Shown here one piece after another: positions 1 to 41,264 of a stretch of DNA of 41,264 bases. Made by a program: the position numbers and the translations under genes. This DNA is from Caldimonas tepidiphila (GTDB lineage: Bacteria; Pseudomonadota; Gammaproteobacteria; Burkholderiales; Burkholderiaceae_C), in NCBI RefSeq assembly GCF_003569765.1, contig NZ_QXMG01000050.1, positions 1 to 41,264 of the forward strand, given 5' to 3'. A model generated the notes under the pieces. That model was not told the DNA's origin. It ran no database searches and saw only the letters and a program-made list of their open reading frames with translations. Within the stretch, counting starts at the first letter, position 1. Every line of letters begins with the position of its first letter.

Positions 1-40
1 ATAACTCCGCCCGGGGTCAGGGGAAGCTCCCCCTCAATTC

Positions 41-57
41 ATTTGTGCAACAGAGCC
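41..57. mobile_element. Possible terminal inverted repeat of an insertion sequence
   Basis: Read on the minus strand, the segment resembles the GGCTCTGTTGCACAAAT-type termini found on many IS elements (from memory of IS5-like ends). It lies just left of a decayed transposase fragment. Only one end is visible, so the element cannot be delimited and the family is uncertain. Confidence 0.25.
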
Positions 58-137
58 GTCCGAGGTAGTAGCGGCCGAATGATCCGGTGGGGTCGCGCCT
101 TCGAAGCCCTGACAACGGACCAAGCAGCGAGGACGAG

Positions 138-441
138 ATGAGCACGTTGAGGCAATGCCTGGAACAAGTGAGTGACCCCAGGCCCGCGCAGTGCAAGCGC
201 CACGACCTGGAGCAGGTGCTGCGGTACTGCGTGCTGGCGGTCGCCTCAGGGGCAACCTCGTACCGCAGGATCCACATCCTCATCGACACGCATTGGCTGC
301 GGCTCAACGAGGTGTTCGGCAGTCGCTGGAGGCGCGCGCCGGCTTACACCTCGGTGCGCTTTGATCCTGCAGGGGCTCGATGCGGCGCAGCTCGAAGGCG
401 CCATGCGCAGCCTCGCCGGCGAGCAGGTGCAGCAATCCACC
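138..441 (+). pseudogene. Frameshifted, truncated ISAs1-like transposase fragment
   Basis: The reading frame opening at ATG 138 encodes a transposase N-terminal region of the kind found in ISAs1-family elements: a DPRPAQCKRH segment, then LAVASGATSYRRIHILI and a VFGSRWRRAPAYTSVR block. Near position 360 the homology moves to another frame (LQGLDAAQLEGAMRSLAG), so a frameshift is present. Similarity fades by about 441, before any DDE catalytic region. The fragment is therefore a dead remnant of an insertion sequence at the left border of the nif region. Family assignment is from motif memory; a protein search would settle it. Confidence 0.6.
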
Positions 442-516
442 CCGACTGGGCTTTTTTCTTTCCGCCGCGGCCCGCACCACTTTCCTGCCCTGCAAACCGG
501 CAACTCGCTGCGCCGC

Positions 517-1242
517 TCAAGGCAGCTGCCCCAGCTCCGCATCCCCCGCCTCCAGCGCCGCCTCGGCATCGGCGGCGAAGAGCCGCGCGGCGAGGCGGCG
601 CTCGCGCTGCGCGACGGCCTGAAGGAAGTCGCGTGCGCTGCCCATGGCGCGGAAGCTGTCGTAGCCGGCCAGCAGCATGCGGTGCAGCTCGCCGAAACCC
701 GCCGCCTCCGCGGGCCGCTGCACCCACTGCAGGCTCTGCCTCAGCAGCGGGACGCGGGTGTGCGCGTCGAGCGACTCGCCCACCGCCAGCACCAGGCGCA
801 ACTGCGTCTCGCGCTCTTCGGGGCGGCAGCCGCGCTGCCAGGCGCGCAGATAGCCCCTCGCGTCCAGCATGCCGCAGGGCAGCGCCGCCTCCGCGACGCG
901 GCTGTCCAGCACCTCGGTCAGCGCGTGCAGCTCGCCCATCAGCCCGATCGTGTCGACGACCCGCTGCGGGAAGATCCGCGTCAGCGTCGGCACGAGGCTG
1001 CAGAACTGCCGGTCCCGCCGGCTGAAGTCCCTGGGCCCGTAGACCTCCTCCAGGAAGAAGCGCGTCGCCTGCGCGTGGCGCGGATCGGCCAGCAGGTCGG
1101 CGTAGGTGGTGAGGAAGCGCCGCTGCTGATAGCGCTTGACCGCCAGCACCCGGTCGTCCAGGTCCTGGTCGCAGCGCCTGCGTTCGCGCTCGACGCGCAC
1201 GGTGTCGAAGCTGTGCAGGATGGAGGCGGGGGTGTGGTGCAT
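517..1242 (-). CDS. FFLEELY-motif conserved protein
   Basis: This 241-residue soluble protein contains RFFLEEVYGPRDFSRRD in its first third, the signature of a conserved but uncharacterised family named for the FFLEELY motif. The rest is helical and rich in Arg, Ala and Leu, with no signal peptide or membrane segment. The start MHHTPASILHSF was chosen because family similarity begins there; the upstream extension is low-complexity and arginine-rich. It is transcribed away from the ISC operon and lies between the IS remnant and the nif genes, so it is probably chromosomal background rather than a nif gene. The reaction or role is unknown. Confidence 0.8.
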   Translation of the reverse strand: MHHTPASILHSFDTVRVERERRRCDQDLDDRVLAVKRYQQRRFLTTYADLLADPRHAQATRFFLEEVYGPRDFSRRDRQFCSLVPTLTRIFPQRVVDTIGLMGELHALTEVLDSRVAEAALPCGMLDARGYLRAWQRGCRPEERETQLRLVLAVGESLDAHTRVPLLRQSLQWVQRPAEAAGFGELHRMLLAGYDSFRAMGSARDFLQAVAQRERRLAARLFAADAEAALEAGDAELGQLP

Positions 1243-1553
1243 CGCGGCTCGGCTCCCGGCATTGAAGGACGACGCTCCGGCATGCGAAGCGGGCCTCGCC
1301 GACTCCAGCAAGCCACCTGCCCGCCGCAGGGCCGGGGCTCGCCCGCACCGCAACGGCCGGCGCCCGCGGCCCGGGTGTGCGACACCGCCGCGCGCCGGCC
1401 CGACAAACCCGACAAAGCCCACATGCCCCCGTCCCCGCTTGCGTTGCGGCGGGAGGAAATGTTGAACTGCGACAAGCACTTGGCTGATCCGGCGGGGTCT
1501 GGCATCGAAGTTGCGGAAAGGGCTCCGACCCGAAGCCGAGCCCTGGAGCCGCC
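1243..1553. other. Divergent intergenic region before iscS
   Basis: These 311 bases separate the FFLEELY-motif gene (-) from iscS (+). They carry the sigma-54-type promoter at 1500-1514. A TGT-N9-ACA motif lies at about 1460-1475, one base short of the NifA-site spacing and too near the promoter to be convincing. I see no coding sequence or RNA gene. Confidence 0.6.
1500..1514 (+). promoter_or_regulatory. Sigma-54-type (-24/-12) promoter for the isc operon
   Basis: The sequence TGGCATCGAAGTTGC has the invariant GG and GC separated by ten bases, close to the TGGCACG-N4-TTGC consensus. The predicted start is about 1526, leaving a leader of about 28 bases before the iscS ATG at 1554. It places this isc operon under RpoN control like the nif promoters at 6662 and 33754. 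No perfect NifA site was found upstream, which lowers certainty. Confidence 0.65.
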
Positions 1554-2795
1554 ATGCAAGACCGCGATCCCGCCGCAGCCGCCCGCCTGCCCAAGCCCGT
1601 CTACCTGGACCATGCCGCGACCACGCCGGTCGATCCCCGCGTCCTGGCGGCGATGCTGCCCTACCTCGGCGAGGCCTTCGGCAATCCCGCGAGCCGCTCG
1701 CATGCCTACGGCTGGGACGCCGAGGCCGCCGTCGAGGCGGCACGCGGGCAGGTCGCGGCGCTGATCGGCGCCGACCCGCGCGAGATCGTCTGGACCTCCG
1801 GCGCGACCGAGTCGAACAACCTCGCGATCAAGGGCGGGGCGAGCTTCCTGCGCGGCAAGGGACGCCACCTCGTCACGGTCGCGACCGAGCACAAGGCGGT
1901 GCTCGACACGGTGCGCGAGCTGGAGCGCCAGGGCTGGGAGGCAACGGTGCTGCCGGTCGGCCCCGACGGGCTGCTCGACCCGCAGGCCTTCGCCGCGGCG
2001 TTGCGTCCGGACACCGTGCTCGCCTCGGTGATGTTCGTCAACAACGAGACCGGCGTGATCCAGGACATCGCGGCGCTCGGCCGCATCTGCCGCGCCCGCG
2101 GCGTGCTGTTCCATGTCGACGCGGCGCAGGCCGCCGGCAAGCTGCCGATCGACGTGGAGGCGCTGGCGGTCGACCTGATGTCGCTGTCGGCGCACAAGGT
2201 CTACGGGCCCAAGGGCATCGGCGCGCTCTACGTGCGGCGCCGGCCGCGCGTGCGGCTGGAGGCGCAGATCCACGGCGGCGGGCACGAGCGCGGCATGCGC
2301 TCCGGGACGCTGCCGACGCACCAGATCGTCGGCATGGGCGCGGCCTTCGCGCTCGCGCAGGAGCTGCTCGGCACCGAGTGCGAGCGCATCCGCGGCCTGC
2401 GCGAGCGGCTGTGGGCCGGGCTGTCGCGGCTCGACGAAGTGCATCTCAACGGCCACCCCGAGCGCCGCACGCCGGGCCACCTCAACGTCAGCTTCAGCTA
2501 CGTGGAGGGCGAGTCGCTGCTGATGGGCATGAAGGACATCGCGGTCTCGTCCGGCTCGGCCTGCACCTCCGCGAGCCTGGAGCCGAGCTACGTGCTGCGC
2601 GCGATGGGCCGCAGCGACGAGCTCGCGCACAGCTCGATCCGCTTCACGGTCGGCCGCTTCACGAGCGAGGCCGAGATCGACTTCACGATCGCGCGCGTCG
2701 CGCAGGTGGTGGCCAGGCTGCGCGGGCTCAGCCCGCTGTGGGACCTGGTGCAGGCCGGCATCGACCCGGACACGATCCAGTGGGCCGCGCACTGA
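1554..2795 (+). CDS. iscS: Cysteine desulfurase (IscS/NifS family)
   Basis: PLP enzyme that removes sulfur from L-cysteine as a persulfide, giving alanine, and passes it to the scaffold IscU. The 413-residue protein has the aminotransferase class V fold: [12 protein letters not shown] at the N-terminus, [15 protein letters not shown], the PLP lysine in SAHKVYG (Lys215) and the active-site loop [17 protein letters not shown] with catalytic Cys337. The loop and length match IscS, although the job in this location is that of NifS. It is the first gene of a six-gene ISC operon behind a sigma-54-type promoter, which suggests a nitrogenase-dedicated copy; a housekeeping isc operon probably exists elsewhere (inference). 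Confidence 0.95.
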
Positions 2796-2847
2796 GCGGC
2801 CCGCGCGCGCTCCCCGGCATCCCCTCATCGAACGACAGGAGGTTTCC

Positions 2848-3294
2848 ATGGCTTACAGCGACAAGGTCGTCGACCACTACGAGAACCTGCGCAACGTCGG
2901 CGGCTTCGATGCCGGCGAGGCGGGCGTCGGCACCGGCATGGTCGGCGCGCCGGCCTGCGGCGACGTGATGCGGCTGCAGATCAAGGTCAACGCCGAGGGC
3001 GTGATCGAGGACGCGCGGTTCAAGACCTACGGCTGCGGCTCGGCGATCGCCTCGTCCTCGCTCGTCACGGAGTGGGTGCGCGGCAAGACGCTCGACGAGG
3101 CGCTGCACATCAGGAACACGCAGATCGCCGAGGAGCTCGCGCTGCCGCCGGTGAAGATCCACTGCTCGATCCTGGCCGAGGACGCAATCAAGGCGGCCGT
3201 GGCCGACTTCCGGGGCAAGCAGGCCCGGCCGCCCGCCGGCGACGGCGACGCCGCCCTCGGCGGGCAGGCCGCGCGCAGCCCCGCGGCGGCCTGA
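2848..3294 (+). CDS. iscU: Fe-S cluster assembly scaffold IscU
   Basis: Scaffold on which [2Fe-2S] and [4Fe-4S] clusters are assembled from IscS sulfur. The 148-residue protein has the three cluster cysteines: Cys37 (GAPACGDVM), Cys63 ([11 protein letters not shown]) and Cys106 ([11 protein letters not shown]). It also keeps the HscA-recognition motif LPPVK (99-103). The last 25 or so residues are a Gly/Ala-rich tail beyond the usual IscU length. A strong AGGAGG ribosome site lies 6-8 bases before the ATG. It lacks the central and C-terminal domains of NifU, so this cluster uses an IscU-type instead of a NifU-type scaffold. Confidence 0.95.
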
Positions 3295-3331
3295 GCGCCT
3301 CCCGCCTTCTTCCCACCCACAGGTGCACACC

Positions 3332-3706
3332 ATGGACGCTTCCGTCATTCCCGCCACGCCCGCCGCGGCGCCGATGCCCGACCCGCTCGTCTTCACCGGC
3401 CATGCCGCGGCGAAGGTCGCCGAGCTGATCGCCGAGGAGGGCAACCCGGCGCTGAAGCTGCGGCTCTACGTCACCGGCGGCGGCTGCTCCGGCTTCCAGT
3501 ACGGCTTCGCCTTCGACGACGCGGTCGCCGAGGACGACACGCAGATCCGCAGGGACGGCGTGACGCTGCTGGTCGACGCGATGAGCCTGCAGTACCTCAC
3601 GGGCGCCGAGATCGACTACGAGGACGGGCTGGAGGGCTCGCGCTTCGTGATCCACAACCCGAACGCGCAGACCACCTGCGGCTGCGGCAGCTCGTTCTCG
3701 ATGTGA
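3332..3706 (+). CDS. erpA: A-type Fe-S carrier, ErpA-like
   Basis: A-type carrier that accepts clusters from the scaffold and delivers them to apoproteins. The protein has 124 residues and the three A-type cysteines: one in [12 protein letters not shown] and two in [11 protein letters not shown] at the C-terminus. The sequence [24 protein letters not shown] resembles ErpA more than IscA. The ATG at 3332 was chosen; a GTG at 3323 in the same frame would add three residues. The upstream ribosome site is weak. It lies between iscU and a second A-type gene, an unusual doubling in one isc operon. Confidence 0.85.
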
Positions 3707-3752
3707 GCGCGCGCCGCTCCCCCGATGTCCCGATGAGCAAGGAAAACCGTCC

Positions 3753-4076
3753 ATGAGCGTGTCCCTCACCCCGGCCGCGGCGCGGCATGTGCAGAAGTCC
3801 CTGGGCAAGCGCGGCAAGGGCCTGGGCCTGCGGCTCGCGGTCAAGACCAGCGGCTGCTCCGGCTACGCCTATGCGCTGGAGTTCGTCGACGAGATGAATC
3901 CCGAGGACCGGTGCTTCGAGCATCACGGCGTGAGGATCGTCGTCGATCCGCGCAGCCTGCCGCTGCTCGACGGCACCGAGCTCGACTTCGTGCGCGAGGG
4001 TCTCAACGAGGGCTTCAAGTTCAGCAACCCGAACGCCCGCGCCAACTGCGGCTGCGGCGAGAGCTTCAGCGTCTGA
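3753..4076 (+). CDS. iscA: A-type Fe-S carrier IscA
   Basis: Second A-type carrier of the operon. It is 107 residues long, the usual length of IscA, and has [17 protein letters not shown] and the C-terminal [10 protein letters not shown], which give the three conserved cysteines. The motif [19 protein letters not shown] is typical of IscA. It follows the ErpA-like gene by 46 bases with AAGGA before the ATG, and precedes hscA where hscB would stand in the Escherichia coli order. Confidence 0.92.
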
Positions 4077-4149
4077 GCGACGCAGGGCCGGGCCGCCGGC
4101 GTCGCGATGCCGGCCGGCCCCGCAAGGTCGAACCACGAAGGAGCATGCG

Positions 4150-6057
<1,908 letters not shown>

Positions 6058-6069
6058 AGGAGCGCCGCC

Positions 6070-6405
6070 ATGCCCACCATCACCGTGCTGCCGCACCGCG
6101 AACTCTGTCCCGCGGGCATGCGCCTGGAGGCCGCGGCCGGCGACTCGCTCGCCGAGCGGCTGCTCGCCGCCGGCGTCGCGATCGAGCACGCCTGCGACCT
6201 CGTCGGCGCCTGCGCCACCTGCCACGTGCATGTGCGCGAGGGCGCGCACACGCTCGCCGCGCCCGACGAGGATGAGGAGGACGAGCTCGACCAGGCCTGG
6301 GGCATCGACGCGCAGTCGCGCCTGGCCTGCCGCGTGCGGGTGGGGCAGGGCGAGCTCGCGGTCGAGCTGCCGCGCCACAGCCGCAACCACGCGCGCGAGC
6401 GCTGA
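6070..6405 (+). CDS. fdx: ISC-type [2Fe-2S] ferredoxin
   Basis: Adrenodoxin-like ferredoxin that supplies electrons for Fe-S cluster assembly. The four ligands are Cys42, Cys48, Cys51 (ACDLVGACATCHVHV) and Cys87 (RLACRV). The 111-residue length and the acidic DEDEEDELDQAWG stretch match the isc-operon Fdx family. It follows hscA by 12 bases with AAGGAG before the ATG and is the last gene before a strong hairpin. No iscX follows. Confidence 0.93.
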   Translation: MPTITVLPHRELCPAGMRLEAAAGDSLAERLLAAGVAIEHACDLVGACATCHVHVREGAHTLAAPDEDEEDELDQAWGIDAQSRLACRVRVGQGELAVELPRHSRNHARER

Positions 6406-6429
6406 CGCCGCCCGCACCCGCGCCGTCCC

Positions 6430-6466
6430 CGACGGGCCCGACGCCGCCAGGCGTGCGGGCCCGTCG
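6430..6466 (+). terminator. Strong hairpin ending the isc operon
   Basis: A 16-base-pair stem with one bulged G (left arm 6430-6445, right arm 6450-6466) closes over a four-base loop, 24 bases after fdx. No clear T-run follows, as is common in GC-rich genomes. It separates the isc operon from the nifV promoter region. Confidence 0.6.
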
Positions 6467-6531
6467 CGCTTGCGCGGGGCGGATTGCCGCGCCGCGGGCG
6501 CAGGGGCTCGCCCGGCGAGCCAGCGTGGCGG

Positions 6532-6547
6532 TGTGGCAAACGGAACA
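6532..6547 (+). promoter_or_regulatory. NifA upstream activator site (TGT-N10-ACA)
   Basis: A perfect TGT-N10-ACA motif lies about 148 bases before the predicted start of the nifV promoter at 6662-6676, within the usual distance for the RpoN activator NifA. The nifA gene itself is not in this window. Confidence 0.65.
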
Positions 6548-6661
6548 AACCCGACACCCCCGCCGACGAGACCGACGCGGCCGCCGCGAGCCGGCCCGCC
6601 CGGGCGCCGGCGGGGCGGGGAAATGTCTTCCATATCAATGACTTGCGTGGCCGCGCGCGCA

Positions 6662-6676
6662 TGGCATGGGTCTTGC
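6662..6676 (+). promoter_or_regulatory. Sigma-54-type promoter for nifV
   Basis: TGGCATGGGTCTTGC matches TGGCACG-N4-TTGC with one mismatch and correct GG-N10-GC spacing. The predicted start is near 6688, leaving a short leader that holds AAGGAG before the nifV ATG. With the NifA site at 6532 it makes a complete nif promoter. Confidence 0.75.
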
Positions 6677-6703
6677 GAAAGCCGCTTCGAAAGGAGTCGC
6701 ACC

Positions 6704-7852
6704 ATGCAAGCCGGCATCACCATCAACGACACCACGCTGCGCGATGGAGAGCAGACCGCGGGGGTCGCCTTCACGGCGCAGGAGAAGTGCGCGATCGCGC
6801 TCGCGCTGTCGCGCTCCGGGGTGCCGGAGATGGAGGTGGGCATCCCGGCGATGGGCGAGCAGGAGATCGAGACGGTCAACGCGATCGCGGCGCTCGGGCT
6901 CGACGCGCAGCTGATGGTGTGGGGCCGCATGTGCGAGGCCGACCTCGATGCCGCGATGCGCTGCGACGCCGAGATCATCCACCTCTCCGTGCCGGTGTCG
7001 GACATCCAGCTCGAGCACAAGCTCCAGCGCTCGCGCCGCTGGGCGCTGGAGCAGGTGGACCGCTTCGTCGCCGAGGCGGCGCTGTCCGGGCGCGTCGTCT
7101 CGGTCGGCGCGGAGGACGCGTCGCGCGCCGACCCGGCCTTCCTGTCGCAGCTCGCGCGGCTCGCGCAGCAGCGCGGCGCCTCGCGCATCCGCTTCGCCGA
7201 CACGCTCGGCGTGCTCGACCCCTTCGCCACCTTCGAGGCCATCGCGCGGCTGCGCTACGCGGTGGAAATCGACATCGAGATCCACGCGCACAACGACCTG
7301 GGCCTCGCCACCGCGAACACGCTGGCCGCGGTGCGCGCCGGCGCGACGCATGCCAACACCACCGTCAACGGCCTCGGCGAGCGCGCCGGCAACGCCGCGC
7401 TCGAGGAGGTGGTGATGGCGCTGCGCCATCTCCAGGGGCTCGACGCCGGCGTCGACACGAAGGCGCTCGTGCCGATCTCGCGCCTCGTCGCGCAGGCCTC
7501 GGGCCGGCCGGTGGCGGCCAACAAGTGCATCGTCGGCGAGGCGGTGTTCACGCACGAGTCCGGCATCCATGTCGACGGGCTGCTGAAGAACGCGAGCAAC
7601 TACGAGAGCTTCGACCCGGCCGAGCTCGGGCGCGAGCGCCGCACCGTGCTCGGCAAGCACTCCGGCTCGCACGCGGTGCGGGCGGCCTACCAGGCGCTCG
7701 GCGTGTCCGTCGCCGACGCGCAGCTCGAGCCGCTGCTCGCGCGCATCCGCCGCCACGCGATGCAGGCCAAGCGCGCGCCGAGCGACGCCGAGCTGCGCCG
7801 CTTCCTGCACGAGGCGGGCGAGGCCGCCGGCGCCTGCCGGGAGCGCTCATGA
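6704..7852 (+). CDS. nifV: Homocitrate synthase NifV
   Basis: Condenses acetyl-CoA and 2-oxoglutarate to (R)-homocitrate, the organic ligand of FeMo-co. The 382-residue protein has the DRE-TIM metallolyase motifs: [16 protein letters not shown] near the N-terminus, [14 protein letters not shown], and [20 protein letters not shown]. The C-terminal part carries HESGIHVDG and [13 protein letters not shown] 6704 is fixed by the AAGGAG ribosome site and the promoter just upstream. Its stop overlaps the cysE start by ATGA, so the two genes are translationally coupled. Distinction from isopropylmalate synthase rests on length and nif context. Confidence 0.95.
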
Positions 7853-8685
7853 TGCGCGAGGACGAGGCGCTCGCCGCGCTGCGCCGCGAGCCGCTGCTGC
7901 AGCCGCCCGCGGCGCCGCAGCCCGGCCTGTGGCGGCAGCTGCGCGAGGACGCGCGCTGCGTGCGCGAGCGCGACCCCGCGGCGCGCTCGATGCTCGAGGT
8001 CTGCACCCTCTATCCCGGCGTGCAGGCGGTGGCGCTGCACCGCGTCGCGCACCGCCTGTGGCGGCGCGGCTGGCGCTTCCTGCCGCGCGCGATCTCCTTC
8101 TTCTCGCGCTGGCTGACCAACGTCGACATCCACCCGGCGGCGCGCATCGGCCGGCGCTTCTTCATCGACCACGGCGCCGGCGTCGTGATCGGCGAGACCG
8201 CCGAGATCGGCGACGACGTGACGATGTACCACGGCGTCACGCTCGGCGGCACGACCTGGAACCCCGGCAAGCGTCATCCCACCGTGGGCCACGGGGCGCT
8301 GATCGGCGCGGGCGCCAAGATCCTCGGCGCGATCGAGATCGGCCGGCGCGCGCGCATCGCGGCGAACTCGGTCGTGATCGAGGACGTGCCCGACGGCGCG
8401 ACGGTGGTCGGCAACCCGGGCCGCGTCGTGATCCCGAGGCACCGCCGCCAGCGCGCCGCGCACGGGTTCGATCTGGATCACCACCTGATCCCCGACCCGG
8501 TCGGCAAGGCCATCGGCTGCCTGCTGGAGCGGGTGACCCAACTGGAGCAGCAGCTGCAGGCGCGGCAGGCCGCGAGCCCGGCCGCCGATCCGGCCGACGA
8601 CCCCTCGGGATGCAGCCGCTGCGACGACAGCTGTGCCGAACCCCCCTTTGGCGCGCTCGCGCGCCGCACCGGAGCCCGCCCATGA
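7849..8685 (+). CDS. cysE: Serine O-acetyltransferase (CysE/NifP type)
   Basis: Acetylates serine to O-acetylserine, the precursor of cysteine, which feeds the sulfur demand of Fe-S assembly; nif-linked copies are called nifP in Azotobacter. The 278-residue protein has a helical N-terminus and then the hexapeptide-repeat left-handed beta-helix ([45 protein letters not shown]). The ATG overlaps the nifV stop. The C-terminal extension of about 60 residues ends with a CSRCDDSC cluster, which is not part of the catalytic fold and might bind a metal (inference). Confidence 0.92.
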
Positions 8686-9044
8686 TGGACAACCTCACCC
8701 AGCGACTGAAGAACCTGTCTTCGGCCGAAGACTTCCTCGGCTTCTTCGGCGTGCCCTTCGACCAGAAGGTCGTCAACGTCAGCCGACTGCACATCCTCAA
8801 GCGCTTCTTCCAGTACATCCGCAGCGAGCCCGACCTGCCGCGCGACGACGAGTCGGCGCTGTTCGCCTGCTACCGCCGGCTGCTGCTGCAGGCCTATCAC
8901 GACTTCGTCGCCTCGACGCCGGCCAAGGAGAAGGTGTTCAAGGTGTTCCAGGACGCGCAAGGCCAGCAGCATGTCTCGCTCGACAGCCTGAAGGCCTCGC
9001 TGCCCTCGGCCGCCCGGCCCGCCACGCAGTCCGCCGGCGCCTGA
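8682..9044 (+). CDS. nifW: Nitrogenase stabilising/protective protein NifW
   Basis: Small protein that helps maintain or protect the MoFe protein, especially with oxygen. It has 120 residues, with the family pattern [35 protein letters not shown] and a following helical part. It starts at an ATG overlapping the cysE stop; a second ATG directly follows, so the start may be one codon later. It lies between cysE and fixA. Confidence 0.93.
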
Positions 9045-9077
9045 GCCCCGCCCGCCCGCCACCGCAGGAGTCCCACC

Positions 9078-9926
9078 ATGCACATCGTCGTCTGCATCAA
9101 GCAGGTCCCCGACTCGGCGCAGATCCGCGTCCATCCGGTCACCAACACCATCATGCGCCAGGGGGTGCCGGCCATCGTCAACCCCTACGACCTGTTCTCG
9201 CTGGAGGAGGCGCTGCGCCTGAAGGACAAGTTCGGCGGCCGCGTCACGGCGATCTGCATGGGCCCGCCACAGGCCGAGGAAGCGCTGCGCAAGTGCATCT
9301 CCTACGGCGCGGACGACGCGATCCTCGTCACCGACCGCGCCTTCGCCGGCGCCGACACGCTGGCCACCTCCTACGCGCTCGCCGCCGCGATCCGCCAGAT
9401 CGACAAGGAGCAGCAGGTCGACATCGTCTTCACCGGCAAGCAGACCATCGACGGCGACACCGCGCAGGTCGGCCCCGGCATCGCCAAGCGCATGGAGCTG
9501 CAGCTGCTGACCTACGTGTCGCGCATCGTCGAGGTGGACCTCGTGGCCCGCACGATCGTCGTCGAGCGCCGCGCCGAGGGCGGCGTGCAGCTGCTCAAGA
9601 CCGCGCTGCCCTGCCTGATCACGATGCTGGAGAACACCAACGAGCTGCGCTTCGCGACGATGCCCGCGATGATCCACGCCGCCGGCTACCCGGTGCGCAA
9701 GTGGAACAAGGACGAGGCCGGCGTCGAGGACATCAGCAAGATCGGCCTGAAGGGCTCGCCCACCGTGGTGAGCAAGGTCTTCGGCCCGACGCCGCGCTCG
9801 GAGAAGGCCGAGATGCTGGTGGTCGAGAACTCCACGCCGCGCGACGTCGCGCTCAACGTGCTGCAGAAGGTCTTCACCCGCCAGGTCACGCTGGAGCAGG
9901 ACCTGCTCGACAAGGTCGCCCACTGA
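9078..9926 (+). CDS. fixA: Electron-bifurcating flavoprotein subunit FixA
   Basis: Beta-type electron-transfer flavoprotein subunit of FixABCX, which oxidises NADH and splits the electrons between quinone and a low-potential ferredoxin or flavodoxin for nitrogenase. The 282-residue sequence has the ETF-beta N-terminus [18 protein letters not shown] and the signature [21 protein letters not shown]. An AGGAG ribosome site precedes the ATG. No separate promoter was seen, so it is probably read from the nifV promoter. Confidence 0.95.
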
Positions 9927-9937
9927 AGGAGCCCGCC

Positions 9938-11047
9938 ATGACCGACAACGCACAGAACGCACCCGCCAGGAAGCCGGCCGGCAAGGGCGGCCGCAACCTC
10001 GAACTGCCCGAACACCTGAAGGCCTACAAGGGCGTCTGGGTGTTCATCGAACACGACCGCGGCCACGTGCACTCGGTGTCCTGGGAGCTTCTCGGCGAGG
10101 CGCGCAAGCTCGCCGACACGCTCGGATCGAAGGTCGCGGGCGTGCTGCTCGGCGGCCCCGACGAGGACCTCGACCGCTTCGCGAAGGAGGCCTGCACCTA
10201 CGGCGCGGACCTCTGCTACATCGTGCGCGACCCGGTCCTGAAGGGCTACCGCAACGAGCCCTTCACGAAGGGCCTGACCGACCTCGTCAACAAGTACCAG
10301 CCGGAGATCGTGCTGCTCGGCGCGACGACGATGGGCCGCGACCTCGCAGGCTCGGTGGCGACCACGCTCGCCACGGGGCTCACCGCCGACTGCACCGAGC
10401 TGCGCATCGACCCGGCCTCGAAGGCGCTCGCGGCGACCCGCCCGACCTTCGGCGGGTCCCTCCTGTGCACGATCATGACGCTGGCCTACCGGCCGCAGAT
10501 GGCGACCGTGCGGCCGCGCGTGATGGCGATGCCGCGCGCCGACGCCTCGCGCAGCGGCGAGGTGATCGAGGACTCGCTCGGCATGGTCGAGACGAGCATC
10601 GTCACCAAGCTGCTCGACTTCATCCCCGACGCCAGCACCAACAGGATCAACCTGCCCTATGCCGACGTGATCGTCGCGGGCGGCAAGGGCCTGAAGAACC
10701 CGGAGAACTTCCGGCTGTGCTTCGAGCTCGCCCGCGTGCTCGGCGGCGAGGTGGGGGCCACGCGCCCGGTGGTGCAGTCCGGCTGGGTCGAGGCGGAGCG
10801 CCAGGTCGGCCAGACCGGCAAGACCGTGCGTCCCAAGCTCTACATCGCTGCCGGCATCTCCGGCGCGATCCAGCACCGCGTCGGCATGGAGAGCGCGGAC
10901 GTGATCGTCGCGATCAACACCGATGCGAACGCGCCGATCTTCGACTTCGCCCACATCGGCATCGTCGGCAACGCGATGCAGGTGCTGCCCGCGCTGACCC
11001 AGGCCTTCGCCGAGCACCTGAAGGCGCGTGCGCCGAAGGCCGCCTGA
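9938..11047 (+). CDS. fixB: Electron-bifurcating flavoprotein subunit FixB
   Basis: Alpha-type ETF subunit that pairs with FixA and binds FAD. The 369-residue protein has an N-terminal extension of about 30 residues, then [30 protein letters not shown] and the C-terminal FAD-binding part with [42 protein letters not shown]. It begins 11 bases after fixA with AAGGAG before the ATG. Confidence 0.95.
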
Positions 11048-11073
11048 GACCCCGGCCCAGCCAAGGAGCTGAC

Positions 11074-12384
11074 ATGAACGTTCCCAAGAAATTCGACGCC
11101 ATCGTCGTCGGCGCCGGCGCCTCCGGCAATGCGGCGGCCTACACGATGGCCAAGGCAGGACTCAAGGTGCTGCAGATCGAGCGGGGCGAGTACCCCGGCT
11201 CGAAGAACGTGCAGGGCGCGATCCTGTACTCGGACGCGCTGGAAAAGATCATCCCGGACTTCCGCGAGGACGCGCCGCTGGAGCGCCACATCATCGAGCA
11301 GCGCATGTGGGTGCTCGACGACGACTCCTTCGTCGGCACGCATTTCAGGAGCGCCGGCTACGACAAGCCGCCCTACAACCGCTACACCATCATCCGCGCG
11401 CAGTTCGACAAGTGGTTCTCGTCCAAGGTGCGCGAGGCCGGCGGCCTCGTGATCTGCGAGACCACGGTGCAGGAGCTGATCTTCGACGGCGACCAGGTGG
11501 TGGGGGTGAAATGCGACCGCGAGCATGGCGATGTGTTCGCCGACGTGGTGATCCTGGCCGATGGCGTGAACTCGACCCTCGCGCGCAAGGCGGGCTTCCA
11601 CGGCGAGATCCAGGCCGGCAACGTGGCGCTCGCGGTCAAGGAGATCCTCTTCATGCCGCAGGAGACGATCGAGCAGCGCTTCAACATCGGCGAGGACTCG
11701 GGCGTCGTCATCGAGATGGTCGGCAAGATCACCGACGGCATGATGGGCACGGGCTTCCTCTACACCAACAAGGACTCGCTCACCATCGGCGTCGGCTGCA
11801 TGCTCGGCGACTTCAAGGCCAACCCGAAGCGCAGCTCGCCCTACCTGCTGCTGGAGAGGATGAAGCAGCACCCGTCGATCGCGCCGCTGATCGCCGGCGG
11901 CGAGATGAAGGAGTACACCGCGCACCTGATCCCCGAGGGCGGCTTCTACGCGGTCCCGAAGGTCTACGGCAACGGCTGGATGATCGTCGGCGACTCCGGC
12001 GGCTTCGTGAACGCGGTGCACCGCGAGGGCTCGAACCTGGCGATGACGACCGGGCGCCTGGCCGCCGAGGCGGTGATCGCCGCCAAGGCCGCGGGCAAGC
12101 CGATGCGCGAGGCAGTTCTGAAATCCTACAAGCAGGCGCTCGACGAGAGCTTCGTGATGAAGGACCTGCACAAGTACCGCGACATGCCGGGCGTGTTCCA
12201 TCAGAACAAGCAGTTCTTCACCACCTACCCGCAGCTCGCCGCCGATGCCGCGCGCACGATGATCACGGTCGACGGCATCGACAAGAAGACCAAGGAGCGC
12301 CAGGTCTTCGCGAGCTTCCGCCAGTCCCGCTCGCTCACCGGCCTCGTGGGCGACGCCTTCAAGCTCTGGAGGGCCTTCCGATGA
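11074..12384 (+). CDS. fixC: FixC, ETF-quinone oxidoreductase-like flavoprotein
   Basis: FAD-containing membrane-associated subunit of FixABCX, related to ETF-ubiquinone oxidoreductase. The 436-residue protein has the dinucleotide-binding N-terminus DAIVVGAGASGNAAAYTMAKAGLKVLQIERG, a second FAD motif ending in ADGVNSTLARKAG, and GNGWMIVGDSGGFVNAVHREGSNLAM. The ATG has AAGGAG ahead of it. The gene overlaps fixX by ATGA. Confidence 0.95.
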   Translation: MNVPKKFDAIVVGAGASGNAAAYTMAKAGLKVLQIERGEYPGSKNVQGAILYSDALEKIIPDFREDAPLERHIIEQRMWVLDDDSFVGTHFRSAGYDKPPYNRYTIIRAQFDKWFSSKVREAGGLVICETTVQELIFDGDQVVGVKCDREHGDVFADVVILADGVNSTLARKAGFHGEIQAGNVALAVKEILFMPQETIEQRFNIGEDSGVVIEMVGKITDGMMGTGFLYTNKDSLTIGVGCMLGDFKANPKRSSPYLLLERMKQHPSIAPLIAGGEMKEYTAHLIPEGGFYAVPKVYGNGWMIVGDSGGFVNAVHREGSNLAMTTGRLAAEAVIAAKAAGKPMREAVLKSYKQALDESFVMKDLHKYRDMPGVFHQNKQFFTTYPQLAADAARTMITVDGIDKKTKERQVFASFRQSRSLTGLVGDAFKLWRAFR

Positions 12385-12680
12385 ACGCCATCACCGTCAA
12401 CGTGGAAGAGAAGCTCTTCCAGAACCGCTACCGCGTCGATGCCGGCCGGCCGCACATCCGAATCCGCCAGCCGGAGGTCTGCGCCAACGACTGCAGGGAC
12501 AAGAGCTGCACCTTCGTCTGCCCGGCGCAGTGCTACCGCGCCGAGGGCAACGGCCAGGTGGTGCTGATCACCGACGGCTGCCTCGAGTGCGGCAGCTGCC
12601 GCATCATCTGCTCCGAGCACGCCAACGTCGACTGGGAGTACCCGCGCGGCGGCCACGGCATCCTGTTCAAGTTCGGCTGA
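12381..12680 (+). CDS. fixX: Ferredoxin-like protein FixX
   Basis: Ferredoxin-like subunit that takes electrons inside the FixABCX complex. It has 99 residues, with CANDCRDKSCTFVCPAQCY and the cluster motif CLECGSCRIICSEHANVDWEYPRGGHGILFKFG, typical of FixX and of the Fe-S domain of ETF-QO. The start overlaps the fixC stop. Confidence 0.95.
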   Translation: MNAITVNVEEKLFQNRYRVDAGRPHIRIRQPEVCANDCRDKSCTFVCPAQCYRAEGNGQVVLITDGCLECGSCRIICSEHANVDWEYPRGGHGILFKFG

Positions 12681-12692
12681 GGAAGGCGCCTG

Positions 12693-13151
12693 ATGATCGA
12701 CGACATCGGGGTGTTCCTCACCCATGCGATCCAGCTCGAACGCGACGCGGCGCGCCAGTACGAGGATCTGGCGCAGGCCATGCGCACCGCGGGCAATCGC
12801 GAGGTGGAAGACTTCTTCGGCCGGATGGCGGAGTTCTCGCGCCGCCACCTGAAGGAGGCGATGCGGCGCGGCGGCTTCCAGCAGCTGCCGGTGCTCGCGC
12901 CCGCGGACTTCCGGTGGCCCGAGGGCGTGAGCCCCGAGGCCGCGGGCTGGCAGGGCGTCGACGGGCTGATCGACGTGCGCGACGCGCTGCAGCTCGCGCT
13001 GCACAGCGAGCTCGGCGGCCATGCCTTCTACCGCGCCGTCGCGCAGCGCAGCCCGGACCCCGAAGTGCGGCGCATGGCCGCGGAGTTCGAGTTGGAGGAG
13101 GCCGAGCATGTCGCCGAACTCGAGCGCTGGATCGACCGCCAGGCAGCCTGA
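12693..13151 (+). CDS. Ferritin-like (rubrerythrin-type) diiron protein
   Basis: Predicted four-helix-bundle protein of 152 residues with a repeated carboxylate/His pattern: LERDAARQYEDL (Glu16), EFSRRHLKEA, HSELGGHAFYRAV and EFELEEAEHVAELERW with an ExxH (Glu136-His139). This fits a ferritin-like diiron site. There is no rubredoxin domain, so it is not a full rubrerythrin. It starts 12 bases after fixX, which places it in the fix operon. A role in peroxide or oxygen protection, or in iron supply for nitrogenase, is inference from fold and position. Confidence 0.8.
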   Translation: MIDDIGVFLTHAIQLERDAARQYEDLAQAMRTAGNREVEDFFGRMAEFSRRHLKEAMRRGGFQQLPVLAPADFRWPEGVSPEAAGWQGVDGLIDVRDALQLALHSELGGHAFYRAVAQRSPDPEVRRMAAEFELEEAEHVAELERWIDRQAA

Positions 13152-13185
13152 ATCGACCCTTGTCCCCCTGCACAGGAGAAACGAG

Positions 13186-13512
13186 ATGCCCCGTCCGCAG
13201 AAGCACGTCTTCGTCTGCACCCAGAACCGCCCGCCGGGCCACCCGCGGGGCGCCTGCGCCGCTAAGGGATCGACCGAGGTGCTGCAGGCCTTCTGGGCCG
13301 AGCTGCAGAAGCGCGGCGCCCATGAGCGCGTGGCCGTCACCTACGCCGGCTGCATGGGGCCCTGCGAGGCGGGCCCGAACGTGCTGGTCTATCCGGAGGG
13401 CGTGATGTACGGCGGCGTCGCGAAGGCCGACGTCGCCGAGATCTTCACGCAGCACCTCGAGGGCGGCGAGCCGCTCGGGCGCCTGCTCGCGCCCGCGACC
13501 GTCTGGGGCTGA
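13186..13512 (+). CDS. Thioredoxin-fold [2Fe-2S] ferredoxin
   Basis: Electron carrier of 108 residues with the thioredoxin-like [2Fe-2S] ligand set Cys11, Cys24 (CTQNRPPGHPRGAC), Cys56 and Cys60 (AGCMGPCEAGPNVLVYPEG). It begins MPRPQKHVFVCTQ after an AGGAG site. The family includes the Shethna-type and Aquifex Fd4 ferredoxins. Last in the fix operon before a GC hairpin, it may take electrons from FixABCX or form a protective complex; both are inference. Confidence 0.88.
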   Translation: MPRPQKHVFVCTQNRPPGHPRGACAAKGSTEVLQAFWAELQKRGAHERVAVTYAGCMGPCEAGPNVLVYPEGVMYGGVAKADVAEIFTQHLEGGEPLGRLLAPATVWG

Positions 13513-13516
13513 AACG

Positions 13517-13540
13517 CCCGGCGGCGGCAGGCCCGCCGGG
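13517..13540 (+). terminator. GC hairpin after the fix operon
   Basis: Arms 13517-13524 and 13533-13540 are perfect 8-base complements around an 8-base loop, five bases past the ferredoxin stop codon. No T-run follows. It probably ends or attenuates the nifV-fixX-ferredoxin transcript. Confidence 0.45.
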
Positions 13541-13684
13541 GCGCCCGGCGCCTGCGGCGTGCACGGGAAGACCGGAAGTGCGCAGGATTCGGCGAAAGCC
13601 GCCCGTCCTCGCGTGCCGCGGCTCCAGTGCCGGGCGGCGCGGCCGAAAGAGGGGATCGACGCATGCCGCCGCGTGCCGCCCGTC

Positions 13685-13704
13685 GGCGGGCCGCGCGGCC
13701 CGCC
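13685..13704. repeat. 20-base perfect palindrome upstream of a small gene
   Basis: GGCGGGCCGC followed directly by its reverse complement forms a 20-base perfect palindrome, 24 bases before the ATG at 13729. It could be an operator, a hairpin affecting translation, or the end of upstream transcription. No T-run is present. Confidence 0.5.
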
Positions 13705-13728
13705 AACGATCCTCCAGGAGACCGCGCG

Positions 13729-14031
13729 ATGTTTTCCCCCCTCTATTGCACCGAGCTGATGCAGATGTGGAACCGCCTCGGCATGCAGCTGATGCGCACG
13801 CAGGCCGACGCCCTCGGCGCCTCGGTGCTGTGCCCTCCCGCGGTCGGTGCGGCAGATGCCGCCGGGCGGATGCCCGAGCACTTCGGCCGCATCGCCGAGG
13901 AGCTGCTCCACTTCCACCCGGCGCGCGAGATGTTCGTGCCGATGTTCCGCGGCGTGCAGCTCGCGACCCAGTCCTTCATCCACTGGACCCAGACCTGCGC
14001 GGAGCGGCGCTTCGTCACGCAGCCCTGGTGA
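13729..14031 (+). CDS. Small protein of unknown function
   Basis: I do not recognise this 100-residue protein. It begins MFSPLYCTELMQMWNRLGMQLMRTQADALGAS, is rich in Met, and ends with EMFVPMFRGVQLATQSFIHWTQTCAERRFVTQPW; it has no signal peptide and looks helical and amphipathic. A CCAGGAG ribosome site precedes the ATG, and codon use is like that of the neighbours, so it is probably real. It lies between the fix operon and the molybdate genes. Helical phasin-like proteins have similar composition, but I cannot support that assignment. Confidence 0.65.
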   Translation: MFSPLYCTELMQMWNRLGMQLMRTQADALGASVLCPPAVGAADAAGRMPEHFGRIAEELLHFHPAREMFVPMFRGVQLATQSFIHWTQTCAERRFVTQPW

Positions 14032-14159
14032 GCGGCACCCGGGACGCGCGGCCCTCGCCCCGTTCCGGGGCAAGGCTCGCAGGCGAGGCCGCCGCAGCGA
14101 TCTGCCGGCACCGTGCCCGGTCCGGCGCCTCCGGCGGGTCCGGGCTCGCCCGCCCGTGA

Positions 14160-16499
<2,340 letters not shown>

Positions 16500-16503
16500 G
16501 CCG

Positions 16504-17181
16504 GTGAGCTTCGGACCCGAGGACTGGGCCGCGATCCGGCTTACGCTCAGGCTGGCGAGCGTCGTGACCGTGCTGCTGCTGCTGATCGGCACGCCGATCG
16601 CGTGGTGGCTGGCGCGCACGCGCTCGTGGTGGAAGGGCCCGGTGGGCGCGCTGGTGGCGATGCCGCTGGTACTGCCGCCCACCGTGCTCGGCTTCTACCT
16701 GCTGCTGCTGCTGGGGCCGAACGGGCCGGCGGGGCAGCTCACGCAGTGGCTCGGCCTCGGGCTGCTGCCCTTCACCTTCGGCGGGCTGGTGGTGGCCTCG
16801 GTCTTCTACTCGCTGCCCTTCGTCGTGCAGCCGCTGCAGAACGCCTTCGAGGCGCTCGGCGAGCGCCCGCTGGAGGCGGCCGCGACGCTGCGCGCGGGGC
16901 CCTGGGACACCTTCTTCCACGTCGTGCTGCCGCTGGCGCGGCCGGGCTTCATCACCGCCTCCATCCTCGGCTTCGCGCACACCGTGGGCGAGTTCGGCGT
17001 GGTGCTGATGATCGGCGGCAACATCCCGGACAAGACCCGGGTGGTCTCGGTGCAGATCTACGACCACGTCGAGGCGCTGGAGTACGGGCAGGCGCATGCG
17101 CTGTCGGCCGCGATGGTGGCGTTCAGCTTCATCGTGCTGTTCGCGCTCTACACCTTCAACCCGCATCGGAGGCGCGCATGA
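16504..17181 (+). CDS. modB: Molybdate ABC transporter permease ModB
   Basis: Inner-membrane channel of the ModABC importer, 225 residues with about five transmembrane helices. It has the permease-to-ATPase coupling loop [33 protein letters not shown]. It starts at GTG 16504, four bases after the modA stop, and its stop overlaps the modC ATG. Confidence 0.95.
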
Positions 17182-18362
17182 GCGCGGCGGCGGGCGGCTC
17201 CGGGGCGCGCGAGGCCCCTGCAGGAGGGAGCATGTCCCTGCACGAGGGGGGGCCGGCCGACGGCAGCGCGCCCGGACCGGGCGAGGGCGCCATCGTCGCC
17301 CGCTTCGCGGTGGACTATCCCGGCTTCTCGCTGCAGGCCGGGCTGCGGCTGCCCGGCCATGGCGTGACCGCGCTGTTCGGCCATTCCGGCTCCGGCAAGA
17401 CCACGCTGCTGCGCGCCGTCGCCGGGCTGGAGCACCACCGCGGCGGCTACCTGGCGGTCAACGGCGAGGTCTGGCAGGACGACGCGCGCGGCGTCTTCGT
17501 GCCCACGCACCGCCGCCCGATCGGCTACGTGTTCCAGGAGGCGAGCCTGTTCGCGCACCTGTCGGTGCGCGCCAACCTGCAGTTCGGCCAGAAGCGCATC
17601 GCGCCGGCGGCGCGGCGCGTGGACCTGCGGCAGGCGGTGGAGCTGCTGGGCATCGGCGCGCTGCTGGAGCGGCATCCGGACCGGCTCTCCGGCGGCGAGC
17701 GCCAGCGCGTCGCGATCGCCCGCGCGCTGCTGACGAGCCCGCGCCTGCTGCTGATGGACGAGCCGCTCGCGGCGCTGGACCTCAGGCGCAAGCGCGAGAT
17801 CCTGCCCTACATCCAGCGCCTGCACGACGAGCTCGACATCCCGGTGCTCTACGTCAGCCATGCGCCCGACGAGGTGGCGCGGCTCGCCGACCACCTGGTG
17901 CTGCTCGACGCGGGCCGCGTCGTCGCGAGCGGGCCGCTCGCGCAGACGATGGCGCGGCTCGACCTGCCCATCGCCTTCGGCGAGGACGCCGGCGTCGTGA
18001 TCGAGGGCACGGTGCGCGGTCACGACGCGCGCTACCACCTCGCGGAGCTGAGCTTCCCGGGCGGCAGCGTGCAGGTGGCGCACGGGCCGGTCGCGGCCGG
18101 CACGCGGCTGCGCATCCAGGTGCGCGCGCGCGACGTCAGCCTCGCGCTCGCGCCGCAGGAGGACAGCTCCATCCTCAACCGGCTGCGCGCGCGCTACGTC
18201 GCCGAGGCGGAGGCCGACACGCCGGCGCACCTGCTGGTGCGGCTCGAGGCCGGCGGCACGCCGCTGCTCGCGCGCATCACGCGGCGCTCGCGCGACCTGC
18301 TCGGGCTCGCGCCGGGCCGGGAGGTCTGGGCGCACATCAAGTCGGTGGCGCTGCTGGCCTGA
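17178..18362 (+). CDS. modC: Molybdate ABC transporter ATPase ModC
   Basis: ATPase that drives molybdate uptake. It has Walker [10 protein letters not shown], signature [15 protein letters not shown], Walker [13 protein letters not shown] and the H-loop ([14 protein letters not shown]), followed by a C-terminal Mop/TOBE domain of about 65 residues. ATG 17178 overlaps the modB stop and has GGAGG upstream, giving 394 residues; ATG 17232, with its own GGAGG, gives 376 residues and removes a low-complexity N-terminus. Both starts are possible. Confidence 0.93.
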
Positions 18363-18411
18363 GCCGCCCGTGCAGCGTGCCGGCCGGCGCGCACCGCGGC
18401 AGCCCTCCCGC

Positions 18412-18876
18412 CTACAGCCAGCGCCGCACGCGGCGCCGGTAGCCGGCGAAGTCCGCACCGAAGCGGGCCTCGAGCGCACGCTCCTCCGCAGCGATCTGGA
18501 AGCGGTTCATGTACAGCACGAAGGCGGGCAGGCCGAGCCAGGGCGCGAGCCCGCCGAGCCAGACCGCCCATGCGGCGAGCGCGAGCAGCATGCCGAGGTA
18601 CATCGGGTTGCGGGTGTGGCGGTAGATGCCGCCGCTGACGAGCGCCGACGAGGCCTCGGGATGCATCGGGTTGACGGTGGTGCGGGCGCGGCGGAAGGCC
18701 TGCACGCCGGCCAGCGCGATCGCGATGCCGGCAGCGAGGAGCAGCACGGCGAGCGGCAGGCGCAGCGTGGGCGGCAGCAGCGAGGCTGCGGCCGGCCCCG
18801 GGGGCAGCAGCGCCATCAGCAGCGCGAGGATCAGGACCAGGGCGACGGGCGGGAGTTTCAGCTCGAGGGCAGGCAT
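18412..18876 (-). CDS. Isoprenylcysteine carboxyl methyltransferase-like membrane protein
   Basis: Membrane protein of 154 residues with about four hydrophobic segments and the ICMT/PEMT-type motif YRHTRNPMYLGMLLALAAWAVWLGG followed by YMNRFQIAAEERALEARFGADFAGYRRRVRRWL. Such proteins use SAM to methylate lipids or small molecules, but bacterial substrates are mostly unknown. It converges on modC and has no visible link to nitrogen fixation. Confidence 0.8.
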   Translation of the reverse strand: MPALELKLPPVALVLILALLMALLPPGPAAASLLPPTLRLPLAVLLLAAGIAIALAGVQAFRRARTTVNPMHPEASSALVSGGIYRHTRNPMYLGMLLALAAWAVWLGGLAPWLGLPAFVLYMNRFQIAAEERALEARFGADFAGYRRRVRRWL

Positions 18877-19232
18877 GGCGGCGGGCGAGGCGATCGGCGG
18901 CGAGCAGTCTTGTCGACCGGGCGATTGTGGCGCGCGCCTCGATCGGGTCGCACTCGGAGTGCAGGCGGCCCGCTTCGGCACGCGAGCGGGCGTCGGGCCG
19001 CGAAGGCGGCGGCCCTGCCGGGCGCCGGTGCGCGCAAAGCAACTTTGTTCCACCGGGAGGCAACTCGGGAAACCGGATGTGCGCGTGCTTGTGCGCGCCT
19101 CGGCCCCTGGCTCTAATGATCGGGACCCGGTGGAGACGTGGCGTGCGCGCCCGGCCTCCGGAATTCATGTTCTACGCGGCCGTCGCTCCTCGGGCTTGTT
19201 CCGCAGGCGGGTCGGGTGCAGGGGAGCACGGA
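18877..19232. other. Divergent intergenic region with a candidate sigma-70 promoter
   Basis: These 356 bases lie between the methyltransferase-like gene (-) and the exported-protein gene (+). I see one candidate promoter (19089-19117) and a short CAAAG-N3-CTTTG inverted repeat near 19037, and no convincing gene. Confidence 0.5.
19089..19117 (+). promoter_or_regulatory. Candidate sigma-70 promoter
   Basis: TTGTGC and TCTAAT are separated by 17 bases; the -10 matches five of six consensus bases and the -35 three of six. The predicted start is near 19124, about 110 bases before the ATG at 19233. Confidence 0.4.
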
Positions 19233-19772
19233 ATGAGAAGCGCGAGCGCATGGAGCAGGCGGGTCTTCGTGTCGGCCCTGGCCGCCGTCGCGGCAGGCAG
19301 TGCCGGGGCGGATGTCCTGATGGCGCAGGACTTCCCCGAGGAGCACCGCTTCGGCTACGAGGGACCTTTCGAGGCCGAGATCGTGCCCGTCGTGCGTCGG
19401 GAGCTGGTCGAGGCGGGGGAGGTGTCCACCTCGCGCGAGTCGCCCAGCTTCGCCTACCAACAGGGCCAGCGCGTGGTCGTGCAGTACACGGCACTGTGCG
19501 ACATCGAGAGCACGAACCCGGACTCCTGGCTCGACATCGACATCCGGGTGATCGGCGAGGTGGTGAGGATCCTGCCTCCCACGGCCGGCAATTCCCAGCA
19601 CTTCTGCGGCGCCCGCGAAGGCCCGCAGACGAAGACGGTGCGGGCCGTCATCGCCAACCTGCCCACCGGCCACTACCGGCTGGAGGTGATCGCCAGGATC
19701 AACGATCCGGGCGAGCCGCCGAGCTCCACGATCGCCCGGCTGGGCCGCAGCACGCTGATCGTCTCGAAGTGA
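19233..19772 (+). CDS. Exported protein of unknown function
   Basis: I do not recognise this 179-residue protein. It has a signal peptide (MRSASAWSRRVFVSALAAVAAGSAGA, cleaved near residue 26) and a beta-rich mature part with two cysteines (CDIESTNPDSW and HFCGARE) that could form a disulfide. The C-terminal half (TVRAVIANLPTGHYRLEVIARIND) looks like an immunoglobulin-like strand pattern. Its own promoter and direction separate it from both the mod genes and the nifE operon. Confidence 0.7.
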   Translation: MRSASAWSRRVFVSALAAVAAGSAGADVLMAQDFPEEHRFGYEGPFEAEIVPVVRRELVEAGEVSTSRESPSFAYQQGQRVVVQYTALCDIESTNPDSWLDIDIRVIGEVVRILPPTAGNSQHFCGAREGPQTKTVRAVIANLPTGHYRLEVIARINDPGEPPSSTIARLGRSTLIVSK

Positions 19773-19776
19773 GCGG

Positions 19777-19790
19777 GGGGACCGGTCCCC
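19777..19790. terminator. Palindrome between converging genes (weak)
   Basis: GGGGACCGGTCCCC is a 14-base palindrome just after the stop of the exported-protein gene and before the converging fdxB. It may act as a terminator, but it is short and has no T-run. Confidence 0.3.
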
Positions 19791-19926
19791 GGCGGAGGGC
19801 GCGTGCGGGCCTCGCAGGCAACACGGGCGAGCCACCGCGGCGACAGGAAGGTCTTCGCTGCGCTTGCGGCGGCCTCCGCCCGGGGCGGCGCCATGCCGGT
19901 CGTGACGGGTCCCGGCCGGCGCAGCG

Positions 19927-20232
19927 CTAGGAACCCAGCGCCGCGTGCGTGTAGCACTTCTTCGGACAGATCCTCGAGCAGGCGGTGCAGCCGATGCACT
20001 TCCCGCCGTGCGCGATCGTCATGACCTTCTTCTCGTATTCCTCGTCCTCGTCGCCGTCCGGGTCGATCATCACCCGCTCGCCGTCCTCGTCGAGGCCGAC
20101 GAGCTCCAGCACGCCCTGCGGGCAGACCTTGAAGCAGCGGCCGCAGCCGATGCAGGTGGCCTCGTCGATGCGCTGCACGAACCTCGGCGTCCAGACCTCG
20201 CCGCTCGGCAGCGTCACGGTAAACGCGCTCAT
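19927..20232 (-). CDS. fdxB: Nif-specific ferredoxin III (2[4Fe-4S])
   Basis: Electron carrier with two [4Fe-4S] clusters: Cys27, 30, 33 and 37 (CIGCGRCFKVCP) and Cys79, 82, 85 and 89 (CIGCTACSRICP), with an extra Cys93. The 101-residue length, the PSGEVWTPRFVQRID start and the acidic insertion between the clusters match nif-specific ferredoxin III. It is the last gene of the nifENX operon. It may serve FeMo-co synthesis or nitrogenase. Confidence 0.93.
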   Translation of the reverse strand: MSAFTVTLPSGEVWTPRFVQRIDEATCIGCGRCFKVCPQGVLELVGLDEDGERVMIDPDGDEDEEYEKKVMTIAHGGKCIGCTACSRICPKKCYTHAALGS

Positions 20233-20264
20233 CGCTTCCTTCTCCGGTGATTGCTCGTGTGACT

Positions 20265-20462
20265 TCAGCGGCTCGCGGCGGCGGCCGCCTTGCGGGCCTC
20301 GGCGAGCGCCTCGTGCGCGTCGTGCGCCTTCTGCGCGACCTCCAGGATGCGCTCCCAGTTCGTCGGCAGCTCCTCGGACAGGTCATGCAGGTCCATCTTG
20401 GCCTGCGTGGCCTGTGCGTTGAGCTTCTTGAGCTTCAGCTTCAGTTCCTCGGGGCTCTCCAT
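20265..20462 (-). CDS. DUF683 / CCE_0567-type nif metalloprotein
   Basis: Small helical protein of 65 residues (MESPEELKLKLKKLNAQATQAKMDLHDLSEELPTNW) typical of the DUF683 family found beside nifX in many nif clusters. The cyanobacterial member CCE_0567 was reported as a metal-binding two-helix protein. It follows the DUF269 gene after one base, so it is tightly co-translated. Its exact task in cofactor assembly is unknown. Confidence 0.88.
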   Translation of the reverse strand: MESPEELKLKLKKLNAQATQAKMDLHDLSEELPTNWERILEVAQKAHDAHEALAEARKAAAAASR

Positions 20463-20463
20463 C

Positions 20464-20964
20464 TCATGCTCCGTGATTGGCGACTTCGGGGTGCTGGCGG
20501 ATCATCTCGATGCCCTCGCTCACGAACCTGCCGCCCTGCTCGGCGAGCCGGGCGAGCGAGGGAAAGCCGAAGCGGTGCACGTCGCGCAGCTGCTTGTTGC
20601 CGACGACGAGCCGCCCGCAGATCAGCACCATGCGCCCGAAGCCCTCGTGGCTCATCTTCATCATCGGCGTGACCATCTGGCGCGTCTCGCGCTCGATCGC
20701 GACGCAGACCGCGTTGAAGAACAGCTCCAGGCGCCACAGCGTCTCGGGATCGGGGTCGCCGATGATCGGGATCGCGCGGCGCTCCTCGGCCGTGAGCACG
20801 TAGGGCTTGAGCAGCTGCTCGTCGCTCCTGCCGTCCCACTGGCCGTGCGTGTCCTGCGCGCGCAGCATCTTCACGAGCTCGCGCAGGAAGGGCGTGGCGA
20901 GCAGCGCCGCGGTCGAGCCGGCGTCGGCGTCCGCGTCCGCCTGCGGGGCGACGGTCTCAGCCAT
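20464..20964 (-). CDS. NifX-associated nitrogen fixation protein (DUF269)
   Basis: A 166-residue protein of the DUF269 family that occurs almost only next to nifX. It contains [47 protein letters not shown] and [37 protein letters not shown]. The start MAETVAPQ overlaps the nifX stop by eight bases. A role in FeMo-co biosynthesis is inferred from context; the family has no settled biochemistry that I know of. Confidence 0.92.
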
Positions 20965-21370
20965 GTTGCACCTCGTCGTCCTCGAAGTCGGGTTGGCGGG
21001 GGCGGCCCTTGGCGAGCGCCTTGCGCAGCCAGGGCGGCGGGGTGCCCCTGAGCACCTCCTGCAGCTTGTCGATGATGTCGAGGATGGGCTCGGGGCCCGC
21101 GACCTTGACCGGGTGGATCTTGTGCGCCACCACGCGCGCCGCGGCCGAGCCGCCGATCGCGGCGACGTAGAGGATGGCGCAGTCGTGGATCTTCTCGAGC
21201 TTGGGCGCGAGCTTGTCCTCGTCGCCGTCCTCTTCCAGCGTGCCGCCGAACTCGAAGTTCTCGACGAAGTCGGCGCCCTCGGGCGTGACCTCGTAGACGG
21301 CGATGTTCTTGGCCCAGCCGAAGTGCGCATCGACGCGCTGCTTGTCCTGGGTGGCGAATGCGACTTTCAC
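20957..21370 (-). CDS. nifX: FeMo-co biosynthesis carrier NifX
   Basis: Carrier that binds NifB-co or VK-cluster intermediates between NifB and NifEN. The 137-residue protein reads [28 protein letters not shown], the dinitrogenase iron-molybdenum cofactor domain with its conserved DxHFG. The start is GTG 21370 (complement), preceded by AAGGAG and overlapping the nifN stop as GTGA; no ATG lies close in this frame. It ends in an acidic tail. Confidence 0.93.
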
Positions 21371-22860
21371 GGTGCGACTCCTTGGGGCATGACAGGGGAT
21401 TCGGGCTGCGGGGGCTGCGAGCCGGCGCAGCCGCAGCCGCCACCGCAACCCGCGGGTGCGGCGGGCAGGTCCGGCAGCGCCTCGGCCAGCGCCGCGGCGG
21501 AGAGCGGCACGGCGTTGGCCGCCATCTGGCGCGACAGCTCCGGCAGTGGCCAGGCATCGGGGCCGGGATGCGGCAGGTGCTCCAGCATCAGGTTGGCGAA
21601 GTCGTAGACCAGCGTGCGCGTGCCGCGGTAGCCGACCTGCAGGCGGTGCGAGTTGCCGACGCGGTCGAACACGGGGAAGCCGATGCGGAACAGCGGTTTG
21701 TCCAGTCGCTCCGCGGCCTGGCGGCCGTGGGAATGCGTCACCAGCACGTCGCAAGCGGCCGCACCTTTCTCCAGGTCTTCGAGATCGCCGATCAGCACTT
21801 TTTCAATGGACAGCTTTTCGAGCGCGGCGGAGTGGGTGGTGGTCACGGCGCATTCGAGCGTCGCGCCCATTTCGACCAGCAGGCCGCCGACCGCGAGCAG
21901 CAGGTCCGGCTCGGCGCCGATCGCGACCCGCTTGCCGCCGATGTGGAAATGGGCGTCGAGCATCGCGTCGAGCAACTGGCTGCGCTGGCGGCGGTACTTC
22001 ATCGGGACGGGTTTGCCGCTGATCCGCGAAAGCGCCTGCAGGAAGCGGTCGTTGCATTCGAGCCCGGTGAGGCGCTCGAACAGCGTGTACGGCACGCCGG
22101 CGATCTGCTCCAGCGCCTCGGCCGCCTCGCGCATCTGCTCGCCGACGGCCAGCGTCGCGGCTGATGCGCCCATGCTGCGGATCTCCTCCACCGTGGTGCC
22201 GCCGAGCGTGGTGCCGCGCCAGTCGGGCGGGATGTGGCCGTCGAGCGACCGCGACACGTCCGGCAGCACGATCGGCACGAGCCCGAAGGCCTCGACGATC
22301 TCGCGCAGCTCCTCGATGTCGCCGGGCGACAGATGGCAGCCGGCCAGCAGGTTCACCTGGCTCGCGGGGCGATCCTGTGCGGGCTTGACCAGCGCCTTCA
22401 CGATCGCGGTCACTGCGTTCGAGAAGCCGTCCTCGAAGGCGCCGACATAGTCGGGCGTGGACACGTAGACGAGTTCGGTATCCGCCAGCTCGGGCTTGTT
22501 CTGGCGGATCAGCTTCAGGTGGCCCTCGACATCGTCGCCCTTGGTCTCGGTGAGGCCCGTCGAGCAGATCGCGATCACGCGCGGCGCAGCGCGCTTGCGG
22601 ATGTTGACCAGCGCCTTCTCGAGGTTCTCGTAGCCGCCGAGGATGGTGGTGACCTCGTTCATCGCGGTGGTCTGCAGCGGGATCGCCTCCTTGAAGTGGC
22701 GCACCAGCAGCACCAGGCCGAAGGAGGTGCAGCCCTGCGAGCCGTGCATCAGCGGCATGCAGGAGTCCAGTCCGAGGAATGCAAAACTCGCCCCGAGCGG
22801 CTGGCTCATCTTCAGCGGGTTGACCGCGCAGGCCTTCTTCGATTCGATGACGGCCGCCAT
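21367..22860 (-). CDS. nifN: FeMo-co scaffold subunit NifN
   Basis: Beta-like subunit of the NifEN scaffold on which the Fe-S core matures to FeMo-co. It is homologous to NifK, with VNPLKMSQPLGASFAFLGLDSCMPLMHGSQGCTSFGLVLLVRHFKE near the N-terminus and CSTGLTETKGDD. The 497-residue protein ends in a tail with a CGGGCGCAGS cluster that resembles a metal-binding extension; similar Cys tails occur in some NifN proteins. Two bases separate it from nifE. Confidence 0.94.
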   Translation of the reverse strand: MAAVIESKKACAVNPLKMSQPLGASFAFLGLDSCMPLMHGSQGCTSFGLVLLVRHFKEAIPLQTTAMNEVTTILGGYENLEKALVNIRKRAAPRVIAICSTGLTETKGDDVEGHLKLIRQNKPELADTELVYVSTPDYVGAFEDGFSNAVTAIVKALVKPAQDRPASQVNLLAGCHLSPGDIEELREIVEAFGLVPIVLPDVSRSLDGHIPPDWRGTTLGGTTVEEIRSMGASAATLAVGEQMREAAEALEQIAGVPYTLFERLTGLECNDRFLQALSRISGKPVPMKYRRQRSQLLDAMLDAHFHIGGKRVAIGAEPDLLLAVGGLLVEMGATLECAVTTTHSAALEKLSIEKVLIGDLEDLEKGAAACDVLVTHSHGRQAAERLDKPLFRIGFPVFDRVGNSHRLQVGYRGTRTLVYDFANLMLEHLPHPGPDAWPLPELSRQMAANAVPLSAAALAEALPDLPAAPAGCGGGCGCAGSQPPQPESPVMPQGVAP

Positions 22861-22862
22861 GC

Positions 22863-24308
22863 TCAGGCCTCCGCGGTGGCAAGGGGGGAGGCCGCAGCGG
22901 CCGGGGCGGGCAGACCCACGCCGTCCTCGTCCCAGGGCGCCGGGATGCGCACCTGCTGCCACACCGGGTTGGAGATGGTGCGGTCGATCTCGTGCACGAG
23001 GTTGACCATGCCCTCGTAGCCGGCGTAGGCGTGGTAGCGCTCCTGGTTGATGTCGAGCCAGGGCATGCGCGCCTTGAGCGCGACGAACTGCGAGCGCCCG
23101 CCCGAGAGCATGATGTCGGCGCGCGCGTCGCGCAGCATCTCGTACATCTGCCGCGGCGTCATGTCGTCGATCATGTGCGCGTCGTCGCCCATGATCTCCT
23201 TGATCTTCTGCTTGTCTTCACGGGTGCTCTTCTTGACGCTGGTGCCGACCACCACCATGCCGGCTTCCTGCAGCGCGGAGACCACCGACCAGGACTTCAC
23301 GCCCCCGGTGATGAGCAGCACGCGTTTCCCGGCGAGCCGCTCGCGGTAGGCATTGATGCGCTTCCAGGCGCGCGCCTCTTCCACCTCGATCAGGCGCTCG
23401 GTGCGCGCGACCAGATTTTCATCAGCACCCTGCTGCACGAGGAGCCTGGCGATCTGGCGCAGCGTGTCGCTCATGTCGCCGATGCCGTAGAAGGAGCCCT
23501 CGAAGTACGGGATGCCCCAGCGCTGCTGCATGCGCGTGGCGACGTTGATCATCGACTTCGAGCACACCATCATGTTCACCCGCGCGCGGTGGGCGCTGGC
23601 GATCTCGTCGTAGCGGCCGTCGCCCGACATGCACGACAGCACGCGGATGCCCAAAGCATCGAGCAGCGGTTTCACCTGCCACATCTCGCCCACGAGGTTG
23701 TACTCGCCGATGATGTTGATGTCGCAGGGCGTGCTGAGCGCGGGCTCCCTGGTCCCGATCACGTGGTCGAGCAGGGCTTCGGCGCCGAGCTTGTTGCCGA
23801 GGTTCTTCGGCCCGGCGAAGCCGGGCGCGTTCACCGGGATCACCGGCTTGCCGAATTTCTCGCTCGCCCGCTTGCAGACCGCCTCGATGTCGTCGCCGAT
23901 CAGCGCCGTCACGCAGGTCTGGTAGACGAACACCGCCGGCGGGTCGTACTTCTCGATGATCTCGCGGATCGACCTGAACAGCCGCTTCTCGCCGCCGTAG
24001 ATCACGTCGAGCTCGTTGATGTCGGTGGTGAAGCCGGTGCGGTAGATCTGCGGCCCGGACGAATGGCTGTGGCGGTTGTCCCAGGAGTTGCCCTCGCAGG
24101 GGATGGGGCCGTGCACGAGGTGCGCGACGTCGACGATCGGCTGCAGCGCGATCTTGGCGCCGTCGAAGGCGCAGCCGCCCGCGGCCGCGCCGGGCGAGAG
24201 CTGCCTGGTGCAGCCCTTCCTGCGGTCCTTCTCGCTCTTGGCGGCGTTCTTGTCGCAGCCCGGCTCCTCGAGCACGGTGGCGATCTTCTGCTTCAGCGAC
24301 GCGGACAT
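22863..24308 (-). CDS. nifE: FeMo-co scaffold subunit NifE
   Basis: Alpha-like subunit of the NifEN scaffold, homologous to NifD. The 481-residue protein has the N-terminal RRKGCTRQLSPGAAAGGCAFDGAKIAL, HGPIPCEGNSWDNRHSHSSGP and [17 protein letters not shown]. It is first in the operon nifE-nifN-nifX-DUF269-DUF683-fdxB and starts 27 bases after the predicted sigma-54 start site. GGGAG precedes the ATG. Confidence 0.95.
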   Translation of the reverse strand: MSASLKQKIATVLEEPGCDKNAAKSEKDRRKGCTRQLSPGAAAGGCAFDGAKIALQPIVDVAHLVHGPIPCEGNSWDNRHSHSSGPQIYRTGFTTDINELDVIYGGEKRLFRSIREIIEKYDPPAVFVYQTCVTALIGDDIEAVCKRASEKFGKPVIPVNAPGFAGPKNLGNKLGAEALLDHVIGTREPALSTPCDINIIGEYNLVGEMWQVKPLLDALGIRVLSCMSGDGRYDEIASAHRARVNMMVCSKSMINVATRMQQRWGIPYFEGSFYGIGDMSDTLRQIARLLVQQGADENLVARTERLIEVEEARAWKRINAYRERLAGKRVLLITGGVKSWSVVSALQEAGMVVVGTSVKKSTREDKQKIKEIMGDDAHMIDDMTPRQMYEMLRDARADIMLSGGRSQFVALKARMPWLDINQERYHAYAGYEGMVNLVHEIDRTISNPVWQQVRIPAPWDEDGVGLPAPAAAASPLATAEA

Positions 24309-24346
24309 GGCGGAACTCCCGGGGGTGGCTGCTGGCAGGCCGTATC

Positions 24347-24361
24347 GCAGGTTTGATGCCA
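24347..24361 (-). promoter_or_regulatory. Sigma-54-type promoter for nifE
   Basis: Read on the minus strand, TGGCATCAAACCTGC has GG-N10-GC spacing and a good -24 element; the -12 element is CTGC in place of TTGC. The predicted start is near 24335, 27 bases before the nifE ATG. Confidence 0.6.
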
Positions 24362-24434
24362 GCGCGGAAAAGCCCGCGGCGGCGCGCACTTGCGTGCGGG
24401 CTGCGCGGCCCGCGCGGCATGCGCCGCGGGCGTT

Positions 24435-24473
24435 TGGCGGGTTTGCGACAGGCGGTTTGTCGCGAACGCTGCA
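24435..24473 (-). promoter_or_regulatory. Two near-match NifA upstream sites
   Basis: On the plus strand, TGG-N10-ACA at 24435-24450 and TGT-N10-GCA at 24458-24473 each differ from TGT-N10-ACA by one base. They lie about 105-130 bases upstream of the nifE start site, the usual NifA distance. Together they could make a cooperative site. Confidence 0.4.
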
Positions 24474-24623
24474 CGGGCACCGCCCGCCCCGCGGCCGAGC
24501 GGTGCCGCAAGCCTCGATCCGGGGGCGTCCCGGGGCCGCTCCGGCCCCCCGAAAGCGGTATCCGCCGGGCCTTGCGCCGGTGCTATCTTGGTGCCGGACG
24601 GTGGGTGCAGAAGGAGTCCCGAC

Positions 24624-24842
24624 ATGCAGTCCTCGCTCGTGGAAAGGTGGTGTCCGTGCCTGCGCAGGCAGGCGCTTTCCGCCGGGTGGCCGGCGTTCGA
24701 GCAGCTGCATCCGCGACCCCGAGGGCGACGGCCGTCGAGACCGGCTCAGCCCGGGAGCCGGCCGCAGGCGCGGCCGGCTGCACGGATCGTTTCGCGCGGG
24801 TGCCTTGCCGCCCGTCCCGCCCGCCCCGGAGGTCGTTCATGA
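24624..24842 (+). CDS. Possible small leader reading frame (doubtful)
   Basis: A 72-codon frame beginning MQSSLVERWCPCLRRQ has an AAGGAG ribosome site 7 bases before its ATG, and its stop overlaps the hydrolase ATG at 24839 as ATGA. The rest is Arg/Pro-rich low-complexity sequence, like random GC-rich DNA, and the hydrolase has its own GGAGG site. It may be a translated leader or chance. Confidence 0.2.
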   Translation: MQSSLVERWCPCLRRQALSAGWPAFEQLHPRPRGRRPSRPAQPGSRPQARPAARIVSRGCLAARPARPGGRS

Positions 24843-25717
24843 AAGCCTCTCCCGTGATCGACACCCTGGCCCGGGTCGGGCTGGCCGGCACCTGCGCCTA
24901 CCTGCTCGTCGGCGGGCTGATGTACCGCTTCCAGGAGAAGCTCCTGTTCCCGGGCCCGCGCGGCGAGGTGCCGGGGCTCGGCAAGCGGCCGGGCTTCGAG
25001 CTGCTGGACCTGAAGACCGACGACGGCTGCACGCTGCGCGGCGCGCTGCGCAAGGCCGAGGTGGAGGGGCCGCAGAAGCTGCTGATCTTCTTCGGCGGCA
25101 ATGCCGAGCGCGCGCCGGCCTGGCTCGCGCACCCGCGCTGGCCGCAGGACTGGTCGGTGGCGGCGATCGACTACCGCGGCTACGGCCAGAGCGAGGGCGA
25201 GCCCTCGGAGGCGGCGCTGTTCGCCGACGCGCTGCACATCCACGACCGGCTCGTGCAGCGGCTGGAGCTCGATCCGTCCCGCATCGTCGTGGTGGGTCGC
25301 AGCCTCGGCAGCGGCGTCGCGACCTATCTCGCGTCGCAGCGCGAGGTGGCCGGCGTGGTGCTCGTGACGCCCTACGACAGCATCACCGAGGTGGCGGCGA
25401 GCGTCTACCCGTGGCTGCCGGTGCGCTACCTGCTGCGGCACGCCTTCGACTCGTGGCGCCGCGCGCACGCGATCCGCACGCCGGCGCTGTTCGTCACCGC
25501 CGGGCGCGACACGCTGATCCGCGTGCACCACACCGAGCGGCTGCTGGCTGCCTGGGGCGGGCCGGCGCAGCGCTTCGACATCCCGGCGGCGAACCACGCC
25601 GACGTGATGCTGCACGAGGCCTACTGGGACGAGCTGCACCGCTTCATCGCGCAGCTCGCGTCCGGCCGGCTCCCCGGCCCGGGGGCGCCCGACCTGCCGC
25701 AGCCCGAGGCGGCCTGA
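24839..25717 (+). CDS. Alpha/beta hydrolase, membrane-anchored (copy 1)
   Basis: Serine hydrolase of 292 residues with an N-terminal transmembrane anchor (residues about 7-27), the FFGGN oxyanion motif region, nucleophile motif GRSLGSG, an acid in TAGRDTLI and the histidine in ANHADVM. It resembles the BEM46/FrsA-like family; its substrate is unknown. It is a close paralog of the gene at 28165, with a shared block at 25360-25395. The C-terminus has a Pro-rich tail absent from the other copy. Confidence 0.85.
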   Translation: MKASPVIDTLARVGLAGTCAYLLVGGLMYRFQEKLLFPGPRGEVPGLGKRPGFELLDLKTDDGCTLRGALRKAEVEGPQKLLIFFGGNAERAPAWLAHPRWPQDWSVAAIDYRGYGQSEGEPSEAALFADALHIHDRLVQRLELDPSRIVVVGRSLGSGVATYLASQREVAGVVLVTPYDSITEVAASVYPWLPVRYLLRHAFDSWRRAHAIRTPALFVTAGRDTLIRVHHTERLLAAWGGPAQRFDIPAANHADVMLHEAYWDELHRFIAQLASGRLPGPGAPDLPQPEAA

Positions 25718-25738
25718 GCGCCGGCCCGGCCGCGGCCC

Positions 25739-26602
25739 TCAGCCGGCGTCCGGCAGGGCCGGCGGCGGCGGGGCGTCGGGGAGCGCATCACCGCTCGCGT
25801 CCTTCAGCGCGACGCCGCTGAGCCGGCGGCGGCGCGCCTCGCGCAGCAGGAAGTCCAGGCGCAGCGCCGCCTCGTCGCAGCCCAGGCCCTCGGGGCGCAC
25901 GTTGGAGATGCAGTTGCGCTCGGCGTCGCTGCGGCCGGGGCGCGGCGCCCAGGTCAGGTAGGCGCCGAGGCTGTCGGGCGAGCTGAGCCCGGGCCGCTCG
26001 CCGATCAGCACGACGACGAGGTCCGCGCCGAGCGCCTCGCCGATCTCGTCGCCGACCGCGACGCGACCCTGCTCGACCACCGCCATCGGCGCGAGCGTCC
26101 AGGGGGCCGGGTCCGCGCGCAGCCGCGCGAGCGTCGCCTCCAGCAGCGGCAGCGCGTGGCGCTCGACCGCCAGCGCCGACAGGCCGTCGACCAGCGCGAA
26201 GGCCAGGTCCACGCGGGGCGGCTGCGGCGCAGCGGCGCGCAGGGCCTGCAGGCGCTCGCGCGACGCAGCGTCGAGGCGGCGGCCGAGGTCGGGACGCTGC
26301 AGGTAGGTCGGGCGATCGGCGGCGGCGCTGTGCAGGCGCACGGCGGGGCGGCCGCCTGCCTCGGTCCGCGCGGCGAGCGCCGCGGCGTCGAGCGCGCGGT
26401 GCACCGCGTCGCGCGCCCGGGCATGGGCGAGCTGCAGCGCGAGCTGCGCCGCGGTCGGCAGGCTCGTGCCGGCGCGGCCGAGCGCGATGCGCGCCGGCGT
26501 GTGGCGGCGCAGCGCCTGCCAGGGATCGGGCGTGACGGCCTCGGGCGCCGGCTCCGCGGACGGTCCGGCGGGCAGGGCGCCTTCTTCGCCGCGGGGCTTC
26601 AT
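25739..26602 (-). CDS. eutC: Ethanolamine ammonia-lyase small subunit EutC
   Basis: Small subunit of the adenosylcobalamin enzyme that splits ethanolamine into acetaldehyde and ammonia. The 287-residue protein has an Ala/Pro-rich N-terminus, then [43 protein letters not shown] and [46 protein letters not shown], both EutC signatures. Its ATG overlaps the eutB stop. Confidence 0.94.
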
Positions 26603-28017
26603 CGCGCGTCCCCGAGGCCCGGCAGCGCGCGGGCGATCGCGGCGGGCAGCGCCGCAGGGGCACGCGCCGGCTCGCCGCGCTCGAACAGGCCGGTGCGCTC
26701 CAGCCAGGCCTCGAACTCGGGCGCCGGGCGCAGGCCGAGCACGCGGCGCGCGTAGAGCGCGTCGTGGAAGGAGGTGCTCTGGTAGTTCAGCATCACGTCG
26801 TCCGAGCCCGGCACGCCCATCACGAAGTTGCAGCCGGCCACGCCCAGCAGCGTCAGCAGCACGTCGGTGTCGTTCTGGTCGGCCTCGGCATGGTTGGTGT
26901 AGCAGATGTCGCAGCCCATCGGCAGGCCGAGCAGCTTGCCGCAGAAATGGTCCTCCAGCCCGGCGCGCACGATCTGGCGCCCGTCGTAGAGGTACTCCGG
27001 GCCGATGAAGCCGACCACGGTGTTGACCAGCAGCGGCTCGAAGCGGCGCGCCACCGCGTAGGCACGTGCCTCGAGCGTCTGCTGGTCGCAGCCGTGGTGC
27101 GCGCCGGCCGACAGCGCGCTGCCCTGGCCGGTCTCGAAGTACATCACGTGCCGGCCGGTCGTGCCGTCGCCGAAGCGCGCGCCGCGGCCGAGCGACAGCG
27201 CCGCGTCGCGCGCCTCGGCGAGCAGCGCGAGGTCGATGCCGAAGCTGCGGTTGGCGGCCTCGGTGCCGGCGATCGACTGGAACACCAGGTCCACCGGCGC
27301 GCCGCGCCCGATCGCCTCGAGCGTGCTGGTGACATGCGTCAGCACGCAGGACTGCGTCGGGATGCCGTGGCCGGCGATCACCTCGTCGAGCATGTGCAGC
27401 AGCCGCACCACCTGTGGCACCCGGTCGGTGGCCGGGTTGATGCCGATCACCGCGTCGCCGCTGCCGTACATCAGCCCGTCGAGCAGGCTCGCGGCGATGC
27501 CGGCGATGTCGTCGGTCGGGTGGTTGGGCTGCAGCCGCGTCGCGAGCCGCCCGGGCAGGCCGAGCGTGTTGCGAAAGCGCGTCTCGACGCGGCACTTGCG
27601 CGCGACCTGGATCAGGTCCTGGTGGCGCATCAGCTTCGAGACCGCCGCCGCCATCTCGGGCGTGAGGCCGGGCGCGAGCGCGGCGAGCGCCGCGGTGTCG
27701 GCGGCGTCCGACAGCAGCCACTCGCGCAGCGATCCGACCGTCAGGTGCGCGACCGGCGCGAAGGCGGCCGCGTCGTGGCCGTCGACGATCAGCCGCGTGA
27801 CCTCGTCGTCCTCGTAGGGCACTACCGCCTCGTCGAGGAAGCGTCGCAGCGGCAGCTCGGCCAGCGCCATCTGCGCCGCGACCCGCTCCTCGGTGCAGCC
27901 GGCCGCGACGCCGGCGAGCCGGTCCCCGGAGCGCTCGGGCGAGGCGCGCGCGAGCAGCGTGCGCAGGTCCGCGAAGGCGTAGGTGCGCACGCCGACGGTG
28001 TGGGTGTAGCGGGGCAT
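26599..28017 (-). CDS. eutB: Ethanolamine ammonia-lyase large subunit EutB
   Basis: Catalytic TIM-barrel subunit that binds substrate and cobalamin. It has 472 residues, close to the usual length, with [75 protein letters not shown] and [17 protein letters not shown]. No eutA reactivase, permease, aldehyde dehydrogenase or microcompartment gene is nearby. The eutBC pair lies between the nifE and nifH operons, so ammonia from ethanolamine could be linked with nitrogen supply (inference). Confidence 0.95.
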
Positions 28018-28117
28018 GGGGTTTGGGGCGGCGCGCGGCCGCACGAGTTCCCGCGGCGCGGGCGGCTCCCCGCGGATGCAGGGGGCATTGCGGGCCGGGT
28101 CCGCCGCTCCGATAGGC

Positions 28118-28132
28118 TGGCACGCCGATCGC
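28118..28132 (+). promoter_or_regulatory. Sigma-54-like motif before hydrolase copy 2 (weak)
   Basis: TGGCACGCCGATCGC has a perfect TGGCACG and correct GG-N10-GC spacing but TCGC at -12, the same deviation as the motif before modE. The predicted start is near 28144, about 21 bases before the ATG at 28165. It may be chance. Confidence 0.35.
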
Positions 28133-28164
28133 CCGACTCGGAACGACCCGCCCCCGCATTCCGC

Positions 28165-29004
28165 ATGAAGTCCGCCCTGATGAGCCTGCTCGCCTGGCTG
28201 CTGCTGGCCGCCGTCGCCGTCTACCTGCTGGTGGGCGCGCTGCTGTACCTGCAGCAGGAGCGGCTGCTGTTTCCCGCGCCGCGCGGCGAGGTGGCGGGGC
28301 TGGCGCGGCAACCGGGCATCGAGCCGCTGGAGATCGCCACCGGCGAGGACGGCGTGACGCTGCACGGCGCGCTGCGCCGTGCCGACAACGCGGGCCCGGT
28401 GCGTCTGATCGTCTACTTCGGCGGCAACGGCGAGCTCGCGTCCGCCGCCTTGCCGGACCCGCGCTGGCCACCGGGCTGGACCGTCGCGGCGATCGAGTAC
28501 CGCGGCTACGGGCGCAGCGGCGGCCGCCCCTCGGAGCAGGCCCTCTTCGCCGACGCGCTGCGCGTGCACGACGAGCTGGTGCGGCGGCTTGGCGTCGCGC
28601 CGCACCGCTTCGTCGCGGTCGGCCGCAGCCTCGGCAGCGGCGTCGCGGTCTGGCTCGCGTCGCAGCGCGAGATCGCCGGCGTCGCGCTCGTGACGCCCTA
28701 CGACAGCATCACCGAGGTGGCCGCCGGCATCTATCCCTGGCTGCCGGTGCGCTACCTGATCCGCCACGCCTTCGACTCGCACCGCATCGCGCACGACATC
28801 CGCACGCCGGCGCTGTTCGTCACCGCCGGCCGGGACACGCTGATCCGCGCGCACCACAGCGAGCGGTTGCTGCAGGCCTGGGCCGGCCCGAAGCGGCACG
28901 TGGACCTCGCGGCGGCGGACCACGACGACGTGCTCGACCACGACGAGTGGTGGCACGAGCTGCGGCGCTTCGTCGCGCAGCTCGCCGGCGCGGCGAGGCG
29001 CTGA
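28165..29004 (+). CDS. Alpha/beta hydrolase, membrane-anchored (copy 2)
   Basis: Paralog of the gene at 24839, 279 residues, with an N-terminal membrane segment ([22 protein letters not shown]), nucleophile motif GRSLGSG, acid in TAGRDTLIR and the histidine in ADHDDVLDH. The block [21 protein letters not shown] is nearly identical in both copies. The two copies lie in direct orientation about 3.3 kb apart and enclose eutBC. Substrate unknown. Confidence 0.85.
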
Positions 29005-29030
29005 GGCGGCCGCCGGCGCCGCGGGGCGAC

Positions 29031-29375
29031 TCAGGCCTGCGCCTCGCCCTCCAGCGCCGCCCGGGCCCACGCCGTGCGGCGCAGCCGCTCGGCGAGCGCG
29101 GCCGGATCGGGGTCGATCGCGGTGCGCGCGGCGTCGAGCGCCGCCTGCGCGCACCGGGCCTCCTCGCGCGACAGCGCGAGGCGGCCGGCCATGTGCGTGG
29201 CCTCGGGCACCGCGCGCAGGATGGCGGCGCGGTTCGGGTGCTCGGCGATCGGCAGCAGGCGAGCGGCCTCGGGCCGGCCGTCGAGGCAGACCCGGTCGCC
29301 GATCACCTCGATCCGGCGGCCGTCGGCGGTGCTGCGGATGAAGGTGCGCGCAGGGACGGGCAGGGATGCGTTCAT
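29031..29375 (-). CDS. Unknown small protein downstream of nifK
   Basis: I do not recognise this 114-residue soluble protein (MNASLPVPARTFIRSTADGRRIEVIGDRVCLDGRPEAARLLPIAEHPNRAAILRAVPEATH). The N-terminal half looks beta-rich and the C-terminal half is helical (LSREEARCAQAALDAARTAIDPDPAALAERLRRTAWARAAL). It lies 127 bases after nifK on the same strand, where nifT often stands, but it lacks NifT similarity in length and sequence. Hairpins at 29421-29461 lie between, so it may be read only partly from the nifH promoter. Confidence 0.65.
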   Translation of the reverse strand: MNASLPVPARTFIRSTADGRRIEVIGDRVCLDGRPEAARLLPIAEHPNRAAILRAVPEATHMAGRLALSREEARCAQAALDAARTAIDPDPAALAERLRRTAWARAALEGEAQA

Positions 29376-29420
29376 CTCGGGGGTCTCGTGGACGGGATCG
29401 GGGAGGGGCGCGGACGGCGA

Positions 29421-29453
29421 GGCCCCGGGAGCCGCGTGCGCGACCCCGGGGCC
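29421..29453 (-). terminator. Hairpin after nifK
   Basis: Nine-base arms (29421-29429 and 29445-29453) pair perfectly around a 15-base loop; a second small hairpin GGCC-TTCG-GGCC overlaps at 29450-29461. It is probably a terminator or processing site at the end of nifHDK. Confidence 0.5.
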
Positions 29454-29502
29454 TTCGGGCCGGGCCGAAGCGCGTTCGGCACCGGGCACCGGGCACGCCG
29501 TG

Positions 29503-31059
29503 TCAGCGGATGATGTCGAACGAGTAGTCGGTCTTCGCGACGTCGCTCGTGTTCGCGTCGAGCGCCTCGAAGTACTCGTCGAGCAGCGCCACCAGCGTGC
29601 GCAGGCTGCCCTCGTAGCCCCAGGTCGCGAAGCGGTGGTGGTGATGGCGGTCGAAGACGGGGAAGCCCGCGCGCACCAGCGGCGTCTTCGTGTCGCGCTC
29701 CAGGTACTTGCCGTAGGTGTTGCCGATCAGGAAGTCCACCGGCTCGGTGTGCAGCAGGCTGCGCATGTGCCAGAGGTCGCGCTTCGGGTAGACCTTGCAG
29801 CCGGCACCGTAGGGCGAGGCCTCGAGCAGCGCCCGCACCTTGGCGGCCCAGTCCTCGCCGCCGTTGGTCGACAGCACGTGCGCCGGCTCGGCGCCGAGCT
29901 CGAGCAGGAACTCCGTCAGGCCGAGCATCAGGTCCGGGTCGCCGTAGAGCGCGTAGCGCTTGCCGTGCAGGTGCGCCTGGCTGTCGGCCATCGCGTCGAC
30001 GAGCTGGCCGCGCTCCTTCTCGAGCACCGCCGGGACCGGCTTGCCGGTGAGGCGCGAGATCGCCATCAGGAAGCGGTCGGTGCCCGCGACGCCCACCGGG
30101 CCGTTGAGCACCACCACCTCCTGGCCCTTCTCCTTCAGGTACCTGATCGTCTTCTCGCAGGAGTACTCCTGGAACACGATCGTCGCCTTGGCGTGGATCG
30201 CGCGCTCGACCTCGGCCTTGGTGGTGCCGCCCTCGTACATGCGGAACTCGCCGTCGGTGGGCGTGTTCCAGACCTCGGACGGGTCGCAGAGGATGGTGTG
30301 CTCGACGCCGAACAGGCCCAGGATGCGGCGGATCTCCTTCATGTTGCCGACGACGTTGCCGTCGAAGCCGCCGATGAAGTTGATGCTGTCGTCCGGCACG
30401 CGCACCAGCGGCGCGGCGGTGCCGGACTTGCCGTCCCAGAAGTGCTTGAGCACGCCGAGCAGCGCGTTGTCGTAGCCGGTGACGTGGCTGCCGACGAAGG
30501 CCGGGGTGTGCGCGAAGGGCACGTCGAAGTCGGCGGGAACGCTGCCCTTCTGCTTGCTGTTCTTGATGAAGGCGTCGAGGTCGTCGCCGATGACCTCGGC
30601 CATGCAGGTGGTGGAGACCGCGATCATCTCCGGCTTGTACAGGTTGTAGCTGTTGGCCAGGCCGTCGATCATGTTGTTGAGGCCGCCGAACACCGCCGCG
30701 TCCTCGGTCATCGAGGACGAGACGCAGGAGGTCGGCTCCTTGAAGTGGCGGCTGAAGTGCGAGCGGTAGTAGGCGACGCAGCCCTGCGAGCCGTGCACGA
30801 AGGGCAGGGTCTTCGCGAAGCCGTTGGCGACGAACACCGCGCCGAGCGGCTGGCAGGCCTTGGCGGGATTGACGGTCAGCCCCTCGCGGGCGAAGTTCTT
30901 CTGCCTGTAGTCCTCGGACTTGGTCCACTCGATGATGCTCTTGACCTTCTCATCGGGGTGCTTGAACTCGAAGGCCTTCTTGGCCTCGAACATGGACTGG
31001 TACTCGGGCTCACGGAACAGCAGTTCGTGGTCGATGATCTTGTCTGCGCTTTGCGGCAT
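29503..31059 (-). CDS. nifK: Nitrogenase MoFe protein beta chain NifK
   Basis: Beta subunit of dinitrogenase, holding half of the P-cluster. The 518-residue protein has the three P-cluster ligands Cys69 (KACQPLGA), Cys94 (GSQGCVAYY) and Cys152 ([12 protein letters not shown]). The N-terminus [20 protein letters not shown]-type and the C-terminal YSFDIIR fit group I molybdenum nitrogenases. It follows nifD after 90 bases of GC-rich spacer. Confidence 0.97.
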
Positions 31060-31149
31060 GGTGATTCTCCAGGCGAAACGGTGGGGGGCGGGAACGGGCG
31101 GCGGTGGCGCGCCCGGGCGCGGGGCGGCGCGCCGGGCATGCCGGGGACC

Positions 31150-32607
31150 TCAGGCGGCCTGCTTCCAGGGCGCCTTCGACAGGCCCCAGACCGGGCTGCT
31201 GATGGCCATGTCCATGTCGCGCGCGAAGATCGCGAAGCCGTCGTAGCCGTGGTAGGGGCCCGAGTAGTCCCAGCTGTGCATCTGGCGGAAGGGCACGCCC
31301 ATCTTCTGGAACACGTACTTCTCCTTGATGCCCGAGCCGACCAGGTCGGGCCGGACCCGCTCGACGAACTGCTCGAACTCGTAGCCCGTGACGTCGTCGT
31401 AGATCAGCGTGCCGTCCTTCACGTAGTGCGTGGTGCGCTGGTAGTCGTCGTTGTGCGCGAACTCGTAGCCGGTGCCGACGATCTCCATGCCGAGGTCCTC
31501 GTAGGCGCCGATGACGTGGCGCGGGCGCAGGCCGCCCACGTAGAGCATCACCTTCTTGCCCGCCAGGCGCGGCTTGTACTTCGCGATCACCGCGTCCATC
31601 AGCGGGCGGTACTTGGCGATGACGCGCTCGGCGTTGGCCTTGATGGTGTCGTCGAAGTGGGCGGCGATCTCGCGCAGGCTCTTCTCGATCATCGAGGGGC
31701 CGAAGAAGTTGTACTCCACCCAGGGGATGCCGTACTTCTCCTCCATGTGCCGGCTGATGTAGTTCATCGAGCGGTAGCAGTGCAGCACGTTGAGCTTGGC
31801 CTTCGGGGTGTTCTCCAGCTCGGCGATCGTGCCGTCGCCCGACCACTGCGCGATCACGCGCAGGCCGATCTCCTCCAGCAGGATGCGACTCGACCACGCG
31901 TCGCCGCCGATGTTGTAGTCGCCGATGATCGCCACGTCGTAGGGCGTGGCCTCGAACTCGTGCTCCTTCTTCGTCTTGCCGTCGAAGACCCAGTCGCGGA
32001 TCGCGTCGTTGGCGATGTGGTGGCCGAGCGACTGGCTCACGCCGCGGAAGCCCTCGCAACGCACCGGGATGATGGTGTGGTTGCCGTGCTCCTTGGACTT
32101 CTTCTTGGACACCGCCTCGATGTCGTCGCCGATCAGGCCGATCGGGCACTCGCTCTGCACCGAGATGCCATTGTTCAGCGGGAACAGCTCCTGGATCTCG
32201 TCGATGATCTTCTCGAGCTTCTTGTCGCCGCCGAAGACGATGTCCTTCTCCTGGAAGTCGGAGGTGAACTGCATCGTGCCGAAGGTGTCGACGCCGGTGG
32301 TGCCGATGTAGTAGTTGCGGCGCGAGCCCCAGCTGTACTGGCCGCAGCCGACGGGGCCGTGCGAGATGTGGATCATGTCCTTGATCGGGCCCCACACCAC
32401 GCCCTTGGAGCCGGCGTAGGCGCAGCCGCGGATCGTCATCACGCCCGGCAGCGACTTGATGTTGGACTTCACGCCGCAGTCCGGCTTGCCCTCCTCGAAG
32501 GTGTTCAGGTGCTTGGCGCGCTTCTTGGCCATCTTCTCGGGATAGGCCTTCAGGACTTCGTCGATCAGGGCCTTGGTCGCGGCCTTGTCGTCAGCGGTGA
32601 TGCTCAT
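31150..32607 (-). CDS. nifD: Nitrogenase MoFe protein alpha chain NifD
   Basis: Alpha subunit of dinitrogenase, holding FeMo-co and half of the P-cluster. The 485-residue protein has P-cluster ligands Cys62 (RGCAYAG), Cys88 ([11 protein letters not shown]) and Cys154 ([11 protein letters not shown]), FeMo-co ligands Cys277 ([10 protein letters not shown]) and His444 ([12 protein letters not shown]), and the active-site Gln192 and His196 in SQSLGHH. This is a complete molybdenum-type NifD; vanadium or iron-only enzymes can be excluded from these motifs and the absence of a delta subunit. Confidence 0.98.
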
Positions 32608-32693
32608 GTGGATGCTCCGTACGGTGGATGTGGGACCGGGGCAGGGTGCTCGTGGGGGCGGTGCGGTGCGGTGCGGCGCGGCGTCCGGGGCCG

Positions 32694-32723
32694 CCGGGGC
32701 GGCGGCGCGGGACGCCGCCCCGG
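32694..32723 (-). repeat. Hairpin in the nifH-nifD spacer
   Basis: Perfect 11-base arms (32694-32704 and 32713-32723) close over an 8-base loop between the nifH stop and the nifD start. Such hairpins commonly partly end transcription or protect the nifH mRNA, giving more NifH than NifDK. Three tandem GGTGC units lie beside it at about 32659-32675. Confidence 0.6.
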
Positions 32724-32741
32724 GGCTCGGGGCGGCGTGGC

Positions 32742-33707
<966 letters not shown>

Positions 33708-33753
33708 CTACAGCCACGCTCGGGCCGGACAGGGTCCGCGCAGCAGCTTCATC

Positions 33754-33768
33754 GCAACGTCTGTGCCA
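33754..33768 (-). promoter_or_regulatory. Sigma-54 promoter of nifHDK
   Basis: On the minus strand TGGCACAGACGTTGC matches the consensus TGGCAC-N5-TTGC exactly. The start is predicted near 33742, giving a leader of about 120 bases to the nifH ATG. The NifA site lies about 114 bases upstream of the start. Confidence 0.88.
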
Positions 33769-33802
33769 CGCCCCGGTGGCTGCCGCAAGCCGTTGAATTC
33801 AA

Positions 33803-33821
33803 AGGAAAAAGCGGTTTTCCT
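33803..33821. repeat. AT-rich inverted repeat between NifA site and nifH promoter
   Basis: AGGAAAA-N5-TTTTCCT is a perfect inverted repeat in a local AT-rich patch between the activator site and the promoter. This is where nif promoters usually have an IHF-bending site; the fit to the IHF consensus is poor, so another regulator is possible. Confidence 0.4.
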
Positions 33822-33848
33822 GCGGCGCCTGCGCGCGGCGGTGGGGAT

Positions 33849-33864
33849 TGTTCGAAACGCGACA
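33849..33864. promoter_or_regulatory. NifA upstream activator site
   Basis: TGTTCGAAACGCGACA is a perfect TGT-N10-ACA site. It is about 114 bases upstream of the predicted nifH start and about 200 bases upstream of the divergent start, so it may drive both operons. Confidence 0.8.
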
Positions 33865-34031
33865 AAAGCCCCGGGACGCGTCGCGAAGGACACCGGCCGG
33901 CAGGCATGCCGCGCCCGGCGCGCGAGGCTGCCGGCCCGCGTCGCTGCCGGGCTCGCGCCGCCGGGCACGGGGGCCGCGCCGGGCGGCACACGGCCGCGCG
34001 TGCGGGGCGCGGGCGAGGCGCTGCGTGTGCC

Positions 34032-34046
34032 TGGTACGTTCGTTGC
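34032..34046 (+). promoter_or_regulatory. Sigma-54 promoter of the operon ending in draTG
   Basis: TGGTACGTTCGTTGC matches TGGYACG-N4-TTGC with correct spacing. The predicted start is near 34058, about 47 bases before the ATG at 34105. It implies that the unknown gene, the ArsC-like gene, draT and draG are expressed under nitrogen-fixing conditions. Confidence 0.75.
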
Positions 34047-34104
34047 GAGGGAGGGGGCCGTGAACAGGACCGCGGACCGCTTCCGCATCGACGAGGGAAA
34101 TCCC

Positions 34105-34713
34105 ATGACCATGACCATCGAGAAGACCGCCATCGAGGACACCGCGTTCGCGCGGCTGCAGAGGGAGGGGCGCCTGCTCAACCCGGTGCTGAAGGCGCCG
34201 ACGAGGAAGCCCGGGCGCTTCGGCTTCCGCGGCGAGCTCGCGCTGCGCTTCGCGCCCAAGCTCGCCGACGAGGCCCGCCCGCCGGAGCTGAGCTGCGACC
34301 AGGTGATCGCGGTGGCGCAGGCCGGCGACGCGAAGCTGCCCTTCTTCGCCGGCTACCTGCTGTCCTTCGAGCACCTGAAGGACGTGGCCGAGGTGCTCGG
34401 CGACACGCTCTCGCCCGAGGGCAGGTACTTCCTGTTCTGCAACAACATCGACCTGTCGAAGAAGTACCGGGTGGCGTGGGGTGAGGCCACCTTTCATGTG
34501 CTGCCGATCGACGAGGCCACCGTCTACAACGAGCTGCTCGAGCTGCTCTATCTCGAGAAGAACGACCTCAAGAAGCTGGACACCGCCGGCAAGACCGACG
34601 CGGTGGCGGATGCGGCGCTGAAGTTCGAGGCGGGCTTCGAGCCGCTTTCCTACGAGGACGGGCTGAAGCTGATGGGCCCGGTGCGCAATCCGAACGAGAA
34701 CCGCCCGGTCTGA
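34105..34713 (+). CDS. Unrecognised protein, sigma-54-driven, divergent from nifH
   Basis: I do not recognise this 202-residue soluble protein. It begins MTMTIEKTAIEDTAFARLQREGRLLNPVLKAPTRKPGRFGFRGELAL; the centre reads LPFFAGYLLSFEHLKDVAEVLGDTLSPEGRYFLFCNNIDLSKKYRVAWGEATFHVLPIDEATVYNELLELLYLEKNDLKKLD, and it ends in NENRPV. It has one cysteine, no signal peptide and no membrane helix, and codon use like its neighbours. It is first in an operon with the ArsC-like gene, draT and draG, opposite nifH, with its own sigma-54 promoter. A nif-specific role, perhaps in nitrogenase protection or NifH modification, is inference. Confidence 0.85.
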   Translation: MTMTIEKTAIEDTAFARLQREGRLLNPVLKAPTRKPGRFGFRGELALRFAPKLADEARPPELSCDQVIAVAQAGDAKLPFFAGYLLSFEHLKDVAEVLGDTLSPEGRYFLFCNNIDLSKKYRVAWGEATFHVLPIDEATVYNELLELLYLEKNDLKKLDTAGKTDAVADAALKFEAGFEPLSYEDGLKLMGPVRNPNENRPV

Positions 34714-34754
34714 GCCGGTGCCGCCGCCCCCGCCCCCGCCGGAAGGATCACCGC

Positions 34755-35201
34755 ATGAGCGACATCGTCTTCTACGGGAAGCCGGGCTGCGGCGGCAACG
34801 CGCGCCAGAAGGCGCTGCTGCAGGCGGCCGGCCATGCGGTCGAGCCGCGCGACCTGCTCGCCTGGCCGTGGACGGCCGCGGCGCTGCTGGAGTTCCTCGC
34901 GCCGCTGCCGGTGCCGCAGTGGTTCAACCGTGCCGCGCCGCGCGTGAAGTCGGGCGAGGTGGTGCCCGAGGCGCTGGATGCGGCGCAGGCGCTCGCGCTG
35001 CTGCTGGCCGAGCCGCTGCTGGTGCGGCGGCCGCTGATGCAGTGCGGCGCGCAGCGGCTCGTCGGCTTCGACCCGGCCGAGGTCGATGCGCTGTGGGGCC
35101 TGCAGCCGCGGCATGCGGCCTGGCCGCGCGAGCGTGCCGAGGGCTGCGCCGCGGCCGCCGCCGACGTCCAGGCCGCCCGCTGCCGGTCGGCGCGGGAGTG
35201 A
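34755..35201 (+). CDS. Nitrogenase-associated ArsC/Spx-family protein (NifO-like)
   Basis: Thioredoxin-fold protein of the arsenate-reductase (ArsC/Spx) family found in nif clusters. The 148-residue protein begins SDIVFYGKPGCGGNARQKALLQAAGHAVEPRDLL, with the single N-terminal cysteine (Cys11) in the ArsC position, and has MQCGAQRLVGFD at the C-terminal half, in place of the usual ArsC arginine region. It is annotated elsewhere as nitrogenase-associated protein; Azotobacter NifO is a member. True arsenate reduction is unlikely. It follows the unknown gene by 41 bases with GGAAGGA before the ATG. Confidence 0.88.
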   Translation: MSDIVFYGKPGCGGNARQKALLQAAGHAVEPRDLLAWPWTAAALLEFLAPLPVPQWFNRAAPRVKSGEVVPEALDAAQALALLLAEPLLVRRPLMQCGAQRLVGFDPAEVDALWGLQPRHAAWPRERAEGCAAAAADVQAARCRSARE

Positions 35202-35205
35202 GCCG

Positions 35206-36033
35206 GTGAGCGGTGGCGACGCGCCCGGGCCACCGCCCGAGCGCCACGGCACCAACCTCGTCGGCGTCCCGGCGGCGCTGATCGGCTCGGCCGTCTTCAA
35301 CGCGCATCCGGTGCGGCTGCGCATCCACGGCACGCGCGAGTCGGCGCGCGGGCTGTTCCACCTGCTCGACACCGCCGGCAGCCCTGCCGAGGCCGGCGCG
35401 ATGTTCCGCCACTTCATGTCGCTGCGCTTCGGGCTGCAGCCGGATCCCGCGGCGCGCCAGCGGGCCGAGCGGCTGCGCTGGCGGTCGAGCTACCTCCGGC
35501 TGCTCGAGGGCTGGGGCTTCGACTCCAACAGCCCGGCCGCCTCGGTGCTCAAGGGCTGGGTCGAGAGCCGCTTCGGCCTGGTGCCGAGCTTCCACGGCGC
35601 GCCGCTCGATCTCTTCCCCTCGCCCGCCTGGGTGGCCTACATCGAGTCGAAGATGCACAGCCGCTTCCACAACAACTGCATCAACCAGCAACTCGACCTG
35701 CTGTACGAGTTCTGCCAGTGGTCGGTGCGGCGCTTCGGGCTGCCGGCGCGCGGCCGCATCCCGGTGTGGCGCGGCGTCAACGGACTGGCCGAGCACCGGC
35801 TGCGCGAGGGCAGCCTGCGCGCGCGCGACTGCGTGCTCTACCTGAACAACCTGGTGTCCTTCAGCCTGACGCGCGAGCGCGCCGAGAGCTTCGGCGACTG
35901 GGTGCTGGCCACCGAGGTGCCGGTGCAGAAGCTGCTGTTCTTCCCCGGCCTGCTCGGGCCCTCGCTGCTCGCCGGCGAGGGCGAGGTGATCGCGCTCGGC
36001 GGCGACTACCGCGTGCAGGCGAGCTACTGGTGA
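35206..36033 (+). CDS. draT: NAD+-dinitrogen-reductase ADP-ribosyltransferase DraT
   Basis: Transfers ADP-ribose from NAD+ to the NifH arginine (Arg102 here) and switches nitrogenase off when ammonium or darkness/energy loss is sensed. The 275-residue protein has the DraT signature HGTNLVGVPAALIGSAVFNAHPVRLRIHGTRESARGLFHLLD, IPVWRGVNG, LNNLVSFSLTRERAESFGDWVLATEVPVQKLLFFPGLL and the catalytic GEGEVIALGG. The GTG start at 35206 is five bases after the preceding stop and has GGGAG upstream. It is followed by draG. Confidence 0.95.
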   Translation: MSGGDAPGPPPERHGTNLVGVPAALIGSAVFNAHPVRLRIHGTRESARGLFHLLDTAGSPAEAGAMFRHFMSLRFGLQPDPAARQRAERLRWRSSYLRLLEGWGFDSNSPAASVLKGWVESRFGLVPSFHGAPLDLFPSPAWVAYIESKMHSRFHNNCINQQLDLLYEFCQWSVRRFGLPARGRIPVWRGVNGLAEHRLREGSLRARDCVLYLNNLVSFSLTRERAESFGDWVLATEVPVQKLLFFPGLLGPSLLAGEGEVIALGGDYRVQASYW

Positions 36034-36043
36034 GGAGGTGACG

Positions 36044-36994
36044 ATGGCTGCGGGAGCGCAGGACGGGGGCGGCGACGCCGCGTGGCCGGGCGCGATCGAC
36101 CCGGCAATCCAGGACCGCGCGCTCGGCGCCTACCTGGGCCTGGCGATCGGCGACGCGCTCGGCGCCACGGTCGAGTTCATGACGCCGCGCGAGATCGCCG
36201 CGCGCCACGGCGTGCACCGGCGCCTGTGCGGCGGCGGCTGGCTGAAGCTGCCCGCGGGCGCGGTGACGGACGACACGACGATGGCGCTCGCGCTCGGCGA
36301 CGCGCTGCTCGCGGCGCGCGGGCTGGAGATGCGCCGCGTCGCCGAGGCCTTCGTCGCGTGGCTGCGCGCCGGCCCGGTGGATTGCGGCGACACCTGCCGG
36401 CGCGGCATCCGCCGCTACCTCGCCGACGGCAGCTTCAGCGGCCCGCCGAACGAGGGCGACGGCGGCAACGGCGCGCTGATGCGCAACCTGCCGGTGGCGC
36501 TGGCGACGCTGCACGCGCCGGCGCTGCTCGAGCCGTGGTCGCTCGCGCAGGCGCGCTTCACGCACCACCATCCGCTGTCGGATGCGGCCACCGTCGCCTT
36601 CGGCCGCATGGCGCAGGCGCTGGTGCTCGGCGAGCCCTTCGATCGGGTGCGCGGCCTGGCCGCCGCGCTGGTCGAGCGCCATCCGCGGTTCCGCCACACG
36701 CCCTGGCCGGGGCGCGCCAGCGGCTACGTGGCCGACACGGTGCAGACGGTGCTGCACCATGTCCTCTGCATCGACGACCCGGTGGCCTGCCTCGTCGCGG
36801 TCGTCAACCGCGGCGACGATGCCGACACCACCGGTGCGCTCGCCGGCATGCTGCTCGGTGCGCGCGCCGGCGTCGGGGCCTGGCCCCGCGAATGGCTCGA
36901 CGGGCTCGACGCGGCGGTCGCGCGCGGCATCAGGGCGCAGGTCCGGGCGCTGCTCGGACTCGCCGCCGGGCTGGGCGCCGCGGCGGTGCGCTGA
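36044..36994 (+). CDS. draG: ADP-ribosyl-[dinitrogen reductase] glycohydrolase DraG
   Basis: Dinuclear-manganese hydrolase that removes ADP-ribose from NifH and restores activity. The 316-residue protein has the ADP-ribosylglycohydrolase motifs GAYLGLAIGDALGATVEFMTP, AVTDDTTMALALGDALLAARG and NRGDDADTTGALAGMLLGARAG, which hold the metal ligands. ATG 36044 follows the draT stop by ten bases with GAGGAGG between; an in-frame GTG at 36038 would add two residues. Confidence 0.96.
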   Translation: MAAGAQDGGGDAAWPGAIDPAIQDRALGAYLGLAIGDALGATVEFMTPREIAARHGVHRRLCGGGWLKLPAGAVTDDTTMALALGDALLAARGLEMRRVAEAFVAWLRAGPVDCGDTCRRGIRRYLADGSFSGPPNEGDGGNGALMRNLPVALATLHAPALLEPWSLAQARFTHHHPLSDAATVAFGRMAQALVLGEPFDRVRGLAAALVERHPRFRHTPWPGRASGYVADTVQTVLHHVLCIDDPVACLVAVVNRGDDADTTGALAGMLLGARAGVGAWPREWLDGLDAAVARGIRAQVRALLGLAAGLGAAAVR

Positions 36995-37050
36995 ACACCC
37001 GGCCGGGCGCCTCTCGGCAGCCCGGTGTGCCCGTCGCCGTCCTCGGGCGC

Positions 37051-37488
37051 TCAGTGCGCCGTCTTGGCGTCGCGGTGCATGAAGCCGAAGTAGGCGGCGA
37101 CCAGGGCCAGCAGCGCGTGCAGCCAGACGTCGTTGCCGTAGAGCGGCACCAGTCCGAAGGTGGTGTGCAGGTTCATCGCCGAGATCAGGCCCATCACCGT
37201 GAACAGCGCATAGATGATCGCCACCGCGCGGGCATAGCCCACGGCGCCGCCGGGGGAACGCGCGGCCATCAGGCCCCAGACCCCGAACAGCAGGTGCACG
37301 ATGTTGTGCAGCACGTTGACCGGGAACAGGCCGAGGGCCAGGCCCAGCCCGGACGTGACGGCGACGTCCGGGTGGTCGTGGCCGACGGTGAGGCCGGGGA
37401 TGAAGCCGACGATGCCGATCAGCAGAAAGGCGATGCCGTAGACGAGGGCGAAGGTGCGTACCCCCTTGTGTGTCATTTCGTGAGCCAT
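37051..37488 (-). CDS. DUF4383-family membrane protein
   Basis: Integral membrane protein of 145 residues with four predicted helices (FALVYGIAFLLIGIVGFIPG, LGLALGLFPVNVLHNIVHLLFGVWGL, YARAVAIIYALFTVMGLISAM and VWLHALLALVAAYFGFMHR) in the DUF4383 family. No catalytic motif is evident. AGGGAG lies before the ATG, and a sigma-54-like motif lies 125 bases upstream at 37613-37627. It converges on draG. Confidence 0.85.
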   Translation of the reverse strand: MAHEMTHKGVRTFALVYGIAFLLIGIVGFIPGLTVGHDHPDVAVTSGLGLALGLFPVNVLHNIVHLLFGVWGLMAARSPGGAVGYARAVAIIYALFTVMGLISAMNLHTTFGLVPLYGNDVWLHALLALVAAYFGFMHRDAKTAH

Positions 37489-37612
37489 GGTTTTTACTCC
37501 CTTGAAGATGCAGTCGGTCGGAGACGGCGAGGCACGGCAGGCCCGTGCTCCCGGCCGCGGGGGGCGTGCGTCTCCGCAGCGCTCCTCGTCAACCGCCGTC
37601 CCGCGATGCCCA

Positions 37613-37627
37613 GCAAACGGGGTGCCG
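37613..37627 (-). promoter_or_regulatory. Sigma-54-like motif before the DUF4383 gene
   Basis: On the minus strand CGGCACCCCGTTTGC has GG-N10-GC spacing and a perfect TTGC; the first base of -24 is C in place of T. The motif recurs almost exactly at 39144-39158 (CGGCACCCGGTTTGC). Predicted leader about 113 bases. Confidence 0.5.
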
Positions 37628-37719
37628 CGAGCGGAGCGCACCAGGGCGAGGCGTTTGCCGGGTTGCAGTTCTCCGCGCGGCAGCGAGCAGGCCGCGCCCT
37701 CACCCGGGAAGGAGAGGCG

Positions 37720-38148
37720 ATGGACGACCCCCACGACCTGCAGCGCTTCGTCGCGGCGCAGGAGCCGGTCTACCGGCAGGTATGCGCCGAGCTGGCCGCC
37801 GGCGAGAAGGCGAGCCACTGGATGTGGTTCGTCTTCCCGCAGCTGCGCGGGCTCGGCCGCAGCGCGACGGCGCGGCACTTCGGGCTCGCCTCCGCCGCCG
37901 AGGCGCGCGCCTACTGGCGGCACCCCCTGCTCGGGCCGCGGCTGCAGGAATGCACCGCGCTCGTGCTGGCGGTCGAGGAACGCACCGCGCACCAGATCCT
38001 CGGCTCGCCCGACGATCTGAAATTCCGCTCCTCGATGACGCTGTTCGCGCAGGTCGCACCCGGGGAGCCGCTGTTCGGGCGGGCGATCGGGCGCTTCTTC
38101 GGCGGCGTCTTCGATCCGCGCACGCTCGAGCTGCTCGGCGGGGACTGA
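37720..38148 (+). CDS. DUF1810-family protein
   Basis: Soluble 142-residue protein of the DUF1810 family: MDDPHDLQRFVAAQEPVYRQVCAELAAGEKASHWMWFVFPQLRGLGRSATARHFGLASAAEARAYWRHPLLGPRLQECT. The conserved HWMWFVFPQ and a C-terminal FARAIGRFFGG-like segment are present. The family occurs in many bacteria and some eukaryotes; no function is established that I know of. GGAGAGG precedes the ATG. Confidence 0.85.
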   Translation: MDDPHDLQRFVAAQEPVYRQVCAELAAGEKASHWMWFVFPQLRGLGRSATARHFGLASAAEARAYWRHPLLGPRLQECTALVLAVEERTAHQILGSPDDLKFRSSMTLFAQVAPGEPLFGRAIGRFFGGVFDPRTLELLGGD

Positions 38149-38292
38149 TCCCGGCGGGCGGCCGTGCCCTCGTGCGGCGGAGGCCCCGCGGCCCCCCGCC
38201 GGGCGGCGAGCGGGGAGAATCGCCCCTCGGCCGTCCCGGCGATCCGGCGCAACACGCGCGGAGGCGGGACAGGCCTCTCAGGAGAGTGAAGA

Positions 38293-38733
38293 ATGGGTGA
38301 AGCAAAGCGCAGGAATGCGCAGGCCCGGCAGGCCGGGGACGTGCTGCGCCGGCGCATCGCGGCGGGCGAGTTCGGGCCGGCGGGGCAGGCGCCGAACTAC
38401 TGCTGCGTGCTGGACAAGTCGGCGCGCGGGCGGGACATGCTGGCGACGCTGCGCGGCATGGACGAGTTCGCGGACGTCCGGCCGCTGCTGGAGAACGAGT
38501 CCTTCCAGTTCTGGGAGGCGTCCTCGCTGTTCCGCTTCGTCGTGCTGTGCGGCGGGCAGGGGCGGCCGGCCGAGCGCGTCTTCGTCGCCGCCGACCTCGA
38601 GCGGCTCGCCGGCGAGGCGCTGCCGCGCGCGGCGAAGCGGCTCGCGGGCGGCGCCTTCGGCTTCGTGCTCGCGGTGGCGGACGAGGTGCAGGCCGAGGTC
38701 GAGGCGGCGGCCGGGCGGCTGCGCGGCGGCTGA
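38293..38733 (+). CDS. Unknown small protein (MGEAKRR start)
   Basis: I do not recognise this 146-residue soluble protein. Its MGEAKRRNAQARQAG start is a common opening of small bacterial proteins, sometimes with SEC-C-like tails, but no zinc motif is seen here. The middle (NESFQFWEASSLFRFVVLCGGQGRPAERVFVAADLERLAGEALPRAAK) suggests an alpha/beta fold. It has AGGAGAG before the ATG. Confidence 0.65.
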   Translation: MGEAKRRNAQARQAGDVLRRRIAAGEFGPAGQAPNYCCVLDKSARGRDMLATLRGMDEFADVRPLLENESFQFWEASSLFRFVVLCGGQGRPAERVFVAADLERLAGEALPRAAKRLAGGAFGFVLAVADEVQAEVEAAAGRLRGG

Positions 38734-38754
38734 GCACCGGCCGCGGCGCCCGTC

Positions 38755-39084
38755 TCAGACCGGCTCGCCGGCGTCGTCGCGCGAGCCGTAGCGGTCGAGG
38801 ATCTCCGAGGCGCGCCGGCGCAGGCCCTCGTCCTCGACGTCCACGGTGAGCATGCAGGAACTGCGCTGCACCACCTTGGCGAAGTTGGGGTCGTAGAGAT
38901 CCTCGGTCCGGTTGCGGGTGTCGCGGCCGTTGCCGACGAGGAAGTTGCCTTCCACCGGCCCCGCCTCGTCGTTGGTGACGGTGAGGTGCACGCTCGCGGG
39001 CGGGAAGCCGGAGGCCAGCAGGCCTTCGCGCGCCTGCTCGGCGTCGGCGAGGCGGTCGTAGATGCGCACCAGTTCGTTGGACAT
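38755..39084 (-). CDS. Small stress-protein-like unknown (GSP17M-like N-terminus)
   Basis: 109-residue soluble protein beginning [36 protein letters not shown], a pattern like the N-terminal domain of general stress protein 17M (weak resemblance). It continues [55 protein letters not shown] sigma-54-like motif lies 60 bases upstream (39144-39158). Function unknown. Confidence 0.7.
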
Positions 39085-39143
39085 GAGGGGCTCCTTCTCG
39101 GGGTTCGCCGGCCGGGACGGCGGGCGCCATTCCGCGGTGTCCG

Positions 39144-39158
39144 GCAAACCGGGTGCCG
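39144..39158 (-). promoter_or_regulatory. Sigma-54-like motif before the stress-protein-like gene
   Basis: On the minus strand CGGCACCCGGTTTGC has GG-N10-GC spacing and TTGC, and differs from the motif at 37613-37627 by one base. The predicted start near 39132 leaves a leader of about 48 bases before the ATG at 39084. Confidence 0.5.
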
Positions 39159-39367
39159 GCCGCGGCCGGGGGCGATGCGGCCGGCGCGGCGGGCTGGTAC
39201 GAAAGCTGCCGGGTGCGCCGTCCGGGGGGGCTGCGTCCCGCCGGGGAGTGCCGCAAGGCGGGCCGGGCAGGGCGGCAGTTGCCGGCGAGAGATCCTCTAC
39301 AGTCGGAAGAAGCGCAGCTCCGGACGCCGAGCGTCGGCTCCGGGCCGTCTGCCACGAGGGAGCGAAC

Positions 39368-41264
<1,897 letters not shown>

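Follow-up and report, generated by a model that had tools for sequence, protein, structure and literature searches.

We find that the gene at positions 34105 to 34713 of the stretch of Caldimonas tepidiphila DNA analysed here (contig NZ_QXMG01000050.1, 41,264 nucleotides; hereafter the window, meaning that whole stretch) is a real gene of a conserved protein family that is linked to nitrogenase, and that the members of this family are encoded behind conserved signals recognizable as being of the NifA/sigma-54 type. The product of this gene, here called P0001, is probably a helper of nitrogenase. The gene, its signals and its neighbors in the window are as follows.

34105 to 34713, plus strand: P0001 gene, from the ATG at 34105 to the stop at 34713, encoding a 202-residue protein (22.5 kDa, pI 5.2)
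34093 to 34097, plus strand: ribosome-binding sequence GAGGG, seven bases ahead of the P0001 ATG
34228 to 34233, plus strand: codons for R42-G43 of P0001, invariant in 26 aligned members of both subfamilies
34570 to 34572, plus strand: codon for K156 of P0001, invariant in the same 26 aligned members
34681 to 34710, plus strand: conserved C-terminal tail VRNPNENRPV of P0001, from the alignment and the structural model
34032 to 34046, plus strand: predicted sigma-54 -24/-12 promoter of the P0001 gene, TGGTACGTTCGTTGC, TGGTACG-N4-TTGC, one mismatch
33849 to 33864, no strand assigned: NifA upstream activator site (UAS), TGTTCGAAACGCGACA, TGT-N10-ACA, common to nifH and the P0001 gene
33754 to 33768, minus strand: predicted sigma-54 promoter of nifH, TGGCACA-N4-TTGC
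32742 to 33623, minus strand: nifH, divergent neighbor of the P0001 gene
34755 to 35201, plus strand: gene for an ArsC/Spx-like nitrogenase-associated protein (TIGR01616), downstream of the P0001 gene
35200 to 36033, plus strand: draT (Pfam DRAT match from about 35251; position of the start codon approximate)
36038 to 36994, plus strand: draG (TIGR02662)

An initial annotation of this DNA, made from the nucleotide sequence, had described a 202-residue frame with a good ribosome site and codon usage, and this description is upheld by the GAGGG sequence, by a GC content over the three codon positions (0.66/0.39/0.97) like that of nifH (0.62/0.39/0.97) and by the existence of relatives. A contig search yielded 222 genome stretches encoding such relatives, and this conservation rules out a chance open reading frame. 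The downstream genes named in that annotation were recovered through matches to TIGR01616, Pfam DRAT and TIGR02662, and form with the P0001 gene a tightly spaced series on the same strand. Elsewhere in the window two adjacent IscA/iscN-like matches (3392-3697 and 3759-4067) perhaps represent a tandem duplication.

Within the window the regulatory motifs are unremarkable by themselves: 19 sigma-54 matches with at most two mismatches were found against 20.6 expected, which is not above chance, and four TGT-N10-ACA patterns against 1.8 expected. We accept the promoter and the UAS as genuine because they are conserved across related loci, and not on the statistics of the window. The comparison used 81 loci, namely the window's own copy and the best 80 of the 222 relatives; the counts omit 11 of these (ten with no usable nifH match and one with too long a region), and the window's copy is omitted from the promoter count (69 regions) and included in the UAS count (70 regions). 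A promoter scoring at least 10/12 faces the first gene opposite nifH in 68 of the 69 related regions (1.6 expected from dinucleotide shuffles), and one of the same quality faces nifH in 65 of them (2.2 expected). The former signal is present in 34 of the 35 regions in which a truncated-hemoglobin gene comes first and precedes the P0001-family gene, and in all 34 in which the P0001-family gene itself comes first. Of the 70 regions that separate nifH from the gene opposite it, 68 contain the UAS, against 5.9 expected, and two (L080 and L081) lack it. Hence both the sigma-54 promoter at 34032-34046, a one-mismatch match, and the NifA site at 33849-33864 that had been claimed to be shared with nifH find their counterparts in the related loci.

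The phyletic distribution of the family ties it to nitrogenase. A NifD-model match at E <= 1e-50, by which genomes were scored as NifD-positive, is present in 44 of 398 Pseudomonadota genomes, 41 of the 44 being over the model cut-off. The P0001 family occurs in 13 of these 44 genomes and in none of the 354 NifD-negative ones (p 6e-14), and all 13 carriers fall within the 41 genomes over the cut-off. A sample of 369 genomes of the class contained nine positives, the window's own genome and eight further ones; all eight have a NifD-model match, seven of them over the cut-off, the match in one (G625) being in two pieces on two contigs, and in four of the eight the P0001-family gene and NifD lie on different contigs. 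In the window's own taxonomic family (140 genomes; seven carriers; eight NifD matches, seven over the cut-off) seven of the eight NifD-matching genomes carry the P0001 family as against none of the other 132. The only NifD-positive non-carrier there, G796, has its nifD at the start of a 3.1-kb contig which does not reach nifH, and its P0001-family gene may simply be absent from the assembly. Over all samples, the 26 distinct carrier genomes all show a NifD-model match, the one in G754 (65% complete) being partial only and possibly NifE. The link to nif on which the initial annotation had staked its proposal is therefore what the genomes display, with 26 of 26 carriers matching NifD and no member in the 354 and 132 non-matching genomes. 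At the same time, 31 of the 44 NifD-positive Pseudomonadota genomes do without the family, which is therefore no general requirement of nitrogenase. An extra paralogue, roughly 41% identical to the member from Methylococcus, was observed in the NifD-positive relative G860 (L153, 8624-9172), with none of the nif genes of our panel within 18 kb.

The best 80 of the 222 relatives show 70-87% identity over the best segment and come mostly from Burkholderiales, judging by their titles, while the family as a whole is present in alpha-, beta- and gammaproteobacteria and includes a second subfamily (II), reached by profiles, at 22-29% identity to P0001. In 82 sequences (the same best 80 and the window's, counted twice) the length is 186-206 residues, the shortest being truncated by a contig end, and the C-terminus reads ENRPV in 81 and DNRPV in one; the nine aligned members of subfamily II end in G-[PA]-[VIL]. 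Besides the invariant R42, G43 and K156, the residues L24, L47, N114, E143 and K152 are nearly invariant in this 26-sequence alignment of the two subfamilies. No cysteine or histidine is conserved across these 26 sequences, which disfavors a metal site, and we accordingly reject the notion of a metal or Fe-S protein.

An AlphaFold2 model of P0001 (pLDDT 87.3, pTM 0.85) presents a confident domain of mixed alpha/beta type whose termini are poorly ordered, residues 198-202 having a pLDDT below 50. A Foldseek search of this model against the PDB and the viral models of BFVD gave nothing at E <= 0.001, and the model suggests a novel fold. At the sequence level, searches of Pfam, NCBIfam, PHROGs and PADLOC with P0001 matched nothing at E <= 1. 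A sequence search of the PDB yielded no credible match, the hits being nanobodies (E 0.18 and 0.94) and two unrelated chains (E 0.28 and 0.56), which we attribute to chance. A Pfam scan of the 26 diverse members touched eight families, each through a single member; the best of these, DUF7684 (E 0.04, one member of subfamily II), was rejected as homology on account of being a single-member match. A known phage or defense protein family was likewise set aside for want of any PHROGs or PADLOC match to P0001. The profile search and structure prediction that the initial annotation had proposed as checks thus ended in no Pfam match and in a confident model with no Foldseek match in the PDB; its inability to place the protein in a known nif family was shared by every library searched (Pfam, NCBIfam, PHROGs, PADLOC and the PDB), and strong similarity to a characterized non-nif family was likewise absent from these libraries.

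Published expression tables contain relatives of P0001, which figure there as 'hypothetical'. Paraburkholderia phymatum has two copies of the gene, the second lying divergent from a second nifH on pBPHY02 (L150, 11507-13436) and sharing 99% identity with its counterpart. In nodules formed by a nifA mutant of this species the transcripts of Bphy_7752 and Bphy_7807, which we assign to the family by locus tag, change by log2 -11.54 and log2 -11.11, respectively (PMC8305402, Table 1). These are the largest finite drops among the 142 symbiotic-plasmid genes listed; 11 further genes, entered as NA (zero reads), could have dropped even more, and the two read counts may not be independent because the copies are so nearly identical. 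In the same mutant the values for nifH, nifD and nifK are log2 -7.40, -10.05 and -7.67 (PMC8305402). In Bradyrhizobium diazoefficiens, bll1754, assigned to the family by synteny only, adjoins blr1755 (an iscN homologue) and blr1753 (a ferredoxin/Rieske-type protein), in the arrangement seen in Bradyrhizobium sp. BWA-3-5. Microoxia raises the level of its protein by log2 6.2, and in bacteroids its transcript is up 120.9-fold (PMC6515984); in a nifA mutant bll1754 is down by log2 4.8 (PMC4926349). It is not marked as a NifA+RpoN1 target in the table of PMC6515984. NifA-dependent expression that rises with nitrogenase is accordingly in print for relatives, and for P0001 it is predicted from the promoter motif. 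We found no report of a function, binding, mutant or biochemical result for the family in the portions of the open-access literature available to us. The role during nitrogen fixation that the initial annotation had proposed from the position of the gene draws good support from the NifD matches of all 26 carriers, the conserved promoter and the published NifA-dependence of the relatives.

Gene neighborhoods offer further hints regarding function. A divergent nifH lies upstream of the P0001-family gene in 71 of the 80 loci of the best relatives (out of 222), as it does in the window; of the remaining nine, five end too near the gene to be judged, while four (L031, L046, L047 and L062) have room and no nifH. 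A truncated-hemoglobin gene immediately precedes the P0001-family gene, in the same orientation, in 36 of the 81 loci (best 80 of 222 and the window), with 47-141 bases between the two matches; it was not found in the other 45, which include the window and some loci that end early. The Bac_globin assignment was confirmed by Pfam for the Methylococcus protein of our panel and for P. aromaticivorans, both outside the 81 loci and both annotated as 'group II truncated hemoglobin'. Beyond nifK, 24 of the 81 loci have a gene for an FeSII-like 2Fe-2S protein, which was not found in 57. This 2Fe-2S gene downstream of nifHDK, also seen in L119 (12007-12375), is related to the solved FeSII (Shethna protein II), with E 1e-34 for the Methylococcus copy. 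An ankyrin-repeat gene is the next panel gene downstream in 18 of the 81 loci. In Cupriavidus taiwanensis STM 8555 the P0001-family gene retains ankyrin and zinc-ribbon neighbors, with no nifH listed within 18 kb in a gene table that is incomplete. Among other recurrent genes, a small Zn_ribbon_8 gene lies downstream in L121 (9275-9517) and in 65 of the 81 loci, its P. phymatum representative Bphy_7750 being NifA-dependent (log2 -7.72; PMC8305402), and a SIR2_2-domain gene recurs in nif clusters (L118, 11809-12672, and 25 of the 81 loci), often adjoining nifT/nifS. In G364 (L138, 5890-6906), a genome of the same taxonomic order and a different family, draT itself is divergent from nifH and the P0001-family member is past nifEN.

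Taking these observations together, our tentative preference is for P0001 being a dedicated accessory protein of nitrogenase, which binds the enzyme and stabilizes or protects it in microoxic, respiring cells. Under this proposal, P0001 would be a cofactor-free, non-catalytic protein that binds a nitrogenase component, either the Fe protein or the immature MoFe protein, by means of R42-G43, N114, E143, K152, K156 and the conserved C-terminal tail. Once bound, it would stabilize or protect that component during the manufacture and use of the enzyme. Protection of NifH, one of the two roles suggested in the initial annotation, is possible, and the partner may be NifH or NifDK. FeSII is a protective partner of nitrogenase, and the FeSII-like gene shares the neighborhood in the 24 loci noted above; FeSII is a 2Fe-2S protein, whereas the P0001 family has no conserved cysteine in 26 members. 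We favor stabilization or protection because of the truncated-hemoglobin and FeSII-like neighbors, with a Rieske protein nearby in some loci, and we infer the link with oxygen from this gene neighborhood only. COX1 is present in all 44 NifD-positive genomes and so does not separate carriers from non-carriers of the family. A more elaborate form of the proposal, which we consider possible and yet rather doubtful, is that a protein with a fold new to the PDB, under top-tier NifA control in beta-rhizobial bacteroids and with truncated hemoglobin as its partner, keeps nitrogenase oxygen-safe or recoverable by docking through its free C-terminal tail.

Nearly as likely as protection, and so a serious if uncertain alternative, is that P0001 belongs with NifW, NifZ and NafH among the assembly (maturation) factors and would bind the immature MoFe protein or supply or shield its clusters, with no special link to oxygen. 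Subfamily II members do lie inside nif clusters: that of G064, for example, is flanked by nifENX and nifHDKT, and those of G006 and G014 are on the downstream side of nifB-fdxN-nifQ-draG. The Bradyrhizobium members of the family adjoin iscN-nifS-nifT-nifB. Such factors are also known, in that NifW, NifZ and NafH belong to the nif regulon and are reported to associate with the immature MoFe protein as it matures, and NafH is described as having no recognized deletion phenotype (PMC6016461). However, P0001 differs from them in gene position and in lacking a Pfam or NCBIfam match to any nif family, or a PDB match, and none of the evidence points to a particular step of maturation.

It is less probable that P0001 serves as an electron-transfer or redox partner of a nearby Rieske or 2Fe-2S protein, ArsC-like protein or nitroreductase. 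The gene order in Methylococcus (truncated hemoglobin, P0001-family gene, Rieske, small hypothetical, ArsC-like, nitroreductase, GlpE) and the adjoining Rieske gene there and in Bradyrhizobium sp. BWA-3-5 lend themselves to this idea, but the redox-type neighbors differ between lineages, cysteine and histidine are not conserved, and the searches matched no family or fold that binds nucleotides or flavins.

The initial annotation had also suggested control of the modification of NifH, in which case P0001 would cooperate with DraT/DraG, or regulate them, in NifH ADP-ribosylation. The tight same-strand spacing with draT and draG in the window, draT being the next panel gene in 51 of the 81 loci (best 80 of 222 and the window) and the presence of draTG after the P0001-family gene in many Burkholderiales are compatible with it. 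Against this, the neighborhoods examined in Paraburkholderia, Cupriavidus, Bradyrhizobium and Methylococcus showed no draTG (the plasmid gene tables are incomplete). DraT and the P0001 family are not co-distributed: among the 44 NifD-positive genomes, DraT is present in 7 of the 13 that carry the family and in 20 of the 31 that lack it (Fisher p 0.52). The survey of co-occurrence with nifH and draTG suggested in the initial annotation thus bears out the tie to NifD/nifH and not that to DraT; regulation of DraTG is rejected as a general role, for which it is unlikely, and we give the partnership with DraT/DraG very little credence.

Least probable of all is that P0001 is a passenger of little function linked to nifH: members in Burkholderiales loci as a rule sit beside nifH and many diazotrophs lack the family, but it is conserved across three proteobacterial classes, both P. 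phymatum copies are under very strong NifA control in the published table (PMC8305402), and the gene is retained in five NifD-positive genomes (G001, G625, G636, G666 and G685) in which the nif genes of the panel are absent from the surrounding 16-19 kb, save for one NifA-like match about 7 kb away, and NifD is matched elsewhere.

In position and regulation the known case most like P0001, as far as published descriptions allow comparison, is PnfA (PST1325) of Pseudomonas stutzeri A1501, whose mutant retains 23% of nitrogenase activity with an effect that depends on the oxygen regime (PMC2820453). PnfA is described as divergent from nifH, as are the P0001 gene of the window and its relatives in 71 of the 80 best of 222, and as having a NifA/sigma-54 promoter with a TGT-N10-ACA site, features which for P0001 are predicted from motifs; it is also reported to be restricted to diazotrophs, with its mechanism unexplained (PMC2820453). 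By the same description PnfA is set apart from the 22.5-kDa P0001 by its size of 31.7 kDa, and by a reported similarity to UspA/ETF-alpha (PMC2820453), which is absent from P0001 (Pfam, E <= 1) and from the weak matches of the 26 members. A Usp/ETF-type protein like PnfA was therefore rejected, the Pfam scan of the 26 members having no such family. The same paper mentions a further PnfA subfamily, comprising ten proteins with 20% identity (PMC2820453), so that a very distant relationship is conceivable. By analogy, P0001 may work like PnfA without being PnfA.

For the transfer of nitrogen fixation to other hosts it matters which genes of the nif regulon enable nitrogenase to operate in cells that respire oxygen, a question both open and practical. 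The P0001 family spans three proteobacterial classes, yet it is 'hypothetical' or undescribed in the records and published tables examined. Being tied to nitrogenase in every carrier tested and expressed like nitrogenase in two relatives, it offers a sharp candidate for such a gene.
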